A stretch of 40,116 bases of DNA from a virus, in the IMG/VR virus record IMGVR_UViG_3300027969_000197, positions 1-40,116 of that record; one strand, given 5' to 3'. Under the pieces are notes generated by a model. That model did not search any database. It worked only from the letters and a program-made list of their open reading frames with translations, and was not told where the DNA came from. The translations under genes were made by a program, and so were the position numbers. Below are positions 1-40,116 of the stretch, piece by piece (position 1 is the first letter of the stretch; every line of letters starts with the position of its first letter).

Positions 1-34
1 GATAAAGAGAATATAAAACGATTCGTTTTTTGTG

Positions 35-556
35 TCAACTCAATTTTATTTGAATTGTTTTTGAGATAGGAATTTGTCTAACGCACTCGCCATCAGCTTT
101 ACGATTTCTCCATTCTTTCAATGGGTAATCGAGAATAATATCACCATCAATGATAACTGCTCTGGTGCATTCTCTGTTCATCTGTACATAGTACACCTTA
201 TATTTGTCAGCCATCTCATATGGTATCTTGTCCAAAAATTCTTGGTCCCTACGCCATTGATAATCCTTGCGTTCGATGCAATTGATTTCTCTGAAAGGAA
301 ATGAAACATCTCCCTGCCAGTTTCCATGACGAACTTCGACTTCCCAACACCCGACAACCTTACCGCTATTGTTTAGGGTAAGCACATCAATGCCAAAGGT
401 GTTGGGATTTTCGATATTTTTGTATTGAGGACAGTTTTTATTGAGCACAGATATCATGGCATCCTTGCCCTTGGTATCATAAATCTTATGTTCTGTATTA
501 TCAAAAGATTTTAAAGCACCAGACATACCACGAGAAGATTCTATGCTCTGATACAT
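35..556 (-). CDS. Hypothetical protein, possible PD-(D/E)XK nuclease fold
   Basis: This 173-residue protein is not a family I can name. It has an acidic pattern resembling the core of PD-(D/E)XK nucleases: Asp57 in 'FGIDVLTL' followed by Glu72 and Glu74 in 'WEVEVRHGNW'. The usual catalytic lysine is absent (ExE instead of ExK), so nuclease activity is only a guess. The start codon overlaps the stop of the upstream MazG-like gene as TAATG, which indicates translational coupling. It is the last gene of the window's left unit; the 34 bases beyond its stop hold nothing I can identify. Confidence 0.7.
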   Translation of the reverse strand: MYQSIESSRGMSGALKSFDNTEHKIYDTKGKDAMISVLNKNCPQYKNIENPNTFGIDVLTLNNSGKVVGCWEVEVRHGNWQGDVSFPFREINCIERKDYQWRRDQEFLDKIPYEMADKYKVYYVQMNRECTRAVIIDGDIILDYPLKEWRNRKADGECVRQIPISKTIQIKLS

Positions 557-966
557 TAGAGGTCATTTTCCTTGCGATTTTCGCTGTAGTAAGGATCAAA
601 GGCACCACTAGGATAACGTGCCTTCAGTTTCTCAACATTCTCAGCGATCACTTCGTTTGGATCGATACCCAAAGCATTACAAGCATTTACCCAATACCAA
701 GCAATATCTCCAAGCTCACGCTTCATATGAAAAATATTGTCTTCATTCAAGGGCTTACCTTGAAATAACATCTTCTTGACGATTTCCTGAAACTCACCGC
801 CCTCGCTACCAAGTCCAAAAGCACCAGTTAGCAATAATGGAATATTGACAGTTTCATGTTGATCAAGTTCAATCAGACGTGCAATCAATGTCTGTAGGTC
901 TTTGCTGGCAAGTGATGCAAGTTCAAATGTGAAGTCTGCATACTTGTTTAGATTAATCTCACTCAT
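556..966 (-). CDS. MazG-like nucleoside triphosphate pyrophosphohydrolase
   Basis: The 136-residue protein has the all-alpha NTP pyrophosphohydrolase (MazG/dUTPase-2 superfamily) signature. Glu55, Glu58 and Glu61 lie in 'EGGEFQE' and Glu84/Asp87 in 'KRELGDIAWY'; these acidic residues bind Mg2+ in the family. Such enzymes cleave NTPs or dNTPs to monophosphate and pyrophosphate. In phages they are proposed to purge non-canonical nucleotides or alter ppGpp. I chose ATG at 966 because AAGG lies 8 bases upstream and it overlaps the exonuclease stop by 8 nt; a longer frame starting at 1038 lies inside the exonuclease gene and looks spurious. It fits the dNTP metabolism theme of the window. Confidence 0.85.
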   Translation of the reverse strand: MSEINLNKYADFTFELASLASKDLQTLIARLIELDQHETVNIPLLLTGAFGLGSEGGEFQEIVKKMLFQGKPLNEDNIFHMKRELGDIAWYWVNACNALGIDPNEVIAENVEKLKARYPSGAFDPYYSENRKENDL

Positions 967-1627
967 TTTCATACCTTTCATGATATTCAATGCACATTTT
1001 CTTTGCTTTTGGTAGATAGTCCTTAGCCTTACGGACAAAGATTTGTGCTTCGCTACGTTCGTCTACACCAATTGCGACAACGATGTTGGGATATAGCATT
1101 CCTGTTCTTTCCCAAAGCATGAAAGAGTACATGGACGTTTGGAGAAAATAACTCTCAATCCATTCTTCTTTCTTTTCTTTTTCGGATGTTTTGAAATCGA
1201 TGATCGATGGAAGACCACGATACTCAGCAACCAGATCGACTGAACCAGCAGTCTTCAATGTGTCTGAATATAACTGTCCTTCAGAACTTCGAATATTGTT
1301 GACGTTATCCCTGACAAAGTTTCGAAGTTGATAATAACAACGAGTTGTCAAAGGCATTTCACCAGCCATATCTACAGCTTCATTCAACACATACTTTTCA
1401 CAGATTGCATGGACCGCTGTACCACGAGCAGAAGCTTGCTTCATCTTACGATTGGCTTCTTCTTCTCCAACCCTTTCACGCCAACGATCAAGACCAGACT
1501 TGTCTGTCATAGCGCCAAGGATTGTGGTAACAGAGGGATACTTCTTCCCGTTAGGGATTTGATAGTATCTTTTCGGTCCATTAATCTGCAATAGCTTTGG
1601 TAGCTCTATTAGATCAAGGTTGAACAT
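959..1627 (-). CDS. PD-(D/E)XK exonuclease, RecB/Cas4-like
   Basis: The 222-residue protein carries the RecB-family nuclease motif series. An 'ARGTAVH' helix has His73, then 'GSVDLVAEY' has Asp131, 'SIIDFKTSEK' has Asp144 and Lys146, and the trailing 'QTSMYSF' helix has Gln163 and Tyr167. This order matches single-domain phage exonucleases of the PDDEXK_1 family found in T4-like phages. They degrade DNA from ends and may process recombination or host DNA. The start ATG at 1627 overlaps the previous stop (TAATG) behind the strong binding site AAAGG. It sits with PhoH and the MazG-like gene in one operon. Confidence 0.88.
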   Translation of the reverse strand: MFNLDLIELPKLLQINGPKRYYQIPNGKKYPSVTTILGAMTDKSGLDRWRERVGEEEANRKMKQASARGTAVHAICEKYVLNEAVDMAGEMPLTTRCYYQLRNFVRDNVNNIRSSEGQLYSDTLKTAGSVDLVAEYRGLPSIIDFKTSEKEKKEEWIESYFLQTSMYSFMLWERTGMLYPNIVVAIGVDERSEAQIFVRKAKDYLPKAKKMCIEYHERYENE

Positions 1628-1788
1628 TACCTTTGTTCATTTTTCCAAAGATCAGTAGAAACTACAGGCTTTACAAAAGTTTCTTCAATTGCATCAAAAA
1701 TTTTTACAGCAGTATCAATCATCATATACATATTACCGCCATCATAATTTTCAATCAAATAATATTGTACAAATTCACGCTTATCCAT
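1627..1788 (-). CDS. Hypothetical 53-residue protein
   Basis: This short frame begins MDKREFVQYYLIE and ends KNEQR. Its ATG at 1788 overlaps the upstream stop by 8 nt, and its stop overlaps the exonuclease start as TAATG. Such precise tiling on both sides is typical of real phage genes. The protein is acidic and probably helical, with no motif I recognise. It fills what would otherwise be a 150-base gap between two coding genes. Confidence 0.7.
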   Translation of the reverse strand: MDKREFVQYYLIENYDGGNMYMMIDTAVKIFDAIEETFVKPVVSTDLWKNEQR

Positions 1789-2026
1789 TTTGTATTCCTT
1801 TCACTAAACGTTTATCAAAACCTAGAATGTGACCCTTATTGGATTTAAAAGCAGCATCCCAAATTTCTTCAAAACAACATTGAGCTTCATAAATAATATC
1901 ATGTAAATTACTATCTCCAATATTATAGTGCTTCAATACAAACTCACTTATAAAATCCATTTCTTTAATAAAAGGGAGTGTTTCATTCATTTTATTAAAA
2001 ATTATTTGTGCATTTTCATTATCCAT
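1781..2026 (-). CDS. Hypothetical 81-residue protein
   Basis: A small, mostly helical protein starting MDNENAQIIFNKMNETL. AAAGGA lies about 6 bases before the ATG. It follows the PhoH gene by 14 bases and overlaps the next small gene by 8 nt, so it belongs to the same transcription unit. There is no signal peptide, membrane segment or catalytic motif. Function unknown. Confidence 0.75.
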   Translation of the reverse strand: MDNENAQIIFNKMNETLPFIKEMDFISEFVLKHYNIGDSNLHDIIYEAQCCFEEIWDAAFKSNKGHILGFDKRLVKGIQNG

Positions 2027-2040
2027 TTTTCATTCCTTTA

Positions 2041-2796
2041 TCAATATAGTCCTAATTCATACTCAGCGATAATGAACGATTTGACAAAGCCAGAGCGCAC
2101 AATATCATCAATACCAAATTGAACGGTAGACATAAGGCCCATGCGTTCAAATACTTTCATCATATCCTTAAGACCGGACACTTCATTGTAGCGAGTCGAA
2201 GACAGGTCATCCTGCTTTGTGTCGCCACAAAGAATCACTTTACTATTATCTCCAGTTCTTGTCAAGACGGTTCTTAGCTCAACATAGCGTTGGTTTTGAA
2301 CTTCATCTACGAGGATAATGGCGTTGTCGATGGTGGTTCCACGAAGGAATGATGTGGTGTGGAATTCGATGATTCCTTTTTGCTTAAGGATTTCATAAGC
2401 ATCATCACGGTGGAACAACTCGCAGCAGATAGCTCTATAGGCTGCTTCGAAAATCTCTCCCTTTTCTTTGACATTACCTGGTAAAAATCCTTGATCTTTT
2501 GATGACTGCGTATTGCGAATGATAACGAGTTTTTTGCGAGGTGTTCTTTCATTCATGATTTCGTTAAGTGCAAGAAACATTGAAATGAAAGTTTTGCCAG
2601 TACCAGCACAACCATGTAAGAACAGATTTTTACCCTCATCATATGCATCAAATGTCGCCACTTGATTATCAGTCATTGGGTAGATATCTTCTAAATCAAA
2701 GTGTTGTTGCTTGATAGTTGGAACAAGTTTTATTGTTCCCTTTTCAGCTAGTCTCTGTTGTCTTCTAGTTAAACGCTGAGTGCTTCTGGCTACCAT
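2041..2796 (-). CDS. phoH: PhoH-like P-loop ATPase
   Basis: The 251-residue protein has the PhoH core: Walker A 'GCAGTGKT' at residues 62-69, Walker B 'ILVDE' at 161-165 followed by 'VQNQ', and 'ILCGDTKQDD' near 188-197. PhoH-family proteins are SF1-like RNA/DNA ATPases very common in marine and T4-like phages; their role in infection is uncertain. The length is close to the single-domain phage form. AGGAGCC lies 10 bases upstream of the ATG. Identification as PhoH is secure, function is not. Confidence 0.93.
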   Translation of the reverse strand: MVARSTQRLTRRQQRLAEKGTIKLVPTIKQQHFDLEDIYPMTDNQVATFDAYDEGKNLFLHGCAGTGKTFISMFLALNEIMNERTPRKKLVIIRNTQSSKDQGFLPGNVKEKGEIFEAAYRAICCELFHRDDAYEILKQKGIIEFHTTSFLRGTTIDNAIILVDEVQNQRYVELRTVLTRTGDNSKVILCGDTKQDDLSSTRYNEVSGLKDMMKVFERMGLMSTVQFGIDDIVRSGFVKSFIIAEYELGLY

Positions 2797-2851
2797 ATTG
2801 GTTGGCTCCTAGTGTTGTTAGTGTTATCACTGAAGCATAATATATACCTGT

Positions 2852-3160
2852 CTAGTAAGGCTGTTTTGCTCTTGCTTTGTTCACAGCCTCTCTAGTTTTA
2901 GTTTCTTTGACACCCTTTTTGCCATGTGTTTGAGCAAGAGGTGAATGTGGGTTAGCATCAGATATGCGTGAAAGCATATCTTTAAATCCACTGTCATTTT
3001 TATGGGTGATACCTGCTACCCCAGAAACAAAGTTGGGTGCGGTAATTGTTTGTCGTAGATGTGGATGCTCTTCAAGATATGTTTGAAGAGCATCCCACGA
3101 TCCCCAGAAGTCTTCTTCTGGCTCATCTGTTTCTGTATTGTGGACAGAATATATCGGCAT
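2852..3160 (-). CDS. Conserved T4-like protein, FmdB-like N-terminus without zinc cysteines
   Basis: The 102-residue product starts MPIYSVHNTETDEPEEDF and continues with a 'LEEHPHLRQTITAPNFVSG' stretch. This is the pattern of short FmdB/zinc-ribbon-like phage proteins (MPxYxFxxxxTGE...). The cysteine pairs of genuine FmdB zinc ribbons are missing here. The C-terminal 30 residues are basic (KKGVKETKTREAVNKARAKQ), which would suit nucleic acid or protein binding. It sits between a small acidic/basic protein and PhoH. The family assignment rests on pattern memory and is moderate. Confidence 0.75.
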   Translation of the reverse strand: MPIYSVHNTETDEPEEDFWGSWDALQTYLEEHPHLRQTITAPNFVSGVAGITHKNDSGFKDMLSRISDANPHSPLAQTHGKKGVKETKTREAVNKARAKQPY

Positions 3161-3163
3161 TAA

Positions 3164-3334
3164 TTAAAACTCTTCGTCTAGGTCTAAGAGGTAATCGACA
3201 TTGCGTGTTTTCAACGCATTCTTCATTCTCTTCAGCTTTCTACGTTCTTTTAAACTATCATGATATCCATTGTTGTATTCATCTTCGTCATAATAGTCAT
3301 CAAACTGTGGGCTGCGTGAAAACTTCTTACTCAT
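3164..3334 (-). CDS. Hypothetical 56-residue charged protein
   Basis: The frame starts MSKKFSRSPQFDDYYDEDEYN and ends YLLDLDEEF. CGGAG lies about 8 bases before ATG 3334, and its stop is 3 bases before the next start. The chain has an acidic first third, a strongly basic middle (LKERRKLKRMKNALKTRN) and an acidic tail. That looks like a small DNA-, RNA- or RNA polymerase-binding protein, but no family could be assigned. Confidence 0.7.
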   Translation of the reverse strand: MSKKFSRSPQFDDYYDEDEYNNGYHDSLKERRKLKRMKNALKTRNVDYLLDLDEEF

Positions 3335-3352
3335 TAATAACTCCGGTGGTAT

Positions 3353-3766
3353 TTAAAAAAGCTTTGGAAATGCTTTTAGCACGGTTTTTGCAGAAAGTCC
3401 TTCGAATGGTAGCTTCTTATCCTTTACAGCAATTAGAAGCTTTGCATCTTCAGGGGTTACGGTTTGAAGCAGTTCTAAGAACATAGCTTCTCTCTTGCGA
3501 GGGTTCAAGTTATTATTTCCACCATCAACAAAAAGGTACATACGTCTCGCTTCAAGATAAAGCGAGTTTTCCATGTTTGGATATTCGCATGGAGTATATG
3601 GAGCATCACCTTCTGGAAGAAGCCACTTGATGTTAGGATCAAATGCTCCTGCTAGAACAGTTCTTAGAGCAAAGGTATCATTTGCTTGTAAGCATCTAAT
3701 TTGCTCTTCTTCATTTGGTAACTTTGAAGTAAAGTCCAAAATCCATGCGATTGATTTACGTGCCAT
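3353..3766 (-). CDS. DUF6433-like conserved T4-superfamily protein
   Basis: A 137-residue protein with the conserved block 'EDAKLLIAVKDKKLPFEGLSAKTVLKAFPKLF' in two parts at its C-terminus. I associate this with the DUF6433 family of T4-like phages (function unknown). ATG 3766 was chosen because AGGA lies 8 bases upstream; a start at 3781 would lie within the rnh stop region. It is next to RNase H, an arrangement suggesting a role in replication, but nothing in the sequence shows an active site. Confidence 0.75.
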   Translation of the reverse strand: MARKSIAWILDFTSKLPNEEEQIRCLQANDTFALRTVLAGAFDPNIKWLLPEGDAPYTPCEYPNMENSLYLEARRMYLFVDGGNNNLNPRKREAMFLELLQTVTPEDAKLLIAVKDKKLPFEGLSAKTVLKAFPKLF

Positions 3767-3777
3767 TATTTTTCCTA

Positions 3778-4635
3778 TCAAAATTCATTAATATTGTCAA
3801 TTAGATGTTTTAGTTTGTGTTGAATGAAGTAGTTGAACAAATCATTTCTGCTCTTCTTCACATCTTCCTGTTCTGCATATGATTGATTGATTGATGCCTT
3901 GATATCATCAGGAATCAGAGACAGATCAACCATCTGCTTATTTCTATTGTAACGCTTCAACATTACTTCATCACAAAATTCATCAGGGTTTTGATTGACC
4001 CACTGATCAATCTTTGTTTCCCTTAACTGCTTCTGCCTTACACCAAGCACAAAACAATCGTCTTGTGAAAGGAAGTTAGGCACACCATCGCCTCTGTCGC
4101 CACGTAAAATGTGCTCACGTAGATAACGATCAGGATCACGTTCTTCTAGATATTTTTTGCGTGTGGGATCGTATTGCTTGACGTTGGTATACGTTTGCAA
4201 TTGACGAAAGTCTTTATCGCCAGAAACAATCATGATCTTCTCAAGGGTGTTGCCGTTCTCATGAACTAGCGTACCAATGATATCATCAGCTTCTGCTCTA
4301 TCGATATGAATAACTTTGTATGGGAAATATTCTTTGAGTTCGTCACGAACCTTGTTGAGAACTTCGAACACGGTGTTCCAATCAATCTCAGATTCTTCAC
4401 GATCCTTATGGCGGTTCGCCTTGTAATATGGGTATAGCTCTTTACGCCAACTACGGCGGTCATCGCAAGCAATAATCATCTGTCCATATTCTCTACGGAA
4501 CTTGACGTTGTAACTACGAATAGCATTTAGCACCATATGTCGTAGAAGGTCTTCTTCTACAGGGATGTTAGTATGATTTCCAATCGTTGCCATGAACGTA
4601 GAAATCATTGTTTGAGATAAATCGACTATAAACAC
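3778..4635 (-). CDS. rnh: T4-type RNase H, 5'-3' exonuclease of the FEN family
   Basis: The 285-residue protein has the T4 RNase H/FEN layout: N-terminal 'MFIVDLSQTM', a basic helical arch 'YYKANRHKDREE', the acidic cluster 'RAEADDIIG' (114-118) and 'VSGDKDFRQL' (138-143). These residues bind two metal ions in T4 RNase H, which removes RNA primers and 5' flaps on the lagging strand. The start is GTG at 4635: AAGG sits 9 bases upstream and the nearby ATGs are out of frame. T4 RNase H is about 305 residues, so this is full length. Confidence 0.92.
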   Translation of the reverse strand: MFIVDLSQTMISTFMATIGNHTNIPVEEDLLRHMVLNAIRSYNVKFRREYGQMIIACDDRRSWRKELYPYYKANRHKDREESEIDWNTVFEVLNKVRDELKEYFPYKVIHIDRAEADDIIGTLVHENGNTLEKIMIVSGDKDFRQLQTYTNVKQYDPTRKKYLEERDPDRYLREHILRGDRGDGVPNFLSQDDCFVLGVRQKQLRETKIDQWVNQNPDEFCDEVMLKRYNRNKQMVDLSLIPDDIKASINQSYAEQEDVKKSRNDLFNYFIQHKLKHLIDNINEF

Positions 4636-4664
4636 ATTATCATACCTTATATTTCATGATCTAT

Positions 4665-5027
4665 TTAGTCTTCCAAGTATTCTTCATCAAAACTTTTTGC
4701 CATAATACTTTCAGTTTGCTCAATTGCATCTTCATCACTAACAAAAAGCTCTTCAGCTACTAGGTGTAATGGATGGACAATTCCAACGCTTTTAAATAGT
4801 GCTGCTCTCATCGACTCTACTAGCATACCAGTAGTTTTAAAGCAATCATCATTATTCAGATTAAAACCTTCTTCATAACAACGACTGAAAACAAATGAAA
4901 GAGTTTCGTCAATGATATATTCAACGTGCTCTTTTCTGCCTTCAACGACTTTTGCTTCAACTTCTTCTCTAGTATTAAGAGGACTGTCCCTCTTAGCCTT
5001 TGGGAACATTACTACGTTATCTTTCAT
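4665..5027 (-). CDS. Conserved hypothetical protein
   Basis: A 120-residue acidic protein starting MKDNVVMFPKAKRDSPLN. Its start overlaps the stop of the upstream gene (ATGA) with GAGGA before it, so the two are coupled. The chain is helical with two cysteines (positions near 50 and 62) that do not form a recognisable zinc site. Similar short 'MxxNVVxFPK' openings occur in other T4-like phages, but no function is known to me. Confidence 0.75.
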   Translation of the reverse strand: MKDNVVMFPKAKRDSPLNTREEVEAKVVEGRKEHVEYIIDETLSFVFSRCYEEGFNLNNDDCFKTTGMLVESMRAALFKSVGIVHPLHLVAEELFVSDEDAIEQTESIMAKSFDEEYLED

Positions 5028-6133
5028 TTAGTTATCCTCAATAATATTACATCTTCGTTGATGCGACCAGTTGGTACGGTTGTGTTGGTCTTAATGCCAT
5101 CCATGAATGACCTAAGAGCAATCTTACCTGCACCAAGCAATTGAGGTAGAACTTCTTGTGGTTTGCGTAGACGCTTTGATACAGACTTTTTCTCATCAAA
5201 CTGAGTAACAGTCGTACCCTTAACTGACAAACCACCATCATCAATAGCATGATACACTGATAGCTGTCTATATTTAGTGTTGTAAACCCAGAGAGTTTGA
5301 GCCTTGATAATGTCAACTGGATTGATACTCACAAGCTTTTGCTCAGCATCTTCCTTCTTGAACTTTACCTTTTCGACAAGCTTAGCTGCTGGCTTTACCT
5401 TGATAGCACGTGGCTTACGAACCTGACGTGTAATCTTCATGTTTGCGTGATAGCGATCAGCATCGTCAGCTAGTGTCTTATAGAACTTAAGCCATGAATT
5501 ATACTTCCATGTTGAAAGGTGTTCATATCCATCCTTACTCAACAACTCTTGATATAGAGAAGTAACGTAAGTCAAAACCATATTCATACCAACAGGAGAT
5601 GGCTTCTCAACCTGAAGAAAGTTGTACAAAGAAAATTTTTCATCAACGCCATCAAAAACAAACTTATCAATATGTTCGTCAAGCTTACCACGAAGCTCAC
5701 GAGCCTTTGCGGCGATCTTGTCTTGAATGTTGACAACAACCTTTGGCGCATCGTTATTCTTTTCATGCTTAGCAAAAGAAGCATTTTCTTGAATGTGAGA
5801 ATTAAATTTTTCCATAGACTTATCAGGGAACGACCATCCCTTAAGCATAAGTCTAGCCGTCCATCCCACAGTGGTTATTGTGCGGATTGGTGGTGCAGAC
5901 TTAACATCTGCAATTAAAGTTTCAGCATAATTATTATTCTTCATATATTCCAACAACCAAGCTTTTGCTTGTTCATTATCATAATAATAATTATACCAAC
6001 TTAACGCTTTGCCATAACGAAGATCATTGCTGTCAACAATAGCAACATCGTTTTCTGGCTCTGGTCCTGTCCAACGCTCATCGGCAAACTTTGGGCGACG
6101 AGTGGTGGCTTTTCTTTTTGTTGTTTTAATCAT
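5024..6133 (-). CDS. Conserved T4-like protein of unknown function, basic N-terminus
   Basis: This 369-residue protein begins with a basic tract (MIKTTKRKATTRRPKF). It has a helical middle region, a Lys-rich linker around 240-265 and a C-terminal block containing 'VYNTKYRQLSVYHA' and 'LSVKGTTVTQFDEKKS'. It resembles a conserved cyanophage/T4-like protein of unknown role, and I cannot name a function. It is the first gene after the promoter at 6167-6194. Its Shine-Dalgarno GAGGA lies inside one arm of an 11-bp inverted repeat (6138-6187), described separately. Confidence 0.82.
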   Translation of the reverse strand: MIKTTKRKATTRRPKFADERWTGPEPENDVAIVDSNDLRYGKALSWYNYYYDNEQAKAWLLEYMKNNNYAETLIADVKSAPPIRTITTVGWTARLMLKGWSFPDKSMEKFNSHIQENASFAKHEKNNDAPKVVVNIQDKIAAKARELRGKLDEHIDKFVFDGVDEKFSLYNFLQVEKPSPVGMNMVLTYVTSLYQELLSKDGYEHLSTWKYNSWLKFYKTLADDADRYHANMKITRQVRKPRAIKVKPAAKLVEKVKFKKEDAEQKLVSINPVDIIKAQTLWVYNTKYRQLSVYHAIDDGGLSVKGTTVTQFDEKKSVSKRLRKPQEVLPQLLGAGKIALRSFMDGIKTNTTVPTGRINEDVILLRITK

Positions 6134-6137
6134 AAAA

Positions 6138-6187
6138 TCCTCATGGATACTATAAGTAGATCAATCATAATAGAGCATCCATGAGGA
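6138..6187 (-). promoter_or_regulatory. 11-bp inverted repeat flanking a promoter and covering a ribosome binding site
   Basis: The arms are 6138-6148 (tcctcatggat) and 6177-6187 (atccatgagga), a perfect 11/11 match separated by 28 bases. On the minus strand the downstream arm contains the Shine-Dalgarno GAGGA of the gene starting at 6133. The upstream arm lies in the spacer of the promoter at 6167-6194 and is therefore not transcribed from it. In RNA reading through from upstream, both arms are present and would hide the binding site. Confidence 0.75.
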
Positions 6188-6194
6188 ATGTCAA
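6167..6194 (-). promoter_or_regulatory. Sigma70-type early promoter, TTGACA-N16-TATTAT
   Basis: On the minus strand TTGACA (6194-6189) is followed by a 16-base spacer and TATTAT (6172-6167). Transcription should begin near 6160, about 27 bases before ATG 6133. It lies in the 67-base gap between the GT4 gene and the conserved gene at 5024-6133, and should drive the unit down to position 35. The host sigma factor would recognise it, so it is probably an early promoter. Confidence 0.8.
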
Positions 6195-6200
6195 GGAGTT

Positions 6201-7199
6201 TTATGGAGTTCTATACTGGAAAAATTGACCTTCTGGCTTTGGCAATGCACGTGGCATATCCAAAAGAGTTGTCAATAAACTTTCCCATTGCAATGCACGA
6301 ATATTCCAGTTATAATACACGTTTGCATATGATGACTGTGAGGATAGACGTGACTGCACACCTTCGTCCCAGAAGCTTTGAATTGAGCTATCTAGAACAC
6401 TGTAGAAAACAGATGCGTGTTGGTTAGGGTCTTCTTGCCACTGATACATGTGTGACCAGTTTGCAGAAGTCTCATAGAGTGCTGCAAAGTTAGGATGTAC
6501 ACACATTAGACCAGCAGACATACCTTCCATCAATGTGATGCATGATGTTTCAGGCCAAGTTGATGGGTAGGCAAGAATATGGGTGTTCTTCAGGTTCTTA
6601 CGAAGAGTTTCATTTGGAACAGTACCATGATAGTTGATCTTTGGATGATTCTTGCACTGATCAAACAGCGGCTGGAATTCCTTATCACGTTGCTCCCAAC
6701 CATAAAGCTTAAACGAAGAATAAACATCAAGTTCGATGTTATCATACTTCTCGCATAGCTTATCGAATACAGGAACAAGAATGTTCAGACCACGATGTGG
6801 TGTTGACCAATAGGCAAGACGAATCGTACCATCGTTTGGCTTCTTGTGATCTTCAATAGGATCAATTGCATTCTGCATGACCACACAATGTGACCAAGGA
6901 ATGTTATATGTTTGAATGTATGCTTGCATCTGCCAATTAGACGCAAAGATAATACGATGGAAATTCTTCCATCCATTATTGGCTAGATGATGGGATGCTG
7001 GATCGTTTGGAAGATCATGACACCATAGTAGACGAATCTTTGTCTCATCAAAGTCTTCTTCAATACGAGACACAAAGATTTGAAAGTTTGACAGGAGGTC
7101 TTTAGGAAGACGTTTCTCAAGACCATACTTCATAAGCTCAGTTCCACCCATGGCATTCTTTGCCTGAGTATCCTTACCAAAAATATTCAATTCACTCAT
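6201..7199 (-). CDS. Glycosyltransferase, GT4-like (GT-B fold)
   Basis: The 332-residue protein has GT-B features. The N-terminal segment 'AMGGTELMKYGLEKRLP' resembles the glycine-rich acceptor-side loop, 'IRLAYWSTPHRGLNILVPVF' precedes the C-terminal Rossmann domain, and 'PSTWPETSCITLMEGMSAGL' is the EX7E-like donor-binding region of GT4 enzymes. The substrate cannot be read from the sequence. It overlaps the upstream gene by ATGA, with AAAGGTG before the start. It is far from the main glycan cassette at 27.7-35.5 kb, so it may act on a different target. Confidence 0.85.
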   Translation of the reverse strand: MSELNIFGKDTQAKNAMGGTELMKYGLEKRLPKDLLSNFQIFVSRIEEDFDETKIRLLWCHDLPNDPASHHLANNGWKNFHRIIFASNWQMQAYIQTYNIPWSHCVVMQNAIDPIEDHKKPNDGTIRLAYWSTPHRGLNILVPVFDKLCEKYDNIELDVYSSFKLYGWEQRDKEFQPLFDQCKNHPKINYHGTVPNETLRKNLKNTHILAYPSTWPETSCITLMEGMSAGLMCVHPNFAALYETSANWSHMYQWQEDPNQHASVFYSVLDSSIQSFWDEGVQSRLSSQSSYANVYYNWNIRALQWESLLTTLLDMPRALPKPEGQFFQYRTP

Positions 7200-7465
7200 T
7201 CTTCACCTTTGTTTCCATAAATATTTGCTCTAGCAGCTTTTGGACTGCCATAGAGTGTGTTTGCACGTACCCTAATGAAACGCATGTTGCTTGCTGTGCC
7301 GGGAACTGTAATCCAAGGATTCTGCCCCTTTCTCCAAGCCTCAAGCTTGTTAATCATCTTATCAAATTCTGATCTATCACGACGAACAGCATTTACTGCC
7401 CAACGTCCAATTGAACGGCGTTCACCCTTCGACACCTGTGTCTTACGACTGCGCTTCTTACCCAT
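7196..7465 (-). CDS. Conserved small basic protein
   Basis: The 89-residue protein is strongly basic (MGKKRSRKTQVSKGERRSIGRW at the N-terminus; about 20 Arg/Lys overall). It has a central helix 'SEFDKMINKLEAWRKGQNPW'. Nucleic-acid binding is likely from composition alone. AAGGTGAA lies upstream of the ATG, and the stop overlaps the glycosyltransferase start. I recall similar proteins in T4-like phages of aquatic bacteria, without a function. Confidence 0.75.
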   Translation of the reverse strand: MGKKRSRKTQVSKGERRSIGRWAVNAVRRDRSEFDKMINKLEAWRKGQNPWITVPGTASNMRFIRVRANTLYGSPKAARANIYGNKGEE

Positions 7466-7479
7466 AGTTTATTCACCTT

Positions 7480-7866
7480 TCATTTTTTACCATGATCTAG
7501 AACAGTCAAATTATGTTCACGATCAATATACTTATACTCAATTTCTGTAGGACCGAATTCTTCTAATGCATCAAACACATTTTTAATATCTAACGTAGAG
7601 CACGTATATACATCAAGTTGCATAAGTGCAGGATCAACTTCATCCCAGACATGCATAGCAATATGACTAGTCTCAATAATTGTAACAGCAGTCAAGCCCC
7701 TATTACCAACCATATCAGAATACACTGCATATGGACCCATGAGAATTTTCATGCCAATCTTATCCACGAGCTTCTTCATCCAATCTTGAATTGCTTCAAC
7801 GCACTGTGGCGGATTAAACAATTCTGCTCGTACAATTAGATGCTTATGTTCCAATATCTGTAGCAA
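7480..7866 (-). CDS. speD: S-adenosylmethionine decarboxylase-like proenzyme (SpeD family)
   Basis: A 128-residue protein with the class 1b AdoMetDC pattern: 'HLIV' at the N-terminus, the self-cleavage region 'IIETSHIAMHVWDE' and 'LMQLDVYTCS'. By comparison with Thermotoga SpeD, Ser67 would become the pyruvoyl group, His72 the proton donor in processing (same +5 spacing) and Cys89 the catalytic acid. The residue before Ser67 is Thr66 rather than the usual Glu, with Glu65 one position earlier. The enzyme would make decarboxylated AdoMet for spermidine synthesis. The only plausible start is TTG 7866 (AAAGGG 10 bases upstream); a nearby ATG at 7871 is out of frame. Confidence 0.82.
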   Translation of the reverse strand: MLQILEHKHLIVRAELFNPPQCVEAIQDWMKKLVDKIGMKILMGPYAVYSDMVGNRGLTAVTIIETSHIAMHVWDEVDPALMQLDVYTCSTLDIKNVFDALEEFGPTEIEYKYIDREHNLTVLDHGKK

Positions 7867-7880
7867 CTCATAAATTCCCT

Positions 7881-8303
7881 TTATTCTATAGTTTTTAAAT
7901 GTTCTTTCAAAATGTTTGATCCACCAATTCTTACGTTTATGATACCATTATAGTAATCATCGGTTTCTAATACTCTACGTTCAAATTGTTCTCTTGCTTC
8001 CAGATAACTAGCAATACCTCTACTTGGACAAAAATGCAAAATTTCTCTTGTAAAATTTTCAGGGCCAAGTTGTTCTACATCGGCATTTAGTCTGTCGCTA
8101 GAACCCCAATATTCTCGCCAATCACTTTCTTTTGTAGAACGTCTTTTGTTTTTCTTGCCTTTAAGCGGTGGCTTTGTGATTTTAAACTTTGCTAACTTTT
8201 TACCAACATACATCATACCAGATATTTTGTTAGTAATCAAGTAGACAAATGCCTCACACCCTGCTGGCAATTCAGTTAATTCTTTGTTTTTATATAACCA
8301 CAT
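7881..8303 (-). CDS. GIY-YIG-like endonuclease (SegE-type)
   Basis: The 140-residue protein opens with 'CEAFVYLITNKISGMMYVGKK', the VY...YVG core of GIY-YIG nucleases. It continues with 'DWREYWGSS' and 'REILHFCPSRGIASYLEAREQFERRVLE', as in T4-like putative Seg-type endonucleases. Such proteins cut DNA and can be mobile. ATG 8303 is preferred to GTG 8315 because GGAG lies 6 bases upstream. That GGAG is within a 7-bp hairpin (8307-8326), so translation may be restricted. Confidence 0.8.
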   Translation of the reverse strand: MWLYKNKELTELPAGCEAFVYLITNKISGMMYVGKKLAKFKITKPPLKGKKNKRRSTKESDWREYWGSSDRLNADVEQLGPENFTREILHFCPSRGIASYLEAREQFERRVLETDDYYNGIINVRIGGSNILKEHLKTIE

Positions 8304-8306
8304 TTT

Positions 8307-8326
8307 ATACTCCACTTCAGGAGTAT
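8307..8326 (-). promoter_or_regulatory. Hairpin sequestering the GIY-YIG gene ribosome binding site
   Basis: Arms 8307-8313 and 8320-8326 are perfect 7-base complements (ATACTCC/GGAGTAT) with a six-base loop. The 3' arm contains the Shine-Dalgarno GGAG for ATG 8303. The element lies between the stop of the zinc-ribbon gene and the endonuclease start. A comparable occluding hairpin controls the T4 homing endonuclease I-TevI. Confidence 0.65.
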
Positions 8327-8329
8327 TAT

Positions 8330-8476
8330 TTAGTCGTTATAATCATAACCATCTTCGTCTTCTTCTTCTTTGTTTTCTATTTCAGAACCACAGAAGGGGC
8401 AATAATCAATGGGGTCATCAATATCAGACACAACACGAAATTCTGATAAACAGCTTCCACATTCGTACCACTTCAT
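8330..8476 (-). CDS. 48-residue zinc-ribbon microprotein
   Basis: The frame reads MKWYECGSCLSEF and later DYCPFCGSEIE. The CxxC (Cys6, Cys9) and CPFC (Cys26, Cys29) pairs form a textbook zinc ribbon. The tail is acidic (ENKEEEDEDGYDYND). AAAGGA sits 8-9 bases before ATG 8476. It fits the run of closely spaced small genes here. The partner is unknown; zinc ribbons of this size commonly bind nucleic acid or RNA polymerase. Confidence 0.75.
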   Translation of the reverse strand: MKWYECGSCLSEFRVVSDIDDPIDYCPFCGSEIENKEEEDEDGYDYND

Positions 8477-8489
8477 TCCTTTTTTCCTT

Positions 8490-8666
8490 TTATTGTTTTA
8501 GTTTCTTTTTAACTGATTTTCTGGCTTCTTCCAAAGCTTTCAATGAAATTGCATTATCATATAACAAGTCAACATTACGAGTAAGCATTGCTGTTGTAAT
8601 GTTTTTCCAGTGTTGATTAGCAATGTCATCAACAGCAGCATCTACATTAGCATATGGTTCAATCAT
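8490..8666 (-). CDS. Hypothetical 58-residue helical protein
   Basis: It starts MIEPYANVDAAVDDIANQHW and ends with a basic helix (KALEEARKSVKKKLKQ). The ATG at 8666 overlaps the upstream stop by 8 nt and the next gene begins 14 bases after the stop, so it fits the gene tiling. Acidic-then-basic charge layout suggests a small binding protein. No family recognised. Confidence 0.7.
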   Translation of the reverse strand: MIEPYANVDAAVDDIANQHWKNITTAMLTRNVDLLYDNAISLKALEEARKSVKKKLKQ

Positions 8667-8856
8667 TTATCTTTTCCACAATAATTATATTAGAAGATTC
8701 AGTACGATGAAACATATTATCATCTTCATCCTCAAGATGAAGATCAACAGCGGTTGAACCTTCACGACAATTAAAGTCTAGGACATGATATCTTCTTCCA
8801 AGATCGTACCACTTATCATTATCTAATGTAATCCAATCACCTTTTTTAATCATCAT
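8659..8856 (-). CDS. Hypothetical 65-residue protein
   Basis: The product starts MMIKKGDWITLDNDKWYDLG and looks like a small beta-barrel (alternating hydrophobics, 'VDLHLEDEDDNMFHRTESSNIIIVEKI'). GGAG lies 4 bases before the first ATG and 7 before the second (8853), so the true start may be the second. It overlaps the DUF1653-like gene by 4 nt. Function unknown. Confidence 0.72.
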   Translation of the reverse strand: MMIKKGDWITLDNDKWYDLGRRYHVLDFNCREGSTAVDLHLEDEDDNMFHRTESSNIIIVEKIND

Positions 8857-9173
8857 TTACTCCTATGATAATCACAATATTCTTTATCTGTCATGTATAG
8901 TGTTCTGGCATCAACCTGCTCAAAGCGTCTAACGCCTTCTTCAACTTCATCGTGCCATTGACTATATGGTCTAGAAAAGCTGAATGGATATTCCTTTTCA
9001 TACTCATCTTCGACCTGATATACAACCAACATTGCATTTGTATCACAATCAAATGCAATGTCAGTTACTCTATATATTGTTCCTTTGTAGTGTCGCCAAG
9101 TACTACCTTCAATAACACCAGAATAGGACGCTTTATTTCTCTCAGTAAAAAGAGAAGTTTTAGATTTCTTCAT
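8853..9173 (-). CDS. DUF1653-domain protein
   Basis: The 106-residue protein contains 'GSTWRHYKGTIYRVTDIA', 'LVVYQV', 'FSRPYSQWHDEV' and 'RRFEQV'. In that order they are the hallmarks of the DUF1653 beta-barrel domain (KGxxYRV...VVYQ...RPxxxF...RF). The function of that family is unknown. It overlaps small genes on both sides (ATGA at 9170-9173 and 8853-8856) and lies directly downstream of the ribonucleotide reductase operon. Confidence 0.82.
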   Translation of the reverse strand: MKKSKTSLFTERNKASYSGVIEGSTWRHYKGTIYRVTDIAFDCDTNAMLVVYQVEDEYEKEYPFSFSRPYSQWHDEVEEGVRRFEQVDARTLYMTDKEYCDYHRSK

Positions 9174-9310
9174 CTATAATCCCATCCTGAAATTTCAATA
9201 CCACACATTCTTTTTATTTGTTTTCTATACTTGTGCAATAAATTGAAGTCCATACCTTCACATTTCAGAAAATACTTTCCATCAATTATATCAATACTAT
9301 AACTTATCAT
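9170..9310 (-). CDS. Hypothetical 46-residue protein
   Basis: The frame starts MISYSIDIIDGKYFLKCEGMDF and ends ISGWDYR. The start overlaps the nrdB stop (ATGA, 9307-9310) and the stop overlaps the DUF1653 gene start (ATGA, 9170-9173). Both overlaps argue for a real, coupled gene. There are two cysteines 16 residues apart and a central basic helix. No family recognised. Confidence 0.7.
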   Translation of the reverse strand: MISYSIDIIDGKYFLKCEGMDFNLLHKYRKQIKRMCGIEISGWDYR

Positions 9311-10299
9311 GATGCTGCCCAAACATCCTGCCAAGTTCCACTCAGAGCGCCCTTAGCATAGTCTGTAGAACGATTTTCAAAGAAGTTTGTATGAGATGGA
9401 GCATTGATCATACCTTCAACCCATGGAAGTGGATTCTTCTTTACTTTAAAGATACCCTTTAGCCCAAGAGCAATCAAACGACGATCAGCAATATATCGAA
9501 TATACTTCTTCACTTCATCAGAAGTTAAGTTCTGCATTGGACCCATACTGAATGATAGATCAATAAACTTGTCTTCAAGAGCAACCATCTTTTCAGCAAT
9601 ACCGTAGATACGTTCCTTGAGTTCATCATTCCAGATTTCATTATTCTCTTGAATATATGTACGGAATACCTTGATCATTGATTCGGCATGGATTGTTTCG
9701 TCAACAATTGACCATGTAACAATCTGACCCATACCCTTCATACGACCATGACGAGGGAAGTTCAATAGCATAATGAATGAAGAGAATAACTGCATACCTT
9801 CAGTAAAGGCTGAGAATGCAGCAATGTTTGCAGCAATCGTTTGCTTGTTATTATCAGCAATAGCCATCTCTATGATATATTCGTGCTTATCCTTCATAGC
9901 TTCATACTCAAGAAATTCTGAGTATGTTGCTTCAGGCATACCAAGAGTTTCAATCAAGTGTGAGTATGCAGCAATATGCAATGCTTCACGAGCAGCAAAA
10001 CCCAACAACATCATACGTACTTCAGGTTGACGAAAGTGTGGCAGGTAGTTATTTACATAACCGTTTGCAACGTCAATATCGCCTTGTGTGAAGAAACGAA
10101 AGATGTTGGTTAGGAAATACTTTTCTTCACTGGTAAGAAATTTCTTCCAATCTTGAAGGTCTTCAAGCATTGGTACTTCAGTGTGAAGCCAATGACTTTG
10201 TTCGTGCTTTAGCCAAGCATCATATGCCCAACTATAATTAAAAGGCTTAAAATAAGACCTTGTATCCATTAAGGACGATTCTGTACTTTTCTTTGCCAT
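9307..10299 (-). CDS. nrdB: Ribonucleotide reductase class Ia, beta subunit
   Basis: The 330-residue protein is the R2 subunit that houses the di-iron tyrosyl radical. Visible ligands are Asp in 'TQGDIDVANGY' (74-76), Glu105 and His108 in 'REALHIAAY', Glu in 'FTEGMQLFSS' and Glu/His in 'VDETIHAES'. The radical tyrosine is Tyr112, at the same +7 spacing from the Glu ligand as in E. coli NrdB. I chose ATG 10299, which overlaps the grx stop (TAATG) behind GGAG. With NrdA it converts ribonucleotides to deoxyribonucleotides for phage DNA synthesis. Confidence 0.95.
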   Translation of the reverse strand: MAKKSTESSLMDTRSYFKPFNYSWAYDAWLKHEQSHWLHTEVPMLEDLQDWKKFLTSEEKYFLTNIFRFFTQGDIDVANGYVNNYLPHFRQPEVRMMLLGFAAREALHIAAYSHLIETLGMPEATYSEFLEYEAMKDKHEYIIEMAIADNNKQTIAANIAAFSAFTEGMQLFSSFIMLLNFPRHGRMKGMGQIVTWSIVDETIHAESMIKVFRTYIQENNEIWNDELKERIYGIAEKMVALEDKFIDLSFSMGPMQNLTSDEVKKYIRYIADRRLIALGLKGIFKVKKNPLPWVEGMINAPSHTNFFENRSTDYAKGALSGTWQDVWAAS

Positions 10300-10532
10300 T
10301 AGAGATTCTCCGAATACCATTTGACTAACTCTGTGTAACCACCGACATATTGACCATCAATCCAAATCTGTGGAACAGTTGTAATATCAACTGGTGCACG
10401 TGCCTGAACATTTTCCCATAAAACATCCATGCCTACAGTATACTCACTATACTCAATATCAGCCCCCCACATAAATTCCTTTGCTTTAACGCAAAAGCCA
10501 CAGTCGGGCTTAGAGTAAATAATTGCTTTCAT
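10299..10532 (-). CDS. grx: Glutaredoxin
   Basis: This 77-residue thioredoxin-fold protein has the dithiol site Cys11-Gly-Phe-Cys14, the cis-proline motif 'TVPQIW' and the glutathione-binding 'GGYTEL'. It sits exactly between nrdA and nrdB, so its role is almost certainly to re-reduce the NrdA C-terminal cysteines. T4 carries an equivalent (nrdC). The start has GAAGG in the end of nrdA. Confidence 0.93.
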   Translation of the reverse strand: MKAIIYSKPDCGFCVKAKEFMWGADIEYSEYTVGMDVLWENVQARAPVDITTVPQIWIDGQYVGGYTELVKWYSENL

Positions 10533-10535
10533 TTT

Positions 10536-12344
10536 TTAACCTTCACATGCGATGCAGGTATCGCCATCTACTAGGCTCTGCATATCAATTTCTTTAATGA
10601 CTTCACGCTCAATTCTCTTCGAAACCTTATCAGCCTTACCGATCTTTTCTGAGCGGCAGTAATAAAGTGTCTTAAGACCACGCTTCCAAGCAAGGAAGTG
10701 GACTGCATGAATATATTTGATATTGGCAGTTGGTCTAAAGAATACGTTAAGTGATTGAGATTGATCAATAAACTGTTGGCGATCAGCAGCAAGGTCAATA
10801 ACCCAACGCTGATCAATTTCCATTGCAGTCTTATATACTAGCTTAGTGTCATCGTCAAGCCAATTTAAATGCTGAACAGAACCATCGTTTGCAATGATGC
10901 TTGACCAAACGTCATCATACCAACCATCTTTCTTGTCTTCAGCTTCCTTCTTGATGATCAAATCAAGGTATTTATTTTTATTAAGAAATGCACCGGACAA
11001 TGTATCTTGACGATATGCGTTGGCTGGCATTGGCTCAATAGAAGCTGAAGTGTTACCCATGATCAATGATGATGATGCATTAGGAGCAATCGCCATACAG
11101 TTAGAGAAGCGGCGACCAGTACCAACAGCATCAGGAGCTTCACCACGTTCTGTACCTATATCAAGATTAGCCTTTTCCATAGCAGCATTGATGTTCTTGA
11201 AAATCTTGATGTTGATTGCCTTAGCAACAGCACTTTCAAAAGGAACATTCTTCTTCTGTAGATAAGCATGGAAACCTAGAGCACCAACACCAATAGAGCG
11301 TTCACGAGTAGCAGAATAGATAGCACGTTTCACTTTACGATCAGCATTGTCAATGAAGTACTGAAGAACATTATCCAACATCTCAGCAACATCACGAATG
11401 AATGGTTCAATGATGCCAGCCTTACTCCATGCATCAAAATGATCTAGGTTTAGTGAAGACAAACAACATACAGCAGTGCGGCTCTTGTCAGTTGGTAGAA
11501 TGATTTCACTGCAAAGATTGCTTTGGTTAATACGTAGACCAAGTGCCTTCTGGAAGTCCTTCATTTGACGATTAGAAGTATCGATGAAGTGAATGTATGG
11601 TTCGCCTGTCTGCATACGAATTTCAAGCAAAGACTGCCATAAATTCTTAGCAGAAACAGTATCACGAATTTCACCAGAATGTGGGTCACGTAGATGCCAC
11701 GAATCATCTGCTTCTGGATCAATCATACAGCGTTCGATAATTTCCATGAAGTCATCTGTGATGTTTACAGCATGGTGAAGGTTCAAACAGCGAACATTCG
11801 GATCACCAGTAGGCTTACGCATCTCAAGATACATTGTGATATCAGGGTGGCTGATATTCAAGTATGTTGCATACGAACCACGACGAGTACGACCTTGACG
11901 ATATGCCATTGAACCAGAATCATATGTCTTAAGGTGAGGCATAACTCCTGTTGACTTATCGCCAGCAGAACGAATACCAAACCCAATACCAACACCGCCG
12001 CCCATCATAGACAAGCGACTTGTTTCTTCATAGTTCTTTACCAAACCTTCAGCAGTATCTTCGATATAGTTAAGGAAGCAGCTAATGGGCATACCATTTG
12101 TTGTACGACCAAACGAGAGGATTGGTGTGGCATATGATAGCCAATGCTTACTGGAATAGTCATATAGACGCTGAGCGTGTGCAGCGTCTGTAGCAAAGGC
12201 AGTTGAAACAAAAGCAAATCTCTCTTGGGGTGATGTTTCATCATCTTTCATATAAGATTCTTTAAGACGCTTTAATCCAAGTTCATCGAAAAGAGCATCT
12301 CTTTCTTTATCAATGGTAATCCCAAGATAACTTTCAGTTGTCAT
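10536..12344 (-). CDS. nrdA: Ribonucleotide reductase class Ia, alpha subunit without ATP-cone
   Basis: The 602-residue catalytic subunit carries Cys89 in 'PISCFL' (E. coli Cys225) and the thiyl-radical site 'NLCSE' with Asn276, Cys278 and Glu280. Cys293 in 'AVCCLSSLNL' completes the redox pair, 'TLYYCRS' holds the radical-transfer tyrosines, and the C-terminal 'CIACEG' holds the shuttle cysteines. E. coli NrdA has Cys225 where this has residue 89, so about 136 N-terminal residues, including the ATP-cone activity domain, are missing. The start ATG follows AAAGGCG and nothing upstream could encode the lost part. Confidence 0.96.
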   Translation of the reverse strand: MTTESYLGITIDKERDALFDELGLKRLKESYMKDDETSPQERFAFVSTAFATDAAHAQRLYDYSSKHWLSYATPILSFGRTTNGMPISCFLNYIEDTAEGLVKNYEETSRLSMMGGGVGIGFGIRSAGDKSTGVMPHLKTYDSGSMAYRQGRTRRGSYATYLNISHPDITMYLEMRKPTGDPNVRCLNLHHAVNITDDFMEIIERCMIDPEADDSWHLRDPHSGEIRDTVSAKNLWQSLLEIRMQTGEPYIHFIDTSNRQMKDFQKALGLRINQSNLCSEIILPTDKSRTAVCCLSSLNLDHFDAWSKAGIIEPFIRDVAEMLDNVLQYFIDNADRKVKRAIYSATRERSIGVGALGFHAYLQKKNVPFESAVAKAINIKIFKNINAAMEKANLDIGTERGEAPDAVGTGRRFSNCMAIAPNASSSLIMGNTSASIEPMPANAYRQDTLSGAFLNKNKYLDLIIKKEAEDKKDGWYDDVWSSIIANDGSVQHLNWLDDDTKLVYKTAMEIDQRWVIDLAADRQQFIDQSQSLNVFFRPTANIKYIHAVHFLAWKRGLKTLYYCRSEKIGKADKVSKRIEREVIKEIDMQSLVDGDTCIACEG

Positions 12345-12347
12345 TTA

Positions 12348-12506
12348 TTATTCGCCTTTATCTTTTACTTTGGTTAATATGTATACGCCTGTAGATTGTT
12401 CTGTCCATTCGACAGTATCCCCTACATCAAAATGTTTTTCTAATATTGATGAAGAGATGTAATATTCTTGCAAATCTTCATCAAATTCTACCGTTACCTT
12501 AGTCAT
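12348..12506 (-). CDS. Hypothetical 52-residue beta-rich protein
   Basis: The frame starts MTKVTVEFDEDLQEYYISSS and contains 'FDVGDTVEWTEQSTGVYIL'. That pattern is reminiscent of an AbrB/SpoVT-like swapped-hairpin or antitoxin-type beta structure, though this is speculative. The ATG overlaps the thyX stop (ATGA) and the stop is 3 bases before the nrdA ATG. The location suggests co-translation with thyX and nrdA. Confidence 0.7.
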   Translation of the reverse strand: MTKVTVEFDEDLQEYYISSSILEKHFDVGDTVEWTEQSTGVYILTKVKDKGE

Positions 12507-13204
12507 GGAAGCTTTCTTTCAAATTCCTGCCATGCTTTAATATTGTCAAGAGCAATCTTGATATCTGGAAATTGTTCTTCAATAATGTTCCAGCACTGTT
12601 TAGCAACAATACGGTGTTCTTTCTGTGTGTCCCACTTCATACGTAGATCACAATAGTGTACCCAAGAACGAAGTGAACCCTTCATAATTATAGTTGATTC
12701 GGTGTTACCTTCAGGAAGTACAGCACGAGCCTGTTCCTTTGCAATACCATTTTCAATAGCCCAACGATACTGGATCAGAGCCTCTGACATTACCTTTCGT
12801 TGTCTCATATTCCATTCTGTTTGAAGCTCAGTGTCTTCAGTTTCAATGGAATTCTGACGGTTCTTGGCATCTTGAAGTCTTGCTTCTCTTGTGACAAAGC
12901 CTAAATCCTTGGTAGGATCAGCGTAACGCTGGCTATACTCTTGGAATGAGAATGAATGATGACGCAAGATTTGACGTGCAATATCACGTGTGGTCTTGAT
13001 TTCCATTGATGCATCAACCATTTCTAGTGGCGACCAATGCTTATCACGTAGTAATGATTGGATCAACTTTGGTGCTGTACTGTGCTTTTGTTGATTAGCA
13101 GGATTTGAAATACGAGCACACCAACCAATTAGTTCCTGTGCAGTATCGCAACCTGTATATTTATAATTTGGCTGTGTAATGCCAACTAGATTCACTTCAC
13201 TCAT
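12503..13204 (-). CDS. thyX: Flavin-dependent thymidylate synthase
   Basis: The ~233-residue protein has the ThyX signature at residues 81-94, 'RHHSFSFQEYSQRY' (RHRxxSxxExSxRY with His for the second Arg). It also has the family's 'HWSPLEMVDASMEI' strand and 'RARAVLPEG'-type region ('EQARAVLPEGNTES'). It methylates dUMP to dTMP using methylenetetrahydrofolate, FAD and NADPH. Two ATGs are adjacent (13207 and 13204); 13204 has the better spacing from GGA. A TATAAATA inside its 5' coding region (13158-13165) encodes NYKYT and is probably chance. Confidence 0.95.
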   Translation of the reverse strand: MSEVNLVGITQPNYKYTGCDTAQELIGWCARISNPANQQKHSTAPKLIQSLLRDKHWSPLEMVDASMEIKTTRDIARQILRHHSFSFQEYSQRYADPTKDLGFVTREARLQDAKNRQNSIETEDTELQTEWNMRQRKVMSEALIQYRWAIENGIAKEQARAVLPEGNTESTIIMKGSLRSWVHYCDLRMKWDTQKEHRIVAKQCWNIIEEQFPDIKIALDNIKAWQEFERKLP

Positions 13205-13352
13205 CATCTAATCCATATAGTTTAACAAATTCTAAACGCAACTCTTCAGTTTCTTTTAATAGTTTCTTCATCAATTCAAAATCATCAATAGAAGCTTCAT
13301 CAAGTCTCTTGGCTACGTCTCTACATTTTACATCAAGTTCTTCTTTAGTCAC
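13197..13352 (-). CDS. Hypothetical 51-residue helical protein, GTG start
   Basis: The frame starts (GTG) MTKEELDVKCRDVAKRLDEA and is predicted to be almost entirely helical (ELMKKLLKETEELRLEFVKLYG). GGGAGGTGAT lies about 5 bases before the GTG, the best Shine-Dalgarno sequence in the region, and supports the non-ATG start. It overlaps the preceding and following genes by 8 nt each. Function unknown; a short coiled coil is likely. Confidence 0.72.
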   Translation of the reverse strand: MTKEELDVKCRDVAKRLDEASIDDFELMKKLLKETEELRLEFVKLYGLDDE

Positions 13353-13515
13353 TTTCTATCACCTCCCAAAAAGCATAATCATCATCATTCATAAAATTTT
13401 TATCTTCTTTTGCGTGTTTTTCGCACAAAGGATGATCACCCGCAAATTGTGTATAGCGGATATACATGGCTGGCTCTGGTGTATCATCACATGCTATACA
13501 ATTAACTTTGCTCAT
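13345..13515 (-). CDS. 56-residue CxxC/CxxH microprotein
   Basis: The product starts MSKVNCIACDDTPEPAMY and contains 'HPLCEKHAKED'. Cys6, Cys9, Cys31 and His34 make a plausible treble-clef-type zinc site. GGGAGGTT precedes the ATG. Its start overlaps the stop of the membrane microprotein (TAATG at 13513-13517) and its end overlaps the GTG-start gene. Putative zinc-binding protein of unknown function. Confidence 0.72.
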   Translation of the reverse strand: MSKVNCIACDDTPEPAMYIRYTQFAGDHPLCEKHAKEDKNFMNDDDYAFWEVIESD

Positions 13516-13673
13516 TAAGAACCTCCCTTTTTATCATCAGTGCTAAAATTAGCAAGTAGGAATACCATCAATACTGGCCAACCATTTTCAAAATGAACAA
13601 ACAAAAATGTCATAATACCTATTACGATAGCGTTATATAATAAAACGCTCATCACGGCAGTATTATTAGTCAT
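13515..13673 (-). CDS. 52-residue predicted membrane microprotein
   Basis: The sequence MTNNTAVMSVLLYNAIVIGIMTFLFVHF followed by 'GWPVLMVFLLANF' gives two short hydrophobic segments (about 6-27 and 31-43) with a charged C-terminus (STDDKKGGS). It is probably an inner-membrane hairpin peptide. The ATG overlaps the upstream stop by 8 nt and the stop overlaps the next ATG. In this early nucleotide-metabolism region a membrane peptide is unexpected; a host take-over or superinfection role is conceivable but unsupported. Confidence 0.7.
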   Translation of the reverse strand: MTNNTAVMSVLLYNAIVIGIMTFLFVHFENGWPVLMVFLLANFSTDDKKGGS

Positions 13674-13935
13674 TATTCACCTGTATATAATCAGTGCGAT
13701 AGCGAGTAGAAATAGTATAGCCTTGTGCAGCTAGCTTACCAGCACGATCCTGTGCGTCTGTATAGTCAACAAACTTACCGTCATTGAACCACCACCATTG
13801 ATCAAAATACCACTTTGGCTTACGCTTATACTCTACAAGCCACTGACCATCTGTTCTATGTATACGAACAGCAGTAATGGGCCATTGAACGTATTCAAGA
13901 CCCAATTCTGCCATATCTGTTTTGTAAATATCCAT
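13666..13935 (-). CDS. Hypothetical 89-residue aromatic-rich protein
   Basis: The 89-residue protein is unusually rich in Trp and Tyr ('WYFDQWWWFNDGKFVDY'). It probably forms a small beta sheet with one helix (AQDRAGKLAAQGY). The start overlaps the SLOG gene stop (TAATG). No family recognised. Its conservation cannot be judged here, but the exact start/stop tiling and normal codon use support it as a gene. Confidence 0.75.
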   Translation of the reverse strand: MDIYKTDMAELGLEYVQWPITAVRIHRTDGQWLVEYKRKPKWYFDQWWWFNDGKFVDYTDAQDRAGKLAAQGYTISTRYRTDYIQVNND

Positions 13936-14300
13936 TAAATGAAATCCTCTAATGTTGTTGAAGTTAACGCAACATAATAAGGCTTCTTTCTGCGAATCAT
14001 ATTCTCAATCATGTTGCGAGTGCCGGGTGACTTACCATCCCAAACGACAATAGCAGCATCAGCATATTCTGCCATATCACGATTACGCATAGGACCAGCA
14101 GCTTTGCCGTTGCGGTTCCAATCTGCTGGCATTTCCTTAATAGGTATATTATTTGCAATAGCCCATTTCTCACCAAGGCGATCAATACCAATAGCACAGC
14201 CACACACCACTTCAGTAATGTTGTAACCAGAACGCTTAACCGCTTCAATAATAAGGCTGTAGTCATCAACTTTACGACTACCCGCAATAATAACCTTCAT
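13935..14300 (-). CDS. SLOG-fold protein, DUF2493 / YspA-like
   Basis: A 121-residue Rossmann-like SLOG protein: 'MKVIIAGSRKVDDY', 'VVCGCAIGIDRLGEKWA', 'PADWNRNGKAAGPMRN', 'YADAAIVVWDGKSPGT'. This succession is diagnostic of DUF2493. SLOG proteins bind nucleotide-derived ligands such as ADP-ribose or signalling nucleotides, and phages carry them in NAD+/nucleotide-signal contexts. Whether this one is a sensor, hydrolase or anti-defence sponge is not visible. It overlaps neighbours at both ends. Confidence 0.85.
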   Translation of the reverse strand: MKVIIAGSRKVDDYSLIIEAVKRSGYNITEVVCGCAIGIDRLGEKWAIANNIPIKEMPADWNRNGKAAGPMRNRDMAEYADAAIVVWDGKSPGTRNMIENMIRRKKPYYVALTSTTLEDFI

Positions 14301-14437
14301 TAGAAAATATACCTTTGTTGTTTGTTACATACTTTGCACATACGGAATTGCTGAGAACGCCCATCAGGAATAGCTCTAGGAGTATCCCATGGTGTCCACC
14401 AGTGCCATCCAATACGGCAAAGAAACCTGCGCCACAT
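14300..14437 (-). CDS. 45-residue Trp-rich zinc-finger-like microprotein
   Basis: The frame runs MWRRFLCRIGWHWWTPWDTPRA ... FRMCKVCNKQQRYIF. Cys7 with His12 and Cys34-x2-Cys37 could bind zinc, and very similar 'C..G.H.W...C..C...Q' microproteins occur in many phages. The start overlaps the previous stop (TGATG) and the stop overlaps the SLOG gene start (TAATG). The unusual Trp density (four Trp in 17 residues) is a feature of this phage family. Confidence 0.78.
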   Translation of the reverse strand: MWRRFLCRIGWHWWTPWDTPRAIPDGRSQQFRMCKVCNKQQRYIF

Positions 14438-14697
14438 CAGTTATATCCGTTTCCATTATGAGCATGAAACATAGGATCAAAATACATCATACATCTCTTG
14501 CCTTCTAAGCTAGGCTTAAGTTTTCCACCAATAGGAGTAACTGATACAAAATTATCAAAATAGTCTTTACCGTGAACTTCAGAAATCAAATCTTCAGCAG
14601 CACGAACCATATCCTTATTGTACACGATATAGAGAATATGCCCATCTGGATCAACGGGGAACTTTTCTATAGTTTCAATAGAACGATCTGTAATCAT
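14437..14697 (-). CDS. Conserved T4-like hypothetical protein
   Basis: The 86-residue protein starts MITDRSIETIEKFPVDPDGH and ends with 'YFDPMFHAHNGNGYN', which I recall as a conserved tail in T4-superfamily phages. The ATG at 14697 lies just after the primase stop, with GGAAG about 9 bases upstream; the ATG at 14721 is inside the primase gene. Its place next to primase suggests a replication-linked role, which is inference. Confidence 0.72.
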   Translation of the reverse strand: MITDRSIETIEKFPVDPDGHILYIVYNKDMVRAAEDLISEVHGKDYFDNFVSVTPIGGKLKPSLEGKRCMMYFDPMFHAHNGNGYN

Positions 14698-14698
14698 A

Positions 14699-15727
14699 TT
14701 AAATTTTCTTCCATGTTGCAAATTTCATTTTTGCCGAAAGGTCATTGTATGTATTCTCATTTATAATGTCAACAATTTTTTTCGACGTTAGTCCAGCAAG
14801 AATCATATCATTAATATCTTTTTCTGCAATTGTTTCAGGCCATAAACAAACCTTATACCCTTGATCGATTGCCTTTTCTATCTTCTTTACGATTTCCTTG
14901 TTTCGTGGTTCATTATCAAACACAATAATAAAATTGCTCTTATCGGTGTTAACCTGCCTTAAGTTAGAGATAAGATCACTACCAGCAGATGCGATAGCGT
15001 TTGGAATAAACATCGAATCAATTGGGCCTTCTACCACATATATAGGTCTATCCAGTTTGACACTATCTAGACCATAAATCTTTGGCTGATCCTCATCAAG
15101 AATGATCGTGATGTATCGTAGGTTGCTTTCCTTAGCCAGTGAACGACCCTGAAGACCAAAAAACTCTCCATCTTGATCGATGAATGGAATGATCAAACGA
15201 GCCTCATCATTGTCTTCATGCTCAAACTTACCCGGTAGAAAACTGTTCACCCATGCCTTAAAGTTCTTGCAATAAAACAATTTGTGATGCATAGACGTGG
15301 GAATTTTACGACCATCAACATACATACGTGTTGGACCGACAGGATTGAGTAAAGATACTTTTTTGAGTTTCATCAAAGGACTTGACTTCATGAACTTTGG
15401 TTTCTTCATCTTTTCAGCGAAGAGTTCAACATCCGTCTTTTTACGTTCTTGCCCATTAGCAACCATACGCTCTTTGACATATTCATTATATAGACCTTGG
15501 TCTAGATGCTTGACAAGCTTATCGACTGTCATACCAACACCACAGTTGTGACAGCACATCCATGCCTTACCCTTCTTTTCATAGAAGTAAGCACGTGCTT
15601 TTCTCTTATCTGTTTTGGAATCTCCGCAAATGGGACACGAGAAATTATATAAATTCTGTGACTTCTGCTTATAGTTGCGGAGTCTATTGGATATGAAACC
15701 AATATATTTTCTATCTAACCAATCCAC
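14699..15727 (-). CDS. 61: DNA primase, T4 gp61-like
   Basis: The 342-residue protein has an N-terminal zinc finger (Cys31-x2-Cys34 and Cys59-x2-Cys62) and a Toprim domain with 'IYVVEGPIDSMF' (catalytic Glu233). It continues with 'FIIVFDNEPRNKE' near 262-274. T4 gp61 is also about 342 residues and makes pentaribonucleotide primers with the gp41 helicase. The start is GTG 15727, with GGA 6 bases upstream; the nearby ATG is out of frame. It is the first gene after the promoter at 15778-15806. Confidence 0.93.
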   Translation of the reverse strand: MDWLDRKYIGFISNRLRNYKQKSQNLYNFSCPICGDSKTDKRKARAYFYEKKGKAWMCCHNCGVGMTVDKLVKHLDQGLYNEYVKERMVANGQERKKTDVELFAEKMKKPKFMKSSPLMKLKKVSLLNPVGPTRMYVDGRKIPTSMHHKLFYCKNFKAWVNSFLPGKFEHEDNDEARLIIPFIDQDGEFFGLQGRSLAKESNLRYITIILDEDQPKIYGLDSVKLDRPIYVVEGPIDSMFIPNAIASAGSDLISNLRQVNTDKSNFIIVFDNEPRNKEIVKKIEKAIDQGYKVCLWPETIAEKDINDMILAGLTSKKIVDIINENTYNDLSAKMKFATWKKI

Positions 15728-15777
15728 TTGTTTTCCATTATATAAATGATTCGAATATATTTCGTATCAACAATCAG

Positions 15778-15806
15778 ATTATAACAATCCGGCTATAATG
15801 AGTCAA
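15778..15806 (-). promoter_or_regulatory. Sigma70-type early promoter, TTGACT-N17-TATAAT
   Basis: On the minus strand TTGACT (15806-15801) is 17 bases from a perfect TATAAT (15783-15778). Transcription should start near 15771 and give a leader of about 45 bases before the primase GTG at 15727. It should drive the primase-thyX-nrdA-grx-nrdB unit. It lies in the 88-base gap after the lysis block and is the best consensus promoter in the window. Confidence 0.88.
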
Positions 15807-15815
15807 GGAGAAAGG

Positions 15816-16298
15816 TTAGCCCCCGAAAAGTACTGGTAGTTTGAGATGATTGAAGAGAGTTCCGATAACAATACCGCCGCCAACGAGCATCCACATCCAC
15901 TTTTCCATGCGTGTCATACGGTCATTTAGTACCTTATGCTGATCTGTACCTTCTTTACTAAGTTGTTCAATTTTACCAGCAATCTTGTTATATCCATCAT
16001 CCATATCTTCCTGTAGTCCTCTTTCTACATTTTCAATACGAATATAAACATCTTTGATACTTTTATCTGTTTCGCTACGACGAGTTTCAACCATCTTCTC
16101 TAATCTCTCTTGAACTTTTTCTTGAAACTCAAGACGATTGCCTTGAACTGCTAATAGCTGAGATACAGCCGTTGACACTTCTGTTAGTTTTTCAATAGTA
16201 ACGTCAAGACGGTCCACCAAAGTTCCGACTTGTGCCATATCTTTTTGTAGGGAAGCTACGTTCTCTGATAACTTCTTAACGTCACTATCTGTTGTCAT
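15816..16298 (-). CDS. Coiled-coil membrane protein of the lysis block
   Basis: The 160-residue protein is a long heptad coiled coil (about 5-125). A single C-terminal membrane segment follows, 'WMWMLVGGGIVIGTLF', preceded by 'RMTRMEKW'. The stop is followed by the promoter region, so it ends the late lysis unit. Its start overlaps the holin-like gene stop. Proteins of this layout near holins in T4-like phages lack a known role; an antiholin or lysis accessory role is an inference from position. Confidence 0.75.
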   Translation of the reverse strand: MTTDSDVKKLSENVASLQKDMAQVGTLVDRLDVTIEKLTEVSTAVSQLLAVQGNRLEFQEKVQERLEKMVETRRSETDKSIKDVYIRIENVERGLQEDMDDGYNKIAGKIEQLSKEGTDQHKVLNDRMTRMEKWMWMLVGGGIVIGTLFNHLKLPVLFGG

Positions 16299-16546
16299 TG
16301 TGCTGTCGAAGCCCCCGCTATACCATTAGGAGCAAACTTCTCAATGCCTGTAAAGCCAAATCCTGCGATCACGATATACATTACTGAATCAAGAAGTTCT
16401 TTATCTACATGGTATCCATAGAATAGATTGGCAACGAATGCCACTCCCAACAATACTGCAAAAAGAAATGTGATTACTCTTTTTGAAGAAGGCGATCCCT
16501 TACCATCAGCAAGTACGCCCTTAATGTAATCGATTACGCTCTTCAT
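16295..16546 (-). CDS. Holin-like membrane protein with two transmembrane segments
   Basis: The 83-residue protein has two hydrophobic segments ('VITFLFAVLLGVAFVANLF' and 'VMYIVIAGFGFTGIEKF'). They are separated by a short polar loop and preceded by a charged, Ser/Lys-rich N-terminus. Length and topology match class II phage holins, and spanins lie immediately upstream. A holin would permeabilise the inner membrane at lysis time. AGGGACA precedes the ATG. No endolysin gene is in this window. Confidence 0.7.
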   Translation of the reverse strand: MKSVIDYIKGVLADGKGSPSSKRVITFLFAVLLGVAFVANLFYGYHVDKELLDSVMYIVIAGFGFTGIEKFAPNGIAGASTAQ

Positions 16547-16555
16547 TGTTGTCCC

Positions 16556-16855
16556 TTACTTTTTCTTGCGTGGCTTCTTTACGATAGCCTTAGCTTGTGT
16601 TACTGCATCAGTAATCTGATCGTTAACAGCCTTTACTTCTACCTTGACAGCTTCTTCAGCTTTATGAATAGAAGTTTCTACAGCCTTTACTTCTGTTTTG
16701 ATAATTTCTTCAACTTTATTAATTGAAGCTTCAACAACAGCTTCGACATTTTTTGCGATAGTTTTTTCTTCTTCAATGATTTCCTTAAATTGCTCAACGA
16801 TAGTTGGGCCTTTAGTTGTATTGAAGAAAGCTTTAATTTTTTCCCATAGACTCAT
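16556..16855 (-). CDS. Amphipathic Lys/Glu/Ala-rich protein of the lysis block
   Basis: The 99-residue product is almost wholly helical with imperfect repeats ('TEVKAVETSIHKAEEA', 'VEVKAVNDQITDA') and a basic tail (KKPRKKK). The N-terminus 'MSLWEKIKAFFN' is an amphipathic helix that could touch a membrane. It overlaps the outer spanin gene (ATGA). It looks like a coiled coil or apolipoprotein-like chain; role unknown. Confidence 0.75.
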   Translation of the reverse strand: MSLWEKIKAFFNTTKGPTIVEQFKEIIEEEKTIAKNVEAVVEASINKVEEIIKTEVKAVETSIHKAEEAVKVEVKAVNDQITDAVTQAKAIVKKPRKKK

Positions 16856-17043
16856 TTTGGTTCACCTTTTTCTGTATTGTTAATAATAACGGAAGTCTTA
16901 TTGACTTTAATCGTATTTAGTTCTTTAGGTGCTTTCATAAGAATTTCTGGTGGCTCTGGCATGTAAGCCTGTGGCACTAGACGTGTCTTACCAGCACATC
17001 CCATGAGCAACACTAAAGGTAATAATATAATCAACCTTTTCAT
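16852..17043 (-). CDS. Outer-membrane spanin lipoprotein (Rz1-like)
   Basis: The 63-residue protein starts MKRLIILLPLVLLMGC, a signal peptide ending in the lipobox L-M-G-Cys16. Mature residues follow with prolines (VPQAYMPEPPEI) and a polar tail. Lipidation at Cys16 would anchor it in the outer membrane to join the inner spanin for envelope fusion. ATG 17043 has AAGGGG about 8 bases upstream; ATG 17049 is also possible. It follows the i-spanin gene directly as separate overlapping genes. Confidence 0.85.
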   Translation of the reverse strand: MKRLIILLPLVLLMGCAGKTRLVPQAYMPEPPEILMKAPKELNTIKVNKTSVIINNTEKGEPK

Positions 17044-17045
17044 AA

Positions 17046-17561
17046 TCATTTCCCCTTTGGTGCTTTAAGGTTAGCAGCATCAATCGCTGTTTTATTATCT
17101 GCAATCCACTTTTGTAGACTGATTAGTTGCTGTTTATTCTCGTGGCATACTGCATAGTTACCAATCACAACTGCTAATGCAGAGTTATCCATTATACCGG
17201 ATGGTGACTTATCAGATGCTAAGATTGCATCAGGATTAGCTAGTCTGGCAGAAGCATCGTGAAGTTCAATCCAGCCATTAGACATATCATGCTGTGGTTC
17301 CATCTTTGCAGTGGCAGTCTTATAGATGATTTCTTTGTCATGAATTGTGTTGACACGATCAACATATTCGGTTACAACTTTACTTGAGATGGTTGCATTT
17401 TCTGTCTTAAGCTCAGAGATTTGTTTCTCTGCTTTGGCATGATAGTTAGCAAGTTCAATCTCTGCATGTGCGGAGCCTTTCATATACCCCCAACCAGCAG
17501 CACCCAATATAATAAAGATAATAGCAAGAATTTTAACAGGGAATGGGATCATACCAAACAT
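17046..17561 (-). CDS. Inner-membrane spanin (Rz-like)
   Basis: The 171-residue protein has one N-terminal transmembrane segment (about 7-25, 'FPVKILAIIFIILGAAGWGY'). A periplasmic coiled coil follows (about 30-75, 'EIELANYHAKAEKQISELKT'), then the 'IGNYAVCHENKQQLISLQKWI' block typical of phage Rz/i-spanin proteins. It would pair with the lipoprotein encoded downstream to disrupt the outer membrane. AAAGGGAAA precedes the ATG. Confidence 0.85.
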   Translation of the reverse strand: MFGMIPFPVKILAIIFIILGAAGWGYMKGSAHAEIELANYHAKAEKQISELKTENATISSKVVTEYVDRVNTIHDKEIIYKTATAKMEPQHDMSNGWIELHDASARLANPDAILASDKSPSGIMDNSALAVVIGNYAVCHENKQQLISLQKWIADNKTAIDAANLKAPKGK

Positions 17562-17562
17562 A

Positions 17563-18081
17563 TTAGTTTCCCTTTCGGAATTGCTCTAGTGATTTACGCT
17601 TGAGAGGTTGATTGCTCTTCTTATACTTTTCAATTGCTTTAGGGAACATTGGAGGAGCATCACCCTTGTTAGTTCCATATACAGCAGGACCAGTTGAATT
17701 TACTGGTGCTCCACTAGCATCTTCAGTGGTAATACCAGCATGTTTCTCAGCAGATTTTTTAAATTCAAGACCAAAAAACTTTAACTTACCATGCTTATTT
17801 GAAGCTTTCCATCCTGCTTGTTTGTCACTACCAGTATGCATAAATGGTTTTACGTATGGTTTATTATTCGACTCATTTACATCTTCACTTTGAAGATAAT
17901 TAGCAGCAGTTGTGATATAGTCTTCAGCCAAGGTAATTTTTGATTGAACCCATTCAGGAAGATTTGTATCAGGGCTTAGCATGTCATGAATCTTCTGAGC
18001 ATTTCTCATAACACTCTTAAGCTGTGACATGGCCATATCACCTTCGTAGTCGTATTCGCCTTTATCTACAGATTTTGCCAT
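17563..18081 (-). CDS. Conserved virion-associated-type protein with 'SQLKSVMRNAQ' module
   Basis: The 172-residue protein has an N-terminal helical module, 'EYDYEGDMAMSQLKSV' and 'PEWVQSKITLAEDYITTA'. This is widespread among head- and tail-associated proteins of T4-like cyanophages and relatives. The second half is low-complexity and basic, ending 'KKSNQPLKRKSLEQFRKGN'. Function unknown, but the module suggests a virion component. Its start overlaps the upstream stop (TAATG). Confidence 0.75.
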   Translation of the reverse strand: MAKSVDKGEYDYEGDMAMSQLKSVMRNAQKIHDMLSPDTNLPEWVQSKITLAEDYITTAANYLQSEDVNESNNKPYVKPFMHTGSDKQAGWKASNKHGKLKFFGLEFKKSAEKHAGITTEDASGAPVNSTGPAVYGTNKGDAPPMFPKAIEKYKKSNQPLKRKSLEQFRKGN

Positions 18082-18464
18082 TAAATTTTCCTTAAAACTT
18101 CTACAATATGACTGTCCATTGAAATGTCACTGCTATAATACAATCGGTTTTCTACCACAATTTTATCAGGCATATGACCAAGCATGACAATGAATGGCTT
18201 TAAATATGAATAATGACCTTCAAGCTTCAGAAACAACATTCTTGTTGTAGCTTCGCCAAAAACATTGTATAATATAATTAAATGATTTAGTATTAAACGC
18301 TCACGCAACTCACTAGTTTCGTGATATTTAACAAATAATCTTTTAAGATACTTAAATCTTTTTAAGTCATCATAGAATTCTGTTGTATCATGACACTGCG
18401 GATTGTCGTAATGTTTCGCAGCAAATAATACAAAGTTATTCGAGTCAAGCTTTTCATAATTCAT
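18081..18464 (-). CDS. Conserved T4-superfamily protein of unknown function
   Basis: The 127-residue protein begins MNYEKLDSNNFVLFAAKHYD, followed by 'YDDLKRFKYLKRLF' and 'LRERLILNHLIILYNVFGE'. This pattern is strongly conserved among T4-like phages of cyanobacteria and alphaproteobacteria. No catalytic motif is evident; it is probably an all-alpha protein. It begins just after the terminator of the structural gene at 18517-19119, with a TATAAAAA box 7-14 bases before its ATG that could be a weak late promoter. Confidence 0.78.
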   Translation of the reverse strand: MNYEKLDSNNFVLFAAKHYDNPQCHDTTEFYDDLKRFKYLKRLFVKYHETSELRERLILNHLIILYNVFGEATTRMLFLKLEGHYSYLKPFIVMLGHMPDKIVVENRLYYSSDISMDSHIVEVLRKI

Positions 18465-18480
18465 GCTTTTTTATACTTAA

Positions 18481-18505
18481 TAAAAGGGGTGGCCTAAACC
18501 ACCCC
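18481..18505 (-). terminator. Rho-independent terminator of the structural gene
   Basis: On the minus strand GGGGTGG-TTTAGG-CCACCCC forms a 7-bp GC-rich stem with a 6-base loop (18505-18486), followed by TTTTATT. It sits 12 bases after the stop of the gene at 18517-19119. Confidence 0.9.
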
Positions 18506-18516
18506 ATATTTCAAAA

Positions 18517-19119
18517 TTAGAATAATGTTCCGTCACCATCACCAGTGATTGAACCAGCGGCAACTAAAGTCTCTAGCTGAACACGTCCTGCACGACCACC
18601 AGCAACAGCAGTAAATACTGCGTTACTACCAGTTGTTGCACCACCAGTTGAGTTCGCTACAGTGATAGCTGTAGGTGCTGCTGTAATAAATCCAGCACCG
18701 CCTGATGTGATTGATGTTGAAACGATATTACCTGATGCATTGGTTGTAATAACAGCAGTAGCATTGGAACTGACTAGAGTACCACCACTAGGAGCTACTG
18801 TAACGATATCACCGTTTGTGTAGAGCTTACCTACAGTAGCAACAGTGAGAGTTGCAAGATAACCAGTGAATGCTGTTCTTGTATTCCAACCAGCGTGTGC
18901 TGCCTTCGTACCACCAGAAACAGTATTACCCGCTTCAACAGTACTAATGCCGAATGTACCAAATGCCTTTTTCATTGCAACGCCATTATTAAGGAACACA
19001 CCAAAAGTTGTGTTACCAAAAACATTGTTTGCATTAGCAGCAGATGGTGTTAAGTTTACTAGTGATGCAGCAAAAAGTGGTGAGTTATTTGCTCTATCGA
19101 TCATGCCCAATTGGCTCAT
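18517..19119 (-). CDS. Virion structural protein with Gly/Ser-rich inserted domain
   Basis: The 200-residue protein starts MSQLGMIDRANNSPLFAASL and ends with 'GGRAGRVQLETLVAAGSITGDGD'. These blocks are conserved in a small structural protein of T4-like cyanophage relatives. Between 'AHAGWNTRT' and 'GGRAGRV' lies a domain of about 75 residues ('YTNGDIVTVAPSGG', 'ITSGGAGFITAAPTAITVAN'). It resembles the G-x-GY-x-PxVTI repeats of phage tail/fibre proteins, so this copy looks extended by an inserted beta module. It has its own late promoter and terminator, implying high late expression. Confidence 0.82.
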   Translation of the reverse strand: MSQLGMIDRANNSPLFAASLVNLTPSAANANNVFGNTTFGVFLNNGVAMKKAFGTFGISTVEAGNTVSGGTKAAHAGWNTRTAFTGYLATLTVATVGKLYTNGDIVTVAPSGGTLVSSNATAVITTNASGNIVSTSITSGGAGFITAAPTAITVANSTGGATTGSNAVFTAVAGGRAGRVQLETLVAAGSITGDGDGTLF

Positions 19120-19153
19120 TTTTTCTTCTCCGTTTAGAAATTGTTTCTTGTAA

Positions 19154-19161
19154 TATTTATA
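19154..19161 (-). promoter_or_regulatory. T4-type late promoter TATAAATA
   Basis: A perfect TATAAATA box reads on the minus strand at 19161-19154, 35 bases before ATG 19119, with GGAGAAG as ribosome binding site in between. T4-like late RNA polymerase (gp55/gp33) uses this octamer as its only required promoter element. Confidence 0.85.
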
Positions 19162-19164
19162 ATA

Positions 19165-21702
19165 TTAGCGTTCTGTCTCTACAGTAATTCTTTTATCCTT
19201 GTGCTCTGGATGTGACTTAAGGAACCTTGCTTTGGCTTCCTCTGCATTCTTTGCCCAAGTTGTTGTAGCGATATACCTGCCACCTACTATAATATGTAAT
19301 GGCTTATGATCCCTCTTTTTGCCATAGGCTTCTTCAATAGTATCAACTTCTTCAGTTTCTACTGATTCATTCTTGGCACCATAGTATGCACCAAGCGCCA
19401 TTTTAATACGTTCTTTCTTTGTTTTACCTTCAAAGCGAGGGTCTTTTGACTTAACAAAGTCTTCGATGTATTTAGCAGTACCCATAGAAGGATTTAGCTT
19501 CTCTTCAATTGTCTCTTCCTTACGAACCATCTTGAAGTCTTGTGTGTCGAGCCTACCATTCTTGTTCTTGTCAAGCTTATGTTGATCACCAACTAAAGGT
19601 TTATCAATCTTCTTTACTCTTGCATATGACGGTGCTTTTTCATCTGAATATCTTTTACCAATTAAATGCTTATAATTAGTTCTATTGAATTCATTATCGA
19701 CCACCTCGACTTCTTCTTTAATACCATGAGTTCGATCAGCTAGGTCAGAAGTCTTATGATATGTACCGTCATCAATTGTCTTAATAGAAGTGCCAGGCTT
19801 GAAGCTATGAAGAACATCACTTTTACCGTGAATCATTGTTGGCCATGCACCAATTAGAGCAGCAGTGCCATTTTTGACACGCATAACATCTCCATCCTTA
19901 ATTTTATCGCTAGTCTGAGTGTGGTCATATACTTCGTCATGATCCATGTGACGTAGATCATGAACTTTAGGAGTATGTTCTTCACGCTTCTTACGTACAT
20001 GATTTTGATAATCTTTCGAGTTCTGCTTTTCAGCTTTATCACTAGCTATTTTATAAATTTTTAGACGAGAATCTGACATTGGTCCTTTTAAAGGTGGGTC
20101 TATTCTCCAACCCGAAGCAGTGGCGCTATCATCTACACGATGATTGAAATGATTGTTAAAGGTTTTAGATAACCAGCTACTACGTATTTTATGACTAATT
20201 TCATCAAGTTCGACTTCTTCATTCTTAGCAGTACGAACAGCAGGACCGCCTGTAGCCTTCTTCATTTCATCTTCATGCTTCTTCTTACGCATGTAAGCAG
20301 GAACAGTACCGTCTACAGCATCCTTTTCTTTCATCCAAGGCTCTAAAGCTTCTTTTTGAAGAGAACCATTCTTAGGACGATAGTTCTTTACTTCATACTC
20401 AGCAGTATGAGTAGCGTCTTCTCTACCTTCCTTGCCTTCGCCATGATAAGAAACTGGACCTTCACCCATATGCTTACCACCTTCATAGTGATGAACTTGA
20501 TATTCGTTGTAATCTGGATTAAAACGAACTTCTGCGTGATGACCATCTTTGCCTTGATGCTTTGAAATTAGACGAGTGCCTTTGATTGGGCTTTCAGCCT
20601 TGGCTTCATCAATCTTTTCAGCATCTTTTTTGGCCTTCATTCTTTCATCAGAAGCAGCCATAGCTGCTCTAATAGCAGCATTGCCTTTTAAAGGCTTAGG
20701 CTTGCTAACTGTTACATCTTTGCCATCAACTCTTTTAATTGTGTATGGATTTCTACCTTGAGAATAATATGCTTCGTCAAGTTCAGCTTCTTCATTATAA
20801 GAATAAGTTTTCTTCTTAGGCTCGTTGCTTTGATTCTTTTTAACATAATTCATTGCTTCGATTTCTGATGGGAATGATCTATGAAAAGTATTGCCTTTAT
20901 GAACGGTGTGTTGGCCAAGAACCTTTTTATATGTCAATTCAGTTCCTCTGGACTTTGGAGCATTATAACCACCGCCCTTTTCTTCACCTTCTTCAATTTC
21001 AACTTCTTCGCCCATGCCATGCTTCTTCCAATCAGGATGGCCATCCTTTGTAAGGTGCTTTACGTTAGGAAAAGTCTTCTTTGTTTCTTCAGCATTCTTT
21101 TTTGCAGCGTAGCCAGATGAACCCTTTAGAAGAGCGTGAATATTCCTTGCTGCTTTAGGACTGATCTTTTTACCAGAACGATTTGAAGAACTGATTGCCT
21201 TGTTTACAGCAACCTCATCATAAGCTTCATTTGTCTGTGAATCTCTTTCGGCTCTAAGCTTTCTTGCGAAGGCAAATGCTCGAACTTTTGAACCAAACTT
21301 CTTTGGATGTTCTGGTTCATCTTTACGTTCTTGCCATTTTGCTTCTGGAAAGTCTTTTTTATATTCATCGTCAGGCTTATGCATTAGTTTTACTTTATAA
21401 TGAATTCTATCAACATTATCATCATTCCTATAGCCATGAACTACATAGCCATTTCCAATAGTGCCAGATACTCTTTGGCCAGGCTTTTTATAATCGCCCT
21501 TTGGCGGCTTTTTAATATAAGCTTCAGTCTTCATTTCAGCATTTTCATCGTCGGCTTTCTTTTCAGACTTTTCATTGTCCATTTTTCCACAAGAGCAATT
21601 ATTGTCGCACTTACATGCTTTCTTCTTGCCTTCCATGACACCACGAACGTCAGCAAGTAGGCTCTTTGATAGACTGTCTAGGTAGTTATTATTCTTGATC
21701 AT
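19165..21702 (-). CDS. Large modular head-associated protein with processing-site-like linkers
   Basis: The 845-residue protein is a string of small basic modules separated by acidic linkers. The linkers end in Ile/Leu-x-Glu: IEE 236-238, LDE 308-310, IDE 364-366, LDE 499-501, IEE 732-734, IEE 789-791. T4 prohead protease gp21 cuts after Leu/Ile-x-Glu, so these look like processing sites. Recognisable modules are an EF-hand-like loop 'DKNKNGRLDTQD' (711-722) and 'KKERIKMALGAYYGAKNE' (about 762-778). A Cys cluster 'CKCDNNCSCG' lies near 30-39. ATG 21702 is preferred to TTG 21714 because GGAG lies 7 bases before it. Confidence 0.8.
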   Translation of the reverse strand: MIKNNNYLDSLSKSLLADVRGVMEGKKKACKCDNNCSCGKMDNEKSEKKADDENAEMKTEAYIKKPPKGDYKKPGQRVSGTIGNGYVVHGYRNDDNVDRIHYKVKLMHKPDDEYKKDFPEAKWQERKDEPEHPKKFGSKVRAFAFARKLRAERDSQTNEAYDEVAVNKAISSSNRSGKKISPKAARNIHALLKGSSGYAAKKNAEETKKTFPNVKHLTKDGHPDWKKHGMGEEVEIEEGEEKGGGYNAPKSRGTELTYKKVLGQHTVHKGNTFHRSFPSEIEAMNYVKKNQSNEPKKKTYSYNEEAELDEAYYSQGRNPYTIKRVDGKDVTVSKPKPLKGNAAIRAAMAASDERMKAKKDAEKIDEAKAESPIKGTRLISKHQGKDGHHAEVRFNPDYNEYQVHHYEGGKHMGEGPVSYHGEGKEGREDATHTAEYEVKNYRPKNGSLQKEALEPWMKEKDAVDGTVPAYMRKKKHEDEMKKATGGPAVRTAKNEEVELDEISHKIRSSWLSKTFNNHFNHRVDDSATASGWRIDPPLKGPMSDSRLKIYKIASDKAEKQNSKDYQNHVRKKREEHTPKVHDLRHMDHDEVYDHTQTSDKIKDGDVMRVKNGTAALIGAWPTMIHGKSDVLHSFKPGTSIKTIDDGTYHKTSDLADRTHGIKEEVEVVDNEFNRTNYKHLIGKRYSDEKAPSYARVKKIDKPLVGDQHKLDKNKNGRLDTQDFKMVRKEETIEEKLNPSMGTAKYIEDFVKSKDPRFEGKTKKERIKMALGAYYGAKNESVETEEVDTIEEAYGKKRDHKPLHIIVGGRYIATTTWAKNAEEAKARFLKSHPEHKDKRITVETER

Positions 21703-21723
21703 TTTCTTCTCCAATTGATATGC

Positions 21724-21731
21724 TATTTATT
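21724..21731 (-). promoter_or_regulatory. Possible variant late promoter AATAAATA
   Basis: AATAAATA (7 of 8 bases of the late octamer) reads on the minus strand 22 bases before ATG 21702, in the short gap ahead of the large modular head protein. An identical variant precedes the Dps-like gene. Confidence 0.4.
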
Positions 21732-21746
21732 TTTTTTTGTTATGAA

Positions 21747-22352
21747 TTAATCGTCATCGATAATCTTGAGCTTACGTTGAGCTTTCAATGATCTTTTGAT
21801 CAAAAAGTTCTTCACGTTGTCAACATCACGGTCACTATTACGGTCTGTGGTATAGTCCTTAGATGGCGTATTAAATCTGCTGTCATTCTCAGGCGATTTT
21901 TCTTGATCTGGTTCAATCTCATTGCTTGGATATTTACCAGTTTGTCCTTTGAGATAGCTCATAGAATCATCAACAATATCACCAAATTGTTTTTCCATCT
22001 TCAAGGCTTTGGCAAGATACATTACCTTATCTGCATGTTCTTGTGCAGTCTTGGCAGCTTCAGGTGAAGTATAACCTTTTACCTTGGCAGTCTTATGAAG
22101 AGCAAATAGTTGATCAAGATGAATAGCAGCCTGTTCAGCACTATTAGAATCTGTTTCTTTTGGTAGATTTGAATAAAGCTTCTGTGCCTTATTTGACATT
22201 TCAAATGCTTTGGTATTATATGAACCAACAGCAATCTGATCATTCATATCAGTCTCAGGTCCACCGCCAGGAGCCTGATTGTTCTTAGCTCTCAGTTCTT
22301 TCTTCTCTAAAATTTCTCTCACAAATGATGCAAGCGATTTGTAATTGGCCAT
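21747..22352 (-). CDS. Hypothetical helical protein of the head gene block
   Basis: A 201-residue, highly charged protein starting MANYKSLASFVREILEKKEL. This amphipathic N-terminal helix resembles the targeting peptides of phage internal head proteins. The middle is helical ('AIHLDQLFALHKTAKVKGY') and the C-terminal third is disordered and acidic/basic (EPDQEKSPENDSRFNTPSK). It lies between the Dps-like gene and the large modular protein, so a packaged head protein is a reasonable inference. No family recognised. Confidence 0.75.
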   Translation of the reverse strand: MANYKSLASFVREILEKKELRAKNNQAPGGGPETDMNDQIAVGSYNTKAFEMSNKAQKLYSNLPKETDSNSAEQAAIHLDQLFALHKTAKVKGYTSPEAAKTAQEHADKVMYLAKALKMEKQFGDIVDDSMSYLKGQTGKYPSNEIEPDQEKSPENDSRFNTPSKDYTTDRNSDRDVDNVKNFLIKRSLKAQRKLKIIDDD

Positions 22353-22353
22353 A

Positions 22354-22794
22354 TTAGCCCCTCTTTACAGTTGAACGAAGCATCCATGATTGCTTTTCGT
22401 AATCATCAATTAGACCTTCAAGGAAATTTAAAACACCATGTTGCTTTAGTTCATCAGCAGTTGCACATGCAATCTTTGCAGTAGCAAGAACCTTGCCGTT
22501 ATCACCATAGAGACGATTAATCATCTCAAGTGCAATAGGAACAGTTGTCTCATCTTGAATTGATGTTAGCTCTTGAAAGCGTCCGAATGAAGCAGGGGTA
22601 TATGAATCTAGAGCACGAATGTGTTCTGCAACCAAATCCACATCATCAGCAGCCTTTTCATAGATACCACCAAACAAACCGTGATATTGTGGAAAATCTG
22701 GTCCTTCCACATTCCAGTGGTAGTTTTGAGCTTTTAGACCATACGCATAAACATCAGCCAATAATTTCTTCATTTGTTCAATTAATTCATTCAT
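22354..22794 (-). CDS. Dps-like ferritin-fold protein
   Basis: The 146-residue four-helix protein keeps the Dps intersubunit ferroxidase ligands with exact spacing: His26 ('QNYHWNVEG'), His38 ('QYHGLFGGIYEK'), Asp53 and Glu57 ('DDVDLVAEHIRALD'). These correspond to E. coli Dps His51, His63, Asp78 and Glu82. Dps proteins form 12-mer cages that oxidise iron with peroxide and protect DNA. It lacks the Lys-rich N-terminal tail that binds DNA in E. coli Dps. It lies among late head genes behind an AATAAATA box and AGGA. Confidence 0.9.
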   Translation of the reverse strand: MNELIEQMKKLLADVYAYGLKAQNYHWNVEGPDFPQYHGLFGGIYEKAADDVDLVAEHIRALDSYTPASFGRFQELTSIQDETTVPIALEMINRLYGDNGKVLATAKIACATADELKQHGVLNFLEGLIDDYEKQSWMLRSTVKRG

Positions 22795-22821
22795 GGTATT
22801 TCCTGTTAATTAGTTGTTTGT

Positions 22822-22829
22822 TATTTATT
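22822..22829 (-). promoter_or_regulatory. Possible variant late promoter AATAAATA
   Basis: AATAAATA on the minus strand lies 28 bases before the ATG (22794) of the Dps-like gene in a 38-base intergenic gap. It differs from the late consensus at one base. Confidence 0.4.
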
Positions 22830-22832
22830 GAA

Positions 22833-24449
22833 TCATTTACCGTCGAATGGATTGTCATGTGGATGAAGAATAACATCATTCTTTTTTACATTCTTTGTCT
22901 TAGCAGGTATAGTGATTGACTGTCCTGTCTTCTGACTAACAATTGTATGTGCAGGAACGATAACACCATGTGATTCACCGCTTCTTACAGTTTCATTCAT
23001 GTTATTGATGTATGCAGCAACCGATTCAATATAGCGTTCTAACTTAAGGATTTGTGCTTGTGACCATGCATCACGATCAATATTTGCTGATTTAATATTT
23101 TCAATTGTAGCAAATGCTTCATTGACCATATCAATTAGATTGTCCATGGAGATTGATAGCTCATCCTTATCTTCTTCAAGGATGGTGGCTTGAAATGCTT
23201 TCTCAATCTGTTCCTTAATAGCAGTGACGTTCATAACGTCTTTAACATCATTGTGATGAGCAAACCCACCTTGAGTTTTCATCATTAATTGATGTGCTGT
23301 AGGAGCCAGTGTTGGCTTTCCTTGATAGTCAAATGCCATGTTGAAAGATTCATTTAGACCTTTTGATGTATCTACAAATTCTTCGTTAGCAGAATTCCAT
23401 CCACCACCCTTTGATTTATACCACTTAGCAGCCCAACCATTTGCATAAGCAGATGGGTATACGTCAAACTTTTGACGAGCAAGAGACTTCGCTTTTGACC
23501 AAAGTGTTGGATTGGTAGGAGAATTTTTTTCATCAAGCTGTTCTTCTTTTATTGGTTTCTTACCAGCTTTCTTCATAGCAATAGCAATTGCAGCTTGTTG
23601 TGCTGGGTTTACAGCTTCTGTTGCAACATTAATTGGCTTACCACCCTTACCTTCTCTATCGGCAACAGGGTCTTCTCTACGCTTACGTCGAGCAGCTTTG
23701 GCTCTATCCTTTGGGTCCATAGCTTGTGCTTGAGCCATTGGAAGACACTTTGGTTTGCCTTCACCTTCTTCTCTAGCACAGTCGCCTTTGATCTTACCCT
23801 TGGTGTCCATGCGAACCCATTTCTGATCGAACCATTTACGCAAATCTTCTGCTAAATCTGAATCTTCATTGAAATATGTTTTGCCCTTATTGATAAAAGA
23901 GTTTACACGAGCAAATGCGTATTGTTGTTGTGAAACATTTGTGTCTTCATACCATACAGAAATACCACGATTATAAATTTCGCCAATGATGGTAATATCG
24001 ATATTTGCCTTTTCGGCTTTGTTTAGTAATGCTTTGTATACTGGACTATCAAGCGCAACTTCTTCACCAAAGGTATTGTGCACTATGATGTGAGGTGACT
24101 TACCCTTCTTGGTTTCAGGCTTCTTTTCAGTAGACTTGATTGTTAAAGAGAATTTCTTATTAAGAGCTTCATGAACATCACCCTTTTCTGGGGAACCATT
24201 ATTCGATAACGGACTTCCAGCGGTGAATGAATCTTTACGCTTCTTTTCATTATTGGCAATTTGTGGAATTAATTTTAGAGCAATCTTTTTAATATGAGTT
24301 TGCTTTGTTTCAATCGCTCTGTCAATGTTCATCTTTTCAGTTGGACCAAGCTTTTCATAAGCAGCACCAGCACTCTCAGCAAGACGATTTCTCACGAGTT
24401 GTCTGGCTGCACTATAAGCTTTATTTCTAATGTTTTCAGGTGTGCTCAT
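22833..24449 (-). CDS. Modular head-associated protein with DUF5872/6321-like region
   Basis: The 538-residue protein starts MSTPENIRNKAYSAARQLVR. It has an N-terminal helical domain ('IETKQTHIKKIALKLIPQI') shared with T4-like cyanophage relatives and a central 'WVRMDTKGKIKGDCARE' ... 'GKPKCLPMAQAQAM' ... 'RRKRREDP' region. That region is a known small basic phage module with paired cysteines. The linker 'KKPIKEEQLDEKNSP' near 310 has a Leu-x-Glu cleavage-like site. ATG 24449 follows GAGGAAA. Likely virion/head-linked; biochemical role unknown. Confidence 0.78.
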   Translation of the reverse strand: MSTPENIRNKAYSAARQLVRNRLAESAGAAYEKLGPTEKMNIDRAIETKQTHIKKIALKLIPQIANNEKKRKDSFTAGSPLSNNGSPEKGDVHEALNKKFSLTIKSTEKKPETKKGKSPHIIVHNTFGEEVALDSPVYKALLNKAEKANIDITIIGEIYNRGISVWYEDTNVSQQQYAFARVNSFINKGKTYFNEDSDLAEDLRKWFDQKWVRMDTKGKIKGDCAREEGEGKPKCLPMAQAQAMDPKDRAKAARRKRREDPVADREGKGGKPINVATEAVNPAQQAAIAIAMKKAGKKPIKEEQLDEKNSPTNPTLWSKAKSLARQKFDVYPSAYANGWAAKWYKSKGGGWNSANEEFVDTSKGLNESFNMAFDYQGKPTLAPTAHQLMMKTQGGFAHHNDVKDVMNVTAIKEQIEKAFQATILEEDKDELSISMDNLIDMVNEAFATIENIKSANIDRDAWSQAQILKLERYIESVAAYINNMNETVRSGESHGVIVPAHTIVSQKTGQSITIPAKTKNVKKNDVILHPHDNPFDGK

Positions 24450-24465
24450 ATTTTCCTCTATATAC

Positions 24466-24497
24466 AAAAAAAGCCCCTTGTAGAATACAAGAAGCCT
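24466..24497 (-). terminator. Rho-independent terminator
   Basis: On the minus strand AGGCTTCTTGTA-TTC...TACAAGGGGCT pairs as about 11-12 bp including G-U pairs (24497-24472), followed by seven T residues. It ends the short late unit at 24466-24662 and lies 17 bases before the start of the 22833-24449 gene. Confidence 0.88.
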
Positions 24498-24501
24498 CCT
24501 A

Positions 24502-24603
24502 TTAAATTCCGTTGATTAAGACTAAGGCACCCATTTCTCCTACAACGGTATCTAGCTTGGGAGAAGAAAATTGGTTGTTGGGTGTTACTTTTGTTCTATC
24601 CAT
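24502..24603 (-). CDS. Possible 33-residue peptide within the structured late RNA
   Basis: ATG 24603 (AAGGGA about 7 bases upstream) opens a frame beginning MDRTKVTPNNQFSSPKLDT with a hydrophobic end (VVGEMGALVLINGI) and stopping at TAA 24502-24504. It is the only sensible frame in the short late transcription unit. The last third coincides with the 3' arm of the long RNA stem, so coding and structure constrain the same bases. It could be a genuine microprotein or an accident of structured RNA. Confidence 0.4.
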   Translation of the reverse strand: MDRTKVTPNNQFSSPKLDTVVGEMGALVLINGI

Positions 24604-24663
24604 CAGAGTTTCCCTTGGGCTTATCTGTTTAAATGGGTGTTTGCCTTAGCCTTAACCACTCTT

Positions 24664-24671
24664 TATTTATA
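24664..24671 (-). promoter_or_regulatory. T4-type late promoter TATAAATA
   Basis: A perfect TATAAATA on the minus strand just downstream of the DUF6321 gene stop (24676). The next genuine start downstream is 61 bases (micro-ORF) or 215 bases (the head gene at 24449) away, with a terminator in between. It therefore serves a short transcript. Confidence 0.82.
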
Positions 24672-24675
24672 CTTT

Positions 24676-24969
24676 TTAAACTTTACATCTCCACCTTTTT
24701 AGAGACATTGCCTTACGTGTAGGTCTTCCTTTTTCATCTTTCATTGGGCCGGGCATACCAGACATTCTTGCACAGAATGATTTACGGCGTTTACCTGACT
24801 TAGAATCAGGATCGACATTCTTTTTTGTTACAGCAGTCTTTATACCAAAGTGCGCTGCACCCTTCTTTGTAAGACCAGCACCATCTTCTGTTGCACGGTA
24901 ATATCCTTTACCGTCTTCACCACGCTCTATGAGAACACATTCTGAAATAAAATCTTTTAGCGTTTTCAT
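24676..24969 (-). CDS. DUF6321-domain protein with internal-head-protein-like N-terminus
   Basis: The 97-residue basic protein contains 'GAGLTKKGAAHFGIKTAV', 'GKRRKSFCARMSGMPGPM' and 'KGRPTRKAMSLKRW', the signature of DUF6321. Its start MKTLKDFISECVLIE closely resembles the capsid-targeting peptide of T4 internal proteins (MKTYQEFIAEA), with a possible Leu-Ile-Glu cut site. That suggests packaging into the prohead and trimming. ATG 24969 lies 2 bases beyond the upstream stop; an in-frame start at 24999 lies within the upstream gene. Confidence 0.82.
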   Translation of the reverse strand: MKTLKDFISECVLIERGEDGKGYYRATEDGAGLTKKGAAHFGIKTAVTKKNVDPDSKSGKRRKSFCARMSGMPGPMKDEKGRPTRKAMSLKRWRCKV

Positions 24970-24970
24970 C

Positions 24971-25879
24971 TTATGATAGTTCCTTAATAGTAAATGCAAA
25001 CCATACGTCTAGTTTGGTTGAATTATCAACACGTCTCATACACAAAGTAAGCATATTTGGAGTTCCACCGCCATGCATTGATGCTGGGCCTTCATCACCA
25101 GATGTATTCTTACCAATAATGATACCACTATGTCTCATTATTGAACCGTTTGGAGTAAACGTGTTTCCTTGATTAGAAGAATATTTGTCTTGATATACAC
25201 GATATTGACTGTGAACACCAAACGTAGTCCAAGCAGGTATAGCTGCTCCAGTTATTGTTAGATCACCTTCATACCACTCATACACAATAGTGCTTTGATT
25301 AGCGTTGTTGTTTCCAATTTCATATTCAATAATTTTTATTAAATCCGCAACACTTGCACTATTATTTCTAAAACTAACAACAGGACGCATAGTATCGTCC
25401 ATAGTCCAACCACGATTCGTATTTATTGCATGATTATTAAAGGCATATAAATCACCCGCTTCTTGTGTTGTAATAACAGTAACAGTACTAGTAATATTTA
25501 TATTACCAGAAGTTACAACAACATTCTGTGATGCAGGGAAGTTGCCTACGTTAACAATACCAGTAACATTTGAATTTAGATTGCCTGATGTAATTACTAC
25601 ATTACCACTAACAGGCATATACGAAACTGTTAAAATACCACTATTACCAACTTCAGTAATATGGCTGTGTACTGGATTTTCAGGAGTACTAGATACTTCA
25701 ACTGTTGTACCAACATTCACATTTCCAGTGATTGTAATATTATTGGAACCTAGAGTGACAGGAAACGGATTAGCATTAGTGACAGGATCACCATTCACAG
25801 TAGCAATCATCCCCAACTCATATAGGGTCTTGCTGTTCTGTTCTACTTTTTTCTGTTGATCAATGCGCCACTGTGCCAT
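24971..25879 (-). CDS. Structural protein with beta-repeat N-terminal half
   Basis: The 302-residue protein starts MAQWRIDQQKKVEQNSKTLYEL. Residues about 40-135 form short Val/Asn/Gly-rich beta repeats ('GNVNVGTTVEVSS', 'GNVVITSGNLNSNVTG', 'NVVVTSGNINITSTV') typical of fibre shafts or beta-helices. The C-terminal half is globular and aromatic-rich ('TIVYEWYEGDLTITG', 'LDVWFAFTIKEL'). It is probably a virion fibre, tail or neck component; the exact part is unclear. Its ATG overlaps the upstream stop (TAATG). Confidence 0.78.
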   Translation of the reverse strand: MAQWRIDQQKKVEQNSKTLYELGMIATVNGDPVTNANPFPVTLGSNNITITGNVNVGTTVEVSSTPENPVHSHITEVGNSGILTVSYMPVSGNVVITSGNLNSNVTGIVNVGNFPASQNVVVTSGNINITSTVTVITTQEAGDLYAFNNHAINTNRGWTMDDTMRPVVSFRNNSASVADLIKIIEYEIGNNNANQSTIVYEWYEGDLTITGAAIPAWTTFGVHSQYRVYQDKYSSNQGNTFTPNGSIMRHSGIIIGKNTSGDEGPASMHGGGTPNMLTLCMRRVDNSTKLDVWFAFTIKELS

Positions 25880-26298
25880 TAGAACATTACTACCTTTGGT
25901 TGGATATTTAATAGCCTACATGCAATTAGCGTATACTCTCCACAAACAAGCATACCAACATTGTTTTGCATCATAATAATAGGAGCACTGACAGGCTTCA
26001 TTGACAAAATATCAACGATTGTTTTATTTAGCGCATCAATTTCAGATTTATTAAGATGCTTTTCAATCTTTGTCATTGTATCAGAGTTCCAAGACTCGGT
26101 GCCTTGAAGTGTTCTCCATGTTACATTTTTTAATTGCTGAACATTCTTGGAATTATAATTCTTTTTGAAGTCTTCCAGCATCTGATCAACTAATTGCTTT
26201 TTAATAACTTGTTGACTTGCGCTACCTATAATTTTGTTAGCAATAGTCGTAAAGCTTTTAATTTCGCTCTCAAACCTTCCTTTTACCCACCTAGTCAT
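25879..26298 (-). CDS. Hypothetical virion-block protein
   Basis: The 139-residue protein starts MTRWVKGRFESEIKSFTTIA. It is helical and basic in the first 60 residues and ends with a hydrophobic block 'VGMLVCGEYTLIACRLLNI'. It is the first gene after the late promoter at 26326-26333 and is coupled to the following structural gene. It may be a chaperone or virion partner of that gene, but nothing diagnostic is visible. Confidence 0.75.
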   Translation of the reverse strand: MTRWVKGRFESEIKSFTTIANKIIGSASQQVIKKQLVDQMLEDFKKNYNSKNVQQLKNVTWRTLQGTESWNSDTMTKIEKHLNKSEIDALNKTIVDILSMKPVSAPIIMMQNNVGMLVCGEYTLIACRLLNIQPKVVMF

Positions 26299-26325
26299 GA
26301 TAGTCCTCTTGATTATTCATATGAC

Positions 26326-26333
26326 TATTTATA
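26326..26333 (-). promoter_or_regulatory. T4-type late promoter TATAAATA
   Basis: A perfect TATAAATA on the minus strand 28 bases before ATG 26298, immediately after the terminator at 26338-26358. It marks the boundary between the early glycan/nucleotide unit and the late virion unit. Confidence 0.87.
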
Positions 26334-26337
26334 CAAG

Positions 26338-26358
26338 AAAAACCCCGCCGAAGCGGGG
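26338..26358 (-). terminator. Rho-independent terminator with UUCG loop
   Basis: On the minus strand CCCCGC-TTCG-GCGGGG (26358-26343) is a 6-bp GC stem with the very stable UUCG tetraloop, followed by TTTTTCTT. It lies 7 bases after the stop of the gene at 26366-26917 and ends the unit that begins at the 36820-36848 promoter. Confidence 0.95.
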
Positions 26359-26365
26359 CTGATCT

Positions 26366-26917
26366 TTAAATCCAATGTGGTTTGTCTCTCTTCTTCCAAC
26401 TATGAAGTTCAGACTTAGCGTCTCTGTAATAATTCCTATAATTGATCACAGGATTGTCAGAGGTTTTGTAACAGTCTGGCATACAACATGGCATTGGTGT
26501 CCAATCCCATTCCTTCAGTGCATGAGGCGGCGACTGAAGCTCATAAGCCATCTTAAGCATTGTTGCATGGGTCTTCCCGTACCTATAAGTGTACTCAGCA
26601 CCAAGAGCATAGAGATGATCCACGAGCCAGTTATAATTTTCAACAGACTGACGAACCCAAACAGCAGAAGGGTGGTTAATGTGAGTAGCACTATACAGTA
26701 TGTTATCTCGAACATCTGTGAGTGTCCAGTGCTTTGATTTTCTATGTTTGATACCAAACTCATCAACCCATCCTTCTACAATTGTTTCCTTACCATCAAG
26801 AACACGATGAGCAGTTGACAGCAGTTGTGCAGTCTCAAGAATCATCTTGACTACATGGCGATCAACCATCCACTCTGCACATTGACTTGGGTCTTCATCA
26901 ATATAAAAAATGTTCAT
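26366..26917 (-). CDS. Conserved phage protein, 'MNIFYxDxDPxxCA' family
   Basis: The 183-residue protein has the family pattern 'MNIFYIDEDPSQCAEWMVDRHVVKMILETAQLL' (split here for length: opening MNIFYIDEDPSQCA, then DRHVVKMILETAQLL). Later come 'NHPSAVWVRQSVENYNWL', 'YRYGKTHATM' and 'CCMPDCYKT'. This family is widespread in large phages and some algal viruses but has no assigned function that I know. Conserved Asp, His and Cys residues hint at metal binding or catalysis. Confidence 0.78.
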   Translation of the reverse strand: MNIFYIDEDPSQCAEWMVDRHVVKMILETAQLLSTAHRVLDGKETIVEGWVDEFGIKHRKSKHWTLTDVRDNILYSATHINHPSAVWVRQSVENYNWLVDHLYALGAEYTYRYGKTHATMLKMAYELQSPPHALKEWDWTPMPCCMPDCYKTSDNPVINYRNYYRDAKSELHSWKKRDKPHWI

Positions 26918-26921
26918 TTGT

Positions 26922-27209
26922 TTATACTTTGATTTCGATGTTTAGTTCATTGGCGCATTTACCAATTGGTTTATTATGTTTTGATGCTTCTAGTATTTGT
27001 AGATATTGGTCACGATGATGATACTTGTCATTGATTGATTCCGCCATTTGTTTACAAGCATCAGCATGATGCTGCCACTCAGTTATTTTATGTGGGCTTC
27101 GTGCTCTATTTTTCATGTAAATAAGTTCAAAATGAACATAGCACATTCTTTCAACTATAGCAGCACGTTCTAGGCTTCTACCATACTCAATTGCTTCATC
27201 AATGGTCAT
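26922..27209 (-). CDS. Hypothetical 95-residue protein
   Basis: It starts MTIDEAIEYGRSLERAAIVE and is helical with several His residues ('EWQHHADACKQM', 'NDKYHHRDQY'). AAGGAGAT lies 6-8 bases before the ATG. It is 4 bases from the next gene. No recognised domain; the histidines may or may not bind metal. Confidence 0.72.
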   Translation of the reverse strand: MTIDEAIEYGRSLERAAIVERMCYVHFELIYMKNRARSPHKITEWQHHADACKQMAESINDKYHHRDQYLQILEASKHNKPIGKCANELNIEIKV

Positions 27210-27226
27210 AATATATCTCCTTACAT

Positions 27227-27254
27227 AGAAGGCATTATGATTGTATTGCCTTCT
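27227..27254 (-). promoter_or_regulatory. 8-bp hairpin after the endonuclease VII-domain gene
   Basis: Arms 27227-27234 and 27247-27254 (AGAAGGCA/TGCCTTCT) are perfect 8-base complements with a 12-base loop. The hairpin lies directly after the stop of the gene at 27255-27698. No T-run follows, so it is more likely an mRNA end-protecting or processing structure than a terminator. Confidence 0.5.
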
Positions 27255-27698
27255 TCAGTTATGTCTTATCATCCACACATTTCGTGTGTTATATGCTTTC
27301 TTATCTTTTTGTAGATAAGTCAATGCTTTTTTTACGCCTTCGATGCTATCGCTTAGTTTTCCTATTCCAGTGTTACATGCACTGCATATCCATCCACGAA
27401 TTTCTAGTGTATCATGATCATGATCCAAATTTATCATTTTTCCTTCTTCCCCACAGCATTCACAAATAGTTGGTTTTGATGGTGCTACTGAACGAAGCTT
27501 TTCTCTTATATCATCTTCATTTTTCTTACAAGAATAACATCTTGAATCTAAATTATCTTTGTGATGAATGTGTTTTGGAAATGCTGATTTTGGCAAAGCT
27601 TCCTTACAATACAAACACGTTTTTGTTGGTAGATTTTTTTCCCATCCTGACATTTGTTCATCACAGAAATCTATCATATATTCGAAAAGAACAGACAT
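27255..27698 (-). CDS. Endonuclease VII-domain HNH nuclease
   Basis: The 147-residue protein has an N-terminal treble-clef-like part ('KTCLYCKEALPKSAF', 'DSRCYSCKKNED'). A second part 'ICECCGEEGKMINLDHDHDT' ... 'RGWICSACNTGIGKL' ... 'ALTYL' is the zinc-binding His-Me fold of T4 endonuclease VII (gp49). T4 gp49 resolves branched DNA before packaging. The extra N-terminal zinc module is common in free-standing mobile HNH genes, so this could be either the phage's resolvase or a homing enzyme. Confidence 0.85.
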   Translation of the reverse strand: MSVLFEYMIDFCDEQMSGWEKNLPTKTCLYCKEALPKSAFPKHIHHKDNLDSRCYSCKKNEDDIREKLRSVAPSKPTICECCGEEGKMINLDHDHDTLEIRGWICSACNTGIGKLSDSIEGVKKALTYLQKDKKAYNTRNVWMIRHN

Positions 27699-27708
27699 AA
27701 CATTGTAC

Positions 27709-28431
27709 TCACATGGGCGGTAAAATTATAGGCATCATGATTGATTCGCCATCTTCCTTACCCCACATACGAGCTTCATTTATATTACAATTTAAAATTG
27801 TTGTGATCTTAAACTCATCTGAGATATCACGTAGCTCAAATCCTTCAGCCCCATAATTATTCATGTAGTTTATCTGTGTATCCCAACCAGCAGGATATTC
27901 AAGTTTACGATTGGTAATAAACACCTCACCATACTTGGCGTATACCTGTCTGCAAGCATCTTCACGAATCATACCATCAGGACGTTCAGGATATGCCTTA
28001 CCCCATTCTGGTGGAGATATTTTGCAACAAACAAATGGACAGGTTTCATCCATACGCTTAATAAAATGTTCATAAAAGTCTGGACGTGTTGGTATATAAT
28101 CATCCTCAGTGAGAAAATGATAGTCATGGTTAATACCATTTTGAATGTCGTTGGCAATAACGTCATTCCAGCCGCCATAAGAGAAGCCGCCGTTAGGACG
28201 GAAAATAGTACGTGCATCCATTGTAGTGATTGTGCCTGTTAGCTCAACCGCCATCTGCTTTAATTCATTAGGAATTTCTTCGTTGTAGACCATAGTGGCA
28301 GTCTTGATAGGAGTGTCAACACAGGTGTTAAGAAAATCAACATGCTTTTTTGCAAAGAACAAAGGATCGTTGACAAACTTTTCACGGTATGAGTTATAGT
28401 CACGAATGAAGCCAATGTAGAACACTGGCAT
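27709..28431 (-). CDS. Glycosyltransferase-like protein (GT-A type)
   Basis: The 240-residue protein starts MPVFYIGFIRDYNSYREKF. It has a GT-A-like core with 'GGFSYGGWNDVIANDI' and the acidic donor/metal motif 'HDYHFLTEDDYIP' (about 110-130). ATG 28431 follows the previous stop by 4 bases without a good Shine-Dalgarno, so coupling is likely; a start at 28521 lies inside the upstream gene. Donor and acceptor unknown. It is the last enzyme of the glycan cassette. Confidence 0.75.
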   Translation of the reverse strand: MPVFYIGFIRDYNSYREKFVNDPLFFAKKHVDFLNTCVDTPIKTATMVYNEEIPNELKQMAVELTGTITTMDARTIFRPNGGFSYGGWNDVIANDIQNGINHDYHFLTEDDYIPTRPDFYEHFIKRMDETCPFVCCKISPPEWGKAYPERPDGMIREDACRQVYAKYGEVFITNRKLEYPAGWDTQINYMNNYGAEGFELRDISDEFKITTILNCNINEARMWGKEDGESIMMPIILPPM

Positions 28432-28435
28432 ATAA

Positions 28436-29161
28436 TTAATGGCGTATGTCAAACTGATAATCCTCTGCTTTGATGTTGTACTTTTTGCAACAATATTCTG
28501 TTTCTTTTTCCAGCAAACCAACTACATCTTTGTTCTGTGACTGTGATGTAGGATGTAGGCGTGAGCATACCAGTACATCATTGATGACGTTTGGCATACC
28601 ATTTTTATGTTTCAACTGCCAGTAATATTCACAGTCAAAAAGGTAATACAATTCTGTATCCATGTACACACGTGCATCACGATGAACAGAAATGTTTGAT
28701 GGATTGCCAATAGAATTACGACTAGTGATTACACTATCCTGATAGTATGATGGCTTGGTGTTGAAGAATTGCTTTTTATCGACTGTGTGAGTGAACGAAT
28801 TGGTTGTCCACTTTGCGCCCTTGTCAAACTCTGCGCTGATAATCTTCAGTGCATCAAAGTTGACAAAGAAGTCATCCTGAAACATAATCTTGATAATCTC
28901 GCCTTCAGCATAACGCATAGCCTTGTTAATGTTGGATGTGGCCTTACCACGATTGGCAAGATCAGTCATAAACTTGATATCTAAGTCTTTTGAATGCTCA
29001 TGTACAACGTCTAGGATTTTCGAATCATTGCTCTGATCAGAGATAACAATATCAAAGTCTTGAAACGACTGCATCTTTAATTCATGCATAAGCTCATTGA
29101 CTACAGTATGACCATATCCATGCATCTCGTATGATGGAATACAAATGGAGAACCTAGTCAT
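28436..29161 (-). CDS. Family 2 glycosyltransferase
   Basis: The 241-residue protein shows the GT2 layout: 'FSICIPSYEMHGYG' at the N-terminus, 'DFDIVISDQSNDSK' (nucleotide-binding Asp), 'GKATSNINKAMRYAEGEIIKIMFQDDFF' in two parts with the DxD-like QDD, and 'NPSNISVHRDA'. GT2 enzymes invert anomeric configuration and use UDP-, GDP- or dTDP-sugars. It has weak Shine-Dalgarno spacing and is coupled to the next GT gene. Confidence 0.85.
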   Translation of the reverse strand: MTRFSICIPSYEMHGYGHTVVNELMHELKMQSFQDFDIVISDQSNDSKILDVVHEHSKDLDIKFMTDLANRGKATSNINKAMRYAEGEIIKIMFQDDFFVNFDALKIISAEFDKGAKWTTNSFTHTVDKKQFFNTKPSYYQDSVITSRNSIGNPSNISVHRDARVYMDTELYYLFDCEYYWQLKHKNGMPNVINDVLVCSRLHPTSQSQNKDVVGLLEKETEYCCKKYNIKAEDYQFDIRH

Positions 29162-29162
29162 A

Positions 29163-29981
29163 TTAAAGCTTAATGCCTCTATTCATGTCTCTCAGCTTAG
29201 TGTCTTCTACAGTTCCAATCTTATCAAATGCATCAAAGATTTCAAAATCTCTTGGTTTACCTCCAAGCCAAAAGTTAACATCTCCACGATGCATTTTAAT
29301 CTTTTCCCAATATTCTCTAGACTGAAGCTGGTAGTGATTGATGATGAAGTGTGGATTTTCTTCGTTAGCAACAAAGGAACCGTTTACACGAATGCCTGAA
29401 TTCCAAACATCATGTATGCCAATATGGACAACATCTGAATCTGTATTGAATATCACCTTCACGCTATGCGAATCGATAGGGCCGGGTTCATCCATGTGTG
29501 GAAGACGTGCGTGTACAACAGCTTTATATGGCACTCTCTTGGTAAAAGATTCTACAACATTCTCTGGCTGTTTGATGTAGCCATTTGAAGTGAAGTATGC
29601 CCAATTAACCTCAATATAAGTTATATTGGCTTCTTGATATTTTTGAAGCAATTCTTTCATGTTCATCACTATAGGAGAATAAAGATACTCATCCATATCA
29701 ATAACAGAAAGCCACTGTGTCTCGTGCATATTGCTTTTAAAGTAATGACGGCTGATATCGTCTTGTCTACCCCTATATCTTTCCGTAAATTTATTATAAT
29801 ATAGGGTCACAAATCCATCATCAATGTATGGTTGTAGAATAGGAAGAAAATCATCAGTACTACCATCATCCACCATATAGATATGATCTGCACCATGAGC
29901 TTTATAATGCTCGACCCATTCTTTCATTCCCCAGCTTTCATTCTTAAAAGTAGTCGCTACGCAAAAATAATATTTCTTCAT
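29163..29981 (-). CDS. Glycosyltransferase, GT92/GT2_4-like
   Basis: The 272-residue protein contains 'KNESWGMKEWVEHYKAHGAD', 'IYMVDDGSTDDFLPIL', 'LSVIDMDEYLY' (DxD motif) and 'INHYQLQSREYWEKIKMHRGD'. These are the successive motifs of GT92-type enzymes related to galactosyltransferases. GAGGT precedes the ATG. Its substrate is unknown. It adds one more transfer step to the glycan made by the cassette. Confidence 0.85.
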   Translation of the reverse strand: MKKYYFCVATTFKNESWGMKEWVEHYKAHGADHIYMVDDGSTDDFLPILQPYIDDGFVTLYYNKFTERYRGRQDDISRHYFKSNMHETQWLSVIDMDEYLYSPIVMNMKELLQKYQEANITYIEVNWAYFTSNGYIKQPENVVESFTKRVPYKAVVHARLPHMDEPGPIDSHSVKVIFNTDSDVVHIGIHDVWNSGIRVNGSFVANEENPHFIINHYQLQSREYWEKIKMHRGDVNFWLGGKPRDFEIFDAFDKIGTVEDTKLRDMNRGIKL

Positions 29982-30007
29982 TTCAATACCTCATTAAATT
30001 TATATTT

Positions 30008-30694
30008 TTAATCTTTTAAGAATGTTCCGTTGAACGACTTGATCCCTTCAACCCAAACATTATCAAACAATTCCACCTTATCCAAATCAAGATGTTTGTA
30101 GTATGTATGTTCAATATCAAAGCGACCATCGAATGAGTTGTACATGTCTTGATTTTTTGATAGGTAATGATCAAGCAAGCTAATGTCAAGTGACCATAGG
30201 CGGTTCTCATATAGCATAAGCTCTGGACTAATCCATGAGTTTACAGGATACTTGAATACGTACTTGTTCTTGACGTTATCGCCTTCATAGTCCTTGATAT
30301 CAAACTCATCAGATACCTTCATACGACCACCAACCTTAAAGATACGCTTAAGGTTTGGAAACTGCGATTGGTTTTCTTTGATCCAATTATACATGCTGTT
30401 AAACATGATTAGCTCAGAATGACTTTTTAGACCAGCCTCACTTAACTGACGATTAATATCTACGTTCGAATGATCCATGTAAAGATCAACCTTTTTAGAT
30501 ACAATCTCACGTTGTTCATCAGCAGGACGAACAGAACAATCAGCCATGATAATAAAGACATTCGGGAACTTAGCTCTGATTGATTCAATACCAACCAAAG
30601 TTTGTTCAAGTCGATCTTCCAATGACACTGCTCCTATAGAAGGAGACAGTGCAGATGGAATGCATACGATATATTTAATTTCACTTAAATTCAT
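30008..30694 (-). CDS. Putative glycosyltransferase or glycan-processing protein
   Basis: The 228-residue protein starts MNLSEIKYIVCIPSALSPS. It has a Rossmann-like N-terminal half ('RLEQTLVGIESIRAKFPNVF', 'IIMADCSVRPADEQRE') and a C-terminal aromatic half ('IFKVGGRMKVSDEFDI', 'KYPVNSWISPELMLYEN'). The 'ADCS' and 'GGRM' segments may contact a nucleotide-sugar, but I cannot assign a CAZy family. ATG 30694 has GGA about 8 bases upstream; 30706 overlaps the HNH stop. Confidence 0.7.
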   Translation of the reverse strand: MNLSEIKYIVCIPSALSPSIGAVSLEDRLEQTLVGIESIRAKFPNVFIIMADCSVRPADEQREIVSKKVDLYMDHSNVDINRQLSEAGLKSHSELIMFNSMYNWIKENQSQFPNLKRIFKVGGRMKVSDEFDIKDYEGDNVKNKYVFKYPVNSWISPELMLYENRLWSLDISLLDHYLSKNQDMYNSFDGRFDIEHTYYKHLDLDKVELFDNVWVEGIKSFNGTFLKD

Positions 30695-30695
30695 T

Positions 30696-31262
30696 TTAAT
30701 TTCCATAACTTTTTTCTAGTATCTTACCATGACCAGAATGATAACCATAATTTATTTCCGCAACATGTCTTGCTGCAAATGCATCTTTTTTGTTTTTAAA
30801 AGTACCAATATGTAGGTTTTTTTGATTAACTCGAATTCTTACTCTCCATGTTTTTTCCTTTGTTAAATACACTCCTATGCATCCAGAAGTATTATTATGA
30901 CCTAATGATTTATTTTTTAAATTTTGCGATGGGGTAACATCACTTAAATTACTAATACTATTATTATGTCGAATTCCATCAGCATGATCGATTTGATTTT
31001 TTGGCCATTCACCATAAGCAATCAACCATGCAAGGCGATGGACCTTGTAAGATTTACCATTAATTCCAACAGTTACATAACCATCTCTAATATTAATTCC
31101 ACCAGCATTTTTGCCGGGATATTCTTCATTGAATTGTTTCCAGCCGTGATCACTCTTGAAATGTTCACGTGGCCTAGCTTTCCATGTCAATAGACCAGAT
31201 TCACGATCATAGTCCAAACATTCTCTAACATATTCGGCTGTTAAGTCATTATTGTATTTCAT
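30696..31262 (-). CDS. Homing endonuclease, HNH with AP2-type DNA-binding domain
   Basis: The 188-residue protein has a central HNH motif ('VHRLAWLIAYGEWP', 'IDHADGIRHNNSISNL') and a C-terminal AP2-like domain ('SGCIGVYLTKEKTWRVRI', 'IGTFKNKKDAFAARHVAE'). This is a classic free-standing phage homing endonuclease architecture. It is inserted between the aminotransferase and a transferase gene and is AT-richer than they are, as expected for a mobile gene. Its start codon is in a hairpin loop (31251-31270). Confidence 0.9.
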   Translation of the reverse strand: MKYNNDLTAEYVRECLDYDRESGLLTWKARPREHFKSDHGWKQFNEEYPGKNAGGINIRDGYVTVGINGKSYKVHRLAWLIAYGEWPKNQIDHADGIRHNNSISNLSDVTPSQNLKNKSLGHNNTSGCIGVYLTKEKTWRVRIRVNQKNLHIGTFKNKKDAFAARHVAEINYGYHSGHGKILEKSYGN

Positions 31263-31270
31263 AATACAAT
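31251..31270 (-). promoter_or_regulatory. 8-bp hairpin with the HNH start codon in its loop
   Basis: Arms 31251-31258 and 31263-31270 are perfect 8-base complements (ATTGTATT/AATACAAT) with a 4-base loop that holds the ATG of the endonuclease at 31262. In RNA this would hinder initiation. Confidence 0.6.
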
Positions 31271-31271
31271 T

Positions 31272-32351
31272 TCACTTAAATTCATTGAGCACCTTAATAA
31301 TATGAGTTAGGTCATTATCATCTACCCACCAACCGTTTGGAATGCAGACTTGTGTCTGATCAAATTCAGTTACGCCAGGTAGATCGCCTTCAGCAAAACG
31401 AATTGTACAGTCATATAGATCATTTCGATAGTGAACAGGACTACTAGCAATTCCATTGGCTTCTAGATACTTTTGGAACTCTGCCTTACGACCATCTAGG
31501 ACGTGCATAGAGAACAACCAAAACGAGCAGCTATCATCCCAATAAGGCATGATCAGATTTGGATTATCAACTCTTGTGATGATTTCAAATGCGTTGAAAC
31601 GGCTCATGCAAACAGAATCAAAAGCATCTGCAAGATTAGCCATACCGATAGTGGCATTGATATCATTCATATGATATTTGAAACCAGCCCTTGTGATGTT
31701 TTGTGTGCAGCGGAATGATTCATTCTTGGTACGATCTAGACCAAACCAACGAAGAACACGAGCCTCTGCTTCCTTCTCTGCATTTGGACATACAAGAATG
31801 CCGCCGTCACCAGAAGTTAAGAACTTGATTGCTTGGAGACTGTAGCAGATATAATCACCACGTGAACCTTCTTCATCAATCAAAAAAGTATCCCATGTAT
31901 GAGCAGCGTCTTCAATGACAGGAACACCAAACTGCTTTAGTGCTTCAAAGTCACAAAAGCGTCCAGCCCAATTGACTGCAATGATTGCCTTAGTCTTTTC
32001 ATTTACAAGCTTAGCGGCACTATCAGGGTCCATTAGACCAGTGATAGGATCGATATCAGCCCAACGCAGAATAGCACCACGATGAATAGCGCCAACCTGT
32101 GAAGCAAAGCATGTCTGTGGAGTAGCGATAACTTCATCACCAGCACCGACCCCACAAAGCTCTAGAGCTAGATCAATTGCATTGGTGCATGAGTTTAGTG
32201 TGACAGGACGTGTATCAGTTCCAAGATGCTCCTGAAGCATATCTTCAAACTCTTCAACCTTTGGTCCCTGACCAATGAATCCTGAGAGCAAAACAGGTTC
32301 TAGAAGCTTTGGTGTCTCTTCATTCATACGTACCTTAAATAGCGGGATCAT
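31272..32351 (-). CDS. DegT/DnrJ/EryC1-family sugar aminotransferase
   Basis: The 359-residue PLP enzyme starts 'MIPLFKVRMNEETPKLLEPVLLSG' (given in part). It has 'VTLNSCTNAIDLAL' for phosphate binding, 'VPVIEDAAHTWDT' with the PLP-pyridine Asp, and 'YSLQAIKFLTSGDGGIL' with the Schiff-base Lys. Such enzymes convert 3- or 4-keto-6-deoxy sugar nucleotides to amino sugars. GGAG is 8 bases before the ATG, which overlaps the acetyltransferase stop. With the GNAT and SDR genes it suggests an acylated amino sugar pathway. Confidence 0.9.
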   Translation of the reverse strand: MIPLFKVRMNEETPKLLEPVLLSGFIGQGPKVEEFEDMLQEHLGTDTRPVTLNSCTNAIDLALELCGVGAGDEVIATPQTCFASQVGAIHRGAILRWADIDPITGLMDPDSAAKLVNEKTKAIIAVNWAGRFCDFEALKQFGVPVIEDAAHTWDTFLIDEEGSRGDYICYSLQAIKFLTSGDGGILVCPNAEKEAEARVLRWFGLDRTKNESFRCTQNITRAGFKYHMNDINATIGMANLADAFDSVCMSRFNAFEIITRVDNPNLIMPYWDDSCSFWLFSMHVLDGRKAEFQKYLEANGIASSPVHYRNDLYDCTIRFAEGDLPGVTEFDQTQVCIPNGWWVDDNDLTHIIKVLNEFK

Positions 32352-32815
32352 ACATTATACTCCATTCTATAAATTCTTTCATCTTCATCAATGATTGTAA
32401 AGCCAATCTTCTTGTATGTAGCAATACCAGCAGCGTTAGTCTTTAACACTTCAAGGCGGATTGGCAGACCATATTTTAATGAATTGATCACCAATCTTTC
32501 AAAAAGGAAAAATCCATATCCTTTGCCACGTTCATTGCTTGTGATACCGCCAGTAAGAAGAACTTCATCTTTCTCTATACGAATGTATCCATAGCCGATA
32601 TCTTCGACAGCGGCACCGTAATGAATCTTGTTGAGCAATAACAGATGATGACTGTGTTTGTCAAGAGAATTAAACCACTTTGTTTGTTCATGTGCAGAAA
32701 TATAATCTGTATTGCGTGTCATGAATTCTCTACAGGCATTCCTGTGTATTCTGACAGTCTCAGCATCTACTGTATTCAATACGGGGTTTAAAGTTATAGC
32801 AAAATCTTCAGCCAT
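32348..32815 (-). CDS. GNAT-family N-acetyltransferase
   Basis: The 155-residue protein has the acetyl-CoA-binding motif A 'SNERGKGYGFFLFERLV' (R/Q-x-x-G-x-G). It ends with the typical 'TNAAGIATYKKIGFTII' and 'IYRMEYNV' strands. ATG 32815 (GAGGA 8 bases upstream) is preferred to 32953, which lies inside the SDR gene. It would acetylate the amino group made by the adjacent DegT enzyme; that pairing is the rule in bacterial quinovosamine/fucosamine-type pathways, but the substrate is inferred. Confidence 0.85.
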   Translation of the reverse strand: MAEDFAITLNPVLNTVDAETVRIHRNACREFMTRNTDYISAHEQTKWFNSLDKHSHHLLLLNKIHYGAAVEDIGYGYIRIEKDEVLLTGGITSNERGKGYGFFLFERLVINSLKYGLPIRLEVLKTNAAGIATYKKIGFTIIDEDERIYRMEYNV

Positions 32816-33761
32816 CAATCCATCCTCTATTATCTCTTGACCATAAGGCCATTTGTTCAATTCGCTGTGCCAAAGTTGCTTTTGGCTCCCATCCCATACT
32901 ATATAGCTTGGCACCAGACATGGAGTAGCGGTTTTCATATCCTGCCCTACCATTAAACGTAACTTTATACTTTGGTTTGATTGCTAGAGAATTACCAATA
33001 GCATTGACAATACGAATGTTGCTGACTTCTTCATTACCAACAATATGATATCTGTGACAGCCTTCATGCTTATAGTCAGGATATAAAAACTCACCCCTTA
33101 GAATAAACATGATACCATCTGCAACATCTTGAGCATGGATATATGTACGAAAGTTATCATATACGTCAATCTGTTCACCGTTCAAAATCTTACGAATGCA
33201 TACAGGGAAGAACCTATTATGATTTTGTCTTTCACCAAATACATTCATAGTGCGAACAATATTGATCGGAAGCTTATAGGTATTGTGGTATGAAAGGCAT
33301 AGCTGTTCAGCCGCTGCCTTAGTGCCTGAATATGGTGAGTGTGGATTAAGAGCATCAAGCTCAAAATAATTTACATCAGCAGGTGCTGGACCAAACACTT
33401 CATTACTGCTAACAAAAATAAACTTTTGAAGATTTGGAATTGTACGAGCAAACTCTAGTAGCCTAGCAGTTTCAACAATGTTCTGCTCGACATACTTCAT
33501 AGGATCAACGATTGATTCGCCAACATCAGTAGCAGCCGCTAGATGTACGATGATATCATATTGTTGACCTTCTTTGTATTTACCTGTGATAATTACACGA
33601 TTGTTAATTTCATCAGAAAATTCTTCTATAGCATCAAGTAAACGCCTCATATTAGAGCGAACTGTTGTATAAACCTTCCAATCGGTTTCTCTCAATACTT
33701 GTACGATAAACTGTGTGGCAACCAGACCATTACCACCTGTTACTAAAATATTTTTGCTCAC
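32808..33761 (-). CDS. SDR NAD(P)-dependent sugar-nucleotide epimerase/dehydratase
   Basis: The 317-residue extended SDR has 'NILVTGGNGLVATQF' for NAD binding (about 4-18), 'IVHLAAATDVGESI', 'FIFVSSNEVFGPA' and the active-site 'YSGTKAAAEQL' (Tyr-x3-Lys). The overall pattern is nearest to dTDP-glucose 4,6-dehydratase-like enzymes. It begins at GTG 33761, with AGGAGA about 9 bases upstream, overlapping the upstream stop (GTGA). It probably makes the keto sugar for the DegT enzyme. Confidence 0.88.
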   Translation of the reverse strand: MSKNILVTGGNGLVATQFIVQVLRETDWKVYTTVRSNMRRLLDAIEEFSDEINNRVIITGKYKEGQQYDIIVHLAAATDVGESIVDPMKYVEQNIVETARLLEFARTIPNLQKFIFVSSNEVFGPAPADVNYFELDALNPHSPYSGTKAAAEQLCLSYHNTYKLPINIVRTMNVFGERQNHNRFFPVCIRKILNGEQIDVYDNFRTYIHAQDVADGIMFILRGEFLYPDYKHEGCHRYHIVGNEEVSNIRIVNAIGNSLAIKPKYKVTFNGRAGYENRYSMSGAKLYSMGWEPKATLAQRIEQMALWSRDNRGWIDG

Positions 33762-34696
33762 TTGTTATTCTCCTGAACCCATTCCCAAGTCTTTCTTATA
33801 CCATCTTCAAGATCAACCTTTGGCTTCCAACTCAAGAATCTACCTGCATTAGCATTATCAAGAACAACTCTTTTAATATCAAAGTTTCTTCCTTCATGAT
33901 ATGCAATTGAAACTGGCTTACCAACAATTTTTCCAATGATAGGCAGTAGATCATTAATACGATATCCAACACCACTACTTATATTGTAGATACCGCTGTT
34001 TCTACCATAATTACTGTTACCACTAACAGCAAGCATACATGCTTCAGCAACATCTTCTACATAGACAAAATCACGAATGATACTGCCATCACCCCAAATT
34101 TCACATGGCTTATCATTGGCAATATTCCAAAGAAAGTTACCAATGATGCCTTGAGCACCAAATTTTTGACGAGGACCGTATGGGTTTGATGGACGGAGAA
34201 TAGTGGCAAATAAACCGTGAAGTTTCATTTCTATGATGATATAATTTTCAATAGCAACTTTGATTGCGCCATATGAACTAAGGGGATGTAAGTTATCTCT
34301 TTCATGTGACCCTTCGCCAAGAGAACTGCCATAGATAGCGCCACCAGATGACATGTACACAAGGTTTCTAACACCCTTGATACGCATAAGCTTAAGGAGG
34401 TTGACAGTCGATATTAGATTGTCATTGATATCAGCCAGTGGGTCTTGGTTAGAGGTGGCTGGAATTGTTGAGCTACCAAGATGGATAACAGCATCAACGC
34501 CGTCAAGCGCAGTAAAACACAAATCAGCATGTTCTGTCTCTGGATCAACCCAATGAGGAACATAGACAGTATTCTTTGATATCTTTTTGACGTTGCGTGT
34601 GGCAATTCGCACATTGTAACCTTCTCTTGTGAGACGATCAACAACATGCGAACCAATAAATCCACCACCACCAATAACCAAAACTTCCATCATCAT
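33758..34696 (-). CDS. SDR NAD-dependent epimerase, GalE-like
   Basis: The 312-residue SDR has 'VLVIGGGGFIGSHVVDRL' (NAD site), 'VIHLGSSTIPATSN', 'LVYMSSGGAIYGSS', 'SSYGAIKVAIENY' (Tyr-x3-Lys) and 'ILRPSNPYGPRQKF'. It resembles UDP-glucose 4-epimerase and related dehydratases. Three consecutive ATGs open the frame; the first overlaps the upstream stop and the choice is uncertain by 3 to 6 bases. It would supply an epimerised nucleotide sugar to the transferases. Confidence 0.88.
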   Translation of the reverse strand: MMMEVLVIGGGGFIGSHVVDRLTREGYNVRIATRNVKKISKNTVYVPHWVDPETEHADLCFTALDGVDAVIHLGSSTIPATSNQDPLADINDNLISTVNLLKLMRIKGVRNLVYMSSGGAIYGSSLGEGSHERDNLHPLSSYGAIKVAIENYIIIEMKLHGLFATILRPSNPYGPRQKFGAQGIIGNFLWNIANDKPCEIWGDGSIIRDFVYVEDVAEACMLAVSGNSNYGRNSGIYNISSGVGYRINDLLPIIGKIVGKPVSIAYHEGRNFDIKRVVLDNANAGRFLSWKPKVDLEDGIRKTWEWVQENNK

Positions 34697-35505
34697 TTAT
34701 ATCTTTCTAGGATCACCTTGTTCCATTCAGGTACTCTATCATACTGGTGTACGATAGTAAAGAGTGCACCATTCCATGTGTACACCTTACCATCCTTCCA
34801 AACTGGTTCTGGTTCTAGCAGATGTGGACGAAACTCATCCATACGGCGAGGATCAGCAACAGTGCCAGCCTGACATGCCCATGCATTTTCCTGCTTGGCA
34901 AAGAACACTGTATCCTGATATGGCTGTGTGTTCATCAGCATGTTGAAAACAGCTTGGTCAACAATCGGAATAGGACGATTGATAGAGTTAATAGCGATGT
35001 TGAGCACCAAGTCTTTGACGTACTCAGAGCGACCACCAAGGACACCTACGTTGTAGATTTCCTTATCTCTATACAGTTTATGGACATATGGACCATAGCA
35101 CTGTAGAAGGTTCTCATCACCCCATGGTTCATTCTTGTACTGAATGCTCTCAGAACCACAAATCAGATTGTGTTCATCAAGCTCATCTTTAAGATGCTGG
35201 AAAGGATCAGCCTGAAAGATAACGTCACGAACATCAGTGGTGACAACATACTTGTACTTCTGCCAGTTGTCCTTGAGATAGTCAAAGATGCTGAAGAAGC
35301 GAACCACATGTGGCTGTCCTTCAGCCATTGGTACGAGAATCCAACCATCAGCGGTTAGTGCATCAATAGCTTCCTGTGTCGTGTTGCCAACGACCATAAC
35401 CTTGTCGGTTGTTGCTGGATCACACACTTCACCAATCGACTTCACCCATGGTTTAATCATTTCGTATTGGTAGTTGGTATAACCACCGATAATCAAATTC
35501 TTCAT
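34693..35505 (-). CDS. Glycosyltransferase-like protein with DxD motif
   Basis: The 270-residue protein starts MKNLIIGGYTNYQYEMIKPW. It contains 'KYKYVVTTDVRDVIFQADPF' (DVRD acidic metal/donor motif, about 86-105), 'IYNVGVLGGRSEYV', 'PIVDQAVFNMLM' and 'ALFTIVHQYDRVPEW'. The arrangement (DxD, then NxG and a C-terminal HQYD) suggests a GT-A glycosyltransferase. It has a weak ribosome binding site and overlaps the HNH stop (ATGA). Substrate unknown. Confidence 0.8.
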   Translation of the reverse strand: MKNLIIGGYTNYQYEMIKPWVKSIGEVCDPATTDKVMVVGNTTQEAIDALTADGWILVPMAEGQPHVVRFFSIFDYLKDNWQKYKYVVTTDVRDVIFQADPFQHLKDELDEHNLICGSESIQYKNEPWGDENLLQCYGPYVHKLYRDKEIYNVGVLGGRSEYVKDLVLNIAINSINRPIPIVDQAVFNMLMNTQPYQDTVFFAKQENAWACQAGTVADPRRMDEFRPHLLEPEPVWKDGKVYTWNGALFTIVHQYDRVPEWNKVILERYK

Positions 35506-36128
35506 GCTGCTACCTTTTCTTCACTCCACCCTCTGGGCTTGTTTGGATATTCTTTGTTGGTGTATCCATTACTTATATCGTTCATATAAGAAAATTCTGA
35601 ATCATGAAAGTTTTTAACTAGTTTATTGTAAGCTATTGCTGCCTCTAGTTCATCATAAAAATATTTCATTGAATGAGCAACTCCTCTTACTGTAGTTGCA
35701 ATTGCCCATTTTTTTGGAGAGTTTCTATTTTTTACCCAACTAACACCTTTATATTGACTTGTTTTATTTTCTAAAGCTGGTCTATTTAAAGCATTCTGAT
35801 AGCTATCTGCTTCTCTTAAGTTTTCTATGCGATTATCGGTCTTTATTCCATTAATATGATCTAACATATTATCAGGATATTTGTTTTTATTTAGAATAAA
35901 AACAACAACATGATTAGAGATATAATATTTTTTACCATTATAAGTAAGACATATTTTTTTATATCTATTACCTATACAGCCAGCCTTTTTATTAGCATTT
36001 TTTGAATTCCAATGATTATTTAAATCACTAGAAAATTTCCATGATAGTGACCCATCATTATGATATTTAATTCTTTTCTTAAAAAGTTCAATTGGAATTT
36101 CTCTATAGTTATAATAAGATGATTTCAT
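35502..36128 (-). CDS. Homing endonuclease, HNH with AP2-like domain
   Basis: The 208-residue protein has a HNH core ('ISNHVVVFILNKNKYPDNML', 'DHINGIKTDNRIENL') followed by an AP2-like DNA-binding part ('SQYKGVSWVKNRNSPKKW', 'YFYDELEAAIAYNKLVKN'). It is clearly AT-richer and more Asn/Lys/Tyr-rich than its neighbours. It overlaps both neighbours by ATGA, which is a neat insertion between a deaminase and a glycosyltransferase gene. It is the second such element in the cassette. Confidence 0.88.
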   Translation of the reverse strand: MKSSYYNYREIPIELFKKRIKYHNDGSLSWKFSSDLNNHWNSKNANKKAGCIGNRYKKICLTYNGKKYYISNHVVVFILNKNKYPDNMLDHINGIKTDNRIENLREADSYQNALNRPALENKTSQYKGVSWVKNRNSPKKWAIATTVRGVAHSMKYFYDELEAAIAYNKLVKNFHDSEFSYMNDISNGYTNKEYPNKPRGWSEEKVAA

Positions 36129-36535
36129 AGATAATCAAAACCTTCTTCTGTAGTATAATAAACTTTCTTGATGCCAAACTGTGCAATAGCACGTTCACAT
36201 CCCTCACAAGGTTTAGACAAACCACGAACAAACTTCTTTGCATTCGTGTCTTCAAACTTCACCCGCATAATATATAGCGTACTCTTACTGATGATATCAG
36301 CATCGACAACCTTCAGTGCATTCTTAATAGCATCAATCTCAGCATGAAGATAGATGGCTTCTTCGTGCTTGGCAAACTTACGCTGAAAGGGATGCGACTT
36401 CTTTTTGTTGAAGCCCATCCCAATAATTTCATTCTTATAAACCAAACAAGCTGAAAGCCTCTGTCTACTTCTAGACACAGGCTCCACGGCTTCAGCAACT
36501 TTTTGTAGTACCTTGAAGTACTTCTCACATACCAT
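36125..36535 (-). CDS. Cytidine/deoxycytidylate deaminase-family protein
   Basis: The 136-residue protein has the zinc-deaminase motif 'LHAEIDAI' (His64, Glu66) and 'PCEGCERAIAQFG' (Cys110, Cys113). These bind zinc and the catalytic water. Phage members usually convert dCMP to dUMP, feeding ThyX. The ATG at 36535 overlaps the upstream stop by 11 nt; the part of the open frame before it (from 36706) is a shadow of that gene. T4 Cd is longer (about 193 residues), so the exact substrate is not certain. Confidence 0.85.
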   Translation of the reverse strand: MVCEKYFKVLQKVAEAVEPVSRSRQRLSACLVYKNEIIGMGFNKKKSHPFQRKFAKHEEAIYLHAEIDAIKNALKVVDADIISKSTLYIMRVKFEDTNAKKFVRGLSKPCEGCERAIAQFGIKKVYYTTEEGFDYL

Positions 36536-36791
36536 AACTAATAACCAGAATATCCACATTACGAAGAGCCGTATCAGGCTCGTAAATCGCCATCTCACCG
36601 TCCCAGAAATCATAATCAAAGCGAGGATGACCTTCACGAATAGGCGTAAAATGTACAACCCGATCAGTATCAGCAGACCTAACCAATAGTTCCTTTGGAA
36701 AACCACGACCTTGAACTTGCTCAGCAGAGATATAAAGAGCCTTGCTGGCTTTCTTAAAAACGCAATCGGCGGTGTTGATTTCGATGGTCAT
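36525..36791 (-). CDS. Hypothetical 88-residue protein
   Basis: The protein starts MTIEINTADCVFKKASKALY and ends 'NVDILVISYGM'. It is a compact alpha/beta chain with 'FDYDFWDGEMAIYEPD'. ATG 36791 follows AAAGGAACTG; the in-frame start at 36848 would sit upstream of the promoter's transcription start. It is the first gene of the unit from the 36820-36848 promoter. No family recognised. Confidence 0.75.
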   Translation of the reverse strand: MTIEINTADCVFKKASKALYISAEQVQGRGFPKELLVRSADTDRVVHFTPIREGHPRFDYDFWDGEMAIYEPDTALRNVDILVISYGM

Positions 36792-36819
36792 TGACAGTTC
36801 CTTTCGTTTCGTTGATCCT

Positions 36820-36848
36820 GTTATAGGCGATACAAAAGAAACTGTCAA
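36820..36848 (-). promoter_or_regulatory. Sigma70-type early promoter, TTGACA-N17-TATAAC
   Basis: On the minus strand TTGACA (36848-36843) is 17 bases from TATAAC (36825-36820). The start site should be near 36813, about 22 bases before ATG 36791. It follows a T-rich stretch (36852-36859) after the Lsm-like gene. It can drive the entire 26.4-36.8 kb unit. Confidence 0.87.
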
Positions 36849-36857
36849 TACTTTTTT

Positions 36858-37151
36858 TTACGAAGCCAACTTTAATCCAGTTGTTTGCTGAATGTACTGC
36901 TTATTGACGTTTTCATCAGTCTTGACGATTGCGACAATAGCACTTTCCTTGATCTTGATCTTTGCGTCCTGTGGAGCAGAGAACATGTATGGGACCATAC
37001 CAAGACCCTGTGGACCCATGATAAAGGTCATTGGCTTAGTAAGGATAACAACATCCTGAGCTAGTTCACCAATACGACCAACAACTTCTTCACCAGAGAT
37101 AAGCTTTACAGAAACTGTATCTCCTGTTTTATATGGAACTTCAAAAAACAT
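36858..37151 (-). CDS. Sm/Lsm-like small beta-barrel protein
   Basis: The 97-residue protein has the short-strand pattern 'GDTVSVKLISGEEVVGRIGEL' ... 'VVILTKPMTFIMGPQGLGM' ... 'SAPQDAKIKIKESAIVAIV', which looks like an Sm fold (RNA-binding beta-barrel). T4-like phages carry a conserved relative next to helicase genes. RNA binding is inferred from fold. AAAGGAAA precedes the ATG. Confidence 0.78.
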   Translation of the reverse strand: MFFEVPYKTGDTVSVKLISGEEVVGRIGELAQDVVILTKPMTFIMGPQGLGMVPYMFSAPQDAKIKIKESAIVAIVKTDENVNKQYIQQTTGLKLAS

Positions 37152-37164
37152 TATATTTCCTTTC

Positions 37165-37374
37165 TTAACTATAAATTCTGTTGCAGAAAAATGCAGGTGT
37201 CAAACCATTAAATGCACCACCCATATTCATATGACGCAACATGTTTTTAGCTTCATCTTTCTTCAATGAAGACTTGATCAACAGTCCTGTAGGAACTTCA
37301 ACCAAGTCCCATGTACGAAGCATGAACTCACCTTCAAACAGCATATCTTTACTATCAACTAGCTTATAATTCAT
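37165..37374 (-). CDS. Conserved 69-residue protein next to the helicase
   Basis: It starts MNYKLVDSKDMLFEGEFMLRTW and contains 'LRHMNMGGAFNGLTPAFF', a pattern I recall from T4-superfamily phages downstream of gene 41. ATG 37374 has AGGA 8 bases upstream; the frame's earlier start at 37389 lies within the helicase stop. No known function. Confidence 0.75.
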   Translation of the reverse strand: MNYKLVDSKDMLFEGEFMLRTWDLVEVPTGLLIKSSLKKDEAKNMLRHMNMGGAFNGLTPAFFCNRIYS

Positions 37375-37385
37375 ATTCGATCCTA

Positions 37386-38768
37386 TCACTTAAAATCATC
37401 AAAAGATGGTTTCTTACTTGCCTTTTGTCCGAATGCTGTATTAGGTGCAACTGTATCTTTAACAAGATCGTCTTGTGCATTTTCTTCAGCATCATACAAC
37501 TTCATACGTGACTTGTCAACACCAATAATGAAACGCTTATACATTTCAGGATCAGCATAACGGTTCTTCAACTGCTTTACCATGATCTGGTTTAGCTGCT
37601 TAAGTTCGTCTGTTGAAATCAGCGCAAACATAAGGTCAGCCGTTGCTGGCAAACCAAATGATTCGGAAGTGTCAGTTAGACCAACATCGCTGTTGTCAAA
37701 CCCACCACGTGTTGTTTGTGTGGCTGTTACGATAGGAACATTGAATTCTACCGCTAGACCACGAAGCTCTTCAGCAATAGCCTTGATGTATGTGTATGAG
37801 TTGACACTGCCACCTTGCTTCATACGTGAAGAGCTACAGATATTAAGATAGTCGATATAGATAATGTCTGGTATGAAGTTTCTCTTGATCTTCAGTTCGT
37901 TTAGAAGATGGCGGAAATTCGCAGAACCAGCACATGCAGTTGGATATTCTTTAATAATAAGTTTTCCAACTGTCTTTTCACGTAGGCGAGTAAGTTTTTT
38001 ATCATATAAATCCTTTGGAATGTTATACAACTGATCCAGTGGTACATTCAATAAGTTAGCATCAATACGCTCTGCAATCTTCTCTTCTGCCATTTCCATG
38101 GTGATGTAGAGAACATTCTTACCACCAACTAGATTGGCAGAAGCCATATGACACATAGCCAATGACTTACCAACACCAGTACCAGCAAGAATAACATTCA
38201 GTGTCTTTCTAGGTAGGCCACCCTTAGTAATCTTGTTTAGATATTCAATATCAAAAGGAATGCGTTCTTCCTTACGATGGTAGAATTCAAAACGAGAATC
38301 GGTATCAGCTAGAAAGTCATGGCCAATTGATGTATCAAACGATACTGCAAGAGCAGAAGACAATAAGTCTGGAATAGCACCCTTCGTCAATCCACCCTTG
38401 TTATCACCAAGAATTTCAATCGACTTCATAATAGCATTGTGAATAGACTTTTCTTGGCAGAATGCCTCAGTCTGATCAATCAACCATTCAACCTTTGACA
38501 GTCCATCAGACTGACTAGGAATTTGATCAATAGCAACCTTACACTCAGTAAACTGATCGTCTGAAATTCCAGTATAGTTGGTTAGGTCAATCATCAACAC
38601 TTCCTTAGTCGGGAAAGCATTGTATGTTGTGACATAGCTATCGATCAGTTCAAATACAACCTGATCGATTTTGTTATGAAAATATTCTGTTTTTAGGAAG
38701 GGGATAACCTTACGACCATAGTCTTCATTATTAATTAGGTTATTGAAGATAACACTTTCAAGCGACAT
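37386..38768 (-). CDS. 41: Replicative DNA helicase, T4 gp41-like (DnaB family)
   Basis: The 460-residue protein has the RecA-like core with Walker A 'GTGVGKS' (196-202), 'IIYIDYLNICSS' (Walker B, near 305) and 'ATQTTRGGFDNSD' with motif 3/arginine residues. T4 gp41 is 475 residues and moves 5'-3' on the lagging strand with gp61 primase. AAGGA lies before the ATG. An 11-bp hairpin (38805-38838) lies between it and uvsX. Confidence 0.95.
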   Translation of the reverse strand: MSLESVIFNNLINNEDYGRKVIPFLKTEYFHNKIDQVVFELIDSYVTTYNAFPTKEVLMIDLTNYTGISDDQFTECKVAIDQIPSQSDGLSKVEWLIDQTEAFCQEKSIHNAIMKSIEILGDNKGGLTKGAIPDLLSSALAVSFDTSIGHDFLADTDSRFEFYHRKEERIPFDIEYLNKITKGGLPRKTLNVILAGTGVGKSLAMCHMASANLVGGKNVLYITMEMAEEKIAERIDANLLNVPLDQLYNIPKDLYDKKLTRLREKTVGKLIIKEYPTACAGSANFRHLLNELKIKRNFIPDIIYIDYLNICSSSRMKQGGSVNSYTYIKAIAEELRGLAVEFNVPIVTATQTTRGGFDNSDVGLTDTSESFGLPATADLMFALISTDELKQLNQIMVKQLKNRYADPEMYKRFIIGVDKSRMKLYDAEENAQDDLVKDTVAPNTAFGQKASKKPSFDDFK

Positions 38769-38804
38769 TTCTTTTCCTTGTGTAGCAGTAAACCATAGTA
38801 GATA

Positions 38805-38838
38805 CAGGTGTCCTTAGTTTGAGGACCAAGGACACCTG
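38805..38838 (-). promoter_or_regulatory. 11-bp hairpin between uvsX and gene 41
   Basis: Arms 38805-38815 and 38828-38838 (CAGGTGTCCTT/AAGGACACCTG) are perfect 11-base complements with a 12-base loop, placed 10 bases after the uvsX stop. No T-run follows on the minus strand, so full termination is unlikely. It may attenuate, block 3' exonucleases or serve as an RNA-processing site between the two genes. Confidence 0.7.
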
Positions 38839-38848
38839 CAAGGTATTG

Positions 38849-39982
38849 TTATTCTGAAGTTACTGCTTCATCTTCATCAGATACTATTTCATAGTCATCA
38901 TCTTCGTCATCAAAATTACTGATGATGGAAGAAACACTATCTTCTTCTTGAATAATATTACCATGGGCAACACTGTACTTCTTTTCAACAAAGTCACGGA
39001 AGCTCTTATCCTTTAGGATTGGGAGCCAGAAGGCAGATGTATTTGTTTTATTTGTCTTGACCTTGTTTTCTTCGTCAATTACGCCAGTTGCCATATCGAC
39101 TTTAGCGTAAGCAGTACTGTTACCAATTTTTGTCTTGACAACATGGCCTGATTCTTCTGCAATGTCAAGCAGACCAGACCACTTTGAAATACCGCCTTCA
39201 TGAAGAACAGTAACGGGGATTTTTGACTTCTCACGCACGAAGCGGCTCTTCTCCACATTGATAATGAAGTTGTAACCAACGTATTCATTCTTGTCCTTCT
39301 CTTGTTGGCGACCAATAATAAAGATGTTATCGGCTGAGTAGTACGAACCAGTACCGCCGCCCACAACGTCCCTAGCATACATTTCAAGGGTCTTGTAGGT
39401 ATGGTTGACCGCAATCATAGGAATGTCCTTGATTGTAAGGTGTGGTGTGACCATACGGAAGAATGACTTTAGCTGCTTAGCACGTGTCATGTCAGTTGTT
39501 GACTTACCGTCAAGTGCGTCTTCAACTTCCTTCTTTGAAGCAAGGTTGCCTATAGAATCGATGATGATGATTACACGTTCATCACGTGTAATCCCTTCAA
39601 TCTGCTTCATGGCATCAAACTTCAATAGTTCGATATCTGTAATTGGTGTGTGCAACACACGATTCATATCAATACCAAATGATTCGAAATATGCCTGTGG
39701 TGTACCAAACTCACTGTCATAGAACAGCAGTACAGACTCAGGATACTTGTCCATGTAGGATTTTGCCATCAAGAGCGAGAAAGCCGTCTTAAAGTGCTTT
39801 GAAGGTCCAGCCCACATAGTAAGGCCCGGCGTTAGACCACCGTCTAGACTACCGGATAGTGCGATATTGATTGCTGGAATTGATGTTGGAATCATGTCCT
39901 TCTTAGTGAAGAACTTTGACTTAGACAGGATTGCGCTGTCCTTAATTGTTGATGTTTTCTTTAGTCTATCCATTAGTGACAT
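38849..39982 (-). CDS. uvsX: UvsX recombinase (RecA family)
   Basis: The 377-residue protein is a T4 UvsX homologue. Its N-terminal domain carries 'SLDGGLTPGLTMWAGPSKHFKT' (Walker A GPSKHFKT at 59-66, with the T4-type Ser-Lys in place of the canonical GxGKT), followed by 'LLFYDSEFGTPQAYF' and 'VIIIIDSIGNLASKKE' (Walker B). The C-terminus is very acidic (DDEDDDYEIVSDEDE), as in UvsX and RecA. UvsX promotes strand exchange for recombination-dependent replication. AAAGGA precedes the ATG. Confidence 0.95.
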   Translation of the reverse strand: MSLMDRLKKTSTIKDSAILSKSKFFTKKDMIPTSIPAINIALSGSLDGGLTPGLTMWAGPSKHFKTAFSLLMAKSYMDKYPESVLLFYDSEFGTPQAYFESFGIDMNRVLHTPITDIELLKFDAMKQIEGITRDERVIIIIDSIGNLASKKEVEDALDGKSTTDMTRAKQLKSFFRMVTPHLTIKDIPMIAVNHTYKTLEMYARDVVGGGTGSYYSADNIFIIGRQQEKDKNEYVGYNFIINVEKSRFVREKSKIPVTVLHEGGISKWSGLLDIAEESGHVVKTKIGNSTAYAKVDMATGVIDEENKVKTNKTNTSAFWLPILKDKSFRDFVEKKYSVAHGNIIQEEDSVSSIISNFDDEDDDYEIVSDEDEAVTSE

Positions 39983-39998
39983 GTATTTTTCCTTTAAA

Positions 39999-40070
39999 AT
40001 TCCCGTTCGGGAAGAATGTTCTGATCTTTGCTTATTTTTACGTATAATCTTCCCGTTCAGGAAGAGCGTT
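39999..40070 (-). repeat. Tandem palindrome-containing repeat upstream of uvsX
   Basis: Two copies of a unit spaced exactly 50 bases apart: a perfect 14-bp palindrome TTCCCGTTCGGGAA at 40000-40013 and a one-mismatch version at 40050-40063. About 20 of the first 23 bases of each unit match, followed by a looser 'GCTTATTTT' match. The proximal copy is 5 bases before the AAAGGA of uvsX. It could be an operator, an RNA hairpin regulator or a promoter duplication. Confidence 0.7.
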
Positions 40071-40116
40071 CTTATTTAGCTTATTTTGTTTTTTTTATAG
40101 GTTTAAAATTTCACTT

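Follow-up and report, generated by a model that had tools for sequence, protein, structure and literature searches.

Here, we show that a 40,116-base stretch of viral DNA (the window; a complete IMG/VR record, and probably a genome fragment) encodes an 845-residue modular protein in which the placement of [LI]xE motifs within acidic linkers exceeds chance, even though their number does not. We consider it probable that this protein is a polyprotein of internal-head cargo, cut at [LIV]xE linkers by a protease of the T4 gp21 type, with release of the cargo. The original prediction, of a prohead-protease polyprotein, is supported in part. In its favor are [LI]xE motifs at module junctions, gp21 genes in relatives and homologous modules in virions; head location, cleavage, injection and the function of the pieces are what we infer.

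Genomic setting of the modular protein

By its T4-like replication genes and their order, the window is assigned to the T4 superfamily of phages. For the primase there are 2,357 matching phage records; T4-like cyanophages, at about 44–46% identity, make up most of the best ones listed. The order UvsX-DnaB...primase-NrdA-NrdB matches that of cyanophages S-WAM2 and S-H9-1. The 845-residue open reading frame, for which no strand had been named, is real: it runs on the minus strand from an ATG at 21702 to a stop at 19165, and the plus strand of this interval has stops throughout. The genes considered here are the following.

19165..21702, minus strand: 845-residue modular protein, predicted internal-head polyprotein (from the translation and the shuffled-module orthologues L002, L011 and L013)
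17563..18081, minus strand: 172-residue protein with a EYDYEGDMAMSQLK module (via the match of its L002 orthologue to S-WAM2)
22833..24449, minus strand: 538-residue modular neighbour with DUF5824, DUF5872 and phrog_727 modules and a QLDE linker
24676..24981, minus strand: DUF6321 protein with a T4-internal-protein-like start, MKTLKDFISE (PF19846, E=9.7e-15)

The L002 orthologue of the 172-residue protein matches an S-WAM2 protein that begins MKTFKQLRE (69.7%, E=4e-24). As first described, the 538-residue neighbour has its QLDE linker, near residue 308, and the DUF6321 gene begins with a targeting peptide like that of T4 internal proteins: MKTLKDFISE fits the capsid-targeting pattern MK-x-[FLY]-x-x-[FL]-[IL]-x-E.

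Several other genes accompany the modular-protein cluster. A Ferritin/Dps-like gene lies within it (22354-22794 in the window) and is also found in L002, L011 and L013. Upstream of the cluster, L002 (5390-5842) and L013 (7165-7599) encode ParB_N-like proteins with the T4-internal-protein-like starts MKTFRQFVDE and MKTLKQFLDE, respectively. The L011 gene at 7419-8129 carries an extra module between the targeting peptide and DUF6321, absent from the window and weakly similar to ryanodine-receptor repeat structures.

Features of the 845-residue protein

Along the protein, from its N terminus, we distinguish the features below, all on the minus strand.

21619..21702, minus strand: N-terminal segment MIKNNNYLDSLSKSLLADVRGVMEGKKK, residues 1-28; putative targeting segment, conserved among orthologues
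21589..21615, minus strand: Cys cluster CKCDNNCSC, residues 30-38; possible metal site (L002, L011 and L013 are also Cys-rich)
20989..20997, minus strand: predicted cut site IEE, residues 236-238 (orthologue comparison)
20773..20781, minus strand: predicted cut site LDE, residues 308-310 (orthologue comparison)
20605..20613, minus strand: predicted cut site IDE, residues 364-366 (orthologue comparison)
20347..20604, minus strand: ESPIKG module, residues 367-452 (phrog_7884)
20200..20208, minus strand: predicted cut site LDE, residues 499-501 (orthologue comparison)
19714..19722, minus strand: predicted cut site IKE, residues 661-663 (automatic block end at 664)
19537..19572, minus strand: EF-hand-like loop DKNKNGRLDTQD, residues 711-722; sub-threshold EF-hand matches, conserved in orthologues
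19501..19509, minus strand: predicted cut site IEE, residues 732-734 (each of the four orthologues has IEE or LEE)
19330..19338, minus strand: predicted cut site IEE, residues 789-791 (IEE, IDE or VDE in orthologues; slightly shifted in L002)
19168..19329, minus strand: C-terminal module, residues 792-845; strand-strand-helix-strand, conserved in orthologues

The six acidic linkers reported earlier are present, ending in IEE (238), LDE (310), IDE (366), LDE (501), IEE (734) and IEE (791), and a seventh [LI]xE, IKE at 663, can be added to them. The N-terminal cysteine cluster (C30, C32, C36 and C38) was also correctly identified and has counterparts in orthologues. The EF-hand-like loop is found at 711-722, yet its match lies below the Pfam cut-off (E=0.097; E=0.0048 in L015). 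The protein begins MIKNNNYLDSLSKSLL and lacks the capsid-targeting pattern given above, which is why we do not class it as a T4 internal protein; L015 has a related N-terminal start, ending SVEEPLEE. Pfam scans of the modular proteins in the window and relatives found no peptidase domain.

Between the predicted cuts, the pieces have net charges of +12, +1, +5, -3, +5, +1, -1 and +6. Their description as small basic modules was thus overstated: some are basic, up to +12, and others near neutral or negative. DNA condensation by basic peptides, one role suggested for them, is downgraded, since several pieces are near neutral.

Module shuffling among orthologues

Three metagenomic orthologues, L002 (obtained via IMG/VR) and L011 and L013 (from loci fetched with the neighbouring gene), contain modules that differ in order and number. 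The comparison of module order in relatives that had been called for thus reveals a different arrangement in each of the window, L011, L002 and L013. The ISHKL module comes before ESPIKG in L011 but after it in the window; VDFAKVRKQ comes before ESPIKG in L002 but after it in L013. The YYSQ module between LDE and IDE occurs in the window only, relative to the orthologues compared, and the SMG module, which follows IEE in the window, comes directly after the start Met in both L031 and L080. In phages, tblastn with the 845-residue protein gave no match at 1e-3, and searches with single modules gave weak matches at most.

Rearrangement often occurs at the linkers themselves. At residue 238, three orthologues have LDE or IEE, with a different module after each. 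After LDE at 310 comes AYYSQ in the window, AKAESP in L002 and ISHKL in L011. LDE at 501 is also found before ISHKL in L011, with a different upstream module, and IKE at 663 is kept in L011, with a different downstream one. The counterparts of IDE at 366 are IDE in L002, IAE in L028 and VNE/VVE in L011/L013. By eye, strict [LI]xE is present at about 7 of the 10 junctions of the window protein and missing from about three. Since some orthologues (often L013) have VxE in its place, [LIV]xE is the likelier rule.

Placement of [LI]xE in acidic linkers

Over the whole protein, [LI]xE occurs 7 times against 6.3 expected from shuffles (p=0.44), and the total count was accordingly rejected as evidence. 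Placement tells a different story. Neither L nor I entered into the definition of acidic segments, each of which was shuffled internally with its composition preserved. In the 845-residue protein, [LI]xE is found in 6 of 12 such segments versus 2.5 expected (p=0.002); Ex[LI], its mirror, is at chance (2 versus 2.5). Across ten related proteins, 48 of 76 segments contain [LI]xE, where 24.3 are expected (z=6.9, a value that overstates independence because the proteins are partly orthologous); the mirror stays at expectation (24 versus 24.4), and [LI]xD and [LI]E fall under it. When the set is widened to 88 proteins, the figures are 145 of 423 versus 94 (z=7.1), with several other motifs, the mirror included, also mildly raised. 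No such effect is seen in the window's other 51 open reading frames (11 versus 9.3, p=0.30).

We also compared motif positions with the ends of homology blocks. In the window protein, four of the seven [LI]xE sites lie no more than one residue from a block end called automatically (binomial p=1.4e-4), a result weakened by the mirror sites, two of five of which do so as well (p=0.02). More broadly, [LI]xE is found two residues or less from 19 of 112 C-terminal block ends (7.3 expected), and the mirror from 9 (5.5 expected). EE, [LI]xxE and any E are likewise enriched at block ends, EE even more than [LI]xE, a result that speaks for junctions at linkers more than for the exact motif. Because automatic calling of block ends is noisy, we take the shuffle test as the main evidence.

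These data bear on the possibility that the protein is an uncleaved multidomain virion component, its acidic linkers being flexible spacers and its modules shuffled by recombination at low-complexity sequence. The enrichment of EE at homology breaks, at least equal to that of [LI]xE, and some enrichment of mirror sites at block ends would fit such a protein. On the other hand, spacers of this kind do not account for a core set in which [LI]xE exceeds what composition predicts, Ex[LI] matches it and [LI]xD falls below it. Nor do they account for the P1' residue, which is Ala in 13 of 46 sites, as in the T4 gp23 site LTE|A, or for the gp21 genes of relatives described below. We regard an uncleaved protein as unlikely, and favor cleavage at the linkers.

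Predicted structures

A model of residues 700-845 has a mean pLDDT of 67, with moderate confidence in the flanking modules and low confidence (pLDDT<50) in both linkers, at residues 725-732 and 779-797. In AF2 models, the C-terminal module (792-845) reaches a pLDDT of about 78-86, and ESPIKG, with four strands and a helix, 72-87 over the module. Foldseek searches of the PDB returned nothing significant for ESPIKG or the 700-845 model. The ESPIKG fold also occurs in free-standing proteins of 62-74 residues in other phages; hence, the fold of one module, at least, is encoded elsewhere by a gene of its own.

Enzyme-like modules in relatives

Orthologues of the 538-residue neighbour in L011, L013 and L015 contain, between LxE linkers, an HD module like that of small alarmone hydrolases, which is absent from the window. 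The best PDB match of the L011 copy (9440-9961) is 7smg (E=3e-7); HD_4 or HD matches were obtained in L011 and L015, and the L013 copy was recognised by eye. In the modular protein at L031:4628-6757, a HicA-like module (PF07927, E=1e-6), likewise absent from the window, lies between EETELDE and EEVELDE. Judged from these matches, the cargo of relatives includes enzyme-like modules, namely a predicted small alarmone hydrolase and a HicA-like protein, and for this reason delivered proteins are likelier than DNA condensation.

Is it possible that the protein is instead a disposable part of the prohead core or scaffold, as T4 gp22 is, and that gp21 reduces it to peptides that exit the head, without any cargo being delivered? 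T4 gp22, gp67 and gp68 are indeed degraded by gp21 (PMC9958956). They are also rich in [LI]xE, with 24 versus 10.3 expected over whole proteins, the comparison used because their acidic segments are too few to be tested one by one. However, LxE abounds along the whole length of the T4 substrates, whereas in the modular protein the sites fall in linkers and the modules are spared. The conserved, folded modules of the AF2 models, the enzyme-like modules of relatives and the detection of related proteins in mature virions also argue against a disposable core protein, which we judge quite improbable. Internal cargo that persists in the head is the reading we retain.

Head protease and capsid protein in relatives

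PF03420 (gp21) and PF07068 have no match in the window or in the contigs of its closest relatives, all of which are without the head cluster. In contrast, all six relatives' IMG/VR contigs found to reach the head cluster (82 to 162 kb) match PF03420. Among contigs sharing a neighbouring gene, so does S-WAM2; those with no PF03420 match are all 99 kb or shorter. Five of the six gp21 proteins were read in detail, and the H, S and D positions of T4 gp21 are aligned in each. T4 gp21 cuts after Glu, and positions 8 and 10 of the capsid-targeting sequence are needed for processing, which in T4 is prevented by an Asp at position 10 (PMC9026906). In the gp23 proteins of these five relatives, an LxE (LFE, LME or LNE) lies a little ahead of the conserved capsid body, close to where T4 gp23 is cut at LTE|A.

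Related modules in cyanophage virions

Virions of two T4-like cyanophages have been found to contain proteins with modules in common with the window's gene cluster or its relatives, none of them an orthologue of the 845-residue protein. S-CREM2 gp160 and gp137 were found by mass spectrometry in CsCl-purified virions (PMC10665884), as was the modular protein SSZBM1_139 of S-SZBM1 (PMC9146016). gp160 has phrog_727 in common with the 538-residue neighbour, and its modules are separated by EENLEE and EETEISE. The C terminus of gp137 is a DUF6321-type module (phrog_10346), shared with the C-terminal module of the window's DUF6321 protein. By analogy with these homologous modules, a virion location for the 845-residue protein is supported, with the proviso that CsCl proteomics does not separate head from tail and may include contaminants.

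A further explanation places the protein outside the head, as an intracellular or tail-associated multidomain protein whose linkers carry such motifs by chance. Its gene does lie between replication and lysis genes, some cyanophage relatives are sited between gp16 and gp17, and virion proteomics of this kind gives no location. Yet the gene for SSZBM1_139 lies, as in the window, in the UvsX-DnaB...primase-NrdA interval, and the adjoining DUF6321 gene has a capsid-targeting-like start. We consider a non-head protein very improbable, and a head protein remains our preferred reading.

T4-like targeting starts are more frequent among the virion proteins of S-CREM2 (7 of 49) than among its other proteins (2 of 104; Fisher p=0.005), in a set of 153 annotated proteins selected mainly by length, and inner windows show no excess. 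Among relatives' open reading frames, the motif lies at positions 7-13 in 70 of 1118, versus 23-34 in inner windows. Such starts may predict virion cargo in cyanophages. Virion-detected S-CREM2 (OR473000; L110/L102) proteins with T4-internal-protein-like starts include a SAM hydrolase (MKDFDSFLEE), an APH-like kinase (MKRFDAFLTE), gp13 (MKDLHSFLTE) and a cytidylyltransferase (MKNFSSFLTE); S-SZBM1 virions contain a cytidylyltransferase starting MRFRQFIIE (PMC9146016).

Separately, GFTGAAAPEGPVAGYDPLM is present in both S-CREM2 gp160 (L102:24343-25236) and S-B64 gp085 (L006:5848-6600), the latter named major head protein in RefSeq. It resembles the part of gp23 just past the predicted cut site (phrog_696 match).

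Proposed mechanism

We propose that the 845-residue polyprotein enters the prohead core, where a gp21-type protease, not encoded on this contig, would cut after Glu in the [LIV]xE of flexible acidic linkers. The linkers would act as separators whose cutting frees some eight or more small proteins, each folding on its own. These modules would remain in the head with the DNA, and some of them might pass into the host when the phage infects. Most modules being flanked by a cut site, the gain, loss or reordering of one should be harmless to the others.

It is also conceivable that this arrangement is a widespread polyprotein cargo system of aquatic T4-like phages, in which modules lie between protease sites, are cut apart by gp21 and are injected as a cocktail including alarmone hydrolase, HicA-like or other host-directed proteins, new ones being gained by insertion between cut sites. 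We advance this broader idea tentatively, at somewhat less than even confidence. If true, gp21 would be both a maturation enzyme and the releaser of a combinatorial set of delivered proteins, and functions would be suggested for the DUF5824, DUF5872, DUF6321, phrog_727 and phrog_7884 modules of abundant aquatic phages.

Comparison with known systems

A search of the open-access literature turned up no account of these modules or of a system of this kind. The closest parallel is with the T4 internal proteins (IPI-III, Alt) and gp21, which are alike in the predicted cuts after (L/I)xE, the targeting start on a neighbouring gene, the poorly conserved cargo and the H, S and D positions of gp21 in relatives. 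However, each T4 internal protein is a single protein that sheds a short propeptide from its N terminus; here, many modules follow one another in one chain, most junctions have a site, and the modules are reshuffled between phages. T4 gp22, gp67 and gp68 are alike in having multiple [LI]xE sites, and are cut many times by gp21 (PMC9958956). They are degraded to small peptides, whereas the modules described here are conserved and spared by the motif.

Polyvalent proteins (for example, P1 DdrB) are large, multidomain, have many effector domains and are thought to be injected with DNA (PMC5512222). Iyer et al. (2017) proposed that they are processed and likened them to polyproteins (PMC5512222). 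The likeness lies in the chaining of disparate domains: the window's modules belong to several families, and relatives add HD-hydrolase-like and HicA-like modules. Polyvalent proteins often, though not obligatorily, embed a metallopeptidase; here Pfam scans found none, and we propose instead that a separate protease of the head acts on the linker motifs. Finally, the inner-body proteins of phiKZ and SPN3US, with their protease gp175/gp245, are similar in that a gp21-like protease cuts after the Glu of a short motif (PMC5694885). The SPN3US motif is A-x-E and serves mainly for propeptide removal, whereas in the window we propose the release of chained modules.

Follow-up and report, generated by a model that had tools for sequence, protein, structure and literature searches.

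The locus described here raises the question of why, in a phage genome, a late promoter and a terminator enclose a folded RNA and a 33-codon open reading frame (ORF). The window, by which we mean the whole 40,116-nucleotide stretch analysed, is part of a T4-superfamily phage with UvsX, gp41, NrdA, NrdB and primase present, and among named phages its gp41 is nearest to that of Stenotrophomonas phage DLP6 (61.5% at the amino-acid level). On the minus strand the promoter element TATAAATA, the leader, the 33-codon ORF, the terminator and a 538-aa gene with its own ribosome-binding site follow one another (Table 1). A preliminary description had read this interval as a self-contained late unit for a structured RNA, a 33-residue peptide or both. 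Its perfect late promoter, its strong terminator and its 33-codon ORF, the product of which is MDRTKVTPNNQFSSPKLDTVVGEMGALVLINGI (24603-24502, minus), were all recovered, and a structured late RNA with its own promoter and terminator and with conserved pairing is borne out. That this RNA is primarily self-contained and of its own kind does not agree with most relatives, where the same leader forms the 5′ end of a DUF5824 mRNA, and no tool indicated a head protein for the downstream gene, which had been taken to encode a large one. The best explanation, and in our judgement a reasonably probable one, is that the leader is a cis-acting, protein-sensing RNA operator of the late DUF5824 gene, to which an attenuator has been added in the window clade.

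Table 1. Features of the leader locus and its flanks, in window coordinates
Feature	Position	Strand	Evidence
Late promoter −10 element, T4-type, TATAAATA	24664-24671	−	Exact match; same place in 64/67 relatives
Long-range helix, 5′ arm	24631-24658	−	Fold; initial segment can instead form leader hairpin 1
Leader hairpin 1, core UAAGGCUAAGGCAAAC	24654-24639	−	All four stem pairs change on both sides, 22 leaders
Leader hairpin 2, CAGA-UAAG-CC(CAAG)GG-GAAAC-UCUG	24604-24627	−	Outer stem covaries
33-codon ORF, shortened start of relatives' DUF5824 gene	24502-24603	−	
Inner stem, UCUCC (24564-24560) with GGAGA (24540-24536), around AAGCUAG motif	24536-24564	−	Fold; invariant in window clade
Long-range helix, 3′ arm, within ORF	24513-24535	−	Recoding test; 97% paired; kept across frame change
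Intrinsic terminator, 15-pair stem and U-run	24468-24500	−	Conserved in window clade
Downstream gene, 538-aa multi-domain protein, DUF5824 (and DUF5872-like) domain, own Shine-Dalgarno AGAGGAAA	22833-24449	−	Pfam DUF5824 8e-6
Upstream neighbour, DUF6321 protein (context only)	24676-24969	−	Pfam DUF6321 3e-14

By count alone TATAAATA is not significant, with five occurrences in the window against 3.3 expected by chance. In 67 relatives the core can be recognised and the upstream sequence reaches far enough; 64 of them carry TATAAATA 9-22 nt before the core and three carry TAAATA. No second TATAAATA lies between the terminator and the DUF5824 gene in the window, and a candidate late promoter in that interval was rejected as not conserved. 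Around the unit, a Ferritin/Dps-like protein (22354-22794, minus; Pfam Ferritin 5e-18) is encoded in the late cluster directly 3′ of the DUF5824 gene, and a pyrimidine-dimer-glycosylase-like protein and a homologue of recombination endonuclease VII (26366-26917 and 27255-27698, minus) lie near the leader. The DUF6321 protein begins with MKTLKDFISE, which we take to resemble the T4 capsid-targeting N-terminus and which would presumably fit a prohead-loaded protein.

The window RNA without its terminator has a minimum free energy (MFE) of −44.5 kcal/mol (z = −4.05), equalled by none of 200 shuffles, and with the terminator −59.8 kcal/mol (z = −4.21), equalled by one of 200. The MFE helix consists of 16 pairs (24658-24643 with 24528-24513, including two G-U) and seven pairs (24637-24631 with 24535-24529) on either side of a 4-nt bulge, near the 13 and 8 pairs by which the RNA had been proposed to close on itself. 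When the 3′ arm is blocked, the RNA reverts to hairpins 1 and 2, at −36.4 versus −59.8 kcal/mol with the terminator included. Since hairpin 1 and the long-range helix both use the hairpin-1 strand, the two are mutually exclusive. The two alternative inner stems of the preliminary description fared differently: TTCTCC/GGAGAA is invariant in the clade, whereas CCGTTG/CAACGG is absent from L194, L201, L422 and L424 and is rejected because it is kept in the closest sub-clade alone. A hammerhead-like ribozyme, considered on account of the loop letters CUGAUGG, was rejected because these letters are incompatible with the core and Rfam gave no ribozyme match.

The 17-mer AAGCCCAAGGGAAACTC, taken from the loop, has at least 119 matching stretches in IMG/VR against an estimated five or so expected, and strong covariance-model matches place a conserved leader of about 65 nt, built of two small tandem hairpins, at more than 50 IMG/VR loci. 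The late promoter is followed by hairpin 1 (consensus [stem]-UAAG-GC(UACG)GC-AAAC-[stem]), hairpin 2 (consensus [stem]-UAAG-CC(CAAG)GG-GAAAC-[stem]) and immediately the AUG. When 22 leaders are aligned, two-sided changes are seen at each of the four outer pairs of hairpin 1 and at two of those of hairpin 2; 93.9% of stem cells are paired and 38 are doubly changed compared with 12 in shuffles, while slid-structure controls are only 18-49% paired. The outer stem of hairpin 2 alternates between C-G and U-A and among A-U, G-C and C-G, and its inner pair changes from C-G to U-A in L421. The covariance model gives the window its R1 match at 24601-24667 with 77.6 bits (E 4e-16) and yields at most one clear match per record in 30 whole records of up to 151 kb, so the leader is not a scattered element. 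As the preliminary description had supposed, no named family matches the window RNA: Rfam 15 returned no match at family gathering score for the window and 14 relatives, and for short stretches at E ≤ 10 only unrelated chance matches. Named phages gave no BLASTn match to the window leader, the leaders of two relatives gave chance matches only, a loose gapped pattern (GGCTACGGCA-N-AAGCC) mostly chance matches, and a stricter DLP6-like pattern nothing. A search of viral contigs for the UUCG-loop core, which serves as a negative control, returned 33 stretches, of which one (in the L076 contig) has the stem and gene context and the rest are chance or coding matches. Literature searches produced no description of this leader RNA, which is a member of a new, previously uncatalogued RNA family in T4-superfamily phages.

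The AUG that follows the leader is, in most groups, the start of a multi-domain protein of 300-960 aa. The common part of these proteins is DUF5824, with the signature RVNSF; of 28 domains aligned, 24 reach E ≤ 0.01 against the Pfam model. The signature lies 3′ of the leader at 69 of the 89 leader loci; almost all of the others are contigs that end too soon, and the true exceptions are L005, L168 and L181. The leader is absent at the DUF5824 proteins of the phages S-BM3, P-TIM68, Syn19 and Sf-CH8, and in the cyanophages Syn19 and S-BM3 the homologous gene follows soon after the small terminase gene. A Foldseek comparison of the predicted DUF5824 fold (pLDDT 71) with the PDB gave no convincing match to a solved structure. 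The late context suggests that the protein is probably polyvalent and particle-borne (compare PMC5512222). Several observations at individual loci may be recorded here. L168 and L181 have hairpin 2 alone, after CTAAATA and before two other late-type genes without the DUF5824 signature. On the minus strand of L237 (at about 4275 of the reverse complement) the tandem hairpin-2-type hairpins GCGAUAAGCCCAAGGGAAACUCGC and GCAGUAAGUCUAAGGAAAACCUGC precede a cytidylyltransferase-type gene. In L012 (1703-1780) and L257 a frameshift leaves 26 codons in the ORF that follows the leader, where the sister L011 has an intact ORF of 358 codons; this may reflect sequencing error, decay or a first step towards a split form. 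In most relatives' ORFs a CAGCUAG motif, its Leu codon nearly always CUA, lies between hairpin 2 and the 3′ arm and recurs even where the flanking protein sequence differs.

The leader also occurs in cultured phages, as a single-hairpin version directly before the homologous gene in the isolates DLP6, phiN3 and phiM12. In DLP6 the hairpin CUUCGAG[AAGGCUACGGCAAAC]CUCGAGAGGAAC precedes AAY80_068; its model score of 20 bits (E 0.02) is weak taken alone, yet it has the identical core at the same place. The phiN3 hairpin, UCUCCAUAUGG[CUUAACGGCUUCGGCAAUC]CCAUAGGAGA, and its near-identical copy in phiM12 were recognised by eye rather than by the covariance model. Pairing probabilities predicted for seven leaders place the Shine-Dalgarno or the AUG in a helix, only partially so in the window class. 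The outer stem is predicted to pair directly with the Shine-Dalgarno in phiN3 and phiM12 and to cover the AUG in L076, and in DLP6, L005 and L076 the Shine-Dalgarno is predicted to be mostly paired. In the window leader the Shine-Dalgarno-like AAGGG sits in the apex of hairpin 2, where firm pairing is predicted for its last two bases alone. These models suggest that the hairpin buries part of the ribosome-binding site in most classes.

We propose that the leader probably controls the timing or amount of DUF5824 protein made. Once transcription has started at the late promoter, the RNA would fold first into one or two small hairpins, each with a tetraloop enclosed by a fixed internal loop (UAAG .. 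AAAC), and the final hairpin would bury the Shine-Dalgarno. In two-hairpin classes the hairpin-1 strand could afterwards leave its hairpin and pair with the first tens of codons in a long helix. A putative hairpin-binding factor, for which the protein encoded by the gene itself or a different late phage protein is the simplest candidate, would keep the ribosome-binding site shut or, alternatively, shift the balance between the hairpin fold and the long helix. In this way the phage would tune or time how it makes a protein that is probably carried in its particles. In the window clade, where the reading frame has been closed after 33-39 codons and a terminator added, the same RNA would probably act as an attenuator. 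A widespread, covarying leader family that lacks an Rfam entry, occurs in cultured phages and is tied to one gene would open to experiment the question of how phages set the timing and dose of possibly injected proteins.

The short form seen in the window is common to 11 further contigs, all with their own promoter and conserved terminator, in which two pairs show changes on both sides. The ORF is open in all intact members of this clade, and its stop codon either falls within the 5′ arm of the terminator or precedes that arm by 0-6 nt. Given this position, a ribosome on the short ORF would hinder the terminator and polymerase would run into the gene. Because many terminators lie close to stop codons, the spacing argues only weakly for attenuation. 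The leader ORF and terminator precede the gene with no TATAAATA between them. The N-terminus of this gene differs between sub-clades, and it is still a DUF5824 gene wherever readable. Within the ORF the block SSPKLDxVVGE is conserved (dN/dS 0.39), while the ends vary (INGI, TRRFL, ISRF or, from another frame, LNQ...) and the block over the 3′ arm has a dN/dS of 0.93. Despite these varied ends the RNA arm CUUAGYCUUAAYC is kept, and the 15-pair helix is 97% paired across nine distinct clade sequences. Selection on the codons alone, which the preliminary description had set against its own proposal, is insufficient for an arm that persists where the reading frame differs; the 3′ arm is therefore under RNA-level selection. 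By these sequence comparisons the 33-aa peptide represents the ancestral DUF5824 gene's start in shortened form, and the separate unit is a derived arrangement of one clade.

The clade may represent an operator in the course of turning into an autonomous late RNA with its own function, and the family a new class of RNA switch between hairpin 1 and the long-range helix, a tentative reading that we consider unlikely. A free-standing late RNA of about 190 nt, released by the stop codon and terminator and acting elsewhere as a small RNA or packaging scaffold, would account for the promoter and terminator of all 11 related contigs, for a 3′ arm conserved through a change of frame and for an RNA that stays while the N-terminus of the next gene differs. 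However, that next gene is DUF5824 wherever it can be read, the RNA is an mRNA 5′ end in all other groups and the start of the ORF is under selection. We regard a trans-acting or structural role as rather improbable and as less likely than the cis-acting operator/attenuator.

The partner of the 5′ arm is coding sequence 30-170 nt past the AUG, and the two have co-evolved in seven groups that differ in their reading frames. Compensatory change, by which the preliminary description had proposed to check its arms, was found both in the leader stems and in these co-varying arms. Of the 5040 possible matchings of leaders to frames among the seven groups, the true one alone reaches the observed total of 308.5 (mean 212; best full mismatch 224). 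Synonymous recoding never reached the observed pairing in 150 attempts for 11 of the 17 reading frames tested, the window included; in L285 it did so in 13 of 150. The helix appears in the MFE folds of nearly all two-hairpin members. Long-range pairing is not significant in DLP6, phiN3, phiM12, L005, L076 and L187. Because the helix is undetectable in single-hairpin classes and weak in L015 and L170, it is not universal, and its absence from the former suggests that it is probably derived. In all two-hairpin classes it starts at about the expected 5′ end, as would suit an element of more than 20 pairs that blocks 5′-dependent decay or is cut by RNase III. Such a role in mRNA stability or processing would not account for internal loops that hardly vary, for a buried ribosome-binding site or for the link to a single gene, and we think it quite improbable.

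Two similar tandem hairpins with nearly invariant loops upstream of a ribosome-binding site might also be taken for the paired mini-aptamers of a ligand-sensing riboswitch. We consider this very unlikely, as both loops are tiny, the gene has no metabolic role, the element occurs at most once per record and so far only in phages, and it has no similarity to Rfam riboswitches. Least probable of all is that the locus is simply a small protein gene with pairing as a by-product: the ORF is open throughout the intact clade, its SSPKLDxVVGE block is conserved and its start codon lies at the Shine-Dalgarno-bearing hairpin in every relative, but its C-terminal third diverges or changes frame while the RNA arm is kept, and the leader stems that covary lie outside it.

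The operator/attenuator model can be set against several known systems. Translation-coupled transcription attenuators with a leader ORF consist of a leader RNA, a short ORF, a terminator and a structural gene, and the window clade has the same order of parts. The leader ORF differs in that no regulatory codons are seen in it, and relatives in which the leader ORF is the large gene have no terminator between leader and gene. The packaging RNA of phi29-like phages is likewise a small structured late phage RNA, whereas the leader is tied in cis to one mRNA, contains a coding region and has no Rfam similarity. The manA, wcaG and PhotoRC-II motifs of cyanophages (Rfam; PMC2864571) are structured RNAs in the presumed 5′ UTRs of T4-like phage genes. 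In contrast to these, the leader matches no Rfam family, even at E = 10, beyond unrelated chance matches. In T4, the e, soc, 49 and I-TevI transcripts carry inhibitory structures in which a helix hides the Shine-Dalgarno, the start codon or both, and for e and I-TevI a late promoter inside the 5′ strand yields late transcripts that lack the structure and are translated (PMC3014915). A T4-type late promoter combined with a helix predicted to hide the Shine-Dalgarno or AUG is found here too, but in the window TATAAATA lies 5′ of the whole 5′ arm, as it or TAAATA does in 67 of 67 relatives examined. The leader is thus not of the e/soc/49 class, because late transcripts keep the 5′ strand here and lose it there. 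Closer precedents are T4 gp32 and gp43, with operators at the ribosome-binding site bound by the gene's own product (PMC3014915). These are a hairpin or pseudoknot at the ribosome-binding site of one gene, present at one site per genome and kept among related phages, and the leader too is one conserved site at the ribosome-binding site of one gene family. It differs in its hairpin and its gene, in that its binding protein is putative, and in combining tandem hairpins with a long-range helix that reaches the coding sequence. Taking gp32 and gp43 as a guide, we regard the leader as probably protein-sensing.
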